From NCBI GenBank assembly GCA_903925015.1, contig CAIYDY010000359.1:1-60971 (forward strand): a stretch of DNA of 60,971 nucleotides. The letters are read 5' to 3'. Below, one piece after another: positions 1 to 60,971 of the stretch. The notes beneath the pieces were generated by a model. That model was not told the DNA's origin and did no database searches. It saw nothing but the letters and a program-made list of their open reading frames with translations. Position 1 is the stretch's first letter, and each line of letters opens with the position of its first letter. The position numbers and the translations under genes are program-made. This DNA is from an uncultured Acidobacteriia bacterium (GTDB lineage: Bacteria; Acidobacteriota; Terriglobia; Bryobacterales; Bryobacteraceae).

Positions 1-2
1 CC

Positions 3-1037
3 GACTGGGGTGCCTCCGTGGGCGGAACCATTGCCACCAACGCGAGCGGATCGCGCAGCTTCAAGTTCGGCGACACCCGCCGCCATGTCATCGCCATGAC
101 CGTGGTCCTCGCGGACGGCACCATCCTCCACCTCCGCCGTGGCGAGAAGCCGCCGATGGACCTGCCAGCCATCGCGCCACCAGACACGACTAAGAATACC
201 GCCGGGTACTTCCTCCGCCCCGGAATGGACTATCTCGACCTGTTCATCGGGGCGGAAGGCACCCTGGGCGTGGTCACCGGGGCTGAACTGGCCCTGCTGC
301 CCGCACCTGCCGACCTCTTCACGGGCGTTGTCTTCTTCAGTTCCGATGGCGAGGCACTCGCAGCCGTGAACGACTGGCGTCCCGTTACAGGTCTCCGCAT
401 GCTGGAGTACGTCGACGAAGCCGCCCTCGGGATGATCCGCCCCCGGTTCAGCGAGATTCCGCGCGAAGCACGTGCGGCGCTTCTGATCGAGCAGGAGGCA
501 GGTGACGGCGTCGAAGAGGCTTGGATTGATCGGCTGGAAGCTTCGGGAGCACTCCTCGATGCCTCCTGGTTTGCCATGTCAGCCGCCGACCGCGAACGTT
601 TCCGCCGCTTCCGCCATTCCGTTCCCGAAGCGGTCAACGACCTGGTCCGGCGCAAAGGGCTGACCAAGATGGGCTCCGATTTCGCCGTCCCGATCGCCCG
701 CAACGAGGAGATGCTGCAGGTCTACCGCGACACCCTGGACCGCGAATTCCCCGGCAAGTACGTCGTCTTCGGCCACATCGGCGATGCCCACCTGCACACC
801 AACATCCTGCCCGCCGACAGCGTCGAATGGACCCGCGCGAAGGCGTTGATGGTCGAATTCGCCAAACAGGCGGTCGAAATGGGGGGTACAGTCTCGGCAG
901 AGCACGGTTTGGGAAAGCGCAAGCGCGATTTCCTGCCGCTCCAGTTTTCCCCTGCGGAGATTGAATCCATGCGTGGGGTAAAGCGACTTCTCGACCCGGA
1001 ATCGATCCTCGGCCGGGGTACGCTTTTCACTGACTAG
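3..1037 (+). CDS. FAD-linked oxidase (glycolate oxidase GlcD / D-lactate dehydrogenase type), 5' end cut off
   Basis: This flavoprotein would oxidise a 2-hydroxy acid such as glycolate or D-lactate. The frame is open from base 3, so the gene starts before the window and the N-terminal part of the FAD-binding (PCMH) domain is missing. The visible part has the end of the FAD domain with a GAEGTLGVVTGAEL motif, typical of the GSEGTLG signature of this family. It is followed by the FAD-oxidase C domain with GHIGDAHLHTNILP and SAEHGLGKRKRDF, matching the GHxGDxNxH and EHGxG metal/substrate motifs. It ends at TAG 1035-1037, just before a hairpin shared with the convergent aldolase gene. The exact substrate cannot be told from sequence. 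Confidence 0.88.
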   Translation, partial: DWGASVGGTIATNASGSRSFKFGDTRRHVIAMTVVLADGTILHLRRGEKPPMDLPAIAPPDTTKNTAGYFLRPGMDYLDLFIGAEGTLGVVTGAELALLPAPADLFTGVVFFSSDGEALAAVNDWRPVTGLRMLEYVDEAALGMIRPRFSEIPREARAALLIEQEAGDGVEEAWIDRLEASGALLDASWFAMSAADRERFRRFRHSVPEAVNDLVRRKGLTKMGSDFAVPIARNEEMLQVYRDTLDREFPGKYVVFGHIGDAHLHTNILPADSVEWTRAKALMVEFAKQAVEMGGTVSAEHGLGKRKRDFLPLQFSPAEIESMRGVKRLLDPESILGRGTLFTD

Positions 1038-1064
1038 CGCTAAAGCCTAGCGGCCAAAACGCAG

Positions 1065-1095
1065 AAAGGCGGGCCCAAACAGCGACCCGCCTTTT
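1065..1095. terminator. Bidirectional hairpin terminator between convergent genes
   Basis: A perfect 9-bp stem (AAAGGCGGG at 1065-1073 with CCCGCCTTT at 1086-1094) encloses a 12-nt loop. The arms begin with AAA and end with TTT, so the structure gives a short U-run on either strand. It sits between the stop codons of the FAD-linked oxidase (+) and the aldolase (-), as expected for a shared terminator. Confidence 0.7.
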
Positions 1096-1117
1096 CCACC
1101 CAAACTTTGAAACCGGA

Positions 1118-2122
1118 CTAGACCGTGATACCGGCCTTGACCCACCATGCGGTGGCAGGCTTCACAGCTTCGTTCACTGCTTCGATGTTCTTGACACCCT
1201 GGGTCGAGAGCCAATCTTCCAAGGCCGAGAGGCCCTTTTCTCCATAGATCTTCACGCCGTCAAGCCAGGTGGCGCGACCGCACAGAACGCCGGAATAGTC
1301 CGTGCCGCTGGCGGCAGCGAATTCCAGGTTCTCGATGAAAACTTCGTTCGTCACACCCGCGCTCAAGTAAATGAACGGCTTGGTGGCGACGGAGGCGCAA
1401 TCGCGGAAGTGGTCGAGGGCTTCGGCGCGCGTATAGGCGACCTGTCCCTTGAACCCGCGGCTGCCTTCGACGTAGGCCGGGTTGATCGGCACTTCCACCT
1501 TGAGCACGTCGACCTTGTACTGCGGCTTGGAGAATTCGAGCATCGAACCCTTCACAACCGACGGCTTCTTTTGCGCGTAGGCCAAGGCCTTCTCGTCCGC
1601 ACCGTTTTCGTCATAGCCGACGAATTCAAGGAAGAACGGGATGTCATAGGCCTCGCACTCGGCACCGATCCGCTCAACGAATGCGTGCTTGATGTCGTTC
1701 ACATCGGAAGGCGAATACGGGGTGTAGTAGAGCAGGATTTTGACCGCGTCGGCACCCATTTCCTTGATCCGCTTCACGGATAGGTGGGGCAAAAGGTCCG
1801 GCATCCGGTGCTTGTCGGTAGCGTCATACCCGGTCTTTTCGTAGGCGAGCAGAAGGCCCTTGCCTTCGGCGCGGGCGGCGGCGGCCGGGAGCCCAAATTC
1901 AGGGTCCAAAAGAATGGAAGTGGCGTGCGGGGTCAGGATTTTGGAAACCGCAACCTTGAACTCCTCCATCATCTGGTCGGTGACTTCACTCTGTGGAATG
2001 CCCTTGGCCTGGGCGATGCCCTTGGTCAAGCTGCCGCGCTGGTCCATGGCGGCGGCCGCGATCACGCCCGCGCTGTTGGACAGGGCTTTCATGTGCTGCA
2101 GTTTTGCTGCGGAAAGACTCAT
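1118..2122 (-). CDS. Tagatose-1,6-bisphosphate aldolase-like protein (LacD family)
   Basis: A class I aldolase of the LacD family that cleaves tagatose 1,6-bisphosphate (or a related ketose bisphosphate) into dihydroxyacetone phosphate and glyceraldehyde 3-phosphate. The 334-residue length is normal. Asp27-Gln28 in AAMDQRGSL, Lys128, Glu166 and Lys208 in VDVLKVEVP fall where LacD active-site residues are expected; the last is the likely Schiff-base lysine (family knowledge). The ATG at 2122 has a strong ribosome site, AAGGAG six bases upstream. It is a single gene facing the truncated oxidase. LacD-like proteins also serve as regulators in some bacteria, so the metabolic role is an inference. 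Confidence 0.88.
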   Translation of the reverse strand: MSLSAAKLQHMKALSNSAGVIAAAAMDQRGSLTKGIAQAKGIPQSEVTDQMMEEFKVAVSKILTPHATSILLDPEFGLPAAAARAEGKGLLLAYEKTGYDATDKHRMPDLLPHLSVKRIKEMGADAVKILLYYTPYSPSDVNDIKHAFVERIGAECEAYDIPFFLEFVGYDENGADEKALAYAQKKPSVVKGSMLEFSKPQYKVDVLKVEVPINPAYVEGSRGFKGQVAYTRAEALDHFRDCASVATKPFIYLSAGVTNEVFIENLEFAAASGTDYSGVLCGRATWLDGVKIYGEKGLSALEDWLSTQGVKNIEAVNEAVKPATAWWVKAGITV

Positions 2123-2183
2123 TTATGCTCCTTGGATATTTCCGGGTGGAATTCCCATTGTCCCACGCGGGACCTGCCGGGTC

Positions 2184-3113
2184 TCAGCGACCGCCAGCAC
2201 GCCGGTGGAAACGTTGGGCGGCTCCCGCATCCCGCAGGATTTGCGCCTTCAGTGCTTCGGGGCTCTCGAATTTGCGTTCGCTGCGAACGCGGGCGAGAAA
2301 CGACACCTCAATGCGCTCGGGGGCCTCAGCCGGCGGTGCCTCAAGTAGGTAGGTTTCCACCGTCAGGCCGCCGTCTCCAAAGGTAGGCCGGTAGCCGACG
2401 TTCGTGATCGACGCCCACTGCCGGTCTGTCGCTTCGTCGCGGGTCCGGGTCACGTAGACCCCAGTCGCGGGCATCAGTTCATTCTCGGAGGCAAGGTTGA
2501 GGGTCGGTACCGTCAACGTCCGGCCAATTCCCCGACCGTGCGCCACGGGTCCCTCCAAGGCGAAGGGCCGTCCCAACATCCGGCGGGCGCGGGATACGCG
2601 CCCGTCCTCCACCAGCCGTCGTATTGCCGTGCTGCTGGCCCGGATTCCTGCGCTGCCGATTTCCTCAACGGGGCGCACTTCGATTCCAAACGAGCGCAGC
2701 GTATCCACATCCCCTGTTTGCCTGACTCCAAAACGGAAGTCTTCGCCCACCATGACGCACTGGGTACCGAGCGCGCCGATCAGAATCCCATTGCAGAACT
2801 CACGCGGCGTCAAGGATGCAAACTCCGTAGAAAACGGTTGGACTAGCGTCGCCGCGATTCCGGCGGTCTCAAAGAGCCGCAAGCGCTGTTCCAACGTCAC
2901 AATGAGCTTTGGAGCGCGGTCGGGGGCCAGAATGCGGGCCGGATGGGGATGGAACGTTAAGACTGCGGGAATACATCCGGTTTCAGACGCAAGTTGAACG
3001 ACGCGGCGCAGGATCTCCAGATGGCCGACGTGAACCCCGTCGAAATTGCCAATCGCGACTACAGACGGTCCGAAACCGGCGGGAACGTCTTCCGAGCCAT
3101 GGAAAACCCTCAT
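2184..3113 (-). CDS. ribF: Bifunctional riboflavin kinase / FAD synthetase
   Basis: Converts riboflavin to FMN and then to FAD. The 309-residue protein has the usual two domains. The N-terminal FAD synthetase nucleotidyltransferase carries GNFDGVHVGH (about 22-31) and the later GIRASSTAIR motif (about 158-167). The C-terminal riboflavin kinase domain starts near residue 180 with GPVAHGRGIGRTLTVPTLNL, followed by NVGYRPTF. The ATG at 3113 overlaps the stop of the upstream metallo-hydrolase by 4 nt, so the two are probably translated from one message together with the DUF1844 gene. Confidence 0.96.
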   Translation of the reverse strand: MRVFHGSEDVPAGFGPSVVAIGNFDGVHVGHLEILRRVVQLASETGCIPAVLTFHPHPARILAPDRAPKLIVTLEQRLRLFETAGIAATLVQPFSTEFASLTPREFCNGILIGALGTQCVMVGEDFRFGVRQTGDVDTLRSFGIEVRPVEEIGSAGIRASSTAIRRLVEDGRVSRARRMLGRPFALEGPVAHGRGIGRTLTVPTLNLASENELMPATGVYVTRTRDEATDRQWASITNVGYRPTFGDGGLTVETYLLEAPPAEAPERIEVSFLARVRSERKFESPEALKAQILRDAGAAQRFHRRAGGR

Positions 3114-3889
3114 TCGTTGTCAATGTCCAGTACGAGTCCGTCGTACGCAAGGAAAATGCCCTCGGGGAGCGAAGCTTGACCAGCCTCATGCCCGACATCG
3201 TGGCACATGTGGGTGAAATAGGTTCGCCGTGCAGCGACCTTCAGGGCCGTTTCGACCGACTGCGACACGGTGGAATGCGTCGGATGCGGCTTATAGCGCA
3301 AGGCATCCAAGAAGAGCACGTCGAGCCCCTGCAGCAGTGACAGGGATGACTCGGGAATGTCCCCATGGTCGGTCAAATAGGCCAAACCTCCGATTCGGAA
3401 CCCGAAAACCTCGGTGCGCCCGTGGCGAAGCGGAATCGGCGTAAACCGCAGTCCCAGGACGTCGAAAGACTCCTCGGTAATGATGTTGACCTCAAGCTTC
3501 GGCACCACGGAATCATGGGGACGCTCGTCAAACACGTAGTCGAAGATGCGCCGGACAGTCTTGAAGGTGGTGTCCGTCAAGTAAATCGGGATGTGCTGCT
3601 GCTGGCGGTAGTTGAAGGGGCGAACGTCGTCCAAGCCCAGAATATGATCCGCGTGCGCATGCGTGAAGACCACCGCGTCCAGACGCTCCATGCCCGACCG
3701 CAAGGCCTGCATGCGGAAATCGGGCGTGGTGTCTATGACGATACGCCTGTCGCTGTGGCTCAGCAGCACTGAAGGGCGAAGACGCTTGTCGCGGGGGTCG
3801 TCCGAGCGGCAAACGTCGCATGTACACCCGATGGTCGGCACTCCGGAACTGGTCCCGGAGCCCAAGACTGTCAACCGCAGCTTTTCCAT
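3110..3889 (-). CDS. MBL-fold metallo-hydrolase (PhnP-like)
   Basis: A cytoplasmic metallo-beta-lactamase-fold hydrolase, probably a phosphodiesterase. From ATG 3889 it is 259 residues. It opens with LTVLGSGTSSGVP, has a CTCDVC cysteine cluster (22-27) like the structural zinc site of PhnP, and carries the metal-binding motif HAHADH at 77-82. A TTG start at 3904 is also open, but the ATG gives the canonical N-terminus. It overlaps ribF by 4 nt and lies directly after the DUF1844 gene. No phosphonate genes are nearby, so a C-P lyase role is not supported. Confidence 0.85.
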   Translation of the reverse strand: MEKLRLTVLGSGTSSGVPTIGCTCDVCRSDDPRDKRLRPSVLLSHSDRRIVIDTTPDFRMQALRSGMERLDAVVFTHAHADHILGLDDVRPFNYRQQQHIPIYLTDTTFKTVRRIFDYVFDERPHDSVVPKLEVNIITEESFDVLGLRFTPIPLRHGRTEVFGFRIGGLAYLTDHGDIPESSLSLLQGLDVLFLDALRYKPHPTHSTVSQSVETALKVAARRTYFTHMCHDVGHEAGQASLPEGIFLAYDGLVLDIDNE

Positions 3890-3904
3890 TGGCCGCAAGG
3901 GCAA

Positions 3905-4240
3905 TTACAGCAGGAACGGATTGGCCGAACCGCCTTTGCCTTCCTGTTCCTTGGCTTGGACAAAACGCATCCGCAGTTCCGACAGTGTGCGCCCCAATTC
4001 ACGGGATTCTTCGTCGGTAAGGTTGCCCCGTGTTTTGTCCTGCAGCATCGCCAGCAAGTCAATGTTGTGGCGGGCGAGATCCAAGTCGGCATCGCCAGCT
4101 TCCGCCATGGGAAGAATACCCAGGTTCAGCTCTGCCTGCAGGCGCAGGGAGTAGATAAGAAAATCGAAATCCGCCGGGGGCAGGATTGGCGGCGCGCCAT
4201 CTTCCTGATCGCCGTTCTGACCGTCGTAAGCATCCATCAT
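3905..4240 (-). CDS. DUF1844 domain protein
   Basis: A 111-residue acidic cytoplasmic protein matching the DUF1844 family, recognised by DFDFLIYSLRLQAELNLG followed by a helical region DLARHNIDLLAMLQDKTRG. Its function is unknown. Family members are common in Acidobacteria and related phyla and usually sit beside housekeeping genes. Here it is the first gene of a probable three-gene run with the metallo-hydrolase and ribF. It is divergent from mazG. Confidence 0.85.
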   Translation of the reverse strand: MMDAYDGQNGDQEDGAPPILPPADFDFLIYSLRLQAELNLGILPMAEAGDADLDLARHNIDLLAMLQDKTRGNLTDEESRELGRTLSELRMRFVQAKEQEGKGGSANPFLL

Positions 4241-4284
4241 CTACTGACAAGTTTAGCTCCCCCCAAATGCTAACCTGAAATCTC

Positions 4285-5109
4285 TTGACGACACCGGTCC
4301 TGACCATACCGAAGGAGCCTTCCCCCGAAGCAACCGGCGGGAAATTCCAGCGTTTGGTGGAAATCATGGCCCAGTTGCGCGCTCCCGACGGGTGTCCTTG
4401 GGACCGCGAGCAGAACTTCGACTCGATCAGGAAGTACACGCTCGAAGAGACCTACGAGGTTCTCGACGCCATAGACCGCCGCGATTGGGAGAATCTGGCC
4501 GAGGAGTTGGGCGATTTCATGCTCCAGGCCGTTTTCTATGCCCAGATGGCGGCCGAGGAGGGTCGTTTCGACATCGGCGATTCCTTGGATGCGATCAACC
4601 AGAAGCTCGTGCGGCGGCATCCGCACATCTTCGGGGACGCGTCGGCATCCACCGGCGATGAGGTCTTGAAGCAGTGGAACGAGATAAAGGCGCAAGAGAA
4701 AAAGGGAAAAAACAAACCCACCGGCCTGCTTGCGGGGGTGCCAAGGGCGCTCCCCGCGCTTGTGGAGGCCCAGCAGATCACCTCCCGTGCCGCCACGGTG
4801 GGGTTTGACTGGTCGGGCCCGGAGCAGGTCTTGGAGAAGCTGAAGGAAGAACTCGGGGAATTCGACGAAGCCCGCCAATCCGGGGAGCGAGACCGCATTG
4901 AGGATGAGCTGGGGGATCTGTTTTTCGTCCTAGTCAACCTGGCACGCTTCGTAAAAGTGGATCCAGAACAGGCCTTGCGCCGCACCAACGCCAAGTTCCG
5001 GTCGCGTTTCGGCTATATCGAGGAGAAGCTGGCGGAGCGTGGTGCCGAGATGTCCAAGACCCCGATTGAAGAATTGGAAACGCTATGGCAGGCAGCGAAA
5101 AGGAAATAA
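4285..5109 (+). CDS. mazG: Nucleoside triphosphate pyrophosphohydrolase
   Basis: Hydrolyses (d)NTPs to NMP and pyrophosphate, cleaning the nucleotide pool. The 274 residues include the two tandem MazG domains: the first with LEETYEVLDAI and EELGDFMLQAVF, the second with KEELGEFDEA and EDELGDLFFVLVNLAR. These E-x-x-E and D/E helices bind magnesium. The start is TTG at 4285, the first possible codon before the conserved LRAPDGCPWDREQ segment. The 3' end overlaps the next gene by 25 nt, indicating co-transcription. Confidence 0.95.
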   Translation: MTTPVLTIPKEPSPEATGGKFQRLVEIMAQLRAPDGCPWDREQNFDSIRKYTLEETYEVLDAIDRRDWENLAEELGDFMLQAVFYAQMAAEEGRFDIGDSLDAINQKLVRRHPHIFGDASASTGDEVLKQWNEIKAQEKKGKNKPTGLLAGVPRALPALVEAQQITSRAATVGFDWSGPEQVLEKLKEELGEFDEARQSGERDRIEDELGDLFFVLVNLARFVKVDPEQALRRTNAKFRSRFGYIEEKLAERGAEMSKTPIEELETLWQAAKRK

Positions 5110-5843
5110 CCGTTGCGTCGCTCACCACCGACGCCCAATTCCGGGACGCCGTGCAGCTCCAGCGTACAATTTGGGGCTTTTCAGAGACCGATTTGCTCCC
5201 GGTACGGTTCTTCGTGGTCGCCAGCAAGGTAGGCGGGATCATTCTAGGCGCTTTTGACGGCCCAAAGATGGTCGCCTTCTGCTTGGCGATTCCAGCCATC
5301 AAGCCCGGCGGCGCACCGTTTCTGCACAGCAACATGCTCGGGGTTCTAGCCGAATACCGGGATTTCGGCCTCGGGCGACGGATGAAGATTCGTCAGCGGG
5401 AACTTGCCCTGGAGGCCGGAATTCCGTTGATCGAGTGGACTTTTGATCCCTTGGAGTTGAAGAACGCCTACTTCAACATTGAACGGCTTGGGGCAATTGT
5501 GCGTCGGCACGTGCGCAACCAATATGGCATCTCGACGAGCCCACTGCACGGCGGCATGCCGACCGACCGGTTGACTGCGGAATGGTGGGTGCGCTCGGAA
5601 CGGGCGTCCACGATCTGCGCGGGCCAGCCGGTTGGGAATCCGCCTATTGTGGACAGGATCGCGGTGCCAGCCAACGTTGCGACACTCCGATCCACCGATC
5701 CGGCGCGTGTTCGAGCCATCCAAGCGGAATTGGCGGACCGGTTCGAGGCTGCGTTCCGGCAGGATCTGGTTGTGGTGGGCATGGAACGGGGCGAAGAGGA
5801 ATCCGCCTACCTGCTAGCCCATTTCCAGCCCGAAATGCTATAG
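5085..5843 (+). CDS. GNAT-superfamily protein (COG3375 type)
   Basis: A 252-residue predicted acyltransferase of the COG3375 group. It has the GNAT-like core MLGVLAEYRDFGLGRRMKIRQR, where GLGRR resembles the acetyl-CoA pyrophosphate loop, and the family signature IEWTFDPLELKNAYFNIERLG. The substrate is unknown. It begins inside the 3' end of mazG and ends by overlapping the convergent peptidase gene by 6 nt, so there is no room for a terminator between the two convergent genes. Confidence 0.82.
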   Translation: MAGSEKEITVASLTTDAQFRDAVQLQRTIWGFSETDLLPVRFFVVASKVGGIILGAFDGPKMVAFCLAIPAIKPGGAPFLHSNMLGVLAEYRDFGLGRRMKIRQRELALEAGIPLIEWTFDPLELKNAYFNIERLGAIVRRHVRNQYGISTSPLHGGMPTDRLTAEWWVRSERASTICAGQPVGNPPIVDRIAVPANVATLRSTDPARVRAIQAELADRFEAAFRQDLVVVGMERGEEESAYLLAHFQPEML

Positions 5844-6914
5844 TTCGAACAACTCTTTCGAAGTCGGAGTGAGGATCTCGCAGCCGGTTTGGGTCACCAG
5901 CACGGTGTCCTCGATCCGAATGCCGCCCCAACCCTCGATGTAGACGCCGGGTTCGATGGTGATCGCCATCCCGGCTTGGAGTTTGCCCTTGTCCTTGCGC
6001 CCCAGACGCGGCCCTTCGTGGATTTCCAGCCCAAGGCCGTGGCCAGTGGAGTGCACAAAAGCCTTTTCGAGTCCGCGGGCCTGCAATACTTCGCGCGCCG
6101 CCTTGTCCACGGCCACGGTGCGGACTCCCGGTTTCACGGCGTCAATTGCGGCGAGTTGGGCTTCCAGAACGGCAGCATACATTTCGCGGTAACGGTCGGT
6201 CGCGGGCCCCACATGGACCATGCGGGTCATATCACTGGCATATCCATCCCGGAAAACGCCCATGTCAATCAGGAGCATTCCCGTGGCGATGGGCGTGGAT
6301 CCGGGACGGGCCTGCGGCAGTGCTGCTCGTACGCCCGCAGCCACGATGGTGTCGAACGCAAGGCCTTCGGCACCCAGCTTGCGGTTCGCGTAGTCGATTT
6401 CGGCGGCGAGTTCCGACTCGGTCATGCCGATTTGGAACCGGCCGAGCGCCTGGGCCAGCGCGATCGAGTTCGCGTTCACGGATGCACGGATCGCCGCGAT
6501 CTCTCCCGCGTCCTTCACCATGCGGAGGCGTTCCACCAAGCCTGAAACCGGGACCAGTTCCAAGCCAAGGGTCAGGCCCTTCTTCAGCGCGTCGAACTGG
6601 GCAACGTTGATGTGGTCCTGCTCAAAGCCGAACTTGCGGATTCCCGACTTCGTGAAGGCGGCCAGGATGGACTTCGTCAGCGGCCCCTTGGCGATCACAA
6701 CCTTGCAGTCGGTCTGCTGCCTCGATTGGACGGTGTAGCGGGGGTCCGTGAACAGCGTCGCCGTGCCGTCCTCTAGCAGAAAGACGATGCCATTGCTGCC
6801 GGTAAAGCCGGTCAAGTAGCGGACGTTCTCCGGCTTGGTGACCAGCAGTGCGTCGAATTTGTCGAACTGCGCGGCGGCCTTTACCCGCCGCGCAGCTTCC
6901 GGTCCTGTCACCAC
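5838..6914 (-). CDS. M24 family Xaa-Pro peptidase
   Basis: A cytoplasmic metallopeptidase that removes an N-terminal residue preceding proline. The 358 residues comprise a creatinase-like N domain (about 1-130) and a pita-bread M24 domain. All five metal ligands are visible: Asp217, Asp228, His292 (STGHGLGLEIHEGP), Glu321 (TIEPGVY) and Glu335 (IRIEDTV). The usual substrate-side motif ALPH is ALPQ here (Gln201), which may alter specificity. The start is GTG at 6914, directly after the stop of the quinone oxidoreductase gene, so the two form an operon. Confidence 0.9.
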   Translation of the reverse strand: MVTGPEAARRVKAAAQFDKFDALLVTKPENVRYLTGFTGSNGIVFLLEDGTATLFTDPRYTVQSRQQTDCKVVIAKGPLTKSILAAFTKSGIRKFGFEQDHINVAQFDALKKGLTLGLELVPVSGLVERLRMVKDAGEIAAIRASVNANSIALAQALGRFQIGMTESELAAEIDYANRKLGAEGLAFDTIVAAGVRAALPQARPGSTPIATGMLLIDMGVFRDGYASDMTRMVHVGPATDRYREMYAAVLEAQLAAIDAVKPGVRTVAVDKAAREVLQARGLEKAFVHSTGHGLGLEIHEGPRLGRKDKGKLQAGMAITIEPGVYIEGWGGIRIEDTVLVTQTGCEILTPTSKELFEL

Positions 6915-7883
6915 TTATGGCACCAGGAGGAGCTTGCCCGCAGTTCCCCGCCCTTCCAAATCGGCGTGGGCCTGTGGTGCGTCCGCCAGCGCATAGGTCT
7001 TGTGGATGCGGAGTTCCAAGCTGCCATTGGCGATCCAGCCAAGTACGTCGCCCGCACGCCATTCCAACTCCTCGCGGGTCAGGCAATGGTGGGCGAGGCT
7101 GGGCCTGGTCATGAAAAGCGAGCCTTTCTGGTTCAGGATGGACGGGTCGAACGGGGGCACGGCACCGCTCGATTGGCCGAAAAGAACCATCATGCCGCGC
7201 GGGCGGATTAGGTCCAAGCCTTTTAGGAAGGTGCTGGCACCGACAGAGTCGTAGACCACATCCAAGCCCTTTCCTCCCGAGAGCGCCTTGACCTCGGCGA
7301 CAAAATCCTTCTGGGTGTAGATGATCACCTCGTCGGCACCGGCGGATTTGGCGATCGCCGCCTTTTCCTCGTTGCCAACGGTGGTGTAAACCGTTGCACC
7401 GAGCATCTTCGCCATTTGGATGAGCAACCGGCCCGCGCCGCCTGCACCAGCATGGATCAGGCATCGGTCACCCGGCTTCAGGGGGTAAGAGGAATGGGAG
7501 AGATAGTGGGCCGTCATGCCCTGCAGCATGGCGGCGGCACCGGTTTCATAGGAGACGCCATCGGGAAGGTGGACAAGTTGGCTGGTGGGAACGACCGCGT
7601 ACTCGGTGTAGGAGCCGCGGAACATGCCCCACGCCACGCGGTCGCCCACTGCAAAATCGGTGACGCCCGGTCCAACGGCCTCAATGACGCCAGCCCCCTC
7701 GTTGCCCGGGGTGAACGGCAACTCCGCCTTGTAAAGCCCGATGCGGAAATAGACGTCGATGAAATTGACGCCGGCCGCGCCGACTTTGATCAGAGCCTGG
7801 TTGGGGCCGGGAGCGGGGACGGGAGCGTCCACATAGCGCATCTCCTCCGGGCCGCCGGTCTTGGTGATTTGGATTGTTTTCAT
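6915..7883 (-). CDS. NADPH:quinone oxidoreductase (zinc-independent MDR family)
   Basis: A medium-chain dehydrogenase/reductase of the QOR type that reduces quinones or enones with NADPH. From ATG 7883 it is 322 residues with the N-terminal GroES-like domain (VGAAGVNFIDVYFRIGLY) and a Rossmann domain with HAGAGGAGRLLIQMAK. Structural zinc cysteines are absent, as expected for QOR. An upstream extension to 8147 is open but only overlaps the neighbouring gene, so it is not used. The stop codon abuts the start of the M24 peptidase gene. Confidence 0.92.
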   Translation of the reverse strand: MKTIQITKTGGPEEMRYVDAPVPAPGPNQALIKVGAAGVNFIDVYFRIGLYKAELPFTPGNEGAGVIEAVGPGVTDFAVGDRVAWGMFRGSYTEYAVVPTSQLVHLPDGVSYETGAAAMLQGMTAHYLSHSSYPLKPGDRCLIHAGAGGAGRLLIQMAKMLGATVYTTVGNEEKAAIAKSAGADEVIIYTQKDFVAEVKALSGGKGLDVVYDSVGASTFLKGLDLIRPRGMMVLFGQSSGAVPPFDPSILNQKGSLFMTRPSLAHHCLTREELEWRAGDVLGWIANGSLELRIHKTYALADAPQAHADLEGRGTAGKLLLVP

Positions 7884-7897
7884 GGTGTTTGGAATTC

Positions 7898-8449
7898 CTA
7901 AAAGGCTCGGCGGACCGCACGTCGGGTGTGGACCGCGAAAGCATACAGTAGCAAATAAAGGACGGTGAAGGGAAACGCCGCCAAACGCGCCACGACCCGG
8001 ATGGCCCCGGTGCCCTCCATCCCCATGCGGGTCAGGACAAACTCCCGCATGATGGCGAGGTTTTCGCGGTGGATCCAAAAATAGTCGCCGTTCTCGTTGA
8101 CGATGAAGACCTTGGCCGGGACGCGGAAGGCCAGCATCCACTTCCACTTGGTCATCAGGGGCTCGGCGGAGCAGATCATGCCGGTGAAGGCATAGTCGCG
8201 GGTGCGAAGCTCACGAACGAGCTGTTCGCGCTTTTCCTTGGTTCCGTAGTCGGTGACCCGGTAGACCTTGCCGTTGGGGGGCATGCCGACGGGGAGTCCG
8301 CCAAAACAGGTGACCAGATCGATTTCGTAGTTCCCGGCCCATGCGGGAAGAATGATAGGCAACAAGCCTTCCAGCAGCGAGCGGGAGCCGCTTTCGATGA
8401 GGAGGATTCGCTTGCCGGCAGGTTCCCGGTTGCTGATGACGTATTTCAT
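7898..8449 (-). CDS. Hypothetical protein with C-terminal membrane segment
   Basis: A 183-residue protein I do not recognise by name. The N-terminal half reads like an alpha/beta fold (KRILLIESGSRSLLEGLLP, YEIDLVTCFGG), reminiscent of the first Rossmann unit of glycosyltransferase- or heptosyltransferase-like proteins. A hydrophobic stretch near residues 155-172 (AAFPFTVLYLLLYAFAV) followed by arginines suggests a C-terminal membrane anchor. It lies 14 nt upstream of the quinone oxidoreductase and probably shares its promoter. Confidence 0.6.
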   Translation of the reverse strand: MKYVISNREPAGKRILLIESGSRSLLEGLLPIILPAWAGNYEIDLVTCFGGLPVGMPPNGKVYRVTDYGTKEKREQLVRELRTRDYAFTGMICSAEPLMTKWKWMLAFRVPAKVFIVNENGDYFWIHRENLAIMREFVLTRMGMEGTGAIRVVARLAAFPFTVLYLLLYAFAVHTRRAVRRAF

Positions 8450-8517
8450 GGGTGCGACCGGTTTGGCCGCTCCTTTATGTTACAAGGATTGCGCCGCCGC
8501 TAGAATGGTATGCAGTC

Positions 8518-9054
8518 ATGCTGAGCAGAACCGCCATCATGGAGGCATTTTCGAAACTCTCGGACGAGCTTGGGAAGCGCGGCGTCCAAGGCGAGTTGAA
8601 TGTGGTCGGCGGCACTGCGATGGTGTTGGCATTCAACTCCCGCCAGTCCACACAGGATGTGGATGCGATCTTCCAGCCGAGTGCGGAAGTCCGTCTCGCC
8701 GCGTCCGCCGTTGCGGTTGAATTGGATCTTCCATCGGACTGGTTGAACGACGCGGCGAAGGGATTCTTGTCCCAAAACGGCGACTTTGTCCCGCTGGACG
8801 CACTGGACCTTCCCAACCTCAGGGTCCAAGCCCCGACCGCCGAATACATGCTGGCGATGAAAGTTCTGGCAGCCCGATCCGGTATCGGGTCAGAGCACGG
8901 CGATGCTGCGGATATTGCGTTTCTCATTCGCCTACTGGCATTGACGGAGGCGGAAGAGGTGATGCGAATAGTAGGGCGGTACTACGACCCCTCGCGCATC
9001 TTGCCGCGATCCACATACCTCGTGGATGAGATTTTGGATGGATTTCACCAATGA
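8518..9054 (+). CDS. DUF6036-type nucleotidyltransferase (possible toxin-like partner)
   Basis: A 178-residue protein of the DUF6036/AbiEii-like nucleotidyltransferase group. It shows the GG-x-A plus D-x-D pattern typical of minimal nucleotidyltransferases: LNVVGGTAMVLAF then STQDVDAIF. The ATG at 8518 is preferred over an upstream frame-open start at 8452, because homology-like sequence begins at LSRTAIMEAF. It overlaps the next gene by 4 nt (ATGATG junction), so the two are translationally coupled. Coupled pairs of this type often behave as toxin-antitoxin or abortive-infection modules, but that role is inferred only. Confidence 0.72.
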   Translation: MLSRTAIMEAFSKLSDELGKRGVQGELNVVGGTAMVLAFNSRQSTQDVDAIFQPSAEVRLAASAVAVELDLPSDWLNDAAKGFLSQNGDFVPLDALDLPNLRVQAPTAEYMLAMKVLAARSGIGSEHGDAADIAFLIRLLALTEAEEVMRIVGRYYDPSRILPRSTYLVDEILDGFHQ

Positions 9055-9437
9055 TGGAACCGCGTCCAAGCTCCGTGGCAGAGATCGCGCGCCGGACGTG
9101 CGCCGGTCGATCTTTCGAATTTGAGCTGTCGGATTTTCTGCATGAGTTCGCCCGCCAAAAGGACTACGGCATGCTCACCGAACCTCCCGTCCTTCTCGGA
9201 GAACTTGTGCCGAACGGCGGGATCCAGGACGCTTACCTGGCCGCCGTCGCGGCATCCCTCGCCGCATCCCTCGGGAGATCGGCTCCGCCCTGGGTGCGGG
9301 ACTCCGAGCGCGTCTTGCGCGAACCCTGGTTCGCCAGCCCTGGACGGCACATGCGCGCGCTCCTCTTGGTCGAGAGCCCGGCGGCGTTTCGGGAGCGCAA
9401 CTTGTTCGTCACGGCAAATGCCTTGTCCGTGGCCTGA
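9051..9437 (+). CDS. Small protein paired with the nucleotidyltransferase
   Basis: A 128-residue protein without a family I can name confidently. It begins with a short helical region (SVAEIARRTCAG), has a middle segment FLHEFARQKDYGMLTEPP, and ends with a motif SPAAFRERNLFVTANAL that I associate with partners of DUF6036 nucleotidyltransferases (memory, not searched). Its 4-nt overlap with the upstream gene fixes the start and suggests joint function. It ends one base before the stop of the convergent TPR gene. Confidence 0.6.
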   Translation: MMEPRPSSVAEIARRTCAGRSFEFELSDFLHEFARQKDYGMLTEPPVLLGELVPNGGIQDAYLAAVAASLAASLGRSAPPWVRDSERVLREPWFASPGRHMRALLLVESPAAFRERNLFVTANALSVA

Positions 9438-9438
9438 G

Positions 9439-10554
9439 CTACTGGCGGAGCTTTTTCAGCTCGTTCTTGGCCCCGTCGAGGGTCGGATCGAGGTCCAGTG
9501 CAGCTTTCAACTCCTTCGCGGCCTCACTGGAACGGCCAAGGCGGGCCAAAGCGGTGCCCAGGTGCATCCTCGCAGTCGCCTCAGTAGGTTGGTCGCCCTC
9601 GATCGGTTTCTCCAAGTACTTGCGGAACATCGTCGCGGCAAGGCCGTATTGCTCGCCGCGTTCAACAGCCACCTCCCCGATGGCGAAGTAGGCGGCCAGG
9701 TTTTCGGGGTCGGTCTTTTCGGCACGCTCCGCGATATCGACCGCCTCGGTCCAGCAGCCGCACATGGTGTGGACCCGCGCCAGTAGGGCCCAGGCATCGG
9801 CGCGGTCCGGGTCGGCGTGTACGGCTTGGCAAGCCCACAGTTCCGCCTTGGCCTGGTCGGGTTGGGTCCGAATGTAATACATGGCGAGGGCGGAGGCGGT
9901 GTCAAAGAGCAACGGGTTCTCGCCCATCGACGCCTTGTAGTAGGCCTCGGCCTTTTCCGGCTCCTTCAGTTCCAGCGCCAACCGGCCGGCATAATAACGG
10001 CCCAGATCTGGCACGCTGGCGGCCAGGCGTTCCGCAATTTGGCGGGCCTTGGCCTTGTCGCCGCCCACCATGGGCGGAGCCGCGAAGTAATACATCATGA
10101 GTCCCCATTGGGCGTCGATCTCGGTGGCATCGGCGGCCGCAAGGTCGAGTTCATGCTTGGCGCGAGTGACGTAGCCGAGCTTCTTGAACAACGAGGCCTT
10201 CTCCGCCAATCGGCCAGCAGTGGCCGCGACCTGGACATGGTAACGGGCATTGTTCGGGTCAGCCGCGAGCGCCCTCTCGGCGAATGCCAGGGCCTCCTCC
10301 AATTTCTCCGTATCGCCCTGGGCGAGCGCGGCTTTGGCCCGGGACAGCATCCACTCCAACTGGCCGTTGGTCGGTGCATTGGCGGGCCGGTTCTTCAGGG
10401 CGACTTCCAGAATGCGCTCGGCGGACAAGTAGTGGCCACCTTCGAGCAGGCGGGCGGGAGAGAGCCGCGCCGGGGCGTTGGGAGCAGGGTCCGGCAGACG
10501 GCAATCGGCAGCCAGCGGAATCGCAATCGCGAGCAAGTATAGGAAGCGGATCAC
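9439..10554 (-). CDS. Tetratricopeptide-repeat protein, probably exported
   Basis: A protein of about 371 residues from GTG 10554 with a short signal-like N-terminus (IRFLYLLAIAIPLAADC, possibly a lipobox ending in Cys). The rest is helical TPR repeats, for example LEEALAFAERALAADPNNARYH, WALLARVHTMCGCWTEAVD and MHLGTALARLGRSSEAAKE. It probably scaffolds protein contacts on the periplasmic side. Alternative GTG starts exist at 10560 and further upstream; 10554 is chosen because it gives the cleanest signal sequence and follows GGTGGGA. It is divergent from the DUF6807 gene. Confidence 0.75.
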   Translation of the reverse strand: MIRFLYLLAIAIPLAADCRLPDPAPNAPARLSPARLLEGGHYLSAERILEVALKNRPANAPTNGQLEWMLSRAKAALAQGDTEKLEEALAFAERALAADPNNARYHVQVAATAGRLAEKASLFKKLGYVTRAKHELDLAAADATEIDAQWGLMMYYFAAPPMVGGDKAKARQIAERLAASVPDLGRYYAGRLALELKEPEKAEAYYKASMGENPLLFDTASALAMYYIRTQPDQAKAELWACQAVHADPDRADAWALLARVHTMCGCWTEAVDIAERAEKTDPENLAAYFAIGEVAVERGEQYGLAATMFRKYLEKPIEGDQPTEATARMHLGTALARLGRSSEAAKELKAALDLDPTLDGAKNELKKLRQ

Positions 10555-10616
10555 TCCCACCAGACTTACCACAATCTCGGACCCGTCGTCGGACCCGGTG
10601 TGATTAACTGTCTGAT

Positions 10617-11609
10617 ATGAACAAGTTGTTTGCGGTCGCACTGTTGGCCGCGCTGCCGGGCTACCAAGTGGCGACCGCCCAAGTCAAGATCACCCAAGGT
10701 GAGAACAAGATTGCAGTCGAGATCGACGGCAAGCCGTATACGACCTTCTTCTACGGGCCGGAGGTCGCGAAACCATACCTCTATCCGCTCCGTGCGCCGT
10801 CCGGTGTCCCGGTAACCCGTGCATTTCCAATGGACAAGGTGGCGGGCGAGTTGACCGACCATCAGCACCAACGCTCGATGTGGTTCGCCCACCAGTCGGT
10901 GAACGGATTCGACTACTGGAACAACGAGTTTTCCTACGACAGCGACCCCAAGCAGGCCAAGGTCAAGCGCGGCCACATCTTCGTGACCAAGGTTTCCAAG
11001 GCCCAGGGCGGCAAATCCAAGGGTGAGATCGTCGAGCAATCCGAGTGGAAGCAGTCCGACGGCAAGGTTGTGATGACCGAGGACCGTACGATGACGTTCC
11101 ATGCGGGCGGGCCCAACCGGGTCATCGATTTCGACTTCACGCTCATCGCCAAGGACACGGTTACGTTCGGCGACGAAAAGGACGGCGTGTTCGGCATTCG
11201 CGTGGCACCGGGATTGGAAGAGCCAGCCCCAAAGACTCCCGCGGAACCCAAGCGCACAGGCGTGATGACAAACGCGCAGGGTTGCAAGCTGGAAGAGCAG
11301 TGCTGGGGCAAACGGTCGGAATGGATGGACTATTCCGGCACCGTTGAAGGACAGCAGTTGGGGATTGCGATCTTCGACAACCCGGCCAACCCCCGCTACC
11401 CCACCTACTGGCACGCCCGCGGTTACGGACTGTTCGCCAACAATATCTTTGGCGTCCACCAGTTCACCAAGGGCAAGGAGGCCGACGGTGCTTTGACGTT
11501 GAAGCCCGGCGAGACCTTGCGCTTCCGGTACCGGGTCGTGATCCACCCAGGTGATGGGGAAACGGCAAAACTGGCCGACCTGTACACCGCCTACAAGAAC
11601 GGGAAGTAG
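10617..11609 (+). CDS. DUF6807 (PmoA-type) exported protein
   Basis: A 330-residue secreted protein with signal peptide MNKLFAVALLAALPGYQVATA. It matches the DUF6807/PmoA family by the histidine-rich motif DHQHQRSMWFAHQSVNGFD (conserved DHxHHRGLWFAH) and by YGLFANNIFGVHQF near the end. Function is uncertain. Family members are abundant in Acidobacteria, Planctomycetes and Verrucomicrobia beside sugar dehydrogenases, which fits the two sugar-type genes that follow in convergent orientation. Confidence 0.85.
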   Translation: MNKLFAVALLAALPGYQVATAQVKITQGENKIAVEIDGKPYTTFFYGPEVAKPYLYPLRAPSGVPVTRAFPMDKVAGELTDHQHQRSMWFAHQSVNGFDYWNNEFSYDSDPKQAKVKRGHIFVTKVSKAQGGKSKGEIVEQSEWKQSDGKVVMTEDRTMTFHAGGPNRVIDFDFTLIAKDTVTFGDEKDGVFGIRVAPGLEEPAPKTPAEPKRTGVMTNAQGCKLEEQCWGKRSEWMDYSGTVEGQQLGIAIFDNPANPRYPTYWHARGYGLFANNIFGVHQFTKGKEADGALTLKPGETLRFRYRVVIHPGDGETAKLADLYTAYKNGK

Positions 11610-11619
11610 TCCGTGGTGC

Positions 11620-11643
11620 GGGCGGACCACTCCCGGTCCGCCC
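11620..11643. terminator. Hairpin between convergent genes
   Basis: A perfect 9-bp stem (GGGCGGACC at 11620-11628, GGTCCGCCC at 11635-11643) with a 6-nt loop lies 10 nt after the DUF6807 stop and 16 nt before the end of the TIM-barrel gene. There is no strong U-run, so termination is probable rather than certain. Confidence 0.55.
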
Positions 11644-11658
11644 CCGCAAACCATCTCT

Positions 11659-12519
11659 TTAGTTCAAGATAACCCGCTTTACCTCATCCAGCACACGAAC
11701 AGCAGTCGCGATATCCTGCATCCGTTCGGCATGGTTCGGAGCTTCGCGCTCAATAGCCAACGGTCCCTTGTAGCCCACCTGCAGCAGCTTCCTCAAGAAC
11801 CTCTCGATTCCCACAGACCCCTTGCCCAAGGTCCGCTCCGTACCCAGTGCGTCCGGCTGGTCGGCAGGGGGCCAGTCACCGTCTTTGGCATGTACCGAGA
11901 GGACGCGCGACCCAAGTATCCCAAGAGCCTCGATCGGGTCGCCAGTCCCGTACAGGATCATGTTGGCGGGGTCGAAATTGATGCCGACGTTGGAGCGGTT
12001 GACGTCAATGAGGAACTCCAGCAGGTGTTCGGCAGTCTCCTGGCCGGTTTCGAGGGAGACCGTTTGGCCATGGGTCGCGGCATGGTCGGCAATCTGACGG
12101 GTGATCTCACGGACGGCGATGTAGTCGGGATCGGTGGTATCGGCGGGCACCATGCCCACGTGCATCCCGATTCCCGGAATCGCAAGTTTCGCGGCCACGT
12201 CACTGACTGCCAGCATGCGGGCGACGCGTTCGGCACGGAAGCGCGGGGGGATGAACCCGACTGTGTCCTTTACGGTGGGAATATCGGCGTAGTCCTCGCC
12301 ATGGAAGGACGCAATGGCGGTATAGAGGACGAAACCGGAGCGTCGGATGGCCTCGCGCCAAGGCTCCACGGCGGCATCAAGGTCCAGATCTCCTGGAAAT
12401 CCGAGTTGGCCGCAGCGCAGGCCGAGCGCGGCGAGTTCCGCAAACGTGTCGTCGGGGTCGCGACCGGCCCAGAACATCGCGCCGGTCTCCAAATTTGCCA
12501 AAGGTGTTAGATTGCGCAT
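11659..12519 (-). CDS. Sugar phosphate isomerase/epimerase (AP endonuclease 2-type TIM barrel)
   Basis: A 286-residue xylose-isomerase-like TIM barrel. Metal-site segments are visible: VSLETGQET (Glu ligand), NVGINFDPANM (Asp ligand), VLSVHAKDGDW (His ligand) and PLAIEREA (Glu ligand). These proteins isomerise or epimerise sugars or inositols. The start overlaps the stop of the upstream oxidoreductase by 13 nt, so the two form an operon. Together they look like a carbohydrate-derivative catabolic pair. The substrate is unknown. Confidence 0.85.
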   Translation of the reverse strand: MRNLTPLANLETGAMFWAGRDPDDTFAELAALGLRCGQLGFPGDLDLDAAVEPWREAIRRSGFVLYTAIASFHGEDYADIPTVKDTVGFIPPRFRAERVARMLAVSDVAAKLAIPGIGMHVGMVPADTTDPDYIAVREITRQIADHAATHGQTVSLETGQETAEHLLEFLIDVNRSNVGINFDPANMILYGTGDPIEALGILGSRVLSVHAKDGDWPPADQPDALGTERTLGKGSVGIERFLRKLLQVGYKGPLAIEREAPNHAERMQDIATAVRVLDEVKRVILN

Positions 12520-13514
12520 GGTAGTGTCTCTCCGGTTTCTCTTGCTTGCAGGATAAGCCGCATCAGGCCCACAGCTTGGGCCGACTGGCGCGGCGGGCAG
12601 AAATCCGGCTGGCGGTTGTCGCGCACGCAGCCGGTGAAGTACTCGAGTTCGAGGGCAAAGGCGTCGGCCTTTGGCAGTTCATGGACGGTGACTTCGCCGT
12701 CGGCACGGAATTCCTTGAGGTCGGGCGCACCGAAGGGCCATTCGAAGGTGGCTGCGGCCGCTGTGACCGTAAACTCCATTGAAAACGGGTAGGATTTTGG
12801 GTGGTGCCAACCGCCGGTTACGATTACGGGACCCATGCCGGGATAGGTCAGTTCGGCGTGGATGAGGTCGATTCCGACGGATGGCTCCGAGTAGCCGGAA
12901 GCCTTGACTGTGGTTGGAAGGCCCCACTGGGAAACGCAGTAATCGACGTCGTGGATTAGCAGGTCAAAGACGCCGCCACCGCTGCGGGACGCGTCCGAGA
13001 GCCATTTGCTCCAAGCGGGAGCGGCGCAACGCCGACGGAAGTAGGCGAACCGGACGGGGCCGGACTGCTTCAGGCGGTCGGAAAGCAGGGAGTAGGCCGG
13101 GATGAAGCGCAGGACTTGGCCCGCCATGAGGATGCGACCGGAAGATTCGGCCTCGCGGATGACTTCTTCGGCCCCGGCCATGTCGAGCGCCATGGGCTTT
13201 TCCACCAAGACGTGCTTACCGGCACGCAGCGCGGCGATGGCGACCGGGGCATGGCTGTCCGTGGGCAGGCAGATGTCAACGGCATCGACACCGGGATCGG
13301 CGAGGACACTTTCAATGGTGCGGTGCTTGGCGACGTTCGTAAAGTCCAGTTGCTCGCCGGAGTTGCCCAGGTTGCCCGAAATGGAAGAGAGATCGCCGGT
13401 GAGTTTGCGCTCGTCGGAACTCATGACCGCTGCCAGGCGCGCACCGGGTACGTTGCGCCAAGCCTGGGCGTGGGTGGTGCCCATGAAGCCGAGACCCAAG
13501 ATTGCTACATTCAT
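12507..13514 (-). CDS. Gfo/Idh/MocA family NAD(P)-dependent oxidoreductase
   Basis: A sugar dehydrogenase-type enzyme, 335 residues from ATG 13514. The N-terminal Rossmann domain begins with MNVAILGLGFMGTTHAQAW. The family EKP motif follows in HVLVEKPMALDMAGAEEV, and the catalytic-domain histidine in GGVFDLLIHDVDYC. The frame remains open upstream to 13997, but that stretch runs through an intergenic direct repeat and is not coding. It overlaps the downstream TIM-barrel gene by 13 nt, suggesting joint oxidation and isomerisation of a sugar. Confidence 0.9.
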   Translation of the reverse strand: MNVAILGLGFMGTTHAQAWRNVPGARLAAVMSSDERKLTGDLSSISGNLGNSGEQLDFTNVAKHRTIESVLADPGVDAVDICLPTDSHAPVAIAALRAGKHVLVEKPMALDMAGAEEVIREAESSGRILMAGQVLRFIPAYSLLSDRLKQSGPVRFAYFRRRCAAPAWSKWLSDASRSGGGVFDLLIHDVDYCVSQWGLPTTVKASGYSEPSVGIDLIHAELTYPGMGPVIVTGGWHHPKSYPFSMEFTVTAAAATFEWPFGAPDLKEFRADGEVTVHELPKADAFALELEYFTGCVRDNRQPDFCPPRQSAQAVGLMRLILQARETGETLPCAI

Positions 13515-13643
13515 GTTCAATATTGAGGGTACACAAGGGCCGTTCCTGCCGACCGCAGGGCACGCTACGCGGATGCCCCGGACGTGGTTGAACTGGGTGC
13601 CGTGTGGACTGAAGAACCCGGATGGTGAGCGGCGAGTGAAGGA

Positions 13644-13761
13644 GGCGGAAATTTCGGAATTGGGGGTTGTATGGGCGTAAGATATTGATTCCATTGAGAC
13701 GGGTATCGCTTCTGTGCTCTCTGGAAAGGGCGAAACGGAGTCAGACAGACCCAACTTTTGT
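13644..13761. repeat. 118-bp direct repeat, copy 1
   Basis: Starts GGCGGAAATTTCGGAATT and ends CCCAACTTTTGT. It matches copy 2 at 13809-13926 with about 12 mismatches by eye and no gaps. The repeat period is 165 bp. Confidence 0.85.
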
Positions 13762-13808
13762 TGCCCACGGAGATGCGGCTGTCCCACAAAGCGCGAAGGC
13801 CCGTGTGG

Positions 13809-13926
13809 GGCGGAAATTTCGGAATTGGGGGATGTATGGGCGTAATCTATTGATTCCATTGGGACAGGTGTCGCTTCGGCGCGGTCTGGAAAGGGCGAAA
13901 CGGAGTCAAACGGACCCAACTTTTGT
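13809..13926. repeat. 118-bp direct repeat, copy 2
   Basis: Same ends as copy 1, ungapped. Differences cluster in the middle (CTGTGCTC versus CGGCGCGG). The conserved flanks contain the core GGAAAGGGCGAAACGGAGTC. The role is unknown: it could be a duplicated regulatory site or an inactive mobile-element fragment. Confidence 0.85.
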
Positions 13927-14103
13927 ACGAAGAGCAATTGCGATTTCGGCTCTTGGGCAGTCCGGCGGTTGGACTCGAATTGTTGTTGGGGAAGCATGGG
14001 GGTATGTCCGTGGAAAGTATGGCACGGGCGGGGGCGGAGACGGGGTGGATTTCGGCGTAGGTTGTTGATTTATTAGGAAATAAAGATTGTGAACGAAGGC
14101 GTG

Positions 14104-14148
14104 CCACACCTGCCCCACAAAGCGCGAGGGCTCTGGGGGCAGGTGTGG
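14104..14148. repeat. Long hairpin (13-bp arms) with the CCCACAA motif
   Basis: Perfect arms CCACACCTGCCCC (14104-14116) and GGGGCAGGTGTGG (14136-14148) flank a 19-nt loop containing ACAAAGCGCGAGGG. It is 11 nt beyond the stop of the minus-strand FAD oxidoreductase and could act as its terminator or as a REP-like element, although no U-run follows. Confidence 0.7.
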
Positions 14149-14159
14149 ACGGGCTAGGC

Positions 14160-15581
14160 CTAGGACAGCTGGGCGAGGATGATTCTCGCGTGGAGGTCGA
14201 GGGCTGGGTAACCGTGGACCGCATAAAATTCAGAACGCAGGACGCTACCCATCGCGAAGATTCCGGGGGCGGTCCGGAGTTGGCAGTCCTGGGTCCAGAG
14301 CCCTCCCAGCTCGCCGGAAGGAGCGTGGCAAGGGCGCGCGAGACCGGAATCCAGCATCTGGCGAATCACCGGGTTGGTGGTTTTTGAGATGCGGTATTCG
14401 GGCCCGGTCGCGATGACAATCTTGTCATAGGCCGGCAGGCCGGCGCTGGTGGACCCCACGGTCACGCTACCTTCCGCAAGCCGGTCCGCGAGCCAGCGGG
14501 CGGAACCTGCTAGCATCGCGTGGCGTTTCGTGTAGTAGAGGCGCTGAAACTGGCCATTTTGCTCCGTCATGAAGCGTTCCTGTTGGACGGGGCCGAGCCA
14601 TTTCCATATGCGGGTGGCGTGGCTGCCCACAGCCTCTACGACCATGCGCCATGCGGGGCCGCCTTCGGCCGCTTCGGCGATGTCCTGGTTGAGTTGCACC
14701 AAGGGGTCAACCGAGGTGGCGCGTTCCACGAATTCCTGGAAGTTCCAGCCTGGCGATGCGCGCTGGAGCAAGGGCAGCAGTTTGGCCCCCAGCAGTTCGA
14801 GGGTCGGGCTAACACCGGAGCGTTCCAAGCCGGTCAGGATTGCGCCCACTTCCCGAACCAGTTCGGGTGCAACCGGGTCTGGGGTTTGGACCGCGCTTAG
14901 GAGGCCATGCCGGGAGCGGATGTGGATGGGTCCCGCAACACCGTGTTCCTGCAGCAGGTGCCGGGCGACGTCGATGCCACCGGGACCCGTGCCGATGACA
15001 AGGACTTTGTCATTCGGCGCGATGCGGTTGGCGAACGCGGTGTCGCCCGTGTAGAACGAGATGCGGGCCGGGTCAACCTTCGCGAACGCTGCGGGGAGCG
15101 ACGGCGGTTGGTGTCCGGTTGCTAGGATCACGTGGGTAGCGGGCCAGCTGCCGCCATTGGCGTCGCGGACCACATAGCCGGGTACATTGCCGATCGGGTG
15201 GACTGCGACGGCGGATGCCAGGACCCGGTGGACCTTGCAACCGAGCTTACGGAGTTGGGCGATGGCGTTCTCCGCAACGTGACTGGTATACCGGCCAAGG
15301 TCGCTGCGGAGTGGCGGATCGAATTGGCTGGCTCCGATTTGGCTGAGATAGGCTTCAAAGCCGACCTGGCCGGGTACGGAGTGGAGCGAGAGCCGCATGT
15401 TCACGCGGAACGCGGTGCTGGATGTGGAGTGGGGAGTACCACCCCAGGAGGGGTCCCGAGGATCGAGAATGGTGATGCTCCCGATTTTCAGGATCCCGGA
15501 TTGGGCTGCGAGTACGGCCCGTGCGAGAAAGAAAGTGGCGGAGGGTCCGCCGCCGGCGATGACGATGTGAAGTGGTTTCAG
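14160..15581 (-). CDS. FAD/NAD(P)-binding oxidoreductase (COG4529 type), probable CTG start
   Basis: A 473-residue flavoprotein related to the COG4529/HpyO group. The dinucleotide-binding motif IVIAGGGPSATFFLARAV lies at residues 5-22, followed by ITILDPRDPSWGGTPHST. A second nucleotide-binding motif is VLVIGTGPGGIDVARHL in the middle. The first ATG/GTG/TTG is at 15404, which would remove the whole FAD-binding motif. The only sensible start within the open frame is CTG at 15581, preceded by AAGGA nine bases upstream; an in-frame TGA lies just beyond. The reaction is unknown. Confidence 0.78.
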   Translation of the reverse strand: MKPLHIVIAGGGPSATFFLARAVLAAQSGILKIGSITILDPRDPSWGGTPHSTSSTAFRVNMRLSLHSVPGQVGFEAYLSQIGASQFDPPLRSDLGRYTSHVAENAIAQLRKLGCKVHRVLASAVAVHPIGNVPGYVVRDANGGSWPATHVILATGHQPPSLPAAFAKVDPARISFYTGDTAFANRIAPNDKVLVIGTGPGGIDVARHLLQEHGVAGPIHIRSRHGLLSAVQTPDPVAPELVREVGAILTGLERSGVSPTLELLGAKLLPLLQRASPGWNFQEFVERATSVDPLVQLNQDIAEAAEGGPAWRMVVEAVGSHATRIWKWLGPVQQERFMTEQNGQFQRLYYTKRHAMLAGSARWLADRLAEGSVTVGSTSAGLPAYDKIVIATGPEYRISKTTNPVIRQMLDSGLARPCHAPSGELGGLWTQDCQLRTAPGIFAMGSVLRSEFYAVHGYPALDLHARIILAQLS

Positions 15582-15648
15582 ATTGTGAGGTCCTTGGCCT
15601 CACCGGCTGGGCCATTTCCCTTTTCGCGGACAGGGTTATAGTGGCGGG

Positions 15649-16530
15649 ATGGGATTCGCGACAGATCGCCAGTTTCGGACAGCTCCCCCGCCGGAGGGGA
15701 CGCCGCACCACGTCGGGGCCATGGCGGGAGACTTCAGCGGGCCCGACTGCACGGCCACGGTGGTGGTGGCAACCGCCGACGGGCAGTGGGAGTATGGCCG
15801 GGAGGTCGAGATCCACGTCATCCCCAATTCGTGCCAGGAGTTGCCGATCAACGGGGAAACACTGTTGTTCTGGTCCGGCATCGAAATTTCGACCCCGAGC
15901 GAAGAACTAAAAATTTCGATGGGAGTCCCGAAGGGGAAGCACAAACCGGACAAGGATGGCTGGTTTGTGGTGGCTTCATTGGCGATGCGGGAAACACCGG
16001 CTAGACCGTTGGGATGGCGCGTTTGTGCGCCGTTGCGGGGTTACGACGGAAACAAGACCAAGGAGGTGCGCTTGGAGATGATGCGCCAGTCCTGGCAAAG
16101 CGGGAAGCAGCTCCGCGATTTGCCGTGGGACCCGTTCCTGCAAGCGTCTGGAAAGTATGTTGCGCGGCTCAACGATCCAATGCGGCTGCAACATCGGAAC
16201 GGTACCGACCTCGGAAACGGGCTGGTGCGCGGGCGTGCCCCGAAAGGGATCGAGGATACGGTGTGGCATTTCGGCATTTGCAGCCAGCGGTGCTTGGAGT
16301 CGTTCGGGCTGGCTTGGGCTGCGAAACCACCGGATGAGTCGTATGCGGTGCGGCCCCCGGGGCCAAACGGACAGTTGCTCGCGGTGCCGCAGTTCTCCGC
16401 CCCCAACGTTGAACAGGCCTCCGCATGGCACAGCTTGGCGGGGCGGTGCAAGGGCGACGGCATTTCCTTGGCCACCATGTTCTCGGAAACGCGCAAGCAC
16501 TTGGCGGGAGGAAAGGCGGAATGGGAGTAG
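15649..16530 (+). CDS. Uncharacterised protein, first of a paralogous pair
   Basis: A 293-residue protein that I do not recognise, with no signal peptide or membrane segment. It contains a Trp-rich segment DGQWEYGREVEIHV, LLFWSGIEIS, DLPWDPFLQASGKYVARLND, and VWHFGICSQRCLESFGLAWA. Comparable segments occur in the same order in the next gene (WGYGEEIPVTV, VFWAGIEVLV, QLAFDPLLADPDMFMARLGD, RCWYFGLSP), so the two look like diverged tandem duplicates. The next gene starts inside its last codons. It is divergent from the FAD oxidoreductase and upstream of the DGR locus. Confidence 0.6.
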   Translation: MGFATDRQFRTAPPPEGTPHHVGAMAGDFSGPDCTATVVVATADGQWEYGREVEIHVIPNSCQELPINGETLLFWSGIEISTPSEELKISMGVPKGKHKPDKDGWFVVASLAMRETPARPLGWRVCAPLRGYDGNKTKEVRLEMMRQSWQSGKQLRDLPWDPFLQASGKYVARLNDPMRLQHRNGTDLGNGLVRGRAPKGIEDTVWHFGICSQRCLESFGLAWAAKPPDESYAVRPPGPNGQLLAVPQFSAPNVEQASAWHSLAGRCKGDGISLATMFSETRKHLAGGKAEWE

Positions 16531-17762
16531 TCAACGACCTGGATGTCCGGATGCCGGTGGAACATGCGGTCCACACGGTTGGGGCGCTTTCGATGACGAT
16601 GCGGGGGAGCGCGACCCTAATTACCCGACTGGGAGTGGCCCAAACGCAGGGACCGGGCATGGACCGCTGGGGTTACGGGGAGGAAATTCCGGTGACGGTC
16701 CGGTTCAACCACCTGGAACGTGCCGCCGTGGAGAACTCCGTGGACGAGGTTTTCTGGGCCGGGATCGAAGTACTGGTAACGAAGAGGGCTCTGGAGACCA
16801 GGGGATTGCTTGGCCTGCCGGAACTGCACATTACGGCGGCGCTGCGACCGCTTTCGTTGATGTGGTTCCTGCATGCCCCGCTGAAACGTGGCTGCGCGTC
16901 CGAAAGGGACCGCCACAACGCGGTGGCACAGCTGGCAAGGGGCGAAAAGACGTTTGGACAGTTGGCGTTCGATCCGCTTTTGGCGGATCCAGACATGTTC
17001 ATGGCGAGGCTGGGAGACCCACTTCGGCCGAACTGGGAGGACCCGGACACAGTGGACACCGGGGATGGGTGGTGGCAGAACCGCAATGTGTTTCGGAATG
17101 CATCGTTGATCAAGCCGGAATGCACAGCGCGGGAGGGGGAATTTTTGCCTCCGACGCGGTGCTGGTATTTCGGGCTGTCTCCGGTGGTGCCGTCGGAAGT
17201 GGTGGTGGCGACGGCGGCGGGTGAAAAATGCCGGGCTCTGGTGGACGGGAGCGATTCGCGGCCCGTGCGGCGGGGACGCGGCTTGGTCGCAGCGGGAGGC
17301 AATGGCGGAGCAGTGGGAGGCAGCGGCGGGGCGGTGGACTGGGCGGACAGGAAGCAGATGGGCGAACAGGCAAACATTGTCCGACCCGACAATACAATGG
17401 CGGAACGGATTGTGGAGGCAGCAATCCGCCAGGCCATGGCGGGACGGTGCGAGGGTGGCGCTTCGATGGATTCGTGGATCGAGCGGCATTTCCGGGATAT
17501 GTTCAGCAATATGGCCGGACGGATGGACCGGGCGGTGGAGGCGGTGCCTGCGGTGGCCGGGGATGAGGAGCGGATCCCGATGGATGTGGTGGAACTGCGG
17601 TTGGCGGCGTTCAGCATGGCGCACCGGATTGCCTGCCCGCGGTGTTTGATGCTGCCTGTGGTGGGTTCGATGACGAGGGAGCGGGTGTGGGAGGTCTTGG
17701 CGTTCCCGGGAGATTATTTGAATGGATGCCGGATGGCTTTGGTGGAGGCTTTGGAGGGCTGA
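16521..17762 (+). CDS. Uncharacterised protein, second of a paralogous pair
   Basis: A 413-residue protein from ATG 16521, which has a strong ribosome site (GGGAGG upstream) and overlaps the previous stop by 10 nt. The first ~240 residues parallel the preceding protein. A glycine-rich linker (GGNGGAVGGSGGAVDWA, about 262-278) then leads to a helical C-terminal region with CEGGASMDSWIERHFRDMF and a Cys pair ACPRC. No family is recognised. It ends 132 nt from the convergent stop of DGR target 1, so it may be part of the same island, but no direct functional link is visible. Confidence 0.6.
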   Translation: MGVVNDLDVRMPVEHAVHTVGALSMTMRGSATLITRLGVAQTQGPGMDRWGYGEEIPVTVRFNHLERAAVENSVDEVFWAGIEVLVTKRALETRGLLGLPELHITAALRPLSLMWFLHAPLKRGCASERDRHNAVAQLARGEKTFGQLAFDPLLADPDMFMARLGDPLRPNWEDPDTVDTGDGWWQNRNVFRNASLIKPECTAREGEFLPPTRCWYFGLSPVVPSEVVVATAAGEKCRALVDGSDSRPVRRGRGLVAAGGNGGAVGGSGGAVDWADRKQMGEQANIVRPDNTMAERIVEAAIRQAMAGRCEGGASMDSWIERHFRDMFSNMAGRMDRAVEAVPAVAGDEERIPMDVVELRLAAFSMAHRIACPRCLMLPVVGSMTRERVWEVLAFPGDYLNGCRMALVEALEG

Positions 17763-17800
17763 TCGGGCGAGGAACTGGGTGGGAACGGTGGTCGGGGAGA

Positions 17801-17866
17801 CGCCCCCAAGGGGGCGTGGCGGAGGTCGGCGACCTCCGCGCAGGGTGCCACCCGGCCCCACAACGG
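17801..17866. repeat. DGR-associated hairpin element, copy A (3' of VR1)
   Basis: Three consecutive hairpins: CGCCCCC/GGGGGCG (17801-17816), GGAGGTC-GGC-GACCTCC (17821-17837), and GCAGGG-TGCCA-CCCGGC (17840-17856), ending CCCACAACGG. It lies about 30 nt beyond the stop codon of target 1, separated by a purine-rich tract (AAAGGGAAAAGGAAAAAG). The same layout recurs at copies B and C. Hairpins just 3' of the VR are known to promote mutagenic homing in the Bordetella phage BPP-1 DGR. Confidence 0.8.
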
Positions 17867-17894
17867 CAAAAAGCAAAGGGAAAAGGAAAAAGAG

Positions 17895-20570
17895 CTAAGG
17901 GAACACTGCCCGGAGACAACGAAACCCGAGGATGTAGTTCCGAACATCCGGTACGACGAAGTTGCGAACGGCGGCCCGGAGGTACCACGAATCGTTGAGG
18001 AAGGAACCGCCCCGCACCACCTGCTCGTGACCCCACTCCCAGACGTTCCCTGCCATGTCCGCGATTTGGGTGCGCGGGACGTTGCCTTTGGGGAAGAGAC
18101 CCACGGGCGTTGGCCTTTTGATCTTCCAATCGTAGTTGGCCCGATCGTAATCGGGTTCCTCGTCTCCCCAGGAATATTCTCCAGCCGCGGCGTTCTGCCA
18201 TTCGTAATCGCCGGGGAGACGGATCGCTTTGCCGGTTTCGGCGCTCCACCACTTGCAATAGGCCACCGCATCATGGAACGAAACGTAGACGACGGGGCGG
18301 TGGGGGAATGATTCCTGTTCCTTCCACGTCTTGGGCACTGACGCCGACTTGTTCCGGGCCAGATAGTGGCCGTATTCGTGGACGGTGACCGGGTTGCGGC
18401 CGAGGCCTTGTCCTCCGGCGATGGGCTCCCAGTAATCGTGGTCGGAGGGCAGGCGCAACCGCGACGTGTCGCCCACCAACAGTTCCCACGCTTCGGCGGC
18501 ATCGGCACGGGCGAACGGGTCCAAGTTCTCGCCGTCCGCCTTGCCTTGGAACAGACCGAACATGGCTCGGACGAATTCCATGTAAAGCGGCGATTCGATG
18601 TCGGTCTCCCGCTCCCGGCGGTGGCGGACCATGCCACGGATCATGCTGACGGTGCGGGCCTTGTTGGCAAGGGACTCGTTCTTGGCTGCGCCAAGGAGCT
18701 TTGCGTAGATGCGCTGGATCGTGGACTGCTTCTTTGCCCCCAAGGCGAAGAGATTGAGGAACTCCCGCCAGTGCTGGCCATACCTGCGGGGATCGGTCAA
18801 AATGCAATCCTGCTCGTCCTGGGTGTTGTTCCACAGATCCTGGGACGCCAAGTACTCCTGCAGGGTTAGATGGCGGAATTGGACATCATCATCGGCCAAG
18901 CCGACGATGATCCCGGAATCCGGCTCCTCCTGATTGAGGAAGTCATTGGCGGCTTGGCGATTCCCTTTCAAGGACGGGAGCAGTATTTGCAGGGCCTGGC
19001 CGCGCTCTGCCCGCGTCAACCGCCCTGTGGGCTCGGTCTGCATGCCGTAGGCCAGCACTTGCAGAAGAGCCAAGCGCTGCTCCGGATTCAGAGTTCTTTC
19101 CTGATGGAGCTTGGCGAACACCATCCAGCCAACAATGGACTCATAGACCTTGACCCGGTCTTCCGGCAGCCTGCCTTCGTTCCAGTGGATAACGGCGAGG
19201 GCGGTCAGCATCATGGGGCTGGCGGCCATTTCGCGGATCGCTGGATTGCCTTCCACCTGCTTCGACAAGTCTTCGCGCTTGGCTTCCCCCTCGGACGGAT
19301 TGTCCCGATAGGCGCAGTTGCACCAGTTCCTGAAGAAAACTGTCCGGTCGTCCTTGGAAAGGGGCCGAACGCTGTCGGTGTGGAAGTTTGGCACGGTGCG
19401 AGTGCCGCCGTAGACGCCGGGCCTGGAGGTCAACACGAAGCGGCAATCGGGATATTCATCCTGCGCCGATTGGAGTAGTTCGCGCAAACGGGCTCGGTGC
19501 CTTTCATCGAGAGCCTCGTCGAACCCGTCCAGCAGGACGACGGCCCCCGGTCGCGCCAGTTGCCGCTCCATAAAGTCCTGGCGCCGTTCCCAGTCTTTGC
19601 CCGCTGCGTGGATGGCGAGCCAACGGGGGTCCGAGGGTTGGCAGACCTTGGGGTGTCTGCCGAGCAGGCCGTTGATTGTGGCGTCCAGCGCGACCACCTT
19701 GATGGGCACGGGAAACTTGTCGGGTTCGGCTGCGAGGGTCCATGCCAAATGTTTCAGGAAGGTGGACTTTCCGGACCCGGCCATGCCTTCGACCACCAAA
19801 CACTGGTCCCGGCGGAATACTTGTTCGAGGGACTTGCCATTCGGGTTGCTGAGTGGCACGTAAAAATCCTGGATGGGGAAGGTGGTGTGGGCGTTGGTGC
19901 CCTTGAAACCCTTGAGTTCGACCGTCGAGTTCTCGGATCGAACGCGTTGGCGGTGGAGGTCGCGCATCCGGCTTTCGTGGTCGATGTCGGCAATGGGAAA
20001 TCCCGACGGGCAACCGGCCAGGGCAACGCCATGCGGAGCAAGAAAGCGGGCGATCTTGCCGGGGCCGATGAGAATGGTGCGGTGGGCCACTTTACCGCCC
20101 AGTTGGATCAGGCCAACACAGTATCCCAATCCTACTTGCTCCCAAGCGATACCACCGCTCATGCCCGGGGCAGCGCCGGAATGGGCGAACGCGGACTTGG
20201 TCCAGCCGTTTTCGGACGTGGCGGGGCTGTTGACTTTATCGGGACGCTCGTCGAACTCGCTTTCAGTCGCGTCGACCTTTGCGAACCCTTTCAATTGGAT
20301 GGAAGCACCGTCGCTGACAGCGTGCCTCCAGGCGGGAGGGTCGCCGAGAACGTCGTCCACTTTTAGCAGCGCGAGGTCGTCAGCGGTTTCAGGTGATCTG
20401 GCCACCACGGTGGCGGTAAATTTTTGGGCACCGCGCCTGGCTTCCACCGGACTTTCGAAATTCAGTACGTGGGTACAGGTGAGGATGTGCAAAGGGGAGA
20501 CTAGGATGCCTGTGCCGAGGTAGATCCCGTTGGTTGCGTGGAGGCGGAAGAGGAAGTCGGGGGCGGTCAT
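17895..20570 (-). CDS. DGR target protein 1: trypsin-like protease - NACHT - FGE/C-type-lectin-like variable protein
   Basis: An 891-residue cytoplasmic protein from ATG 20570. Domains: trypsin-like protease (1-200) with triad candidates His34 (LTCTHV), Asp65 (ADDLALL) and Ser138 (GMSGG); NACHT NTPase (about 255-420) with Walker A EGMAGSGKSTFLKHL (Lys268) and Walker B VVLLDGFDEA (344-353); a helical middle region; and an FGE/SUMF-like domain (about 705-891) with PGDYEWQNAAAGEY, GNVWEW and VVRGGSF. Residues ~850-887 are the variable repeat. Cysteines that make true FGE catalytic are missing from the variable loop, so binding rather than catalysis is expected. Inferred role: an NLR-like conflict sensor with a protease effector. 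Confidence 0.9.
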   Translation of the reverse strand: MTAPDFLFRLHATNGIYLGTGILVSPLHILTCTHVLNFESPVEARRGAQKFTATVVARSPETADDLALLKVDDVLGDPPAWRHAVSDGASIQLKGFAKVDATESEFDERPDKVNSPATSENGWTKSAFAHSGAAPGMSGGIAWEQVGLGYCVGLIQLGGKVAHRTILIGPGKIARFLAPHGVALAGCPSGFPIADIDHESRMRDLHRQRVRSENSTVELKGFKGTNAHTTFPIQDFYVPLSNPNGKSLEQVFRRDQCLVVEGMAGSGKSTFLKHLAWTLAAEPDKFPVPIKVVALDATINGLLGRHPKVCQPSDPRWLAIHAAGKDWERRQDFMERQLARPGAVVLLDGFDEALDERHRARLRELLQSAQDEYPDCRFVLTSRPGVYGGTRTVPNFHTDSVRPLSKDDRTVFFRNWCNCAYRDNPSEGEAKREDLSKQVEGNPAIREMAASPMMLTALAVIHWNEGRLPEDRVKVYESIVGWMVFAKLHQERTLNPEQRLALLQVLAYGMQTEPTGRLTRAERGQALQILLPSLKGNRQAANDFLNQEEPDSGIIVGLADDDVQFRHLTLQEYLASQDLWNNTQDEQDCILTDPRRYGQHWREFLNLFALGAKKQSTIQRIYAKLLGAAKNESLANKARTVSMIRGMVRHRRERETDIESPLYMEFVRAMFGLFQGKADGENLDPFARADAAEAWELLVGDTSRLRLPSDHDYWEPIAGGQGLGRNPVTVHEYGHYLARNKSASVPKTWKEQESFPHRPVVYVSFHDAVAYCKWWSAETGKAIRLPGDYEWQNAAAGEYSWGDEEPDYDRANYDWKIKRPTPVGLFPKGNVPRTQIADMAGNVWEWGHEQVVRGGSFLNDSWYLRAAVRNFVVPDVRNYILGFRCLRAVFP
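17909..18023 (-). repeat. Variable repeat VR1
   Basis: A 115-bp segment at the 3' end of target 1 that aligns without gaps to the template repeat at 21013-21127 (offset 3104). There are 16 mismatches, all at positions where the template coding strand has A. It encodes the stretch from QVVRGGSF to GFRCLR, with the template's Asn-rich codons turned into mixed residues (GGSFLNDSWYLR, VRNFVVPDVRNYI). Confidence 0.97.
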
Positions 20571-21012
20571 GGGGTTCCGTTGAGCGCCTTTCAGGCAGGC
20601 CGAAGATGGGACGGGCGTTGGCCGCCGGTTGCGAGAGTCTTCGGTATGGGAAGGATTTCCGGCGATTGGAGCGGGCGGTTCACGGATATAGTGTAGCGTT
20701 TGTTCGGGGGATCTTGGATTGCGGGCTCGGGATGGGTGCGCGCGGCTTTCGCCGCGTGGCCAGCTCGGCGAGCTGGCCGCAGGATGCCATCCTGCCCCAC
20801 AACGGACAACGGGCAAATGGCAAGGGAAAAGGCCCGCCGAACGCTTCGCCTCTGGAGGCTACCACTCTGGAAGCTACCACGGCGGCGGGCTTGGAGTACA
20901 ACTTGTTCGACGCCCGCAGGGCGGACGTCGGGAGTACCGTCAGGAAGTGGAAGTGCACTCCCGGCGCGGCCTGGACCGGCACCGGTTCCGGCTGTGAATC
21001 TATTTTCCACAT
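20571..21012. other. Non-coding spacer between TR and DGR target 1
   Basis: This 442-bp stretch has no supported gene. From the TR side it contains a small stem-loop (arms CGACG 20908-20912 and CGTCG 20926-20930, inner CCC/GGG), a 15-bp tandem duplication (20851-20865 and 20866-20880) enclosed by the inverted repeat GCCCGCCG (20832-20839) and CGGCGGGC (20883-20890), then hairpin element copy C (20741-20805). The rest must contain the promoter or 5' leader of target 1. The structured part may be a 3' extension of the template RNA, by analogy with the spacer RNA of BPP-1. Confidence 0.6.
20741..20805. repeat. DGR-associated hairpin element, copy C (3' of TR)
   Basis: Three hairpins in the same order as copies A and B: CGCGGC/GCCGCG (20741-20756; the minus-strand loop is GAAA), GGCCAGCTC-GGC-GAGCTGGCC (20758-20778), and GCAGGA-TGCCA-TCCTGC (20779-20795), ending CCCACAACGG. 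Stem sequences differ from the other copies but pairing is kept, while the GGC and TGCCA loops and the tail are identical. Confidence 0.8.
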
Positions 21013-21127
21013 CCCGGAGACAACGAAACCCGAGGTTGTTGTTTCGTTCATCCGGTTCGTTGTTGTTGCGAACGGCGGCCCGGAGGTTCCTCGTATTGTT
21101 GTTGAAGGAACCGCCCCGCACCACCTG
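21013..21127 (-). repeat. DGR template repeat (TR)
   Basis: The donor sequence for both variable repeats. On the minus strand it reads, in the VR frame, [18 protein letters not shown] then [19 protein letters not shown], dense in AAC codons as in known DGR templates. It has 28 adenines in its core; 24 of these are changed in at least one VR, and no other base is changed. It lies directly 3' of the reverse transcriptase and overlaps the end of its reading frame (21048-21127), all in the same orientation as avd and both targets. Confidence 0.97.
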
Positions 21128-22199
21128 TGGACGGCGCTCCCGAGCGTGGCAGAAACGCGAACCGGTCCAACAGGTTGCGGCGGAGCACGGTGGTGTCGCC
21201 AAAACCCGCGTGGCCGATCCAAGACCGCACGCTCTGCTGGACAGCATACCACGTAGTCCGGCCAGCGTGGAAGTCTTCCTGCAATTGGCGCATCCGGCGG
21301 GAGAAGCGGATTACGTTCTCCCGGACGAGGCGGGTTTTCTGCGGGAAAAGGCGCCAGCCAAGAAAAGTGACGCCCTCTGCGCATTGGTAGACGCGCGATT
21401 TGCGGTCGTGCAGCCGGAGGCGATCCAGTTCCAAGTGGTCGGATATGCAAAGGCGCATGGACTCGAGGTCCTGTTTCGAGTCCGAGAAGAGTACGAAGTC
21501 ATCTACGTAACGGGCGTAGGCTCCGGGCCGGAGTTGGCGCGTGATGAACTGATCCAGGCTGTCGAGGTAGACGTTGGCGAAAAACTGCGAGGTTTGGTTG
21601 CCGAGAGGCAGCCCCCGGCGACGGTCCAAGGGGGTAAACAGGTCGTCGCCCGGGAAGAGAAAGAGGACTTCCTCCTGTGGATTGGAGCCGTCGATGATGG
21701 TTTCGGCCAGTTCCAAGGTCCGGCTGCACTTGATGGCTGCGGCCAGTTTGTCTTTGAGGATTTGGTGGTCGATGGAGGCGAAGTACTTGCGGACGTCGCA
21801 CTTGAGCACATAGCGGAATTTGGCGCAAGCGGATTCGGCGACTTTCAGGGCGGCGTGCGTCCCCATGCCTTGGCGGCAGGCGACCGACTAGGGGGAGAAA
21901 CGCTTCTCGAAGAACGGATTGAGCACGCGGGTGAGAGCGTGGTGGACGATGCGGTCGCGGAAGGGGGCGGCGGAGATCCGGCGCGGTTTCGGCTCGCGTA
22001 ACTCAAAGGTGCGGTAGCCACCCGGCTGGTAGGTTCCGTCCAGAAGTTCGCGCTGGAGTTGGACGAGGTGGAGTTCGAGATCGAGGAGAAACGCCGCCAC
22101 ATCGGGGCGGCTGCGTTTGCCTGCCGCCGCGGATTCGGCGGCGGCCAGCAAGTTTTCAAAGCTGGTGAGCTGGGGCCAAAGGTTGCCGAGGCGTTTCAT
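21048..22199 (-). pseudogene. DGR reverse transcriptase, split by one in-frame TAG
   Basis: The enzyme that would copy TR into A-mutagenised cDNA. The gene starts at ATG 22199, overlapping the avd stop by 4 nt, and stays in one frame to TGA 21048, interrupted only by TAG at 21888-21890. Before the TAG is the fingers region (RTFELREPKPRRISAAPFRD, FFEKRFSP). After it come [15 protein letters not shown], motif [11 protein letters not shown], motif B LGNQTSQ (the DGR-type variant of QGxxxSP), and motif C YVDD. Continuity across the stop argues for a recent nonsense mutation, a sequencing error, or readthrough. A restart at ATG 21866 would lack the fingers. The last ~26 codons run through TR. Confidence 0.9.
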
Positions 22200-22570
22200 G
22201 ATTGTGCGGGTGCTCCGACGATGGCCGACTTGCGCCACCCGCCGACCATGCGGCCGATCTCCTCCAGGTTTTGGGCGCAAAAACCGTAGGAGTCAACGGC
22301 GAGGAGATCGAGGTCCTTGGCCAGACGGAGGAGAAAACGGAGGGAGTTCAACTTGTGGCTGGCGGATTCGAGTAGGGGTTCCTTGCGGCGGGAATAGGCG
22401 GCTTCGGTGAGCAATGCCATCAGGTCCAGCGCGTGCGCAGTGAGGCGGTCGCCTACGGTGAAGCGGTGGCTGCGGGGAAAGTTCTCGACTTTGCGGACCA
22501 GCCAGAGGGTGAAGGTGTAGGTTTTCTGGACTACGGGCGGTGCCTCGTCACGGATTTTGTATGGGGGCAT
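22196..22570 (-). CDS. avd: DGR accessory variability determinant (Avd)
   Basis: A 124-residue, mostly helical, basic protein expected to form the pentameric four-helix-bundle barrel that binds the DGR reverse transcriptase and template RNA. Family-like segments are YTFTLWLVRKVENFPRSHRF, LTEAAYSRRKEPLLESASHK, LNSLRFLLRLAKDLDLLA and a C-terminal EEIGRMVGGWRKS. The ATG at 22570 fixes a typical Avd length. Its TGA overlaps the reverse transcriptase ATG (ATGA), showing translational coupling. It lies 3' of target protein 2 and hairpin element B. Confidence 0.9.
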   Translation of the reverse strand: MPPYKIRDEAPPVVQKTYTFTLWLVRKVENFPRSHRFTVGDRLTAHALDLMALLTEAAYSRRKEPLLESASHKLNSLRFLLRLAKDLDLLAVDSYGFCAQNLEEIGRMVGGWRKSAIVGAPAQS

Positions 22571-22603
22571 GGTTTGAGTATCGGGGTATGGGGGGGGGAT
22601 GTC

Positions 22604-22694
22604 CGCGCCCTTCAGGCGCGTGCGGATGTCGGCGACATCTAGGTGCGTGCGGATGTCGGCGACATCCGCGCAGGGTGCCACCCTGCCCCACAAC
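22604..22694. repeat. DGR-associated hairpin element, copy B (3' of VR2)
   Basis: Contains an arm pair CGCGCC/GGCGCG near 22604-22620, then two tandem copies of a 27-bp unit (22619-22645 and 22646-22667 onward), each with GATGTC-GGC-GACATC. The second has a 9-bp stem (22649-22669). It is followed by GCAGGG-TGCCA-CCCTGC and the tail CCCACAACGG. A purine tract AAAGGGAAAAGGAAAAAG separates it from the stop codon of target 2, as at copy A. Confidence 0.8.
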
Positions 22695-22724
22695 GGGCAA
22701 AGGTAAAGGGAAAAGGAAAAAGAA

Positions 22725-25700
22725 TCAAGGGAGCACTTCCCGGAGACAACGAAACCCGAGGAAGTTGCTTCGTACAACCGGTCCGACGTCGAGGCGAACG
22801 GCGGCCCGGAGGCTCCACGCACTGTCGAAGAAGGAACCGCCCCGCACCACCTTGGGCGTTCCGCCCTCGTCATATGAGCTATCTGTCCACTCCCAGACGT
22901 TGCCGATCAGGTCGAAGATTCCGTCCTTCCGCCCTGCGGGGAAGAGACCGACGGGTGTGGGAGCCCCGATTCCAGCATAGCTGCCATTTGCGCGGTTCGG
23001 GTCCTCTTTGGGTGTTGGAGTGTTTCCCCAAGGGTAGCGGAGGCTTTCGGGGCCACGGGCCGCGTATTCCCATTCCGCCTCGCTGGGGAGACGGACGATT
23101 GCGGACGGGCGGCTGGCCCAGCGGCAATAGGCTGCAGCTTCGTCCCAAGTCACGTAGGTGACTGGACGCGCGGGGTGCTTCCGCTGTTCTTCGAAGTTCA
23201 TGTCCGGGTGGGTCTCCCCGCCTTTCTCCGAATCCACGTAGATGGCGTATTCGTAGACGGTGACGGGGTAGCGTCCCAACTCGAACGTTGGCACCCGAAC
23301 GGGATTGGGGCGATTGTTGGCCTCGCGGTCTTCGTCGTCAAATGCTTCGGGGTCGTAGAGGGGTTTGGTGTCGTCCTTGGACTGGGCTCCCATCCAGAAT
23401 TCGTCCCAGCCAGCGACGCGGGCCCAGTAGCGGTGCCCTTCATGGGGCAGGGGGAGTCGCGGGTCGCGGGCATGGCCGCTGGCGGCGAGGCTGTGCGCCT
23501 CGGCTGCGGCGGCGCGGTCCTTGAGGGGGATTGCGGCGGCTTGGCGGATGGAGTCTGGATCGTCACGGAAAATGACCATGACGCGGGCGAGGAGGGCATC
23601 CCACTGGGACTTTAACGCCGGATTCATTTTGTAGGCATTTTTGTCGGACTTCGGTGCGAGGTCGTTCAGCATGCCGCCCACCGTGCCGGCGAGGTACGCC
23701 GCAGCCTCAAGCGATTTGGCTGGACTGCCCAGGAGTGCTTCCAACAGATTGTCCAACCGCTCATCGCTGCCTTCCATTACTCCGGCAAGCAGGCGCAGGA
23801 CTTCCGGCGATTCACGCTTTTCCAGGATTTGCAGGGCCGTTGGCCGGGGATCGACGAGGTCATTGATGCGGCGGGCGGCGAGGAATTCCTGGAAACTGCG
23901 GTGCCGGAAGGTTACGGACTTGCCCCGGGTGGTAATGAGGCGTGTCTTTTCCTCGGCACGTTCCAGAAACGCGAGTGCGTCGTCAAGTGTGCCGCCGCGC
24001 ATGAATTTCTCCACTTCCGCAGCAGCGTCCGTGGTGCCCAGACGAAAGCGGCGGTCCTCGGCGCGCAGGGTCATGGCAAGGGCCAGGATGCTGAGGTACT
24101 TGAGGAAGTCCTTGGCGTAGTAGTCCGGGTCCGGACGGCTGCGGGCAAGCTGGGTGACGATGAGTTCGTAGAGGTCGGCCCGTTGTTCCGGGAGTTTGTA
24201 GTCCGGTCGGCTGCGTGTGGCGGTGGCGAGCAGGGTGAGGATGAGCGGGTTGCGGGCGAGGGAGCGGATGCCCGGACGGAGCAGGTTTTCGCGCAGGGCT
24301 GCGGCATGGGTTTCGGCGTTGGTTGCGTCGTGGTTGCGGACCATTCTGGTCCAGAGCGTGACGAAGGCGTCGATCTCGGCGTTGTCCATTTCAAGGATGC
24401 GGAAACGCCCTGCGCGTTCGGGCAGAACGGCTCCGGCATGTTCAGCTTCGGGGCGCAGGGTGGCCACAATGCCGCATGGGTAGGTGGTGGAGATCTGCGT
24501 GAAAAAGTTGGCGAGGAGGGAGCGCCAGCGGGGCGTGGCTTCATCCAACCCATCGAGCAAGACGAGGTTTTCGCGATCGGACAAGGCCCGGTGGAAGTAG
24601 GCGGCGTCCAGGTTCCATTTGCGTTTGACGGACTCGGCGGCGAAGTACTGCCAAAGCCAGGCGAGGTTGGCCGAGTTGGGTGGGGCGTGCGCGGGGTAGA
24701 GCTTGGCAAGGTATTCCTCGAAGTCCCTTACGGGAAGCCAGAGGGGCAGACCTCGAAAGTGGACGTCCAGCGTTTCCGAACTGGCTTGGCCGGGGAGCCA
24801 GTTTCGGCGGAGCATGGCAAAAGCGACGCGCTTGAGCAAGGTGGACTTGCCGGTGCCTGCGTCGCCCTCGATGACGAGGATTCGGCGTTGGTTGAGGATA
24901 TCTACGAGGTATGCGGAATGGTGCGCGGCGCGGAAGGCGTCTTTGTCCGAGTCGGCCTTGTCCGAGCCGGGCTGTTCAGAGCCGGAGACGGATGTACGGG
25001 CGGGAACCCAGAGTTCTTCAATACTGACGTCGTCCGGGAGGGAGCCTTGGCCCACCTTTTCGAGGTTTAGCTGGACCGAGCAGGTTTGGGTACGGACATA
25101 TTCGATATAGGCGGCGGGGTCGGGATGGCAACCGGGGAGGGTGGGCGGGGGATCGAGTGGGCTCTCTGCGAGGAAGGCCTGGATCACCGGGATGGCGATG
25201 AGACGGCTGTTGACGGTGTCGCGGGTCTTGACAATCAAGCCGACGCATGAGGAGTAGGTTGGGACATCGTTGTGTATGAATTGGCCGATGCCGCCGCTTA
25301 TGCCATGGGGAACATCGCTCTCGACGAGAATGCGGTAGCGGTCGGAATTGGCGACGTGAAAGTGGTTTTTGTAGTCGTGGTCATTGGGAAAACCCATCAG
25401 GACTAGTTGGTCGTTCTTTTGGAGGCGCGGGCACTCCCAGCAGGGGGGATGGACGTGGTTGAAGGGGATTGCGAGCTCAAGGAGTGCGAGGTCGTCGTCG
25501 GGTTCCGATTCGTGGAGGATGGTGGCGACGATCGGATCGGGATGGCCTTGGAAATAGACGAGAACGGTATCGAAGGGGGCTTGACTGGGCGGGTGGAGGA
25601 CATGGTGGCAGGTGAGGATGAGGTCGGCGCGGATGAGGACGCCGGAACCCAGGAAGGTCTCGGTGGTGGAGGTATCGCGGCGGCCTTTGATGCGGACGAC

Positions 25701-25745
25701 GTAGGAGGGGACTAGCTGGGGATCGGGCTTGGTTTCCAGTGCCAT
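22725..25745 (-). CDS. DGR target protein 2: trypsin-like protease - NACHT - FGE/C-type-lectin-like variable protein
   Basis: A 1006-residue protein with the same architecture as target 1 but diverged sequence. Trypsin-like domain (1-200): His48 (LTCHHV), Asp85 (DDDLALLEL), Ser150 (HGISGG). A charged Ser/Asp-rich linker (about 251-270) leads to NACHT (about 285-450) with Walker [16 protein letters not shown] (Lys300) and Walker [11 protein letters not shown] (394-403). Then a helical region with [15 protein letters not shown], typical of the NACHT winged-helix end. The FGE-like domain (768-1006) has [20 protein letters not shown] and VVRGGSF. Residues ~965-1003 are VR2. It is the first gene of the avd-RT-TR run and the likely recipient of the main promoter at 25746-25851. 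Confidence 0.92.
22739..22852 (-). repeat. Variable repeat VR2
   Basis: A 114-bp segment aligning without gaps to TR (offset 1726). All 18 mismatches are at template adenines. It encodes [12 protein letters not shown] and [13 protein letters not shown] in place of the template's [12 protein letters not shown] and [13 protein letters not shown]. The pattern of changes differs from VR1, so the two repeats were diversified independently. Confidence 0.97.
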
Positions 25746-25851
25746 GGCAATGATTCAGGATATATGGGGCATTGCACCGTTCGGGATCTGAACTGGACCG
25801 GCTGCGGCGCGGTGGAGAGCGGTGGGAAACTCGTAGAGGAGCAACGGATCC

Positions 25852-26202
25852 ATGGACCACGGCAGGGTATTTCGAATGGCTTTCGCGAGTGTCTACCCGC
25901 ACTACATCGCCAAGGCGGAGAGGAAGGGTCGGACGAAGGCGGAGGTGCATGCGGTCATCCAGTGGCTGACGGGCTATGACGAGGATGGGCTGCAGCTGCA
26001 GATCGAGAACAAGGTGGACTTTGAGACCTTCTTCACCCAGGCACCGCGGATGCATCCGAATGTGTCCAAGATTACCGGCTTGATCTGCGGGTACCGGGTG
26101 GAGGAGATCGAGGATCCGCTCATGCGGAAGATCCGCCATATGGACAAGTTGGTGGATGAATTGGCCAAGGGGCGGGCGATGGAGAAGATTTTGCGGCAGT
26201 GA
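25852..26202 (+). CDS. DUF2200 family protein
   Basis: A 116-residue protein matching DUF2200 along its whole length: [67 protein letters not shown] and [14 protein letters not shown]-like C-terminus. The function of the family is unknown. The ATG at 25852 (MDHGRVFRM) agrees with the usual N-terminus. It is divergent from DGR target 2; the 106-bp gap between them should hold both promoters. Confidence 0.88.
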
Positions 26203-26261
26203 CGGGGGGGCGGCAGATCATGAAGTTTCCGAGGTTGCACAAGGGCCATTCTTGCCGTTGC

Positions 26262-26768
26262 TCAACGACGTGAACGCCACCCGAGTGCCCGTACGTGGTT
26301 GAAATTCAGCGCATCGTAGCCGGAAGAAGTCAAAGCGATGTACAAGTCAAGATCGGTGGTTACGACAAGAATCTTTCGGGCGCATACCGACTCGATGGAA
26401 GCATCCGCCAAGCCCAATCGAGAGTATGAACGATTGTCGACGAGCTGGAGTGCTGGATCGCGAAATTCATCAAGATCCTGTACTGTGCTGCGGAACAACT
26501 TGCGGACGCGCTCGAGCTCCGTACCAGTCAAATCCGTAAGGTCGCTTACCTGGCTGAGGATGTGTGGGGTAGCCACCAATTTTCCGCCGCACCACGCCAC
26601 CAGCAACTCCAGAGTTTGTAGATCTTCGAGGTCGAAATTCTGAGTTCGCTTGAAGTTTGGAATGCGATTCGGATTGACCCGACCGACCATTAACAGGACG
26701 AGGAGATTGGTATCCAGAAGAACGCCGCGACCACGGTGATGCACCAATAGTTGCTCGGAAACCAGCAT
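26262..26768 (-). CDS. PIN-domain-like protein, paired with the upstream gene
   Basis: A 168-residue PIN-fold candidate ribonuclease. An early Asp is in GVLLDTNLLVLLMVG (about 15-29), an intermediate acidic region in ILSQVSDLTDL, and the C-terminal acidic cluster in RLGLADASIESV and LVVTTDLDLYIAL. Its ATG directly abuts the stop of the 99-residue gene upstream, so they are co-translated. Such coupling with a small upstream gene is typical of toxin-antitoxin organisation, but this pair is not a named VapBC. Confidence 0.75.
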   Translation of the reverse strand: MLVSEQLLVHHRGRGVLLDTNLLVLLMVGRVNPNRIPNFKRTQNFDLEDLQTLELLVAWCGGKLVATPHILSQVSDLTDLTGTELERVRKLFRSTVQDLDEFRDPALQLVDNRSYSRLGLADASIESVCARKILVVTTDLDLYIALTSSGYDALNFNHVRALGWRSRR

Positions 26769-27068
26769 CTAGGATGCCAGGGCAGCAAAACTCTTGATTC
26801 TCATGGCGAGCACCTCCCCGCTGTCCTTCGCAACGGCAAAGACTTTGAACTCCCGATCCGCCAATGGATTGACCGGACCCATCATCTCCCTGAGATTGGC
26901 CCCCGCCGGTTTGGGGAAGAACGGGCTGCTCAGCGTCATCAACCAAATCGGGCGACCATCCAAAACGCCTGACTCGACCTCCTCAAGCCGGATGTCCCTA
27001 GTACGATCAGGGCCCAATGCTTCGGTGGCAAACATCACTGCTCTGGCTACGGCGTCCTTAATTTCCAC
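26769..27068 (-). CDS. Small conserved protein upstream of the PIN gene
   Basis: A 99-residue acidic protein (MEIKDAVARAVMFATEALG, DIRLEEVESGVLDGRPIWLM, FKVFAVAKDSGEVLAMRI). I recall similar small proteins with a LEEVE and a V-x-TGEV-type C-terminus next to PIN-like genes in several phyla (unsearched memory). It may be the antitoxin or regulator of the PIN protein. No DNA-binding motif is obvious. Confidence 0.6.
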   Translation of the reverse strand: MEIKDAVARAVMFATEALGPDRTRDIRLEEVESGVLDGRPIWLMTLSSPFFPKPAGANLREMMGPVNPLADREFKVFAVAKDSGEVLAMRIKSFAALAS

Positions 27069-27096
27069 ATGGCCAGAATACCATTCACAGCGAGGA

Positions 27097-28740
27097 CTAC
27101 ACCCGTTTGGCGATGATCAAAGTGATGTCGTCGCTGGGCGGCGCACCGCCGGTGAACTCGTCCACAGCGGCGTTGACGGCCTTCACGATGTCGGCACACG
27201 GGGCGGACCGGTGTTTCAGGACCATCTCGGCAAGGCGCGGAACATCGAATTCATCACCAGCGGCGTTCGGGGCCTCGGTCACGCCGTCGGAATAGATGAC
27301 CAGGATATCGCCGGGTCCCAGCTGCTGCTTGAATTCCTTGTACTGGATGGAGCCCAGGATGCCGAGAACGGGACCACCGCCCTGAATCTCCTCCCAGGTC
27401 CCATCCGCGCGTACAAGAATTGGAGGGTTGTGGCCCGCATTGCAGTAGGTGAGTTCGCCGGTTTCGCCTTCCAACACACAGAAGAAGAGGCTGATGAAGC
27501 GGTTCGAGGGGCAATTTGCCGCCGTGATCCGGTTCAGGCGGGTCATTACGGCGGCCAAGTCGCTCGGCTCCTCGATCAAGACCTGGACGCGAGCCTGCAA
27601 GCCCATCATCAAGAGCGAAGCCGGCATTCCCTTGCCGGAGACATCGCCCAGAACCATCCCGACACGGGAAGGAGGATACGGGAAGAAGTCGTAGTAGTCG
27701 CCACCGACGGTCCGGCAGGCGGCGTTATGGCCTGCCAGCTCGATTCCTTGGAGCTTGGGAGCTGCGCCGGGCAGAAAACGGCGCTGGATCTCGGCCGCCT
27801 GCTCCAGTTCGCGGGCCATCAGCTTCCGGGATTGCTCAATTTCGGCCAAGCGGGCGTTTTCGATCCGGATCGCGGCAACGTTGGCCATCACGGTGAGCAA
27901 GTCGAGGTCGTCCTTGGTGAATTCCCGAAGCAGGGAGGGCGAGTCCACGTAGATCAAGCCGATAATCCGGTCGTGGGCCTGGAGCGGAACAGCCATCAGG
28001 GTCCGGACCTGCTGCTCGACGATGCTGTGGCGCGAGCGGAAGGCGTCGTCACGGGCCATGTCCCGGACTAGGATGGACTCGCCGCTGTTGAGAACGCGGT
28101 CGCGGACCGCGCTGGAAATGCGGAACCCCTCGCCGCGGTTGGCGCGGGCGACCAAATCGCCATCCTCGACGGTGAGCACGATCCCACGGTCCGCCTTCAC
28201 CGCTTTGATGGAAAGGTCCAGCATGTAGCGGAAGAGTTCCGGCAACGGCCGGTCGCCGGAGAGTTCATTGCCAGCTTGGACAAGGGCTGCGACCTGGTCC
28301 GAAAAGAACCGGCTGCCGGCACCACCGGTTGCCTCATCGCGCCGGAAAACCCCTTTCAGGCTGGTAACGACGGTGGAGGAACTGGTCTCCTCGGATTCGT
28401 CCTCTACGGGATCGAAAAGCATGAGCGCCTTGGCCGCCTTGGTGCTGGTGCTATCGAAGACCAGGACCAAGTGCCCTGCCATGACCCGGTCCCCTTGGCG
28501 CAGCACCGTGGGGGCGGGACAACTGACTCCGTTCAGCTTGGTACCGTTCTTGCTCCCCAAATCGCGGAGCTGCCACGTGTCGCCACCCTTCGGTTCGATG
28601 ACCAGGTGTTGGCGGGACAGGCCGTTGTCGTCGGGGAAGCAGATGTCTGCATTGCTGGAGCGACCGAGAGTAATGCTGCGGTCGATCAGCTGGATGACAC
28701 GGCTGTTGCCATCGGGGGAGAGGATCTGGAGGTCCTTCAT
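27097..28740 (-). CDS. FHA - GAF - SpoIIE (PP2C) serine phosphatase
   Basis: A 547-residue signalling protein. The N-terminal FHA domain (about 1-95) has SITLGRSSNADICFPD, LSRQHLVIE and DLGSKNGTKLNG, so it should bind phosphothreonine. A GAF domain follows at about 150-305. The SpoIIE/RsbU-type PP2C phosphatase (about 335-547) has TVGGDYYDFF, VLGDVSGKGMPASLLMMG, YCNAGHNPPIL and YSDGVTEA, including its metal-binding Asp residues. It probably dephosphorylates an anti-sigma-factor antagonist in a partner-switch pathway; no such partner is in the window. FHA recognition may link it to Ser/Thr kinases such as the one at 38887. Confidence 0.92.
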   Translation of the reverse strand: MKDLQILSPDGNSRVIQLIDRSITLGRSSNADICFPDDNGLSRQHLVIEPKGGDTWQLRDLGSKNGTKLNGVSCPAPTVLRQGDRVMAGHLVLVFDSTSTKAAKALMLFDPVEDESEETSSSTVVTSLKGVFRRDEATGGAGSRFFSDQVAALVQAGNELSGDRPLPELFRYMLDLSIKAVKADRGIVLTVEDGDLVARANRGEGFRISSAVRDRVLNSGESILVRDMARDDAFRSRHSIVEQQVRTLMAVPLQAHDRIIGLIYVDSPSLLREFTKDDLDLLTVMANVAAIRIENARLAEIEQSRKLMARELEQAAEIQRRFLPGAAPKLQGIELAGHNAACRTVGGDYYDFFPYPPSRVGMVLGDVSGKGMPASLLMMGLQARVQVLIEEPSDLAAVMTRLNRITAANCPSNRFISLFFCVLEGETGELTYCNAGHNPPILVRADGTWEEIQGGGPVLGILGSIQYKEFKQQLGPGDILVIYSDGVTEAPNAAGDEFDVPRLAEMVLKHRSAPCADIVKAVNAAVDEFTGGAPPSDDITLIIAKRV

Positions 28741-28890
28741 GCAGTTCAGTCTCGTCCTATGCTAGCGCTACGGCTGTTGCGGGACTAAAGTCCGACTCTT
28801 GCGGGACTCGCGGACGACCTGGCAGCGATCAGTTTCTCCCGCACCCGCCGGCATGCCGCGCGCTGCCCGTCCGCTCTTGGGACCTGCCTG

Positions 28891-28957
28891 CTGGCGCGCC
28901 GGACATCCGGTTATAGCCGACTGAAAGTCGGCTGCGGCCAAGACTGACCGCCCCACA
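28891..28957 (+). repeat. 67-bp REP-like element, copy 1
   Basis: Begins CTGGCGCGCCGG and ends CCGCCCCACA, with a central hairpin GCCGACT-GAA-AGTCGGC (28916-28932). It matches the reverse complement of 59151-59217 at 58 of 67 positions without gaps. A stem A-T pair here is C-G in the other copy, so pairing is conserved. It lies in the 231-bp gap between the phosphatase and the membrane-fusion gene. Confidence 0.88.
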
Positions 28958-28971
28958 AAACCAACGAGCGT

Positions 28972-30189
28972 TTACTGGACCACCGGGGTGACGGTCATAC
29001 CGTTCACCAAGGTGAGGTCCGCGCTGGGCTGCGCAACCGCGTCGCCGTCCGCAAGGCCCGATGTCACTTCCACCCGCAGAGCATCCGAGGCCCCCGTTTG
29101 AATTGCTCGCCAGCGTACGGAACCGGTTGCCCGGTCCAGCAGCCATACACCGGTGCCGTTTTCGCGCCGGACGGAGGATTTCGGAATCGTGAGTGCGTTT
29201 TCCACAACCTGGGTCAGGACGAATGCGTTCACGTTTGTCCCCGGAGTGAGGATGCGGCCTGGATTTTCAATGGAGCAAAGCACCTCGCCAACCTGCCTGG
29301 ATCCCAGGGCAACCACCGAGGATGGAACTTTGCCGACAGTTCCCGACCATTCCCTGGCAGCCAGGGCATCCCACGTAATCCGCACCGGCTGGCCCAGTTT
29401 CAAGCGTCCGAGTTCGGGCTCGTCGACGAAGACCTTCACAACCGAGGGATCCATTCTTCCGACCGACGCAACCGCATCGCCGGGATTCAAATACGCTCCC
29501 TCGCGAATCGGCAATTCATAGAGAGTACCTGCGAGCGGGGAACGGATGGCGTTTTGGGCGGTCCGGGCGCGCAGCAAGGACACGGAGGATTCGGCTTCTC
29601 GGAGCCGTGCGGCAGCGGCGTCCAAATCGCCCTTGGCCACCAGCGCCGGACGCTTGTTTTCGAGGCCGCGAAGCTGGGTATCCAAGTCCGCCACAACCTG
29701 GCTGGCCTGATCGGCCTCAAACTTGGTGGCCGCATTGGCTTTCACCAAGCGGTCCAAGGACTCTTTGTTCCTGAACGCCGAATCCCGCTGTTGCCGCAAC
29801 CGGGCCACGGCGGCATCGATCTCGGCTTTTTCAACGGGTCGGCCACCTGCCTGCAGCGTACCCAACTCCGCGCGGAACTGGGCCACACGGGCTTCGGCGG
29901 CCGCCAAGTCCTCCGCTTGTCCGGGTTGGCTGACCTCGGCCAGAACCTGCCCCTTGGCAACGGTGTCCCCGAGTTTGACCGCAAGGCGGCGCACTGCGCC
30001 GGAAACCTCCGAATGGATTTCCACGAACTCGCTGGGTTCGACCTTGCCGTTGGTGGAGAGGGTATTTGCCATCCGCCCCCGCTCCGCTTTTGCGAACGTT
30101 ACGGAAGGCGGGGTACCGTTCTTCTTGTAGTACCAGCCCGCGGCGAGCAATGCACCGATCAGAGCCAGCACCAGGAATGTCTTCTTCAA
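28972..30189 (-). CDS. Membrane-fusion protein (HlyD/RND periplasmic adaptor)
   Basis: About 405 residues from TTG 30189. An N-terminal membrane anchor (KKTFLVLALIGALLAAGWYY) is followed by a barrel-sandwich half (VEIHSEVSGAVRRLAVKLGD), a long alanine-rich coiled coil (about 95-205), and beta-barrel segments including IRSPLAGTLYELPI. It would bridge an inner-membrane pump to the outer membrane; no pump gene adjoins it here. The TTG overlaps the upstream stop (TTGA), supporting this start and coupling. An in-frame ATG at 30243 lies inside the previous gene. Confidence 0.85.
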   Translation of the reverse strand: MKKTFLVLALIGALLAAGWYYKKNGTPPSVTFAKAERGRMANTLSTNGKVEPSEFVEIHSEVSGAVRRLAVKLGDTVAKGQVLAEVSQPGQAEDLAAAEARVAQFRAELGTLQAGGRPVEKAEIDAAVARLRQQRDSAFRNKESLDRLVKANAATKFEADQASQVVADLDTQLRGLENKRPALVAKGDLDAAAARLREAESSVSLLRARTAQNAIRSPLAGTLYELPIREGAYLNPGDAVASVGRMDPSVVKVFVDEPELGRLKLGQPVRITWDALAAREWSGTVGKVPSSVVALGSRQVGEVLCSIENPGRILTPGTNVNAFVLTQVVENALTIPKSSVRRENGTGVWLLDRATGSVRWRAIQTGASDALRVEVTSGLADGDAVAQPSADLTLVNGMTVTPVVQ

Positions 30190-30737
30190 TTTCCAGCCTT
30201 TCCAATTGCAGCGCCAGCGCAGTGATCGAATAGTAGCTGCCACTCCACCAACTGCACCCTCATGGCTAGATCCGCGTCGGCACTGCCAGGTTTCCTCCGG
30301 GCGCTCTCACAGAAATCAATGAACTGGAACGGGTTCCATTCGACGCCTGTGTTGAAACCCAGTGCGGCGGCGTGTTTATGCAGCGCCGGAAAGATCGCGT
30401 GGTTGCCGACGCGTCGAAACCAGTAGGCCGCGTTGGATTCATCCGGTTCCTGGCGGTGCATGATTCCGTGCCAGAAACTGCCGTCGCGGCTTTCAAGATC
30501 CTGCGCGATGGAATGGGCCGGGTCCAAGGCGGAGAAATAGAGGTACAGGCCAGCCATTGCCCCATCCGGCACACGCGAGTCCGGGAAAAGGTCACGGGAT
30601 TTCATTCCCTTGAGGGCCGCCACTGCCACTGGACAGGAAACTCCGGCGGGCGCAAGGGGCATCGGTCGAAGGCCGTCCCCATCCATTCCCAAGATTTTGG
30701 CCACAGACGGGCCGTAGGACGTCGCGCGAAAAGCCAT
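30186..30737 (-). CDS. Hypothetical protein coupled to the membrane-fusion protein
   Basis: A 183-residue soluble protein that I cannot assign to a named family. It is rich in His and aromatic residues (YLYFSALDPAHSIAQDL, SFWHGIMHRQEPDESNAAYW, FRRVGNHAIFPALHKHAA, WNPFQFIDFCESAR). The composition is reminiscent of conserved Solibacter-type hypotheticals. Its stop overlaps the TTG start of the membrane-fusion gene by 4 nt. Confidence 0.65.
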   Translation of the reverse strand: MAFRATSYGPSVAKILGMDGDGLRPMPLAPAGVSCPVAVAALKGMKSRDLFPDSRVPDGAMAGLYLYFSALDPAHSIAQDLESRDGSFWHGIMHRQEPDESNAAYWFRRVGNHAIFPALHKHAAALGFNTGVEWNPFQFIDFCESARRKPGSADADLAMRVQLVEWQLLFDHCAGAAIGKAGN

Positions 30738-30766
30738 TCCACTCCATTATCGGATGGAGCTACCTC

Positions 30767-32026
30767 CTACCAGGCTTCGCGATTGGCAATCTTCACGCGG
30801 AAAGGCGGCTTGGCCTTTTCCGCCTCCTCCATTTCGAAGATCTGTTCCTTCCTCGCCGGGTCGTAGTCGCGCCAAAGCCATGCGAGGGATTCCGGCAGGT
30901 CCAAGGCTCCCTGCGCGATCGCGTGCATGCCTTCGCCAAAGCGGAAGTGGAAATCGTAGCCCTTCAATTTGAGCGAATTGGCGAGCATGATGTTGTTGAG
31001 CGGCCAACTGCCGAAGGCTGCCTCCTGATCGTCTGTGCCGTCGGAAAGCCAGACGCGCAGGTTCTTGCGGGGGTCGCGGCGGACTTTTTGGGAAACGATG
31101 TAGCCGCCGTCCAGGTTTTTCTCGGGGTGCCACTGAAGGGGGACGTAACTCCCGATGTGGGATAAGACGCGGCTGAACTGGTCTGGAAAGTACCATGCGG
31201 CATCGAAGGCGCAGATCGCGCCGGACGAGGCACCGGCAATGGCCCGGGAATAGGCGTCGTGCCGAAGCTTGTAGGTCTTTTCGACGTCGGGTAAAAGCTC
31301 CTCCAGCAGGTATTTCGCATAGCGGTCCGAAACGGTGTCGTAGAGGATGCTGCGCATGCGCGTGCCGGAGGCTTCCCCGCCCTCGCCGGGTTGTATCAGC
31401 ACGTGGACCATCGGCGGGATGAGCTTCTTCGCCACCAAATTGTCGGTCACAGTCTGCATGCGGAGCCTGAGCAGGTCCTGGTTGCCGACAATGGTTTCGC
31501 CATCCTGCCATACCATCAGGGGGGCACCGTTCCTCAGATCCGCGCCCGCGTTCACGTAAACCCAGTAGTTTGAGGACATGCCCGGGTAGACCTTGCTCTG
31601 GAGCGTCTTCATGGCGGAGAGCACTCCATTCGGCACGCCTGGCTGGGGGTAGGAATCCGGATTGTAGCCAGCCACGTCGTAGGTGCCGAGCGACTTCCCG
31701 GCGGCGAAGTAATTGTAGTTGTGGGTGGTACCAAGGCGCAGCGTCATCAACTGGTACCAGAGTTTGGTTCCGGGAATGTTGGTCATCGGGAGGGGTGGCT
31801 GGTGGTCGATGGCGACGGTAGCCGGATCGGAGGACTCAACCGCGAACAGGAAGTCCTGACCCCAGACAAGCGCGCCGTCGCGTCCATGCAGACCGGGGAG
31901 ACCGCTGGACAGCAGATCCTTGAGTGCGGGGGAATTGGTTCTGGCGGCGTCGATGATCGCTTTCAGTGGATGCGTCTGCGCACTGGCGGCTGCCGCGAGG
32001 CCGATCAGTATGGCGATGGTTCTCAT
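30767..32026 (-). CDS. Secreted esterase (enterochelin esterase-like alpha/beta hydrolase)
   Basis: 419 residues from ATG 32026, with a signal peptide (MRTIAILIGLAAAASAQ). The C-terminal alpha/beta hydrolase domain has the nucleophile elbow IAGASSGAICAFDAAW, a probable acid region LSDGTDDQEAAFG, and the histidine in FGEGMHAIAQGA. It is preceded by an N-terminal beta-rich domain like that of Fes/IroE-type esterases. Substrate unknown; a carbohydrate or siderophore ester is possible. The frame extends upstream to 32332, but only ATG 32026 gives a signal peptide. Confidence 0.85.
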   Translation of the reverse strand: MRTIAILIGLAAAASAQTHPLKAIIDAARTNSPALKDLLSSGLPGLHGRDGALVWGQDFLFAVESSDPATVAIDHQPPLPMTNIPGTKLWYQLMTLRLGTTHNYNYFAAGKSLGTYDVAGYNPDSYPQPGVPNGVLSAMKTLQSKVYPGMSSNYWVYVNAGADLRNGAPLMVWQDGETIVGNQDLLRLRMQTVTDNLVAKKLIPPMVHVLIQPGEGGEASGTRMRSILYDTVSDRYAKYLLEELLPDVEKTYKLRHDAYSRAIAGASSGAICAFDAAWYFPDQFSRVLSHIGSYVPLQWHPEKNLDGGYIVSQKVRRDPRKNLRVWLSDGTDDQEAAFGSWPLNNIMLANSLKLKGYDFHFRFGEGMHAIAQGALDLPESLAWLWRDYDPARKEQIFEMEEAEKAKPPFRVKIANREAW

Positions 32027-32084
32027 GAAGTGTTGAACATATACCGACGGCACACTGAGAGTCAACGAACTTTTGGCGGGGTGA

Positions 32085-32636
32085 ATGCAGTTTGATTGCA
32101 TTCTCCGGTGCGGTTGCCTCGTAATAGCGGATGTGGGGCTTGAGTTCGCACAGGTTGTCCGGGACAACCAATCGATGGTGTTCAGTCTCGCGCTGAGAGC
32201 ACTGCGGGATCGGGCCGTGGCGGAGGAACTCGCCCAGGATGTGTTCCTGCAGCTGTACGGGCAGATGGACCGGATCGAGTCGGCGCAGCACGCAACCTGG
32301 TGGCTCAGGAAAACCACGAGCCACCGCGCCATTGATGAGATCCGGAAGCGCCGATTCCGGCCGGTTGCCGGGCTCGAAAATGTGCCGGAGCCGTCGGAAC
32401 GCGGGACCCAGCCGGACTTCTTCCTGGACGACCGCTTGCGGAAGTTGGTCGGGGCGCTGCCGGAAAAGGCGCGGATGGTGGTGGTGCTGCGCTACCAGGA
32501 GGATTTGGACCCGATGGACATTGCGGAGATGCTTGAAATGCCCGTGGCGACGGTTAAGAGCCATCTTCACCGGTCGCTCGCGTTCTTGCGGGGGAAATTG
32601 GAAAAGGGGTTTCGGGTTTTGGAGGGTTTGGCGTGA
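32085..32636 (+). CDS. ECF-type RNA polymerase sigma factor
   Basis: Up to 183 residues. The sigma-70 region 2 is visible in VFSLALRALRDRAVAEELAQDVFLQLY (shown in parts: ALRDRAVAEELAQDVFLQLY) and WWLRKTTSHRAIDEIRKRR. Region 4 is visible in LPEKARMVVVLRYQEDLDPM and IAEMLEMPVATVKSHLHRSL. Start is uncertain: ATG 32085 or GTG 32133; the second matches the usual N-terminus better. It overlaps the next gene by 4 nt, which probably encodes its membrane-bound regulator. Confidence 0.9.
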   Translation: MQFDCILRCGCLVIADVGLEFAQVVRDNQSMVFSLALRALRDRAVAEELAQDVFLQLYGQMDRIESAQHATWWLRKTTSHRAIDEIRKRRFRPVAGLENVPEPSERGTQPDFFLDDRLRKLVGALPEKARMVVVLRYQEDLDPMDIAEMLEMPVATVKSHLHRSLAFLRGKLEKGFRVLEGLA

Positions 32637-32974
32637 GTTTCGAAGACGATCTGCGGAGCGCCCTGCGTCGGGAGGCGGCACCAGACGGCTTTGCCGAGCG
32701 GGTTATCGCTCTAGCCTGCTCCGGCGGGGCCGCGTCCGGCGGGGCAAAACGACCTATTCCGATTGCGTTGTGGCGTCGACCGTTGGTCTGGGCGATTGCG
32801 GCGGGGCTGCTGGTGGCGGCGGCGATCCCGCCGGCGGCATCCGAATACCGTCGCCGGCGCGAGGAACGGGCGATGGCGGCCAAACAGGAGTTGCTGATGG
32901 CATTGACAGTTACGCGGGTCAAGCTGCGGAAGGCACAAGACAAAATTCAAAGGACACAAAGGCGCGCACTATGA
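32633..32974 (+). CDS. Small membrane protein, putative anti-sigma factor
   Basis: A 113-residue protein from GTG 32633. It has a short cytoplasmic N-terminal helix (FEDDLRSALRREAAPDGFAE), one membrane segment (PLVWAIAAGLLVAAAIPPAA, about 50-69), and a charged coiled tail. It lacks the zinc-binding HxxxCxxC motif. Position between an ECF sigma factor and a DUF4252 gene, with 4-nt overlaps on both sides, suggests that it restrains the sigma factor. Confidence 0.65.
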   Translation: MSFEDDLRSALRREAAPDGFAERVIALACSGGAASGGAKRPIPIALWRRPLVWAIAAGLLVAAAIPPAASEYRRRREERAMAAKQELLMALTVTRVKLRKAQDKIQRTQRRAL

Positions 32975-33540
32975 GGAAACTGATTTTACTAACCGTTCTG
33001 ACTCTGCCCTTGGCGGCACAGGACACGTTTGATTTCGCGGTGCTGGACAAACTGGGTGCGAACGCAACCAGCCGCAGCAACATCACGCTCGACGGCGACA
33101 TGTTGAAACTTGCCTCCAGCGTTCTGGGAGGGAACAAGAATGACGGCGGGGATATCAAGGCCTTGGTCGACAGCCTGCACGGGATCTACATTCGGTCTTG
33201 GGAGTTCGACAAGGAGGGGCAGTACAACGAGGCCGATCTGGGCCCCCTACGGGACTACCTGAAACAGCACCGCTGGAGCAAGATTGTGGATGTGCATGAG
33301 AAGAAAGAGATATCGGAGATCTGGACGCTGCCGCAGGACAACAGCCGGATCGGTGGAATCGCGATCCTGTCTGCCGAGCCCAAGGAGGCGACCGTGGTGT
33401 ACATCAACGGATCGCTGAAGGCCGAGGATATCGCCAAGCTCAGCGGAACCATGGGAATTCCCGATATCAAGTCCATGCAGGAGGCCAAGAAGAAGCAGGC
33501 GAGCAAGGATAAGACTTCGAAGGACGACGAGGAGAACTAG
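32971..33540 (+). CDS. DUF4252 family exported protein
   Basis: A 189-residue protein from ATG 32971 with signal peptide MRKLILLTVLTLPLAAQ. The body matches DUF4252: GDMLKLASSVLGG, VDSLHGIYIRSWEFDKEGQY, WSKIVDVHEKKEISEIW, and VVYINGSLKAEDIAKL. It ends in a lysine/aspartate-rich tail. It is the last gene of the sigma/anti-sigma cassette; DUF4252 genes frequently follow ECF sigma genes, probably as envelope outputs or sensors. Biochemical function unknown. Confidence 0.85.
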   Translation: MRKLILLTVLTLPLAAQDTFDFAVLDKLGANATSRSNITLDGDMLKLASSVLGGNKNDGGDIKALVDSLHGIYIRSWEFDKEGQYNEADLGPLRDYLKQHRWSKIVDVHEKKEISEIWTLPQDNSRIGGIAILSAEPKEATVVYINGSLKAEDIAKLSGTMGIPDIKSMQEAKKKQASKDKTSKDDEEN

Positions 33541-33568
33541 GCGGGACGGCGGGGAGGACAATGGGGAT

Positions 33569-33943
33569 ATGCACCCTGTGACAACCGTCCTCCTCGCCCT
33601 AACCCTGCTGCAACAGCCCCGCCGCCAACAGCAACGGCAGGCTGGTGGAAATGTGGATGCGGCAATCGAAGCCGTTGCGAGCTTTGACGGAGTCTTCAAG
33701 AATGCCTCGAAGAAAGTCGTCGAAGTGCAAGTTTCCAGTGGAGATACGATGCGGATGTACATCACCCGCAGCACCAAATTTATCCAGGACGGGCATCCGG
33801 TGCAAGCGTCGGCGTTCCACGACGGGGACAAGGTGAACGCCGAGGCCGAGCGCGATGCCAGGATGAATCTGATTGCCGTAAAAATCGAGGCGGCCAAGCC
33901 GGAGGGAGTTCACCCCGGCGAGACCGCCCCCAAGAAGCCTTGA
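33569..33943 (+). CDS. Small exported beta-domain protein (DUF5666-like)
   Basis: A 124-residue protein with a short signal sequence (MHPVTTVLLALTLLQQPRRQ). The small beta domain resembles OB-like DUF5666 domains: FDGVFKNASKKVVEVQVSSG, MRMYITRSTKFIQDG, and FHDGDKVNAEAERDAR. Function unknown. It follows the DUF4252 gene by 28 nt in the same direction and may be part of the same transcript. Confidence 0.65.
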   Translation: MHPVTTVLLALTLLQQPRRQQQRQAGGNVDAAIEAVASFDGVFKNASKKVVEVQVSSGDTMRMYITRSTKFIQDGHPVQASAFHDGDKVNAEAERDARMNLIAVKIEAAKPEGVHPGETAPKKP

Positions 33944-33944
33944 G

Positions 33945-34919
33945 CTAGTTTTCGATTGGAGTCTTTTCGGCGTGGTCGACAATCAACTGTTCGACCGGGC
34001 TCTTCCGGGGTTCCAGCTTCAGCCCAAGTTGCTCCTGAACGGCCGTGAACAGATTGGCGACAGGTTCCGCTTCGGGCTGGTGGCCATCGCCGACGGGGCC
34101 GCCCCCGGGACCGCCGACGGACATGGCCCTGCCCATTCCCGCAGGCATCGGACCCATAATTCCCATGCCCCTGCTGCTGTCGGGTTCGAACGTCAGCGTG
34201 AAGTCGTAGTTGCCCGTAAGGCCCGTTTCATCAATCACGGCGCGGTCCAATTGCTGCTCCAAAGTTTCGGCAAGCCGCGTCACGGTTCCGCCATTGGCTA
34301 CCAGCCGCGCCCGGCCCGGCATCATCATCATGGCTATTCCGCCGCGACCCATCCCGGCTGGCATGGTGGGAAAGCCGTCGCGACCCATCTGCATACGCTG
34401 GGGGTTCGGAACCTGCGGGGGAGCCTGGGGTTGGGCACTTTCGGGAACTGGCGTCAACGGAGCGGAAGGCTTGAGCTTGGAACCGCCCTTGCCCAGAATC
34501 AGGGCGTAGGCGGGCAGATCCTTCTTTTCGCGGTGGAGCGTCATTTTGAAGCGGTCGGCGATCAGATTCTGGAGCATTGCTTCGAACTGCGGCTTCGTGG
34601 TCCCCACCGGCACCTTCGCGGAAACGTCGTACCGTTCGGAATCCATCCAAGCCGGCCCCTGGATTTGGTAGCTCTTGACCCCGTAGGCCTTGGTCAACAG
34701 GACCCGTAGCGTCACATTTTCGCCGGTCAGGCGACCCGGATCGGGAGTACCGGGACCGCCGTTGAGCATGACACGGATCCGACCATCGGTAATTGGCGCC
34801 GACGGCTTGACCGTGGCCACCTCGAACTCGGGCCGGTCGGCGGCGTGCGCCGAAAAGAGTCCAATTGAAAACAATAGAGCGATGCCAAAGGGAGTGCGAA
34901 TATTCACGGGTGATTCCAT
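33945..34919 (-). CDS. TIGR03435 (Solibacter-type) exported protein
   Basis: 324 residues from ATG 34919, with a signal peptide ending SAHAADRP. It shows the family hallmarks FEVATVKPSAP, NVTLRVLLTKAYGVKSYQI, FEAMLQNLIADRFKMTLHRE and LPAYALILGKGGSKL, and ends in DHAEKTPIEN, matching the usual VIDHAEKPSEN-type terminus. A Met/Gly/Pro-rich insertion (about 190-215 and again near 270) is unusual. The family is strongly expanded in Acidobacteria of the Solibacter group; function unknown. This gene is the best single taxonomic marker in the window. Confidence 0.93.
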   Translation of the reverse strand: MESPVNIRTPFGIALLFSIGLFSAHAADRPEFEVATVKPSAPITDGRIRVMLNGGPGTPDPGRLTGENVTLRVLLTKAYGVKSYQIQGPAWMDSERYDVSAKVPVGTTKPQFEAMLQNLIADRFKMTLHREKKDLPAYALILGKGGSKLKPSAPLTPVPESAQPQAPPQVPNPQRMQMGRDGFPTMPAGMGRGGIAMMMMPGRARLVANGGTVTRLAETLEQQLDRAVIDETGLTGNYDFTLTFEPDSSRGMGIMGPMPAGMGRAMSVGGPGGGPVGDGHQPEAEPVANLFTAVQEQLGLKLEPRKSPVEQLIVDHAEKTPIEN

Positions 34920-35077
34920 CCTATCGGGATTGCGCAGTTGCGGGGTGGAAAGTTCCAAAAGTTCTTGGACGTCCCAAGTTCCACTTGCGGGACCGAAACA
35001 TTATCCGGCCTTCCTGTTTCATACAAGCTTCACATCCATCTTGCCAGGATGTAACCGGATTGAGGTTACGGTGAAGC

Positions 35078-36115
35078 ATGCGGATTTCCAGACGCCAAGC
35101 ACTCCAACTCGCGGCGGGGGTGATTGCCAGCGCTTCCTCGACATGGGCGGCTCCGACTGGGCCTACCCCGGCACCAACCACAAACGAATTTGACCTGGAC
35201 CGCCTAATGATGACCGTGGCGTCGCTGGACCGCCGGGAATCGGCACGGCGCGAGTATGTCGCGAGCGCCGTGATCACGTTGTTCGGCGTGCAGGTGTTCT
35301 CGAAGGGCGGCGTTGGAAACGGGAATATTCGGATTGAAGAGATCGGGCCCCAACAAGGGGGGACGGTCGCAATCGAATTTGCCGCCGGATCGCGGCCCGA
35401 AGGCGCGAAGGGTCTGAACCGATTGGGTTACATTCACGAAGCGATCCTGGAGGATCAACCGGGCCAAGCTGCGGAGTGCGCCTACCTGGCGTTCATGACT
35501 GCCTCGGACGAAAAGAATGTGGAGCAAGCCCGAAAAGCCTTGGAGGCGGCCGACAACATGCAGCGCTACAACGCGGCCCAGGGTTTCGGGCGTCCGGGCG
35601 CGTTCCAATCCCGCATTGACCGGCTGGCATTCTCCTCCAAGTACAGCTTCCGGGACCTGCCAGCGCTCATCCCGATGGCACGCACGGAAATGGCCGCCCA
35701 CGCAGCAGATCCTCTGGACCATCAGCGAGACCAGGAAACCTCGCACCGGGCAACCTTTCTCTACATGGTTCGGCGCGCGCTGTTGACGCCGGGGAAGACG
35801 TCGACGAGCCATCTGTTCTTCAACAGCAAAAGATACCAACTGGACACGGAGAAGGAATTCGACGCAGCTACCGGGGCGCATTTTGTCCAGAAGAAGATAG
35901 TCGATTCCTCCAGCAACGTGGTGCGCCTAAGCGCCTGGTTGACCAATGAACAAACTGGCCACCGGACGCCATTCCACGTTTGGTACGAGAAGGGCCAGGA
36001 AAACCAGCCACCCCTTCGCTTCGACTACCAAGCCAGGTCCTTCCTGAAATTGGCCTTCGAGGCGCTACCGAAGCAGCCGAATACGGGCAGCATGGCGTCG
36101 GCCTCCCTGCGCTAA
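35078..36115 (+). CDS. Tat-exported hypothetical protein
   Basis: A 345-residue protein with a twin-arginine signal (MRISRRQALQLAAGVIASAS). The mature part is soluble with segments YVASAVITLFGVQVFSKGGV, RPEGAKGLNRLGYIHEAILE and a C-terminal FDYQARSFLKLAFEAL. I do not recognise a family. Tat export suggests folding or cofactor loading in the cytoplasm. It is transcribed away from the TIGR03435 gene. Confidence 0.7.
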   Translation: MRISRRQALQLAAGVIASASSTWAAPTGPTPAPTTNEFDLDRLMMTVASLDRRESARREYVASAVITLFGVQVFSKGGVGNGNIRIEEIGPQQGGTVAIEFAAGSRPEGAKGLNRLGYIHEAILEDQPGQAAECAYLAFMTASDEKNVEQARKALEAADNMQRYNAAQGFGRPGAFQSRIDRLAFSSKYSFRDLPALIPMARTEMAAHAADPLDHQRDQETSHRATFLYMVRRALLTPGKTSTSHLFFNSKRYQLDTEKEFDAATGAHFVQKKIVDSSSNVVRLSAWLTNEQTGHRTPFHVWYEKGQENQPPLRFDYQARSFLKLAFEALPKQPNTGSMASASLR

Positions 36116-36174
36116 ACGGATTTGGTTCATTTCCTGGGCGGTGAGCGATTCCGGCGGGTCCAAGCGTTCTCTTG

Positions 36175-36200
36175 AGTAGGCCAGCGCTTGCTGGCCTACT
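36175..36200. repeat. Perfect 11-bp hairpin in the leader of the PEP-CTERM gene
   Basis: Arms AGTAGGCCAGC and GCTGGCCTACT with loop GCTT. It lies 60 nt after one stop codon and 18 nt before the next start. No U-run follows, so it may be a leader structure or a REP-like element rather than a terminator. Confidence 0.7.
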
Positions 36201-36217
36201 AATTCCCAAGGAACCCC

Positions 36218-36955
36218 ATGCAAACCACACCGAACGGCACGCGTATTTTATCCGCGGCCGCCCTCTTGCTCAGCGTGGTTTTCGCGCTTCCGGCCGCATC
36301 CATCCCGATCAGCAACGCGGGCTTCGAATCCCTTTCGCTGGCGCATCCGGACGACTACAGCCTCAACAACATACCGGGCTGGAACGTCAGCCTCCACGGC
36401 TTTGCGTCCACATTCAGGCCCGGAGGCGAATTCCCCGCGGGTATTCCGGACGGTTTGAACGTGGCTGCCGTCGGTGGAGGATCCTCCATCTCGCAAACCC
36501 TCAGCGGGTTTCTTACCGGCGACACAAATTACACGCTATTGGTCGGCGTAGGAAACCGGCGTGGGTATTTTTATGGATACACCATCACGTTGAGCGCCGG
36601 AGGGGTCGTGTTGGCAACGGACTCGGTCCGGGCGTCGGACTACACCGCCTTCGCGGAAGCATACGGCACCTTCACGACTTCCACCATCAACTACTTCGCG
36701 GTAGCGGGCAATGCCCAGATTGGCACGGCGCTGAGCATCACGCTGAGTTCCCCCGGTGATTCTTCCGGCCAAGCCGAGTTTGACAATGTTCGTCTGAGTT
36801 CCAGCGGCGGGACCAGCGGCACTCCGGAACCCGCCAGTTTCGGTCTGATGCTGGCAGCGGGTGCTTGCGGTGCGCTGGTTCGTCGAAAGTGGGCGAGCGT
36901 CTCAGCTAGCGGCACGGACCTCCCGCAAACGGCCCCTGAGGTCGGCAGGCAGTGA
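36218..36955 (+). CDS. PEP-CTERM sorted exported protein
   Basis: A 245-residue protein with signal peptide (MQTTPNGTRILSAAALLLSV, cleavage near ALPAAS). The beta-rich body resembles the PEP-CTERM-associated carbohydrate-binding type (ISNAGFESLS, NNIPGWNVS). The C-terminal sorting signal is GTPEPASFGLMLAAGACGALVRRKW at about 199-224: Pro-Glu-Pro, hydrophobic stretch, basic cluster. Exosortase should cleave it and anchor or release the protein. Unusually, about 20 residues follow the basic cluster, and this tail overlaps the 3' end of the convergent nucleotidyltransferase gene. Start is fixed by AAGGA before ATG 36218. Confidence 0.85.
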   Translation: MQTTPNGTRILSAAALLLSVVFALPAASIPISNAGFESLSLAHPDDYSLNNIPGWNVSLHGFASTFRPGGEFPAGIPDGLNVAAVGGGSSISQTLSGFLTGDTNYTLLVGVGNRRGYFYGYTITLSAGGVVLATDSVRASDYTAFAEAYGTFTTSTINYFAVAGNAQIGTALSITLSSPGDSSGQAEFDNVRLSSSGGTSGTPEPASFGLMLAAGACGALVRRKWASVSASGTDLPQTAPEVGRQ

Positions 36956-37504
36956 AGCAACAACGGCATCGCTGATCACGCCGGCCTCGTCCAGATCCTT
37001 CAAATGCACTTGGTCCTTCAGGCGGAAACTGGTCAGCTTCATCCGCACCAGATCCGCCACCGGGACCAGCCGAATACCTTGAAGAACCTTTACACCTCCA
37101 AAGGTCGGAACCGCCTCGGAGTACGTTTCGAGAACCTTCTCGCCGCTGAACACCATATGCACCGCCCGACGGCCGGAGGGTTGGCCGGCCTGCAGCAACA
37201 TATCCATACCGGCAACATGGCGGTACTCCAAGCCGAAGGGCCGCACCGCCCGGGCAATCGCATCTAAATCCTCGCGCCGAACCACGATGTCGATATCCCG
37301 CGTCAGGCGTCCCGCGTCTGGGTCACGCTCCTCGACGTAAAGATAGGTTGCAAGGCCACCAATGACGCGGTAGTCGAGTCCGGCGGATGAAAACGCGTCT
37401 TCAATCAGTCCCGCCAAGGCAAACAGGTTTTCCACACGGGCCTCGAAAAATGTATTGACCAACGTTGCCACTGGAAACACGTTAACATGCGTTTCCCAAA
37501 ACAT
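36902..37504 (-). CDS. Nucleotidyltransferase-fold protein (AbiEii/MNT-like)
   Basis: Up to 200 residues. The minimal nucleotidyltransferase signature is visible: [16 protein letters not shown] then [16 protein letters not shown], giving GG and D-x-D. The C-terminal helical segment has [21 protein letters not shown], as in solitary AbiEii-like proteins. No partner gene adjoins it. The start is unsure; ATG 37504 lies within 65 nt of the divergent pgk start. Its 3' end overlaps the PEP-CTERM gene by 54 nt. Confidence 0.78.
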
Positions 37505-37568
37505 GCTGCGGCGGGGAAAACAACTGGATGACGACCCTTTGGCGGATGCTAAGCTCGAAGTTTACGCC

Positions 37569-38738
37569 ATGGCAAAACTGTCGATTCAAGATCTGGAACT
37601 TTCGGGCAAGCGCCTGTTCATCCGTGTGGATTTCAACGTCCCGCTCGCCAACGGCGGTCAGGAAATCACCAGCGACAAGCGCATCCGCGCCTCCCTGCCG
37701 ACCATCCAGTACGCGCTCGAGCACGGCGCGGGGGTCGTACTGGCCTCGCACTTGGGCCGCCCCAAGGGCAAGCCGAACGCTGAAATGAGTATGAAGCCGA
37801 TCGCGGCCAAGCTGCAGGAACTGCTGGGCAAGCCGGTCGTGTTGGCACCGGACTGCATTGGTCCCGAGGTGGAAGCCATGTTGCCCGCCCCCGGAGAAGT
37901 GCTGCTCCTCGAAAATCTCCGCTTCCACAAGGAAGAGGAGGACAATGATCCGGGCTTCTCCGCCAAACTGGCCGCGCTCTGTGATGTGTACGTGAATGAC
38001 GCGTTCGGTACCGCCCACCGCGCCCACGCCTCCACGGTCGGGATGATCCAGTTCGTTGGCAAGGGTGCCGCAGGCCTTCTGATGGAGCAGGAATTGAAGT
38101 ATCTGGGCATGGCGACCACCAACCCGGAACGCCCCTGCGTGGCGATCCTGGGTGGTGCCAAGGTTTCCGACAAGATCGAAGTCATTGAAAACATGGCCAA
38201 GGTCGTGGACACCGTGCTGATCGGCGGCGCGATGGCATACACGTTCCTGAAGACACAAGGACATGCCACCGGCAAGTCTCTGGTGGAGGAGGACAAGCTG
38301 GACCTTGCGGCCCGCCTGCTGGAGCTGTATGGGTCCAAGCTGGTGCTGCCGGTGGACCACGTGGTTTCGTCCGAATTCAAGGCCGGGGCGGAGTGCGAGA
38401 CGGTGACGGAGATTCCCGAGGGCAAGATGGCCCTCGACATTGGCGACAAAACGATTGCGATCTATGAAGCTGCCATCGCATCTGCCAAAACGATCATCTG
38501 GAACGGTCCGATGGGTGTGTTCGAAATGCCTCCCTTCGACAAGGGCACCATGGCCTTGGCCCACGCGGTTGCCAATTCCAGCGCCATCTCGATCGTTGGC
38601 GGCGGCGACTCGGAAAAGGCCGTCAAGACCGCCGGGGTCAGCAAGCAGATCTCGCATGTGTCCACCGGCGGCGGGGCATCGCTCGAATTCCTCTCGGGAA
38701 TCGAGTTGCCCGGCGTCGCGGCTCTTACCGACAAGTAA
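37569..38738 (+). CDS. pgk: Phosphoglycerate kinase
   Basis: Glycolytic and gluconeogenic enzyme transferring phosphate from 1,3-bisphosphoglycerate to ADP. The 389 residues are standard: [11 protein letters not shown] near the N-terminus, [67 protein letters not shown] and [13 protein letters not shown]. Start ATG 37569 is favoured over the upstream open frame at 37455. A strong terminator follows, so it is probably transcribed alone. Confidence 0.98.
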
Positions 38739-38757
38739 TTCACGATTCGCTCCACAA

Positions 38758-38799
38758 GAAATGCGGCATGGTCTGGGACCATGCCGCATTTCTTTTTTT
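38758..38799 (+). terminator. Rho-independent terminator after pgk
   Basis: A perfect 16-bp stem (38758-38773 with 38777-38792), triloop TGG, followed by a run of seven T. It lies 20 nt after the pgk stop. This is one of the clearest intrinsic terminators in the window. Confidence 0.95.
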
Positions 38800-38886
38800 G
38801 TTGCAGCGATTAAATCGGGGCAACGAAGCGATACGCAGCCGCGATCCGCTACGTCTACACGGGATATGCGGGTTAACATCGAATAG

Positions 38887-40653
38887 ATGGGGCAGATTGG
38901 TCGTTACCGGATCGTCGGGGAGTTGGGCCGCGGTGCCATGGGCATGGTCCAGCTTGCCACGGATCCAGCCATAGGCCGTTACGTCGCCATCAAAACCATC
39001 CGAATCCGCGACATTGACGACCGGGCTCAACAGGATCGCCTTCGGGACCGCCTGTTCCGGGAAGCACGTTCCGCCGGAGTCCTATCCCACCCCAACATCG
39101 TTACAATCTACGACGTGGACGAGATCGACGGTGTGGCCTACATTGCCATGTCGTATGTCAACGGTCCCACATTGGAAAAGGCGCTCGCGGAACAACCCCT
39201 GCCTGCGGGCAGAATGTTCGACGTGCTGCGCCAGACTGCGGCGGCCCTTGATTACGCCCACGGAAAAGGCATAGTCCACCGTGATGTAAAGCCGGGCAAC
39301 ATCATGCTGGACGAGGAGGGGCACGTAAAGATCACCGATTTTGGGATCGCACGGACCGTTGCCTCCTCGCATTCCACCGAGACGAAGAGTGTCGTCGGCA
39401 CGCCGAACTACATGTCGCCGGAACAGGTCCAGGCACAGTTGGTGGATGGCCGGTCCGACCAGTTTTCGCTGGCAGTGATCGCCTATGAAATCCTGACCGG
39501 CGAGCGCCCGTTTACCGCCGACCATCTGAGTACCATCGTGTACCGGATTGTGAACGAGGATGCGGCACCCGCGCACCGATTGAACGGGACGCTTTCGCCC
39601 TCGATTGATGCCGTCCTGCGCAAAGGAATGGCGAAGAAGGCCGCCGACCGTTTCCCCAACTGCTCCAGCTTCGTGGGTGCGCTTGAGATGGCCTGTGCGG
39701 AATCGCGGGGCTGGCATCCGATTGGGGTCGGGATGGCCGGATCGATGCCGACAGTCGGGGTGGAGAAGACTGCTCCACGCAAGCGTGACACGATTATTGC
39801 GGGCGGGGCAACCCTTGGTGCGACGCAATCGTTGGCGGGTGGACAGCCTCCGCAGTCCGAACAGCCATCGGCCACGCCAACCGTAGCTGAACTGAAATCA
39901 AACAGCCCGGCATCGGCCAGTTCTTCCATGATTCTGGCGGTTGCGGCAAGCCTGCTTCTATTGGCACTGGCCGCCGCAATCTTCCTCCACGAGGCGGGAA
40001 TGCTTGGGGAGACACCGGTTTCGGTTGCTGAAACGTCTGCTGCGCGTCAGACACAACCAGTCCCCGTCGCGCCGGAAACAGCTACAACTCTGCAGGAGTC
40101 GCCCGCTGCCGAAACCGGAACCACTGCATCCCAGACAGATCCGGTCCCGCCGCCTTCCCCGGCAGGGACATCCAAGGACTCAACGCCAATTGTGGAAATG
40201 GTCCGCCCGGCGGTACGGGAAGTCCGCCAACCCCATTGGGAGGATATTCGCATCTCTACGAACCCTCCCGACGCAAAGGTCGTATTGGACGGCAATTCGG
40301 GAACGTTCTGCTTCGCCCCGTGCGCGTTGCGTGCCTATCCCGGGCAACACCACATCACGATCTCAAAACCCGGCTACGAGAATCTCTATCAGGATGTTCG
40401 TCTCGGACAGGAAGCGCTCGATCTGGGTGAAATCCACCTGACCCCCATCCGCGGCACACTGATGCTGTCTACCGACCCAGAAGGCGCGAGGATCCGCATC
40501 AATGGGACGGAGGTCGAACAGTTAACTCCGACGAGTTTGAACCTCAAGCCGGGAGTCTATGCCGTAACTGTCGAGAAGGCCGGTATTTCCAAGACCGAGA
40601 ATGTCGCCATAGGCGATGGAATCTCGCACCGCAAGATCCCGCTCACCCGCTAG
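38887..40653 (+). CDS. Transmembrane Ser/Thr protein kinase with PEGA repeats
   Basis: A 588-residue PknB-type kinase. The kinase domain (about 5-265) is complete: glycine loop GELGRGAMG (11-19), Lys36 (VAIK), HRDVKPGN (131-138), DFG (151-153) and GTPNYMSPEQ. A Ser/Thr/Pro-rich region follows, then one membrane segment (about 345-367, LAVAASLLLLALAAAIFL), an exposed Pro/Thr-rich linker, and two PEGA repeats (ISTNPPDAKVVLDG and LSTDPEGARIRING). The PEGA part should sense the envelope. It may supply phosphothreonine recognised by the FHA phosphatase at 27097 (inference). Confidence 0.94.
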   Translation: MGQIGRYRIVGELGRGAMGMVQLATDPAIGRYVAIKTIRIRDIDDRAQQDRLRDRLFREARSAGVLSHPNIVTIYDVDEIDGVAYIAMSYVNGPTLEKALAEQPLPAGRMFDVLRQTAAALDYAHGKGIVHRDVKPGNIMLDEEGHVKITDFGIARTVASSHSTETKSVVGTPNYMSPEQVQAQLVDGRSDQFSLAVIAYEILTGERPFTADHLSTIVYRIVNEDAAPAHRLNGTLSPSIDAVLRKGMAKKAADRFPNCSSFVGALEMACAESRGWHPIGVGMAGSMPTVGVEKTAPRKRDTIIAGGATLGATQSLAGGQPPQSEQPSATPTVAELKSNSPASASSSMILAVAASLLLLALAAAIFLHEAGMLGETPVSVAETSAARQTQPVPVAPETATTLQESPAAETGTTASQTDPVPPPSPAGTSKDSTPIVEMVRPAVREVRQPHWEDIRISTNPPDAKVVLDGNSGTFCFAPCALRAYPGQHHITISKPGYENLYQDVRLGQEALDLGEIHLTPIRGTLMLSTDPEGARIRINGTEVEQLTPTSLNLKPGVYAVTVEKAGISKTENVAIGDGISHRKIPLTR

Positions 40654-40657
40654 ACCA

Positions 40658-41077
40658 TTATTTCTCAGGCTTTTTTGCCCGAGCGTCGTTTTCCGAGTAC
40701 TGTATCTGGGGCCGATTTAGCTTGATGGAGATCGTTTGCTGCGGCTCTGTCGTCTGGTAAACGCCGCCGAACGTCTGGAAGTTCCCTGCGATCACCTGGA
40801 TCTGGACCTCGCCGCGCGGCATGGCCGGAACGGTGACTTTGCCCTCTTGGTTGGTCTTTGTCTCCCAGTTGGTGCGGATCTTTTTCATGTTGACCCCCAA
40901 GCCGTGTTTGAAGACGATCACGACGCTGGCGCGGTCGATGGGTTTGCCGGAATCGGAGGACAGAACCTCGACTGTAAGACGCGTGTCAGCAGCTTTGGCA
41001 GTTGGGAGTAAACCCGTCGGCAGTACACAGAGAAGGAGAGCAATCACCCAGGCGGAACGCATTGCTTTATTATCCAA
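40658..41077 (-). CDS. Exported carboxypeptidase-regulatory-like domain protein
   Basis: A 139-residue protein with a signal peptide (MRSAWVIALLLCVLPTGLLP, from the Met at 41062, or from ATG 41077). The mature part is a single beta-sandwich of the carboxypeptidase-regulatory/Ig type: RLTVEVLSSDSGKPIDRASV, TNQEGKVTVPAMPRGEVQIQ. Role unknown, probably periplasmic binding. It overlaps the 3' end of hpnE by 8 nt. Confidence 0.7.
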   Translation of the reverse strand: MDNKAMRSAWVIALLLCVLPTGLLPTAKAADTRLTVEVLSSDSGKPIDRASVVIVFKHGLGVNMKKIRTNWETKTNQEGKVTVPAMPRGEVQIQVIAGNFQTFGGVYQTTEPQQTISIKLNRPQIQYSENDARAKKPEK

Positions 41078-42419
41078 TATCGGGTATGAGGAAGTTGCGG
41101 GGGCTCCACGCGGCCCTGGTTACGGCTTCCGCAGCCAAGTATCCGCTCCGGACCGCGCCTTCCATGGTTGCTGGCCATCCGGTGCGGGTCCAGTCCCCCG
41201 CAAGGAAGAAATTGGGGAAAATGGTGTCGGCGTCGGGGCGGAAAGCAGCCAGGCACGGTTTCGCAGAGAACGTCGCCCGCACTTCCTTGATGACGTGCGC
41301 CTTTTCCACGCTGGCTAGACGGACGGCTGGAAGAAACTCAGACAACTCGCGCACCGCCAATTTCACGATCTCCTGCTTGGACATTTCCGTCAAACATCTA
41401 GAGGCGCTGACCACAAGCTGGAGATAACGACCACCTCGTTTGTTGAACATCCACTGGATGGTCCGGTCCAATAATGCGGCATGGGGGAGATTCGTAACAG
41501 GACGGTCGAACCAGATGTGAATGCCGGTGATCGGGGAATGCTCGAAGACCTTCCACTGGATGGGCAATGCCGGGAGCAGGGCTTGGACCCGTTCAAAAGG
41601 CAGGGCCGAAACATAGTAGTCCGCCTCGATCAAGCGGTCGTTCGATTCCAACCCCGACACATGGCCGTTCAGGAGCGAGATTCCGGTAATCGGCGACCGG
41701 TAGTGGATTTGAATGTTCGGCCCCAATCCCTGCTCGGAATACAGCTCCCGCAAAGGCACGGATGGTAGTCCCATCTGGTAGGAATCCGATTGGGAAAGCA
41801 TCCCTAGCCAGAAAACCTGGAGACCGTGGGCGGCTGCCATGGTGTCCAATTTCTCGTTTACAGCCGAAACCAGGATCGGATACCAAAACCGGTCGATGGC
41901 AGCTTGCGGCTGTTGTTTTTCCTGGAGCCAGTCCAACATTGTGATGCGGTCGAGATCCGTCCGGCTTCGCCACTCCGACGGAATGCAGCCCATGGCACGG
42001 GAAACGGCAATTTTCTCGTGGAAGGTCAGAAAGCTCAAGCCAAGAAATGATTCCGCAAAGTGGGCGGGGGCTGGCAAGCAGCCGCGTCGCATAGTGGACA
42101 TCCGACCGCCCGGTTCGATGAAAATGAATTGGGAGTGGTATTTTATTCGGTCGGCGACGCCGATGCGTCCATAGAAATCGAGAAGATTGTTGCAGCAGCG
42201 CAGGAGAACATGCTGGCAATTATCGACGAGCTCGGATTCATCGGGAGATTCCGGCTGCAGTCCGGCATTGGGAGCGCCGGAAACGGGCCAAGAAGTAGCT
42301 CGTCCACCTAGAAAGCCCCTTGACTCGTAGACGTCGACCTCACAGCCGGAATCCGCAAGACAAGTCGCCGTTGCGAGTCCAGCCAGCCCGCCTCCGATAA
42401 CCGCGACCTTAGCTTTCAA
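41070..42419 (-). CDS. hpnE: Hydroxysqualene dehydroxylase-like FAD enzyme
   Basis: A flavin amine oxidase-type enzyme of the HpnE family that would complete squalene formation for hopanoids. From TTG 42419 it is 449 residues. N-terminal FAD motif VAVIGGGLAGLATATCLADS, then GFLGGRATSW, VDNCQHVLLRCCNNLLDFY (HpnE-like), and C-terminal FFLAGDWTRTGWPATMEGAV. The frame opens further upstream but only over the neighbouring gene. The usual hpnC and hpnD are not adjacent, so the assignment rests on the family pattern. Confidence 0.85.
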   Translation of the reverse strand: MKAKVAVIGGGLAGLATATCLADSGCEVDVYESRGFLGGRATSWPVSGAPNAGLQPESPDESELVDNCQHVLLRCCNNLLDFYGRIGVADRIKYHSQFIFIEPGGRMSTMRRGCLPAPAHFAESFLGLSFLTFHEKIAVSRAMGCIPSEWRSRTDLDRITMLDWLQEKQQPQAAIDRFWYPILVSAVNEKLDTMAAAHGLQVFWLGMLSQSDSYQMGLPSVPLRELYSEQGLGPNIQIHYRSPITGISLLNGHVSGLESNDRLIEADYYVSALPFERVQALLPALPIQWKVFEHSPITGIHIWFDRPVTNLPHAALLDRTIQWMFNKRGGRYLQLVVSASRCLTEMSKQEIVKLAVRELSEFLPAVRLASVEKAHVIKEVRATFSAKPCLAAFRPDADTIFPNFFLAGDWTRTGWPATMEGAVRSGYLAAEAVTRAAWSPRNFLIPDIG

Positions 42420-42498
42420 TAAAGTCTTCCCAAACCTATTCCTAATATAACGTAAACAGGCGTCCCGTACCGCAACCGGCTGTTGGGTTGAAGTGTGG

Positions 42499-43134
42499 TT
42501 ACTGTCTGCCAACCGGGGTGGCTTCGCGCACCTCGCCGGAAACCCTGATATTGCGGAAATCACCGGTTTCGTTGAACGATCCCAGACCCACGCGACCCCA
42601 CCGGAGGCTTAGGTCAACCGCTTCCAAGCTGGGATTCCTACGGCCTCCGACCTCGACAATGCAACGACCGGTGTCGCCATCGAAAACCAACTTTACAGGA
42701 GTCCAGTCCTGCGATTCAAACGATGGAGGCCCGTCAAGGGGGGAAATCCGCACCCGCTCTCCGCCGAAGATGTGGAACATCCCGTTGTGGACCACCTGCT
42801 TGGCCGCGGCATCGGTGGACATGTGCGCGTAGTTGTAGTGGGCATCGTCCTGCCAAGCGTAAACCAGGATCAGACTGCGGGCGTTCCGCTTGACCTCGCC
42901 TTCGATGGTGACCTTGCGGTAGGGCTTGGAATCCAACAGGGCGATCTTTGTGGGTCGGCGGGGCTGGCCCGGGGCGGGATCCGCGGCTACTTTAAGATGC
43001 AGAACGCCATCTTCGACGCTCCAGTCCGAGGCGTGCTCCACAACCCACTTTCCGCCGAATACCGATAGTGCGTCTCCTGCAGGCGAAGCCGCCATCAGGC
43101 CGACCAGTCCGAACAAGACCAACAACGATTTCAT
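42499..43134 (-). CDS. Exported concanavalin A-like (DUF1080-type) protein
   Basis: A 211-residue secreted protein with signal peptide MKSLLVLFGLVGLMAASPAG. The body resembles the jelly-roll of DUF1080/laminin G-like domains: WVVEHASDWSVEDGVLHLKV, LILVYAWQDDAHYNYAHMST, LVFDGDTGRCIVEVGG, GRVGLGSFNETGDFRNIRVS. It probably binds or hydrolyses a carbohydrate; catalytic residues cannot be named. It follows the HEAT-repeat gene by 14 nt on the same strand. Confidence 0.72.
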   Translation of the reverse strand: MKSLLVLFGLVGLMAASPAGDALSVFGGKWVVEHASDWSVEDGVLHLKVAADPAPGQPRRPTKIALLDSKPYRKVTIEGEVKRNARSLILVYAWQDDAHYNYAHMSTDAAAKQVVHNGMFHIFGGERVRISPLDGPPSFESQDWTPVKLVFDGDTGRCIVEVGGRRNPSLEAVDLSLRWGRVGLGSFNETGDFRNIRVSGEVREATPVGRQ

Positions 43135-43148
43135 TCCCGTAGCGTACC

Positions 43149-44087
43149 TTACGGTAGCCTGTCGGAACCGATCCGGGTCATGGCGGCCCGGACGCGCTGC
43201 TGCAACGCCTCGTCGTGGCGATGGAGAGCCAATGCCTCGATGGCGTTTCCGGCAGCATCGCGGGAACCCTGCGCCACCGTGGCGAGGAGAAACTCAATAG
43301 CCCGTTCCGTGCGCGAGGTGGATAGCGCCAGCATCAGGCACTTGCGAAAAGTGGGGTCCCATTCGCGTCCTGCGGCGGCACACAGCCACTCCACGGCGTC
43401 CGCACGCCGGCTGGCACCCAGTGCGAGGATTGCGGACTCCCGAATCTCCGGCTGGGTACCGGATGCAAACCGGGTCACCAGCGCCACGCCGTCAGCGCCA
43501 TCCAGCACGAGCATCGCTGTGAAGCATTCGGACATCACCTCCGGTTCCGCGTCCCCGGACAGTGTTTTCAAGCGCAACAAGAGGGACGCAGCCTCGGAAC
43601 CGACCGCCGCAATCGCCCGTACAGCCCCGGCTCGCGGGATCCACTCCGAATCCACCAGCAGCGGCACCAACTCCCGCAGTTTGTAGGGATAGCCGGTGTT
43701 GACCAAGCCCATTGCACAGATGGAGCGGACGTCTACTGCAGCGTCCGACGGGCCGCCCCAGCCGGGCTCCAGCTGCCGATACCGGAGCCCGCGAAGATAC
43801 AGGTCGGGCTCGTCGTAGTCCATTCCAACCAGAGCCCGGCAAAGCGCAGCAAGTGCCGCACAACCCTTGTCCCCCGCCCCGCCCCGCTCGATCAGCTCAC
43901 GGCAAACTGTGGCCAGTTCGTCATTCAATTCGAGCCACTGTGCCGCGCCGATGATCCTGGCAGCCTTGGCAACGACCAAGTTGTATTTGGATGACAAGGC
44001 CTTCAAGAATGCAGCCTTGCCGACCGGTGTCCGGAGCGGTATTTCATCCAACTTCGCTAGCGCGGCTTGGATCGGATCGCTCTTCAT
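43149..44087 (-). CDS. HEAT-repeat protein at the end of the NRPS run
   Basis: A 312-residue all-helical protein. Repeats are visible in AKAARIIGAAQWLELNDELA, IPRAGAVRAIAAVGSEAASL, REIRESAILALGASRRADA-like and KCLMLALSTSRTERAIEFL segments. Some family members resemble phycocyanobilin-lyase-type HEAT proteins, but no lyase motif is seen. It abuts the condensation-domain gene (0 nt gap), so it belongs to the NRPS transcript and may be a scaffold or pathway chaperone. Confidence 0.75.
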   Translation of the reverse strand: MKSDPIQAALAKLDEIPLRTPVGKAAFLKALSSKYNLVVAKAARIIGAAQWLELNDELATVCRELIERGGAGDKGCAALAALCRALVGMDYDEPDLYLRGLRYRQLEPGWGGPSDAAVDVRSICAMGLVNTGYPYKLRELVPLLVDSEWIPRAGAVRAIAAVGSEAASLLLRLKTLSGDAEPEVMSECFTAMLVLDGADGVALVTRFASGTQPEIRESAILALGASRRADAVEWLCAAAGREWDPTFRKCLMLALSTSRTERAIEFLLATVAQGSRDAAGNAIEALALHRHDEALQQRVRAAMTRIGSDRLP

Positions 44088-45578
44088 TTAGTCAGCTATC
44101 AGTTCGGCCACAGTCTTGTTGGGGTCGTCCACAATGGCTTCGAGTACACGGCCAAACCACAAATTCATTTCGTTGGCGGCCTCAACATCAAAGAGACTCT
44201 TCTTCGGCAGCCACACGCCGCCTAGCGACTTCCCGTTGTCTGTTTCGGTTTCCCAAGTGACCAGGTACAGGTCGGGGCGGGTCTGGTCGTGCATCCAGTC
44301 CTCAACCCATTCCACATCCAGGCCATTCAACTGCAGCTTGCCCCGGAGGGTCTCTGGATAAGCCGAGAACACGGCTTTGAACAAAGGTCCGCCCTGCCTG
44401 TCGGGAAAAACTTCCTTGAGCGGAATGTCCTGATAAGTCAGTGCCGAGGTAACAACATCTTTCACGCGTCCCAGCAACGAAGCGATGGTGGGGTTGTCGC
44501 CCAAGTCCACACGAAGGGCTGGTACGACCTCGCTAGCACCTATCATCGATTCAAACCGCCAATCCGGCCGGATCACATATGTGGTGCCGACCGTGATATC
44601 GGAGCAACCGGAATAGCGCCGGAGGAGCAAAAAATACGCAGCGACGATCGCGATATACGGTGTGACTGCGTGTCTCCGGCAAGAGGCATGGAGCCGCCGG
44701 GTGAGATCGGCCGAGTAACGGTGCCACAACAGGTGGGAATCGAAATTCTTCGCCTGTGGCCCACTATTCTGGTTGCGCCAAGTCCATGGCGGTGGCTCGC
44801 CGGCACGGAACCAATCCTTCCAGTACTGGCGGCGCTCTTCAACCAGGCTCGATCCCGGTGCGACGGTACCCGCTTGCCACTTGGCGTATTCGGAGTACTG
44901 CGTGACAGGGGGGAGTCCGACGGGGACGTCGGACTCCAACGCATTGTAATGCGCAGCAAATTCCTTCAGGACATTCAGCAGCGTCGGGTGGTCGAACAGA
45001 GTGTTGTGGAAGCAGATCTGGAGGTAGCTGGCATCCTCACTGGGCTCGGTGCCTGGAACCGATGCGAACGCAACGTGCAGGCCACTAGCTGCCGCCAAAT
45101 CGAAAGGTCGGCGTGCCTCCTCCGCCATCCACCCATGCAGGTCGGACTCGGTCGCCCCGGGCATCCGGGTTTCAAACCACGCGACTTCGCCCTTCGGAGA
45201 AATCACCTGCATCAGTTGCCCGTCGATTTGTTTCAGAACCGTGCGCAGAATCTCGTGGCGGGCCACCATCGCATCGAAAGACGATCGGACTACCGCCGGA
45301 TCAACGGCACCAAGGATCTTGAACAGGAACGGCGCGTGGTAAAACGTCTCCTTGGGATCGAGCTGCTGGAGCGTCCAAAAGCGTTTCTGGGCGAAACTGG
45401 CCGGGCACAGAGTGGTCGCCGTGCTCAGATGCTGGACCAATTCCGCCTTCCGGGCCTGCAGCTTGAGCCGCAATTCCGGCGTCAGGGCATCCGGAGGAGC
45501 CGTGTAGCGCAGCTTGTCCCCATCGAGCCGCAGTTTGATGCCGCGTCCCTCAAGTTCCTCCAACAGCTGCCCGGGCAC
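44088..45578 (-). CDS. NRPS condensation-domain protein with TubC docking domain, degenerate active site
   Basis: 496 residues from GTG 45578, which shares one base with the NRPS stop (TAGTG). Residues 1-50 match a TubC N-terminal docking domain (LLEELEGRGIKLRLDGDKL, RYTAPPDALTPELRLKLQA). The rest is a condensation domain: FAQKRFWTLQQLDP, MVARHEILRTVLKQIDGQ. The catalytic HHxxxDG is HNTLFDH here: the second His is Asn and the Gly is His, so canonical amide-bond formation is doubtful. Later motifs (ITVGTTYVIRPDWRFE, QDIPLKEVFPD) are recognisable. It may act as a tailoring, acceptor-recognition or inactive domain. Confidence 0.85.
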   Translation of the reverse strand: MPGQLLEELEGRGIKLRLDGDKLRYTAPPDALTPELRLKLQARKAELVQHLSTATTLCPASFAQKRFWTLQQLDPKETFYHAPFLFKILGAVDPAVVRSSFDAMVARHEILRTVLKQIDGQLMQVISPKGEVAWFETRMPGATESDLHGWMAEEARRPFDLAAASGLHVAFASVPGTEPSEDASYLQICFHNTLFDHPTLLNVLKEFAAHYNALESDVPVGLPPVTQYSEYAKWQAGTVAPGSSLVEERRQYWKDWFRAGEPPPWTWRNQNSGPQAKNFDSHLLWHRYSADLTRRLHASCRRHAVTPYIAIVAAYFLLLRRYSGCSDITVGTTYVIRPDWRFESMIGASEVVPALRVDLGDNPTIASLLGRVKDVVTSALTYQDIPLKEVFPDRQGGPLFKAVFSAYPETLRGKLQLNGLDVEWVEDWMHDQTRPDLYLVTWETETDNGKSLGGVWLPKKSLFDVEAANEMNLWFGRVLEAIVDDPNKTVAELIAD

Positions 45579-48500
45579 TAGATTTCCCCGTCTTCCACTT
45601 CGGCAACCAAGGTTTCGGCCGTGTTCCGGTCCAAATACGCCGCCAGTTGGGAAACCGTCGGGTTCTCCATCAGCACCACGGGCCCCAAGGTCCGGTTCAG
45701 GGATTTCTGCAGCCTGTGCATCAGCGCGACGGCGCTCAGCGAGTTGCCGCCGAGTTCGAAGAAGTTTTGGTCCAGCCCCACCCGGCCCACATTCAGAACA
45801 TCGGCCCAAACATCCAGCAGCATCAATTCGGTCGGATTGTCCGTTGCCGGGCGCGCCTCGTCCGCACCCATGTCAAAAGTAACCGGAATTTGCGCGAGCG
45901 CCTTGCGGTCGATCTTGCCGTTGGGCGACAGGGGGAACTGGTCCAGCACCGTGAAGACCGCCGGCATCATGTAGTAGGGAACCTTCTCGCGCAACAACTG
46001 CCGCAGGTGCGGAATCAGTTGCCGGTTCAGCTGGGCCCGTTGCGGATCGTTGCAGAAGTCGTCAACCGTGCGGAGCGAATCCGGGTCGGCAACGGCAAAG
46101 ACTGCGGGGCGAGCCGGGAGGTCGTTACGCGAGAACACCGCATCGAACGAGCCCCCGGCGTCCGTATTCAACCAGCTGACTTCAACCCGGTAGCCAAGCG
46201 ACTCCAGAGCCCACACGTCCTCGGGCTGCACGGAGCGGTCCGGCAAAGAAGAAACGTAGGCCCTCAGGTCCGCCGCGGTCTGCTGCGGGCTTGCCTCGCG
46301 CAGCCACGCCATGGCCGAAACTTCCTCGTCCAAGCGACCGTTTGGAATGCGGCTGATGGCGAGAGTTTCCGGACGGTCCTGGGATAGAATGCGGCGCACT
46401 TCGTCCAAGCTCAGCTTTTGGCGGGTCCAATCCTGCCATTGGAGGTCGGATTGCACTTCCACCGGCGAGTCGACGTGGAGGACCACATCGTATCGGAACC
46501 GGGACAGCTCGTTTTCCGTGTACCCGCGCTTGGGCATCGCCTCCACATGCGAGATCCCTGGGATCTGGCGCATGAGAAGCGGGAACAGGCCGGGCGCGAG
46601 CAGCAGATCGCGCTCATTCAAAACTTCCTGCCGGATATGGTCCTTGACCTTCGCAATCGAGTCCGTGTCCTTGGCCTGGAACAACTGCAGCGAGGTTTGG
46701 AAAGTTTCCAACGTCAGGAGGCTGAGCAAGTCGCCGAGCAGAATGTGGCCACCGGGTTTCACCAATTGCACGAGCCTACGGATCACCTGGACCAGATATT
46801 CGATGTCCGGAAACATCTGGATTACCGAGTTGATCACGACGGTGTCGAAACTGCCCGGCTCAAAGCCATCCAGCTCGTGGGCCGCGCCCTCGTGGAGCGA
46901 AACGCGCTCCAATCCGGGGAGGCGCTTCTGGAGCCCACGGATATATTCCAGCGCCGTGGCCGAAATATCGCAACCCACATAGCTTTCGCACACGGGTGCC
47001 ACGCGCGAGAGCAGCATTCCAGTGCCGCAGCCCAGTTCCAGCAGGTTCTTGGGGCGCAGAGCGAGCATGCGGTCAACGGTCTGCTCCACCCATTCCTTCA
47101 TCTCGGCGTCGGGGATCCTCTTGCCGGTGTAGCTGCTTGCCCAACCGCCGGTATTGAGTGTCTGGTCCTCGGCATCGGGGCTGGCTTGGTAGGCCTCCTC
47201 GTAGACCGCCTTCCACAATTCGATGTTCTCGCTGGCACCGGGCAATTCGCCCAGATTCTTCAACGCATCGCGGTCGGTCATCAGATACGACACCAACTGC
47301 TGGTCGTTCCTGGCGTCCGGCACGGCCAAGACAATGGCGCGCTTCACGGCCGGGTGTTGCTCCAGCGCGGTCTCGATCTCGCCCAATTCGATCCGGAAAC
47401 CGCGGATCTTGACTTGGTTGTCGATGCGTCCGATGAACTCGATGTTGCCGTCGGGCAGGAATCGCGCCAAGTCGCCGGAGCGGTAAATCCGCCCGGGTCC
47501 GAAAGGATTCGGGATGAACTTCGCCGCCGTCATTTCGGGGCGGTTCCAGTATCCACGGGCCAGACCAATGCCGCCGATGAAAATCTCACCCGCCGTGCCC
47601 ACCGGAACCTGCTGCAAGCTTTCATCCAGGATGTAAATCAGCTGGTTGGCGAACGGCTTGCCGATGGAGGGGTTTTGCGTCGCACCGCGCTGGCAGAGGT
47701 AAATGGTGTTCAAAATGGTGGCCTCGCAGGGCCCCCACATGTTGTAGACCTTTTCGAGGGTTGGAATCCGCAGGAGGTCCTGCATCAACCGCCCGTTGAA
47801 GAGTTCACCAATCAGCGTGGCGACCCGCACGCTTTTCGGCACCGCCCCGATACTGGCCAGCACGTTGTAAGCCGAGGGAACCGAGTTGAGGAACGTGATC
47901 TCCTCGCGGGCCTTGAGGTTGGGCACTGCCAGTGCGTTCTCGCCCAGAATCACCTTCCCGCCGCGGGTCAACGGGATGAAGGTCTCGAAAAGCGATAGAT
48001 CGAAGCACATTGAGGATCCCAGGAACATCCCGGCGGTTTCCTCGGGCAAAAACTGGGTGTGGGCCCAGCAAATGCAGTTGACGATGCCCGTGTGTTCGAG
48101 CGCCACGCCCTTCGGCTGGCCGGTTGAACCGGAGGTGTAGAGGATCACCATCAGGTTCCGGGGACCAACCGACGTCACGGGATTGGAATCCGGCATTGCG
48201 GCGATTGCTGCGCGCTCGCTGTCCACAGCCACGATCCGCGCTTCAACAGGTGGCGGACCGTCAAGCAGGTCGGACTGCGTCACGAACACCAGCATGGCGC
48301 TGTCCTGGGCGATGAATGCCTGCCTGGACTTCGGATAGGCGGGATCGATCGGAATGTAGGCGGCACCGGACTTCAAGATGCCGAGCATCGACACCAACAT
48401 GTCCGCAGTGCGCCGCATGCACAGGCCCACCAAGGACTCGGTGCCCACTCCGAGGGTGATCAGGTAATGCGCGAACTGATTGGCGCGACTGTTCAGTTGC

Positions 48501-48670
48501 GCGTATGTCAGACGAACATCTTCCGTCACCAGCGCGACGGCGTCCGGGGTCCGCGCTGCCTGCTCCGCCACCAGCTGGTGCATGCAGCGGTCGGATGGAA
48601 AGGATGCCGTCGTGTTGTTCCATTCCGCTGGCGGCATCACCATGTTCGTCAATTCCAATTGGTCGTTCAA
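45578..48670 (-). CDS. NRPS module: adenylation domain with embedded methyltransferase, then PCP
   Basis: About 1030 residues. Adenylation motifs: A3 LYTSGSTGQPKG, A4 FDLSLFE, A5 NMWGPCEATI (unusual for NxYGPTE), A7 YRSGDLARFLPDG, A8 GRIDNQVKIRGFRIELGEIE, A10 LSPNGKIDRKAL. Between A8 and A10 is a methyltransferase of about 350 residues with motif I LLELGCGTGMLL. A PCP follows with FFELGGNSLSAVALM (phosphopantetheine Ser). The preferred start is TTG 48670, which overlaps the upstream stop as TTGA; ATG 48643 is the alternative. There is no thioesterase or second module in the window. The amino acid activated cannot be assigned. Confidence 0.92.
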   Translation of the reverse strand: MNDQLELTNMVMPPAEWNNTTASFPSDRCMHQLVAEQAARTPDAVALVTEDVRLTYAQLNSRANQFAHYLITLGVGTESLVGLCMRRTADMLVSMLGILKSGAAYIPIDPAYPKSRQAFIAQDSAMLVFVTQSDLLDGPPPVEARIVAVDSERAAIAAMPDSNPVTSVGPRNLMVILYTSGSTGQPKGVALEHTGIVNCICWAHTQFLPEETAGMFLGSSMCFDLSLFETFIPLTRGGKVILGENALAVPNLKAREEITFLNSVPSAYNVLASIGAVPKSVRVATLIGELFNGRLMQDLLRIPTLEKVYNMWGPCEATILNTIYLCQRGATQNPSIGKPFANQLIYILDESLQQVPVGTAGEIFIGGIGLARGYWNRPEMTAAKFIPNPFGPGRIYRSGDLARFLPDGNIEFIGRIDNQVKIRGFRIELGEIETALEQHPAVKRAIVLAVPDARNDQQLVSYLMTDRDALKNLGELPGASENIELWKAVYEEAYQASPDAEDQTLNTGGWASSYTGKRIPDAEMKEWVEQTVDRMLALRPKNLLELGCGTGMLLSRVAPVCESYVGCDISATALEYIRGLQKRLPGLERVSLHEGAAHELDGFEPGSFDTVVINSVIQMFPDIEYLVQVIRRLVQLVKPGGHILLGDLLSLLTLETFQTSLQLFQAKDTDSIAKVKDHIRQEVLNERDLLLAPGLFPLLMRQIPGISHVEAMPKRGYTENELSRFRYDVVLHVDSPVEVQSDLQWQDWTRQKLSLDEVRRILSQDRPETLAISRIPNGRLDEEVSAMAWLREASPQQTAADLRAYVSSLPDRSVQPEDVWALESLGYRVEVSWLNTDAGGSFDAVFSRNDLPARPAVFAVADPDSLRTVDDFCNDPQRAQLNRQLIPHLRQLLREKVPYYMMPAVFTVLDQFPLSPNGKIDRKALAQIPVTFDMGADEARPATDNPTELMLLDVWADVLNVGRVGLDQNFFELGGNSLSAVALMHRLQKSLNRTLGPVVLMENPTVSQLAAYLDRNTAETLVAEVEDGEI

Positions 48671-49293
48671 TTTTCTGTCCTCGCCAAGACTTCGCAAACC
48701 CACACCTGTAAATTGATTCCGGGAAATTCCGTATACCGGCCATCGAATGGCTCCGACGTCTCAACCAAGCGCCACACGCCTTTGTCCGATAACTCCGCAA
48801 TCGTTTCCTTGAAATCCGTCGCTAAATAGAACTCCGGCCGCAGGGTAAAGACGATGTGGCCGCCCGGCTTGGTGATGCGCGCCAGCTCATGGAAAGAGCG
48901 GCTGGGGGCGTGCGCACGGACAAACACGCCAACGCTCACAATTCCATCGAATCTACCCGTCGGAAAGGCGAGTGGCTCGCCGAGAACACCAAGGTGCAGG
49001 TCCGCGTAGCACTTTTTCGCGGCAGCGTGTTCCAACATGCCCTTTGACATGTCGAAGCCTTCCACATGGACGAATCCGCGTTCCGAAAGCAGCCTTCCCA
49101 CCAATCCCGTACCGCAACCGGCATCCAGAATGCGCCCGGTCTTCGGAACATATCGGAGCACGGAATCCGCCGCTTCCTTTGGCCCCCCGTGGTCGCCCAG
49201 GTCGTCTTCGTAACTCGCAGCCCATTCGTCATACCGGGCGGCCATATCCTGTGGACTTTTCGCCTCGAAAACCTCGTGAACCTTGCCGCTCAT
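48667..49293 (-). CDS. Class I SAM-dependent methyltransferase
   Basis: A 208-residue methyltransferase from ATG 49293. SAM-binding motif I is RILDAGCGTGLVGRLLSERG, with the acidic post-I residue in VEGFDMSKGMLE and motif IV near FDGIVSVGVFVRAHAP. The N-terminus AARYDEWAASYEDDLGDHGG is typical of Williams-Beuren/UbiE-like small-molecule methyltransferases. It is the first gene of the NRPS run, coupled to the NRPS by a 4-nt overlap, so it probably modifies the peptide product or its precursor. Confidence 0.88.
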   Translation of the reverse strand: MSGKVHEVFEAKSPQDMAARYDEWAASYEDDLGDHGGPKEAADSVLRYVPKTGRILDAGCGTGLVGRLLSERGFVHVEGFDMSKGMLEHAAAKKCYADLHLGVLGEPLAFPTGRFDGIVSVGVFVRAHAPSRSFHELARITKPGGHIVFTLRPEFYLATDFKETIAELSDKGVWRLVETSEPFDGRYTEFPGINLQVWVCEVLARTEN

Positions 49294-49445
49294 ACGTTCC
49301 GCATCCCCTGTTAGGTTAGCATTTTGGGTGCCCGGCACGAGATCCGGCAGGCGCACCCAGGCCCATAACAGCCCCCATCTCATAGAACGTGTAGTACGCT
49401 GTAACTTAATTTCATGAAATGCTAACCGAGCCCAATATTTCCTAG

Positions 49446-51590
49446 GTGGGCGCGGCGACGACGATTGCGGAGCGAGCAGGAGGAAAGTTGCCCGGCACCG
49501 AACTCAAATATGCGGCAATTCTGGCATCCGTGCCGTGGCCGCTTATTGCCACGGACCAAGCTGGCAAAGTCGTGGTCTGGAACCGCGCCGCCGAGCGCCT
49601 ACTGGGTTTTGACGAGAAATTTGCAACCGGCAAGGTCCTCTCGGACCTGGTCCGGGATCCGGGCTGCCTGGACCGGGATGCCAATGCCGGAGACGGCAAG
49701 TATGTCGAGAAGGTTCGCACATGGGTTGGGGCCGACGGCACTCCAGTCCGTCTGGATGTCGGATTTGGACCGACTACGGAACCCGCTCCCGGTAACGACA
49801 CGCAGCCTGGGTACTTGGTGAATGCGAGGGTTCTTTCCGACAACTCCCAGCACGGCGAACCGTCACAAGCGGCCGATACCCTCTCGGACGAGACATTCGG
49901 AAAAAGCCTGTTGGAGGCACAAAGCATCGCTGGTATCGGAAGCTGGGCCTTCGACGCACGTTCGGGGAAAGTCTACTGGTCCGACGCTACATTTCGGCTC
50001 TATGGCCTCGATCCGGAACAAGGCGAGCCGGACTTTGAAACACTGATCCGTCGCAAGCACCCGGACGATCGGGAAACGTTCCGGAATTTGGTGTTCGACG
50101 CGATCCGGCTGGGCCGCGAGTACAACGTGGACAACCGGATCGTGCGCCCGGACGGCTCCATTTGCTACGTCCACACCGTCGGAAAGCCTTTCCGCGATTC
50201 CAAAGGTGACGTGGTGGGGCTAGTGGGTACGGCGTTGGATATTACAGACCGGAAGCTTGCCGAAATCGCCCTCCACGACAGCGAGGTGCGGTTCCGGACC
50301 GCCTTCGAACACTCCGTCATCGGAATGGCGATGACCGCGATTGCGGATGGCAGGTTTCTCCAGGTGAACAGTGCCCTGTGCGGGATAACGGGTTACGACC
50401 AAGCGGAATTGCTGAACATGTCGTTTCGGACAATCACCCACCCGTCCGACCTTGCAGCCAATTTGAGTTTTGCCGCCGAGGTGCTCCGGGACGACGTAAA
50501 GAACCACCACTTCGAGAAAAGATTTATCCGGAAGACCGGCGATTCGGTTTGGGTGCGGGTCAGCGTGGGTGTCATGCGGAACCCAACAGGGGCTCCGGAG
50601 CATTTCATAACTCTGATTGAGGATATTTCGGCGCGGAAACTCGCGGAGGAACGGTGGCAGCTCGCATTGGAGGGGGTCAACGACGGTGTATTCGACTGGG
50701 ACCCAAGGAATAACGCCATCTTCTACTCGGCGCGCTGGAAGGAGATGTTGGGCCACTCCGACCAGGACCTGCCAAATGAAATCAATGAGTGGGAGTCCCG
50801 TGTGCACCCGGAGGATTTCCCGTCCGTCCAAGCCTCGCTCCGCCGCCATCTGGACGGCCACACGGACCACTATGTCTCGGAGTACCGGATCCGTTGCAAG
50901 GATGGGGCCTACAAGTGGGTGATGGCCAAGGCCAAAGCCGTCAGGGATGAAAACGGCAAACCCGTTCGCATGATCGGAGCGCACTCGGATATCTCGGCCC
51001 GCAAATTGGCCGAGGAACACCTGAAATTCCGGGCCGAGCACGACCAACTAACCGGCGTGTCCAACCGCGGCCATTTCCTGGAGAAGTTCCAATTGAAGGT
51101 TGCTGCCGCACGGAATGGCTCCGGGCACTGCTACCTCTGCTGTTGCGACATCGACCACTTCAAGTCGGTAAACGATCGTTACGGCCACCATACCGGGGAC
51201 GGGGTACTGATCTATTTCTCGTCGCTCTTGAAGGAGTGCGGCATCTCCGGAACCTGCGTCGGCCGTTTGGGCGGCGACGAATTTCAAGTGTTGATAACGG
51301 ATGCCACCGTCGACGAGGCCGTCCGGGCCATGGAAGCGGTTCGGCAGCGCTTGGCGAACAAGAAGTTTCCATCCAAGCGGGGGCCTTTCCACGTCACAGC
51401 AAGTTTTGGCTTGGCCGAACTACAACCGCACATGGACGCTGACGACCTTCAGGAATCGGCCGACCTCGCCCTCTACCGCGCCAAAGATCTTGGACGAAAC
51501 CGTCTTCATACTGCTCCAGGAAATGCCGCTCCTGGAAGCCTGGCCCAACCGCCGATGGAGTTTGACGCCGAGATTATAATCAGCGTATGA
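49446..51590 (+). CDS. Multi-PAS diguanylate cyclase
   Basis: A 714-residue soluble c-di-GMP synthase from GTG 49446. Four PAS-type sensor domains occupy about 20-130, 165-275, 280-400 and 405-525; PAC-like ends are repeated as LVGTALDITDRKLAE, FITLIEDISARKLAE and MIGAHSDISARKLAE. The GGDEF domain (about 535-695) has an intact active site RLGGDEFQVL (GGDEF at 609-613) and CDIDHFKSVNDRYGHHTGD. The upstream I-site RxxD is absent (GISG), so product inhibition is not expected. No membrane segment is seen. It starts a run of overlapping genes ending with two permeases. Confidence 0.93.
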   Translation: MGAATTIAERAGGKLPGTELKYAAILASVPWPLIATDQAGKVVVWNRAAERLLGFDEKFATGKVLSDLVRDPGCLDRDANAGDGKYVEKVRTWVGADGTPVRLDVGFGPTTEPAPGNDTQPGYLVNARVLSDNSQHGEPSQAADTLSDETFGKSLLEAQSIAGIGSWAFDARSGKVYWSDATFRLYGLDPEQGEPDFETLIRRKHPDDRETFRNLVFDAIRLGREYNVDNRIVRPDGSICYVHTVGKPFRDSKGDVVGLVGTALDITDRKLAEIALHDSEVRFRTAFEHSVIGMAMTAIADGRFLQVNSALCGITGYDQAELLNMSFRTITHPSDLAANLSFAAEVLRDDVKNHHFEKRFIRKTGDSVWVRVSVGVMRNPTGAPEHFITLIEDISARKLAEERWQLALEGVNDGVFDWDPRNNAIFYSARWKEMLGHSDQDLPNEINEWESRVHPEDFPSVQASLRRHLDGHTDHYVSEYRIRCKDGAYKWVMAKAKAVRDENGKPVRMIGAHSDISARKLAEEHLKFRAEHDQLTGVSNRGHFLEKFQLKVAAARNGSGHCYLCCCDIDHFKSVNDRYGHHTGDGVLIYFSSLLKECGISGTCVGRLGGDEFQVLITDATVDEAVRAMEAVRQRLANKKFPSKRGPFHVTASFGLAELQPHMDADDLQESADLALYRAKDLGRNRLHTAPGNAAPGSLAQPPMEFDAEIIISV

Positions 51591-51958
51591 AAGTCACAGC
51601 CGTGCTGATTGTGGACCAAGTGGAGGCATCGCTGGCCTTCTGGGTGGACCGGATGGGCTTCACCAAAACCATGGAGGTACCGGATGGCGACACACTCGGT
51701 TTTGCAGGCGTCGCCCTCGGTGCGGCCGAGATCATGTTCCAAACGGTCGAGAGCGTTCGCAAGGACGATCCTTCCCTGCTCCCACCACACGGCGCAGCCA
51801 CCAATCTGTTCATCGAGGTCGACGATTTCGAAGATACTTTGCGGCGGCTGGACGGATACCCCGTCGCGATGCACGAACGGACGACGTTTTATGGAATGCG
51901 GGAGATAGGCGTCCGGGAGCCCGGCGGGCACGCAGTGATCTTCGCGAAGGCCCTTTGA
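51587..51958 (+). CDS. VOC-family (glyoxalase/bleomycin-resistance fold) protein
   Basis: A 123-residue single-domain VOC protein. The paired beta-alpha-beta units start with VTAVLIVDQVEASLAFWVDR and ATNLFIEVDDFEDTLRRLDG; metal-binding candidates are Glu in VDRMGFTKTME and in IGVREPGGHAVIF. Substrate unknown. Its ATG overlaps the upstream TGA (ATGA) and its end overlaps thiE by 4 nt. Confidence 0.82.
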   Translation: MKVTAVLIVDQVEASLAFWVDRMGFTKTMEVPDGDTLGFAGVALGAAEIMFQTVESVRKDDPSLLPPHGAATNLFIEVDDFEDTLRRLDGYPVAMHERTTFYGMREIGVREPGGHAVIFAKAL

Positions 51959-52686
51959 GCGTGCCAAGCCTAAAACTGCCCCGCGTTTATCCCATCCTGG
52001 ACACCGGCACGCTGGCCCGGCTGGAATTCCCCGTCATCGAGGCCGCGGAGGCGCTGCTGGAAGGCGGTGCCGGGATTCTCCAGATGCGCCACAAGGATTT
52101 CTGGGGTCGCGAGGCATTCGCCTTGGCGGAACAGATTTCAAAACTCTGCCGCGAGGCCGGTGTTCCGTTCGTGGTCAACGACCGCGCCGATTATGCCGCC
52201 ATCCTCGGCGCTGGCCTCCATGTCGGACAGGACGACCTTTCCCCGGCTGATGCCCGGCGCGTTCTCGGTCCTGACGCGATGGTGGGCTTCTCCACCCACA
52301 ACCCCGCGCAAATGTCGGACGCAGCTTCGGAACCAGTGGACTACGTTGCCTTCGGACCTGTATTTCCAACAGTTTCCAAGGAGAACCCCGATCCCGTTGC
52401 CGGTTTGGCGGGTCTGCGGGAGGTCCGCACGCTCACCTCCCGCCCCTTGGTAGCCATTGGCGGAATCACCCTCGGGAATGCTTCCCAATGCTTCGATGCG
52501 GGAGCCGATTCGCTCGCCGTCATCGGCGACATACTCTCTGCTGTATCCTTTCCTTTATCGGCTCGTCCGTCATCGGACAAGCACTTAGCGGACGGCGCCA
52601 GGAAGCGCAGTCTGAGGGATCGAATGGCTGAATGGCAAAAACTCCAGCAACACCCACTCACGGGCAAGGCAGTAACGGGCAAGTAG
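51955..52686 (+). CDS. thiE: Thiamine phosphate synthase
   Basis: Joins the hydroxymethylpyrimidine and thiazole moieties into thiamine phosphate. The TIM-barrel motifs are present: ILQMRHKDFWGREAF, FVVNDRADYAAILGAGLHVG, QDDLSPADARRVLG, VDYVAFGPVFPTVSKENPDP and LVAIGGITLGNASQCFDAGA. The 243-residue length includes an atypical C-terminal tail of about 40 residues (from FPLSARPSS), the last part of which overlaps the APC permease gene by 55 nt. The start is TTG 51955 or GTG 51961. No TPP riboswitch is visible, as expected for an internal operon gene. Confidence 0.93.
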   Translation: MSVPSLKLPRVYPILDTGTLARLEFPVIEAAEALLEGGAGILQMRHKDFWGREAFALAEQISKLCREAGVPFVVNDRADYAAILGAGLHVGQDDLSPADARRVLGPDAMVGFSTHNPAQMSDAASEPVDYVAFGPVFPTVSKENPDPVAGLAGLREVRTLTSRPLVAIGGITLGNASQCFDAGADSLAVIGDILSAVSFPLSARPSSDKHLADGARKRSLRDRMAEWQKLQQHPLTGKAVTGK

Positions 52687-54086
52687 GACCGGACGGGGAC
52701 GCAAAATCGGGATTCGTCAAAGCCCTTGGCCTGACGGAAGCGACAACATTGGTCATGGGGTCGATGATCGGCTCCGGGATCTACATTGTCAGCGCCGACG
52801 TCGCGAGGCAGGTCAAATCGCCCGCCCTGCTGCTGGCGTGCTGGCTGCTGGGGTCGCTGCTGACCATCGTGGCCGCCCTCAGCTACGGCGAATTGGCCGC
52901 CGCCATGCCGCACGCGGGCGGACAATACGTCTACCTGCGCGAAGCCTTCGGACGCTTGTGGGCGTTCCTGTTCGGCTGGACGATGTTTGTGGTCATCCAG
53001 ACCGGCACCATCGCCGCAGTGGCCGTCGCCTTCGCCAAGTACACCGGGGTCTTCTTCCCCCAAATCTCCGCCAAGAATTACTTGATCGGGTCCGGGACAC
53101 TTGGACTGACTACCCAGCAGCTCCTCGCCATCGCCGTGATCATTCTGCTGACTGCGGTCAACACGCGCGGCGTCCGAACGGGTGCCATGGTCCAAAACGT
53201 GTTCACATTCGCCAAGGTGGCCTCCTTGCTGGGCTTGGCGATCCTCGGCTTCGCGCTGGGCCGGAACCCGGCCGCCATCGCGGCCAATTTCTCCTCCACC
53301 GGCTTCTGGGCCGGCGCTGACTGGAGCTGGGCCGCTGTCGCCGTTGTGGGAACCGCAATGGTCGGCCCCCTGTTCTCATCCGACTCCTGGAACAACGTGA
53401 CCTTCGCCGCCGCCGAAGTCCGAAACCCGCGCCGCAATCTACCCTTGGCGCTCGGCCTGGGCGTCGGCGTCGTTTCGCTGCTCTACTTGGCGTGCAACCT
53501 CGTCTACATGTCGGTCCTGACGCTTCCGCAGATCCAGACGGCTCCTGAAGACCGGGTCGCGACGGCCGTCGTCTCCGTAATGTTCGGACCCGCCGCCACC
53601 TCCATCATGGCCGCCGCCATCATGGTCTCCACTTTCGGATGCCTGAACGGCATCATCCTCTCCGGAGCCCGTGTCTACTTCACGATGGCCCATGACAACC
53701 TGTTCTTCAAGCGAGCCGGTGACCTGAATCCCGAAACACACGCGCCCGTCGCGGCTTTGACCATGCAATGCGCCTGGTCGGTGCTGCTGACTCTGAGCGG
53801 GCAATACAACGACCTTCTCGACTACGTCATCTTTGCGGTACTCTTGTTCTACATCCTGACGATTTGCGGACTCTTCCGGCTCCGCAAGACCCGTCCGGAC
53901 TTGGAGCGTCCCTACCGCGCCGTGGGATACCCGGTACTGCCCGCCATCTACGTCCTGATGGCCGGTCTCATAGAATTCTTTTTGTTGAAGAACAAACCCG
54001 AATTTACCGTCCGGGGCTTGATTCTTGTGCTGCTGGGGGTGCCGGTCTACTTCCTCTGGCAGCGGAAAGAGGGAAATCGATCTTGA
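52632..54086 (+). CDS. APC-family amino acid/polyamine permease 1
   Basis: A 484-residue inner-membrane transporter with about 12 membrane helices. The APC motif in TM1 is LVMGSMIGSGIYIV, and TM6-type sequence SSDSWNNVTFAAAEVRNPRR shows the conserved glutamate and ENP-like RNP region. A soluble N-terminal extension of ~30 residues precedes TM1. Substrate is probably an amino acid. It starts inside thiE and its stop overlaps the next permease start (TTGA). Confidence 0.9.
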   Translation: MAKTPATPTHGQGSNGQVGPDGDAKSGFVKALGLTEATTLVMGSMIGSGIYIVSADVARQVKSPALLLACWLLGSLLTIVAALSYGELAAAMPHAGGQYVYLREAFGRLWAFLFGWTMFVVIQTGTIAAVAVAFAKYTGVFFPQISAKNYLIGSGTLGLTTQQLLAIAVIILLTAVNTRGVRTGAMVQNVFTFAKVASLLGLAILGFALGRNPAAIAANFSSTGFWAGADWSWAAVAVVGTAMVGPLFSSDSWNNVTFAAAEVRNPRRNLPLALGLGVGVVSLLYLACNLVYMSVLTLPQIQTAPEDRVATAVVSVMFGPAATSIMAAAIMVSTFGCLNGIILSGARVYFTMAHDNLFFKRAGDLNPETHAPVAALTMQCAWSVLLTLSGQYNDLLDYVIFAVLLFYILTICGLFRLRKTRPDLERPYRAVGYPVLPAIYVLMAGLIEFFLLKNKPEFTVRGLILVLLGVPVYFLWQRKEGNRS

Positions 54087-55504
54087 GTGTTTTCGCAACG
54101 AAACCCATTGCCCGCATCATGCGGGAGAGCGAGGCTGGCGAGCACCAGCTGAAGCGCACGCTAGGCCCGGTCCAGTTGATCGCGCTCGGCATCGGTGCCA
54201 TCATCGGCGCCGGGCTGTTCGCCCTCACGCCGAAGGCCGCGCATGACAATGCCGGTCCCGCCGTGGTCTTTTCCTTCATCGTCGCGGCCTTTGGCTGCGC
54301 CTTTGCCGGAATGTGCTACAGCGAGTTCGCCACCATGATTCCCATTGCGGGCAGCGCGTATACATACGCCTACGCCACCATGGGGGAACTGCTGGCTTGG
54401 ATCATCGGCTGGGATTTGGTGCTGGAATACGCCACCGGTGCGGCCACAGTGTCTGTTAGCTGGTCGAAGTACCTTGTCCGACTTTTGCAGCACTTCAGCA
54501 TTACCCTGCCCCCGGATTTGACCAAATCCTACTTCGAGGGCGGCTTGGTGAATCTGCCCGCGATCTTCATCATTTGCGTTGTTTCGATTGTGCTGATCAT
54601 CGGCATTCAGGAATCGGCGCGGTTGAACGGCATCATCGTTGCCTTGAAGGTGGCGATCGTGGTGCTGGTGATCGGCCTCGGTTTCGGCTACATCAACAAG
54701 GCCAACTACGTGCCGTTCATCCCGCCAAACACCGGCGAGTTCGGACATTTCGGCTGGAGCGGCATCATGCGCGCGGCGGGCGTAATCTTCTTCGCCTATA
54801 TCGGCTTTGATGCCGTATCTACCGCAGCGCAGGAGGCGAAGAACCCCAAGCGCGACATGCCCATCGGCATCATCGGGTCCTTGGCCGTCTGCACGCTGCT
54901 CTACGTCGGCTTCTCGTACGTGCTGTCCGGCATCGTCAACTACAAGGACATGACCGACACCGCGATCTACGAGGCGCTGCACAACATCGGCTACGACTGG
55001 CTCGGGACAGGCGTTGTGGTTGGAATTCTGGCCGGCTACACGTCGGTGATCCTGGTCATGCTGCTGGGCCAGAGTCGTGTCTTCTACTCGATGTCCCGCG
55101 ACGGCCTGCTGCCAAAACTCTTCTCCGACGTACATCCCAAGTTCAAGACTCCGTGGCGATGCAATTTGGTGTTCATGGTCTTCGTGAGCCTGTTCTCGGG
55201 CTTCGTGCCGCTCTCCAGCCTGGGCGACATGACCAGCATCGGCACCCTGCTTGCCTTCGTGATCGTCTGCGCGGGCGTCATGGTGATGCGCCGCACCCAT
55301 CCCAACCTTCCGCGTCCGTACAAGACACCGCTGGTTCCGCTGGTTCCGATCCTCGGCATCATCGTCTGCTTTGCGATGATGGCCGCGCTGGATCTGTTGA
55401 CTTGGATTCGGCTCGTGGTGTGGCTGGTGATTGGCCTGGCGATTTACTTCCTGTATAGCCGTAGCCATAGCCATCTGGTGACGGACCCGGAAAGCCGCCA
55501 CTAG
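54083..55504 (+). CDS. APC-family amino acid permease 2 (cationic amino acid transporter type)
   Basis: 473 residues from TTG 54083. It resembles the CAT/YfnA type: RTLGPVQLIALGIGAIIGAG, YSEFATMIPIAGSAYTYAYA, GWDLVLEYATGAATVSVSWS, FFAYIGFDAVSTAAQEAKNP and GQSRVFYSMSRDGLLPK. Twelve membrane segments are readable. The earlier open frame from 53768 lies inside permease 1 and is not coding. A strong terminator follows. Confidence 0.93.
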   Translation: MSVFATKPIARIMRESEAGEHQLKRTLGPVQLIALGIGAIIGAGLFALTPKAAHDNAGPAVVFSFIVAAFGCAFAGMCYSEFATMIPIAGSAYTYAYATMGELLAWIIGWDLVLEYATGAATVSVSWSKYLVRLLQHFSITLPPDLTKSYFEGGLVNLPAIFIICVVSIVLIIGIQESARLNGIIVALKVAIVVLVIGLGFGYINKANYVPFIPPNTGEFGHFGWSGIMRAAGVIFFAYIGFDAVSTAAQEAKNPKRDMPIGIIGSLAVCTLLYVGFSYVLSGIVNYKDMTDTAIYEALHNIGYDWLGTGVVVGILAGYTSVILVMLLGQSRVFYSMSRDGLLPKLFSDVHPKFKTPWRCNLVFMVFVSLFSGFVPLSSLGDMTSIGTLLAFVIVCAGVMVMRRTHPNLPRPYKTPLVPLVPILGIIVCFAMMAALDLLTWIRLVVWLVIGLAIYFLYSRSHSHLVTDPESRH

Positions 55505-55531
55505 AGGCTAGGTTCCAATCGAGGCAAATAG

Positions 55532-55563
55532 AAACCGCGAGCCGAAGGGCTCGCGGTTTTTTG
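55532..55563 (+). terminator. Rho-independent terminator after the permease run
   Basis: A perfect 12-bp stem (AAACCGCGAGCC 55532-55543 with GGCTCGCGGTTT 55548-55559), loop GAAG, followed by TTT G. It lies 27 nt after the permease stop and closes the run that begins at 49446. Confidence 0.93.
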
Positions 55564-55625
55564 TTTGGTGCGGATTAGCGGTTCGCCGTCTGAAAACACC
55601 ACCCGCCTATGCTAGACTTCGGCTG

Positions 55626-55838
55626 ATGATGCTGGTGGAAGAAATCGAACAGGCAATTGAATCTTTGCCGCCACAGGACCTGGAACGAATCGCTCATTGG
55701 TTCCGGGAGCGCGACGACTCCACATGGAACCTGCAACTGGATCGGGATTCGGCTTCCGGCAAGCTCGATTTCCTTTTCAGCGAAGCGGAATCTGAATCCG
55801 CACAGGACCTCCTGCGGCCATGGCCCGCATCGAAGTGA
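55626..55838 (+). CDS. Small putative antitoxin
   Basis: A 70-residue acidic protein (LVEEIEQAIESLPPQDLERI, AHWFRERDDSTWNLQLDRD, SGKLDFLFSEAESE). It resembles small antitoxins that lie upstream of RelE-type toxins: a helical N-terminus followed by an extended acidic tail able to wrap the toxin. It overlaps the toxin gene by 19 nt. ATG 55626 and ATG 55629 are both possible. Confidence 0.72.
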   Translation: MMLVEEIEQAIESLPPQDLERIAHWFRERDDSTWNLQLDRDSASGKLDFLFSEAESESAQDLLRPWPASK

Positions 55839-56104
55839 AATCGCTCGCCACCAAGCGTTTTTGGCTGCTTCTCCATTCCCTTCCGGTTGCCATACAGGAT
55901 CTTGCAAAAAAGAACTATGCCTTGTGGTGTCGGAATCCGTCGCACCCTTCATTGCGCTTTCGCCGCCTCAGTGGAAGCAGCGACCGCTACACAGTCAGAA
56001 TTGGCGACCACTACCGGGCCTTGGCCCAACTTTCCGGTGACACCATAGTCTGGGTCTGGATCGGTACACACTCGGAATACGACCGACTGGTAGGGCCTGA
56101 TTAG
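55820..56104 (+). CDS. RelE/ParE-superfamily toxin
   Basis: A 94-residue basic protein with the RelE-like fold pattern: helices (RFWLLLHSLPVAIQDLAKKN, YALWCRNPSHPSLRFRRL) then strands (DRYTVRIGDHYRALAQL, DTIVWVWIGTHSEYDRL). The HYRAL and WIGTHSEYD motifs are typical of a widespread chromosomal RelE-like subgroup. It probably targets mRNA at the ribosome and is neutralised by the overlapping upstream gene. Confidence 0.82.
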   Translation: MARIEVKSLATKRFWLLLHSLPVAIQDLAKKNYALWCRNPSHPSLRFRRLSGSSDRYTVRIGDHYRALAQLSGDTIVWVWIGTHSEYDRLVGPD

Positions 56105-56128
56105 GAAACGCAGGTCTGCCCCGCACAG

Positions 56129-57583
56129 TTACCCCTTCGTCTCCTCCGGCAAATGCCCGAAATAGCCCCGGTAGATATCCACCGGGTCCTCGAACTTCAC
56201 CTGCTTGTCGTTCTCGGCGACAAAGCCATCCACCCTCGTCCGCAGATCCGCCAGCGTCTTCGCATGTTTCGGATCCGCCGCCAGGTTGTGCACCTCGTCG
56301 GGGTCCGCCGCCACGTCGTACAACTCCTCAATCGGCTTCTCCAGCGCCGCAAACAGCGACTGTTCCCGATTCAGCTTTCCCTTCCGGCCCAAATCCTTCA
56401 CCAGATTCCAGGTCGGATAATTCTTCTCCTTGTAATCATTCCGCTGCATATACGGAGTGCACGGGAAATAGTTGCGGATGTACTTGAACTCCTTGGTCCG
56501 AACAGCCCGCATCCGGTCAATCGAGTCGTCCATACGGTCTCGCGCGGTAAACACATGCGTGCGCGCCTTGTAATCCGGCCCAAAGACGTCCTGCCCCTGC
56601 ATCGCCCCCACAGGCGGGCGGATGCCCGCGAACCCCAGCAACGTGGGCGCGATATCAATGCCGCTCACCAGCGCGTCATTTACCTTGCCCGGCACCTTGC
56701 CCGCGTTGCTGCCACCCGGCATGCGCACAATCAACGGAATCCGCGTCCCGCCGTCATACAAAAACTGCTTGCCCCGGAACAACGGACCGTGGTCGCTCGA
56801 AAGCAGCACCACCGTATTATTCGCCAGCCCCTCGTCCTCCAGCCGCTTCAGGACCTGCCCGACATATTCGTCGCACAGGTGCATCGCGTCCAAATAGTTG
56901 GCGTATTCGTCCCGCACAATCGGATCGTCCGGATAGTACGCCGCCAACTTCAGCTTGGCCGGATCCACCAACTCCGACTTCGGCTTGTTGCGCGCAATCG
57001 TCCACCCCGGCCCCTTGTGGGTTTCGATGATCGTCAGATGCGCGAAGAACGGCTGGCCCGGCTTCCTGTCCTTCCAATCGATGCCGTCGAAAAAGTTCGC
57101 CTTGTCCCCGCCCCCGTGGTGGAAGTTCAAATCCACCTTGCCCGAGCCAGCAGCCCCGTTGGCCGCCTTGCGCTGCCCCTTGGGCGGCTGCAGGTTGCAG
57201 GTGTAATAACCCGCATCGCGGAACCAGTCGCTCACGTGCTTTCCGGGAGCTGCAATCTCCTGCTTGTGCCACTCCCAGGTCCGGTGGTTGTGGCAGCCAA
57301 TATTGTTCTGGTACCGCCCGCTCATCAGTGCCGACCGGCTGGCCGAACACACCGGAGCCGTGCAGAATGCGTTCGTGAAACTGATCCCCTGCGATGCCAG
57401 TCGATCCAAATTCGGCGTCTTCACCAACGGCTCGCCGTAGTGCGCATGCTGCGGACCCGTGTCCTCCATGATGATGTAGAGCACGTTCGGACGCGCTCCC
57501 GCCCCTGTAGTCTGGGCAGCGGCCATACCGGCTGCGGTGGAAAGTGCCGAGCTTTCCAGAAACGTTCTGCGTGTCAGATTCAT
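56129..57583 (-). CDS. Tat-exported Cys-type sulfatase 1
   Basis: 484 residues from ATG 57583, four bases after the stop of the upstream sulfatase. A twin-arginine signal is present (MNLTRRTFLESSALSTAAGM). The formylglycine-forming motif is CSASR (Cys79) in APVCSASRSALMSGRY. Metal and substrate segments include YIIMEDTGPQHAHYG and LLSSDHGPLFRGKQFLYDGG. It should cleave sulfate esters from glycans or steroids outside the cytoplasm and needs a maturation enzyme, which is not in this window (the FGE-like DGR proteins lack catalytic cysteines). Confidence 0.93.
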   Translation of the reverse strand: MNLTRRTFLESSALSTAAGMAAAQTTGAGARPNVLYIIMEDTGPQHAHYGEPLVKTPNLDRLASQGISFTNAFCTAPVCSASRSALMSGRYQNNIGCHNHRTWEWHKQEIAAPGKHVSDWFRDAGYYTCNLQPPKGQRKAANGAAGSGKVDLNFHHGGGDKANFFDGIDWKDRKPGQPFFAHLTIIETHKGPGWTIARNKPKSELVDPAKLKLAAYYPDDPIVRDEYANYLDAMHLCDEYVGQVLKRLEDEGLANNTVVLLSSDHGPLFRGKQFLYDGGTRIPLIVRMPGGSNAGKVPGKVNDALVSGIDIAPTLLGFAGIRPPVGAMQGQDVFGPDYKARTHVFTARDRMDDSIDRMRAVRTKEFKYIRNYFPCTPYMQRNDYKEKNYPTWNLVKDLGRKGKLNREQSLFAALEKPIEELYDVAADPDEVHNLAADPKHAKTLADLRTRVDGFVAENDKQVKFEDPVDIYRGYFGHLPEETKG

Positions 57584-57587
57584 GGAT

Positions 57588-59105
57588 TTACGGTTTCCCA
57601 ACGGGCTTCGTCAGATCGGATGGAAATGGGGCGGGTGCCGGACTGTTCGGGTTGCGCCGGTTGCTCTGGCCGCCCGAATCCCGGAACAGCGGGATGCTCA
57701 TGGCACCCGTGTCCTGCATCACGTCGAACAACTGCTTGTTCATCCTCTGCACCACGTCTTTGTACTTTTCGTTCGAGATCAGATTGTTGGTCTCGTGCGG
57801 GTCCTCGTCCAAGTCATAGAGTTCGTCGATGTCCCAGATCCCGTAGTAGTGGATGTACTTGAATTTCGCCCCGCGCAACGCGTGCATGGTCGGCGTCATG
57901 GGAAAATTCCGCTCCCAATAATATTCGTAGAGCAGCCCGTCGCGCCATTCCAGCTTCTTGCCTTGCAGCAGCGGCAAAAAGCTCAGCCCCGGAATGCCCT
58001 TCGGCGATTCCACACCCGCCGTCTGCAGGAACGTCGGCATGATGTCAATGTTCGCCACCACTTCCTTCACCACCGTGCCGCCGGGAAACAGCTCCGGGCA
58101 CCGCGCCAGCATCGGCACCCGCATCGACTCCTCATATGCCGTCCGCTTGTCGATCAGCCCGTGCTCACCGAACGCGAAACCGTTGTCGCCCATGTAGACG
58201 ATCAGCGTCGAATCCAACTCGCCCCGCTGCTTCAGCGTCTCCAAAAGGCGCCCGATGGACTCGTCCACCGCCAGCAGCGTCTCCGCATAGGTCTTGAAGA
58301 TTTCCCCGATCGGTTTTCCCTCGTAGTACGAGAAATCCACGCCATGGAAACTGTTGCGCTGGTTCTGGACCCACATCGGCCTGTTCCGGGCCATGTCGCC
58401 CGTTGCATCCATCGTGGCCGGAGGCGTGAAGACAGCGTCCTTGTACTTGCCCTTGTGCCGATCCGCCGGTATGAACGCCGAATGCACCGCCTTGTGCGAC
58501 AGGTACAGGAACCAAGGCTCGGTCTTCGAGCGCGCATTCAGCCATTCCACCGCGTAATCCGTCAGCTCGTCGGTGATGTAGCCCTTCTGCGGCACCTTCT
58601 TGCCGTCGACGTTCAAACCGGCTGGCGCAGGCAGATAGTTCCCCTGCCCCCGAAAACTCACCCACTTGTCGAAACCGGCCTGGGGCTCGTCCCCGCCATT
58701 CCCCATGTGCCACTTGCCAAAGAACCCGGTCTTGTAGCCCGCTTTTTGCAGGTACTGCGGGAAAAACTCCATCCCCGGCTGCATCGGCGTATTGTTGTCG
58801 ACGATCTTGTGCTGGTGGGCATACTTTCCCGTCAGGATCGACGCCCGACTCGGGGAACACAGCGCCGTCGTCACGAAGGCGTTCTTCAGATGTGCCCCTT
58901 CATGCGCCAGCCGGTCCATATTCGGCGTCTCCAGAAATTTCTGGACCTGCATGAAGCCGAGTGCGTCGAACCGGTGGTCGTCGGAAAGAATAAAAAGAAT
59001 ATTCCGTCGCTTCGCCGACTGCTGCGCCCGCGCAAGCCCCGCGCTTCCGACTCCGGCCAGGAGCGCACCCCCCAGCAACGTCCGACGATCCATTTGTTGA
59101 CTCAT
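57588..59105 (-). CDS. Tat-exported Cys-type sulfatase 2
   Basis: A 505-residue arylsulfatase-type enzyme with a twin-arginine signal (MDRRTLLGGALLAGVGSAGL). The CSPSR motif (Cys83, in TALCSPSRASILTGKYAHQH) is the canonical formylglycine site. Other sulfatase motifs are ILFILSDDHRFDALG, GYKTGFFGKWHMGNGGDEPQ and VYMGDNGFAFGEHGLIDKRT. The gene pair probably acts on sulfated polysaccharides. The C-terminal tail is Pro/Asn-rich. Confidence 0.94.
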   Translation of the reverse strand: MSQQMDRRTLLGGALLAGVGSAGLARAQQSAKRRNILFILSDDHRFDALGFMQVQKFLETPNMDRLAHEGAHLKNAFVTTALCSPSRASILTGKYAHQHKIVDNNTPMQPGMEFFPQYLQKAGYKTGFFGKWHMGNGGDEPQAGFDKWVSFRGQGNYLPAPAGLNVDGKKVPQKGYITDELTDYAVEWLNARSKTEPWFLYLSHKAVHSAFIPADRHKGKYKDAVFTPPATMDATGDMARNRPMWVQNQRNSFHGVDFSYYEGKPIGEIFKTYAETLLAVDESIGRLLETLKQRGELDSTLIVYMGDNGFAFGEHGLIDKRTAYEESMRVPMLARCPELFPGGTVVKEVVANIDIMPTFLQTAGVESPKGIPGLSFLPLLQGKKLEWRDGLLYEYYWERNFPMTPTMHALRGAKFKYIHYYGIWDIDELYDLDEDPHETNNLISNEKYKDVVQRMNKQLFDVMQDTGAMSIPLFRDSGGQSNRRNPNSPAPAPFPSDLTKPVGKP

Positions 59106-59150
59106 GTGCTATTCCATCTCTCCCACCATTACCAAACCATTCAGCTGCCT

Positions 59151-59217
59151 TGTGGGGCAGCCATTCTTGGCTGCAGCCGCCTTTCAGGCGGCCATAACCG
59201 CATGCCCGGCGCGCCAG
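59151..59217 (-). repeat. 67-bp REP-like element, copy 2
   Basis: Reverse complement of the element at 28891-28957 with 9 mismatches and no gap. The hairpin here is GCCGCCT-GAA-AGGCGGC. It occupies the 194-bp gap between the sulfatase and modB, where no other gene is seen. Confidence 0.88.
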
Positions 59218-59299
59218 CGCCCCGCAGCCGCCTCCGTCCAATCTATCAACTCCCCCCCCACCCTCGCCCACCCTCTGCCAAAATAAAAATCCACCCTCG

Positions 59300-59986
59300 A
59301 TGGCCACGCCTCCCCCAATCGACTGGTTCCCGCTCCGCCTCAGCCTGCAGGTCGCTTCCGCCGCCACCCTGCTCTCATTGGTCGCCGGACTCGGATTGGC
59401 TTGGCTTATCGCCAACCGAAACTTCCGCGGCAAGGAGCTCCTGGACGCCCTCACCACCCTGCCCCTCGCCCTCCCGCCCACCGTCCTCGGCTACTTTCTG
59501 CTCGTCACCCTCGGCCGCAACAGCTGGCTCGGTCGCGCCTGCGAAGCCCTCACCGGCGCACCCCTCGTCTTCACATGGAAGGCCGCCGTCATCGCCTCCA
59601 CCCTCCACGCCGTCCCCCTGCTCTTCAAATCCTCCCGCTCCGCACTCGAATCCGTCGATCTAGCCTGTGAGCGCGCCGCCCGCAGCCTCGGAGGTTCCGA
59701 ATGGCGCGTATTCTGGCACGTCAGCCTCCCCATGGCCCGCCGCCAAATCCTCGCCGCCACCGCCCTCGCCTTCGCCCGCTCCCTGGGCGACTTCGGAGCT
59801 ACCCTGATGATCGCCGGCGACATCCCCGGGCGCACCCAAACCGCCGCCATCGCAATCTTCGACGCCGTCGAATCCGGCAACACCCTCGCCGCCCGCTCCA
59901 TGGTCCTGGTGATCTCCGCAACCACCGCCCTGATTGTTTTTGCCGCCAACCGGCTCGAACGCCGACGGGGAACGGCACGCAGATGA
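59300..59986 (+). CDS. modB: Molybdate ABC transporter permease
   Basis: A 228-residue inner-membrane permease with about five membrane helices. Recognised by TTLPLALPPTVLGYFLLVTL, and the ABC-permease EAA-like loop ACERAARSLGGSEWRVFWHV, followed by FARSLGDFGATLMIAGDIPG, a ModB signature. It imports molybdate with ModC and a binding protein; modA is not upstream and may lie beyond the window. It overlaps modC by 4 nt (ATGA). Confidence 0.93.
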   Translation: MATPPPIDWFPLRLSLQVASAATLLSLVAGLGLAWLIANRNFRGKELLDALTTLPLALPPTVLGYFLLVTLGRNSWLGRACEALTGAPLVFTWKAAVIASTLHAVPLLFKSSRSALESVDLACERAARSLGGSEWRVFWHVSLPMARRQILAATALAFARSLGDFGATLMIAGDIPGRTQTAAIAIFDAVESGNTLAARSMVLVISATTALIVFAANRLERRRGTARR

Positions 59987-60971
59987 TCCAACTCCGAATC
60001 GCGAAGCGCTTCCCCAAAGGCATCGACTCAACCGGTTTCCAGCTCGAAGTCGAATTCGACGCCGACGCCGGTCTCACCGTCCTCTACGGCTCCAGCGGCT
60101 CCGGAAAAACCCTCACCCTCGACGCCATCGCCGGCTTCGCCACCCCGGACTCCGGCCGCATCCTCCTCAACAACCGAATCCTCTTCGACGCCGAGGCCCG
60201 CGTCCACGTCCCCCCACGCGACCGCAACTGCGGCTACGTCTTCCAAAACCACGCCCTGTTCGCCCACATGACCATCCGCGAAAACATGGTCTTCGCGGCC
60301 CATCGGCTCCCCCGATTGGAGCGCCACCGCCGCATCGCCGACCTCCTCGAACGGTTCCACCTCTCCGACCTCGCAGGCCGCCTTCCCTCCGAAATCTCCG
60401 GCGGACAGAAGCAGCGCGCCTCCATCGCCCGCGCCCTCATCGCCGAACCCCAAATTCTCCTCTTCGATGAACCCGCCCGCGGCCTCGACAACGAGCTCCG
60501 CGCCGACTTCCACGCGCTCCTCGGCGAAATGAAGCGGTCCCTCCAGATCCCCATGCTGCTCGTTACCCACGATTTCGATGAGTGCCTAGCCTTGGGCGAC
60601 CGCGTCCTGATCTACGACGCCGGCAAAATCGTCCACCGCGGAACCCCCTTGGATCTGCTCCGAAACCCCGGCTCCACCACCGTGGCCAAGCTCCTCGGCG
60701 GCTTCAACCTGCACGAGGCCGAAGTGCTGGCCCTCGACCCCGGCCGCCAGACCAGCCGCCTCCGCATCTTCGGCCAGGAATTCCAAGGCCCGAACCTCCG
60801 CGGCTGTTTCAAGGGCGACCGCCTCACCGTCTGCACCCGCTCCGAGGAACTCCTCCTGGTCGACCGCCCCGGTGACAACCGCATCCGCGTAGCACCCGTC
60901 TCCGCCCTCGAGCGCCCCCAATTCGTCCGCGTCGATTTCGGGAACCACCTGGTAGCCGACATCCCCCGCCG
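59983..60971 (+). CDS. modC: Molybdate ABC transporter ATP-binding protein, 3' end cut off
   Basis: At least 329 residues, running off the window end. Walker A is YGSSGSGKTLTLDAIAGF, Q-loop CGYVFQNHALFAHMTIREN, signature ISGGQKQRASIARALI and Walker B LLFDEPARGLD, then the switch VTHDFDECLALGD. After about residue 235 a C-terminal region begins that may be the Mop-like regulatory domain. Start ATG 59983 overlaps the modB stop. Energises molybdate uptake. Confidence 0.94.
   Translation, partial: MIQLRIAKRFPKGIDSTGFQLEVEFDADAGLTVLYGSSGSGKTLTLDAIAGFATPDSGRILLNNRILFDAEARVHVPPRDRNCGYVFQNHALFAHMTIRENMVFAAHRLPRLERHRRIADLLERFHLSDLAGRLPSEISGGQKQRASIARALIAEPQILLFDEPARGLDNELRADFHALLGEMKRSLQIPMLLVTHDFDECLALGDRVLIYDAGKIVHRGTPLDLLRNPGSTTVAKLLGGFNLHEAEVLALDPGRQTSRLRIFGQEFQGPNLRGCFKGDRLTVCTRSEELLLVDRPGDNRIRVAPVSALERPQFVRVDFGNHLVADIPR

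Follow-up and report, generated by a model that had tools for sequence, protein, structure and literature searches.

The diversity-generating retroelement (DGR) of the Bordetella phage BPP-1 combines an accessory protein, a reverse transcriptase (RT), a template repeat (TR) and a variable repeat (VR) with adenine-specific mutagenesis of a C-type-lectin (CLec) type target, and a hairpin lies just after its VR. The clade 5D DGRs of Thiohalocapsa PB-PSB1 and other multicellular bacteria commonly serve two STAND-CLec targets, some of which carry N-terminal peptidase or TIR effectors, and the same work describes genomes with more than one DGR, loci that have degenerated and whose machinery is pseudogenised, targets at remote sites and activity in trans (Dore et al., 2024, PMC10907252). 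DGR-linked ternary conflict systems contain FGS domains, and partner domains of the cyanobacterial FGS domain are always N-terminal to it (Kaur et al., 2020, PMC7159879). The DiGReF survey of 2012 reports elements whose RT carries a nonsense codon, a frameshift or an insertion beside intact TR and VR, describes a TR overlapping an RT end and gives the motif of the DGR-clade RT as (I/V/L)GxxxSQ (PMC3521204). A further DGR paper was also compared (Roux et al., 2021, PMC8144416). There is precedent in print for a broken RT with intact repeats, for a TR/RT overlap and for STAND-CLec targets with peptidase effectors. Among the matches listed in one literature collection, no paper combined DGR, NACHT and Acidobacteriota.

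The locus described here lies in a window of 60,971 nucleotides (contig C359; the window is the whole stretch of DNA that was analysed) from an uncultured acidobacterium, whose draft genome (G000) comprises 6.33 Mb in 459 contigs at 97.35% completeness and 2.2% contamination. Judged by its sequence, the window element is a DGR with an Avd, a DGR-type RT, a TR and two targets, laid out as follows:

17895-20570, minus strand: target 1, 891 aa from the chosen ATG at 20570; Trypsin_2 - NACHT - FGE-sulfatase/C-type lectin with VR1
17909-18023, minus strand: variable repeat VR1, 3'-terminal in target 1; all 16 differences from TR1 at template adenines
21013-21127, minus strand: template repeat TR1, 115 bp, 29 adenines, single copy in the genome
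21048-22199, minus strand: DGR reverse transcriptase (RT1), ATG at 22199, stop at 21048-21050, one in-frame TAG
21888-21890, minus strand: the in-frame amber TAG, codon 104 counting from the ATG and residue 105 in the search query, 5' of the catalytic YVDD codons
22196-22570, minus strand: avd accessory gene, 124 aa; PF22296 bAvd E 7.6e-18, PHROG 3206 'Avd protein of DGR' E 1.2e-22
22725-25745, minus strand: target 2, 1006 aa; Trypsin_2 - NACHT - FGE-sulfatase/C-type lectin with VR2
22739-22852, minus strand: variable repeat VR2, 3'-terminal in target 2; all 18 differences from TR1 at template adenines
17825-17866 and 22655-22696, 3' of both targets: GC-rich dispersed repeat, four genomic copies at <=3 mismatches

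The cassette runs in the order avd-RT-TR1 and is flanked by the two targets, all on one strand; the avd stop and the RT1 ATG overlap as ATGA, and about 80 bp at the 3' end of the RT frame, the RT stop codon among them, also belong to TR1. RT1 matches RVT_1 (Pfam) and PHROG 1423, contains YVDD and, at query positions 200-206, LGNQTSQ, which fits the DGR-clade motif. The sequence-only reading had placed avd, a DGR-type RT and the TR on one strand between the targets; this layout stands, but its RT is not an open gene as assembled, the in-frame amber having been overlooked.

Like BPP-1, the element joins an accessory protein, an RT, a TR and VRs with A-specific changes in CLec-type targets, whereas it differs in its cellular host, in a TR that lies 3' of the RT (for the BPP-1 order, see PMC3521204) and in having no significant hairpin after the VRs. 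Two NACHT/STAND targets, a DGR-varied CLec tip and a peptidase effector liken it, on layout, to the clade 5D loci, from which it departs in its acidobacterial host (the string 'acidobacteri' was not found in the main text of PMC10907252) and in a trypsin-like protease fused in the same chain. With the inactivated DiGReF elements it shares a broken RT, intact repeats and a TR overlapping the RT 3' end, but it shares its genome with a further DGR whose RT is open, and the entire cassette is absent from a close relative. As in the systems of Kaur et al. (2020), the FGS/FGE domain is C-terminal to its partner domains and associated with a DGR, whereas neither vWA nor MoxR is among the Pfam hits of targets 1 and 2.

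On the minus (coding) strand TR1 aligns without gaps to VR1 over 115 bp and to VR2 over 114 bp, VR2, aligned at offset -1, lacking one base at the 5' end. VR1 differs from TR1 at 16 of 115 positions, all among the 29 A sites (hypergeometric P 4.5e-12), and VR2 at 18 of 114, again all at A (P 8.6e-14), which amounts to 34/34 differences at template adenines and 0/171 at non-A sites (86 + 85). At least one VR is altered at 24 of the 28 core adenines of TR1, and both are altered at 10. The coordinates, the ungapped alignment, the counts of 16 and 18 and the figure of 24/28 given in the sequence-only reading were all reproduced on re-alignment and recount, and no mismatch outside adenine appeared within the ends it had drawn; BLAST lengthens the pairs by about 5 bases past these ends, adding one non-A mismatch per pair. 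The variable adenines sit at codon position 1 or 2 in 22 of 24 cases, nine codons of TR1 are AAC and no A-to-N change in it creates a stop codon, while the 16 A-containing codons of its core allow about 10^14.8 possible protein versions per VR. Both VR reading frames are open and without non-A drift. Directly 3' of VR1 and VR2 no hairpin signal was detected (folding against shuffles, z 0.89 and 0.40), and the GC-rich stretch about 40 bp further 3' was rejected as a DGR part, being the dispersed genomic repeat listed above; by eye, a stretch resembling it also lies 3' of TR1.

The VRs also keep in step with their own template across lineages. TR1 and the TR of a same-genus genome (G018) differ at 8 non-A core sites, where VR1 and VR2 each follow TR1 at 8/8, the G018 VR follows its own TR at 8/8 and every VR agrees with the other TR at 0/8; the first six of the 115 positions were excluded from the tracking counts because the G018 VR is dissimilar there. 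Against the TR of a further locus (L023), again at 8 non-A core sites, VR1 and VR2 each side with TR1 at 8/8, while the three L023 VRs agree with their own TR at 8/8, 8/8 and 6/8; the third matches TR1 at one of these sites and carries 4 non-A differences, so that not every VR of the group has kept in step. Core differences fall at A in 19/19 cases in G018, in 17/17, 19/19 and 18/22 in L023 and in 17/17 in a second G018 VR on a separate contig. On the G018 contigs C184 and C70, two sequences related to TR1 were rejected as VRs of the G018 TR (32 and 31 core differences, of which 4 and 3 at A). In L023, both targets flanking avd-RT-TR are trypsin-NACHT-FGE proteins, as in the window. The A-only pattern together with this tracking (8/8 against 0/8) upholds the earlier proposal of a DGR with mutagenic homing.

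Both targets show, by Pfam, an N-terminal effector, a NACHT domain and a C-terminal sensor in that order. Motifs that we take to be functional are, in target 1, trypsin-like H34 and S138, a Walker A at 262 and LLDGFDE at 346 and, in target 2, H48, S150, a Walker A at 294 and LLDGLDE at 396. The FGE-sulfatase family PF03781 is matched at E 7.3e-44 and 2.2e-22, with the VR inside the C-type-lectin domain. A model covering the C-terminal 230 residues of target 2, built from an alignment of 37 out of 39 rows, has a mean pLDDT of 85.1; it resembles formylglycine-generating enzymes and matches Treponema denticola variable protein 1 (2y3c) at E 1.1e-9 and TM 0.64. The full-length model (mean pLDDT 79.1, with parts of the trypsin region and the VR below 50) is matched best by 7spq, an FGE-like protein, and by NLRP3 and NLRC4, the latter two at E 4.5e-10 and 7.5e-10; the TM-scores are low, at 0.20-0.30 of the query, which is to be expected where a match covers part of the chain. 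Domain order and models point to NLR-like (STAND) receptors with a variable C-type-lectin tip and a putative immune role.

We put at roughly 0.93 the probability that a chromosomal acidobacterial DGR diversifies the lectin tips of two NLR-like receptors, the RT1 amber being a recent loss or a variant. The sequence itself shows the A-only pattern, the arrangement of the domains and, lineage by lineage, VRs that change together with their own TR. By analogy with characterised DGRs, TR1 RNA would be reverse-transcribed by the DGR RT with Avd, other bases would be inserted opposite template adenines during cDNA synthesis, and the cDNA would replace VR1 and VR2, so that homing would alter as many as 16 codons of the FGE-type C-type-lectin tip in both receptors. 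These would be built as protease effector, NACHT switch and sensor; going by known families, the variable residues may form a binding face, and the receptors may sense invaders and answer with a protease response.

The amber codon bears on whether the cassette still works by itself. A stop at this position is absent from all other RT matches compared, and the position is variable among relatives (D commonest; also H, N, Y, F, R and others). Two codons further, at RT position 107, 70 of 74 distinct relatives' segments have Y or F, while RT1 has V, a second oddity next to the amber that is counted against the best explanation. Only 1/74 conserved RT columns is altered in RT1, and its dN/dS against G018 and L023 is 0.10-0.21 on either side of the amber, although at a dS of 0.9-1.7 old history dominates this ratio and a recent loss would be invisible in it. 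The amber is judged recent given this single altered column, the low dN/dS on both sides and VR1 and VR2 without non-A drift. TAG terminates 8/17 long frames examined in the window, Pfam-supported genes included, and is hence an ordinary stop there. Most likely, RT1 lost its function recently, or the amber is a variant of the strain or of the consensus. With the RT1 frame broken as assembled, past activity is clear and present autonomous activity doubtful: beside an amber-bearing RT1, the repeats record recent homing. Since inactivated elements are still classed as DGRs in the DiGReF survey (PMC3521204), the amber lowers the autonomy of the element, not its kinship.

A scan of bacterial genomes returned 79 related loci, mostly in Acidobacteriota and Planctomycetota; a viral origin was set aside, the related loci among viral contigs numbering only two, 48% and 30% identical. 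Together with the window and contig C249 of the same genome, the 79 loci give 81 RT matches, of which 55 are intact, 10 broken (7 by frameshift or indel, 3 with stops), 15 partial and one contains Ns. Among the broken ones, two have stops at codons 29-30, where the start may be misplaced, and L099 is a distant RT; the damaged RTs of L068, L083 and L092 were tallied as partial. The rate of 10/65, for matches with full coverage and no N runs, stands without a matched control gene set, and RT breakage as a speciality of DGR RTs is unsupported. TR/VR pairs were found at 44/55 loci with an intact RT, 6/10 with a broken RT and 4/16 others, numbers too small for a claim.

The RT gene of the closest relative, G018 (81% identical in its first part), is interrupted by a group II intron soon after the codons for YVDD; the two ends of the intron fall on separate contigs, as matches to RF01999 and RF00029 at the contig ends indicate (L131:1-78; L132:96-171). 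A search for group II introns in incomplete RTs at 10 loci was positive only for this case (L068). Several other lesions were observed along the way: the RT frames of L083 and L092 break near residues 225-249, where neither a contig end nor an Rfam intron is present, the L083 break resembling an internal deletion; frameshifts near motif 4 in L073, L086 and L089 form an apparent cluster; and the G018 record set holds further damaged DGR RTs (L091, L089), one lacking about 30 residues including YVDD and one with a frameshift before motif 4.

That RT1 was truly and recently inactivated in this lineage, leaving VR1 and VR2 as frozen copies of past homing, is plausible at a little below even odds. 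The TAG precedes YVDD, RT damage recurs among relatives (the 10/65 above, the window counted), the RT of the closest relative is split by an intron, and the DiGReF survey offers published precedent (PMC3521204); however, RT1 shows no further decay, and the VR frames have stayed open and free of non-A drift. Possible, though rather doubtful, is a TAG that represents a strain-level variant or a consensus error of the draft assembly, with RT1 open in most cells. A genome in 459 contigs with 2.2% estimated contamination would accommodate this, as would the finding that a gene otherwise under constraint carries just one lesion, two codons from an unusual residue, whereas the length of the contig (61 kb) and the nature of the lesion, a clean substitution, speak against it.

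The second DGR of the genome and its remote target are the following:

contig C249: second DGR (DGR2), with an open RT2, an Avd, TR2 and VR3
contig C213 (L155), 6398-8230: remote DGR2 target, a caspase (PF00656) - FGE protein

VR3 differs from TR2 at 14/14 adenine positions and lies in an FGE target with a kinase hit marginally under the Pfam cut-off; the fourth VR, on C213, differs from TR2 at 19/19 adenines, so that all four VRs of the genome amount to 67/67 differences at template A. RT matches in the genome are confined to contigs C359, C249 and C264; C213 carries none and therefore looks like a remote target of DGR2. The placement of C359, C249 and C213 in one organism rests on binning. 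The original DGR reading of the window holds, but it had missed this second DGR with its open RT and two adenine-only targets.

An open RT2 raises the question of help in trans, in which RT2 and the Avd of DGR2 would act on TR1 and the window cassette would be non-autonomous yet alive. TR2 already serves a remote target on C213, and Dore et al. (2024, PMC10907252) report loci in Thiohalocapsa for which activity in trans is the best explanation. RT1 and RT2 are, however, only 60% identical, BLAST similarity between TR1 and TR2 barely reaches past the repeat, and the Thiohalocapsa VRs matched the TR of the intact DGR (PMC10907252), whereas VR1 and VR2 match TR1, not TR2. Action in trans on TR1 is thus unlikely, and it is just as improbable that the two DGRs share their machinery, one enzyme diversifying four receptors with trypsin, caspase and kinase-like fronts from two templates. 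Readthrough of the amber, yielding a little full-length RT1, would suit the similar purifying selection before and after it, yet TAG is an ordinary stop in the window (8/17 long frames) and none of the compared RT matches has a stop at that position, which leaves this very improbable. That VR1 and VR2 are ordinary diverging paralogues without retrohoming, as the homologous FGE domains encoded at both target ends might suggest, is scarcely tenable against the A-only bias (P 4.5e-12 and 8.6e-14) and VRs that follow their own TR across lineages.

Support for the preferred reading of a receptor-diversifying DGR also comes from a close relative of G000, genome G017 (93-99% identity in the stretches compared). 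The DGR2 locus differs between the two at 53 of 4,737 aligned columns: 17 differences lie in VR3, all at template A, TR2 is identical (115/115) and 36 differences, one gap included, fall outside VR3 and TR2 (Fisher P 1.7e-15). Within G017 itself, 11 positions, all A, separate the VR from its own TR. Polymorphism at adenine sites in VRs but not in the TR, which the sequence-only reading had suggested looking for, is thus borne out at DGR2. No counterpart of the caspase-FGE target on C213 was found in G017, the best match being 74% over 619 bases on the DGR2 contig.

The window cassette itself is held by no close genome among those searched, and the sole match of TR1 in G017 is the DGR2 template. 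The missing portion is:

13559-25816, no strand assigned: 12.26-kb segment with the whole cassette and both targets, absent from G017

On G017 contig C870 the match to window position 13558 directly abuts the match to 25817, so the segment is absent there. Its left junction lies 44 bp before the likely start of an oxidoreductase (13514, where the Pfam domain begins) and its right junction 72 bp before the start of target 2; both are probably intergenic. A comparison of 200 bp from each end revealed no exact 10-bp repeat, and gain in G000 and loss in G017 are neither of them favoured. Besides the DGR, the segment holds a FAD/NAD(P)-binding protein (PF13454; 14160-15404, minus strand), not an obvious DGR part, and overlapping long frames at 15649-17762 (plus strand), for which no Pfam match was obtained in four frames tested. 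Elsewhere in the window, 28790-28963 matches about 30 short places in G017 and probably belongs to a dispersed repeat family.

The domains attached to such variable tips were surveyed among 53 VR-bearing frames, all selected by RGGS, which biases the sample to FGE-type tips. Forty were scanned (E <=0.001; 4 cut frames kept, near-duplicates left in) and 13, short or cut by contig ends, were dropped; FGE was found in 40, NACHT in 14, kinase in 7, trypsin in 6, caspase in 6, TIR in 3 and SIR2 in 1. In this FGE-biased sample of 40, the front end of DGR targets varies from protein to protein. With the locus described here, an acidobacterium would join the bacteria in which NLR-like receptors armed with a protease have their sensor tip rewritten by a DGR, and the pair G000/G017, with its cassette presence and absence and its A-only VR changes, may provide a natural setting in which to follow receptor diversification, gain and loss.
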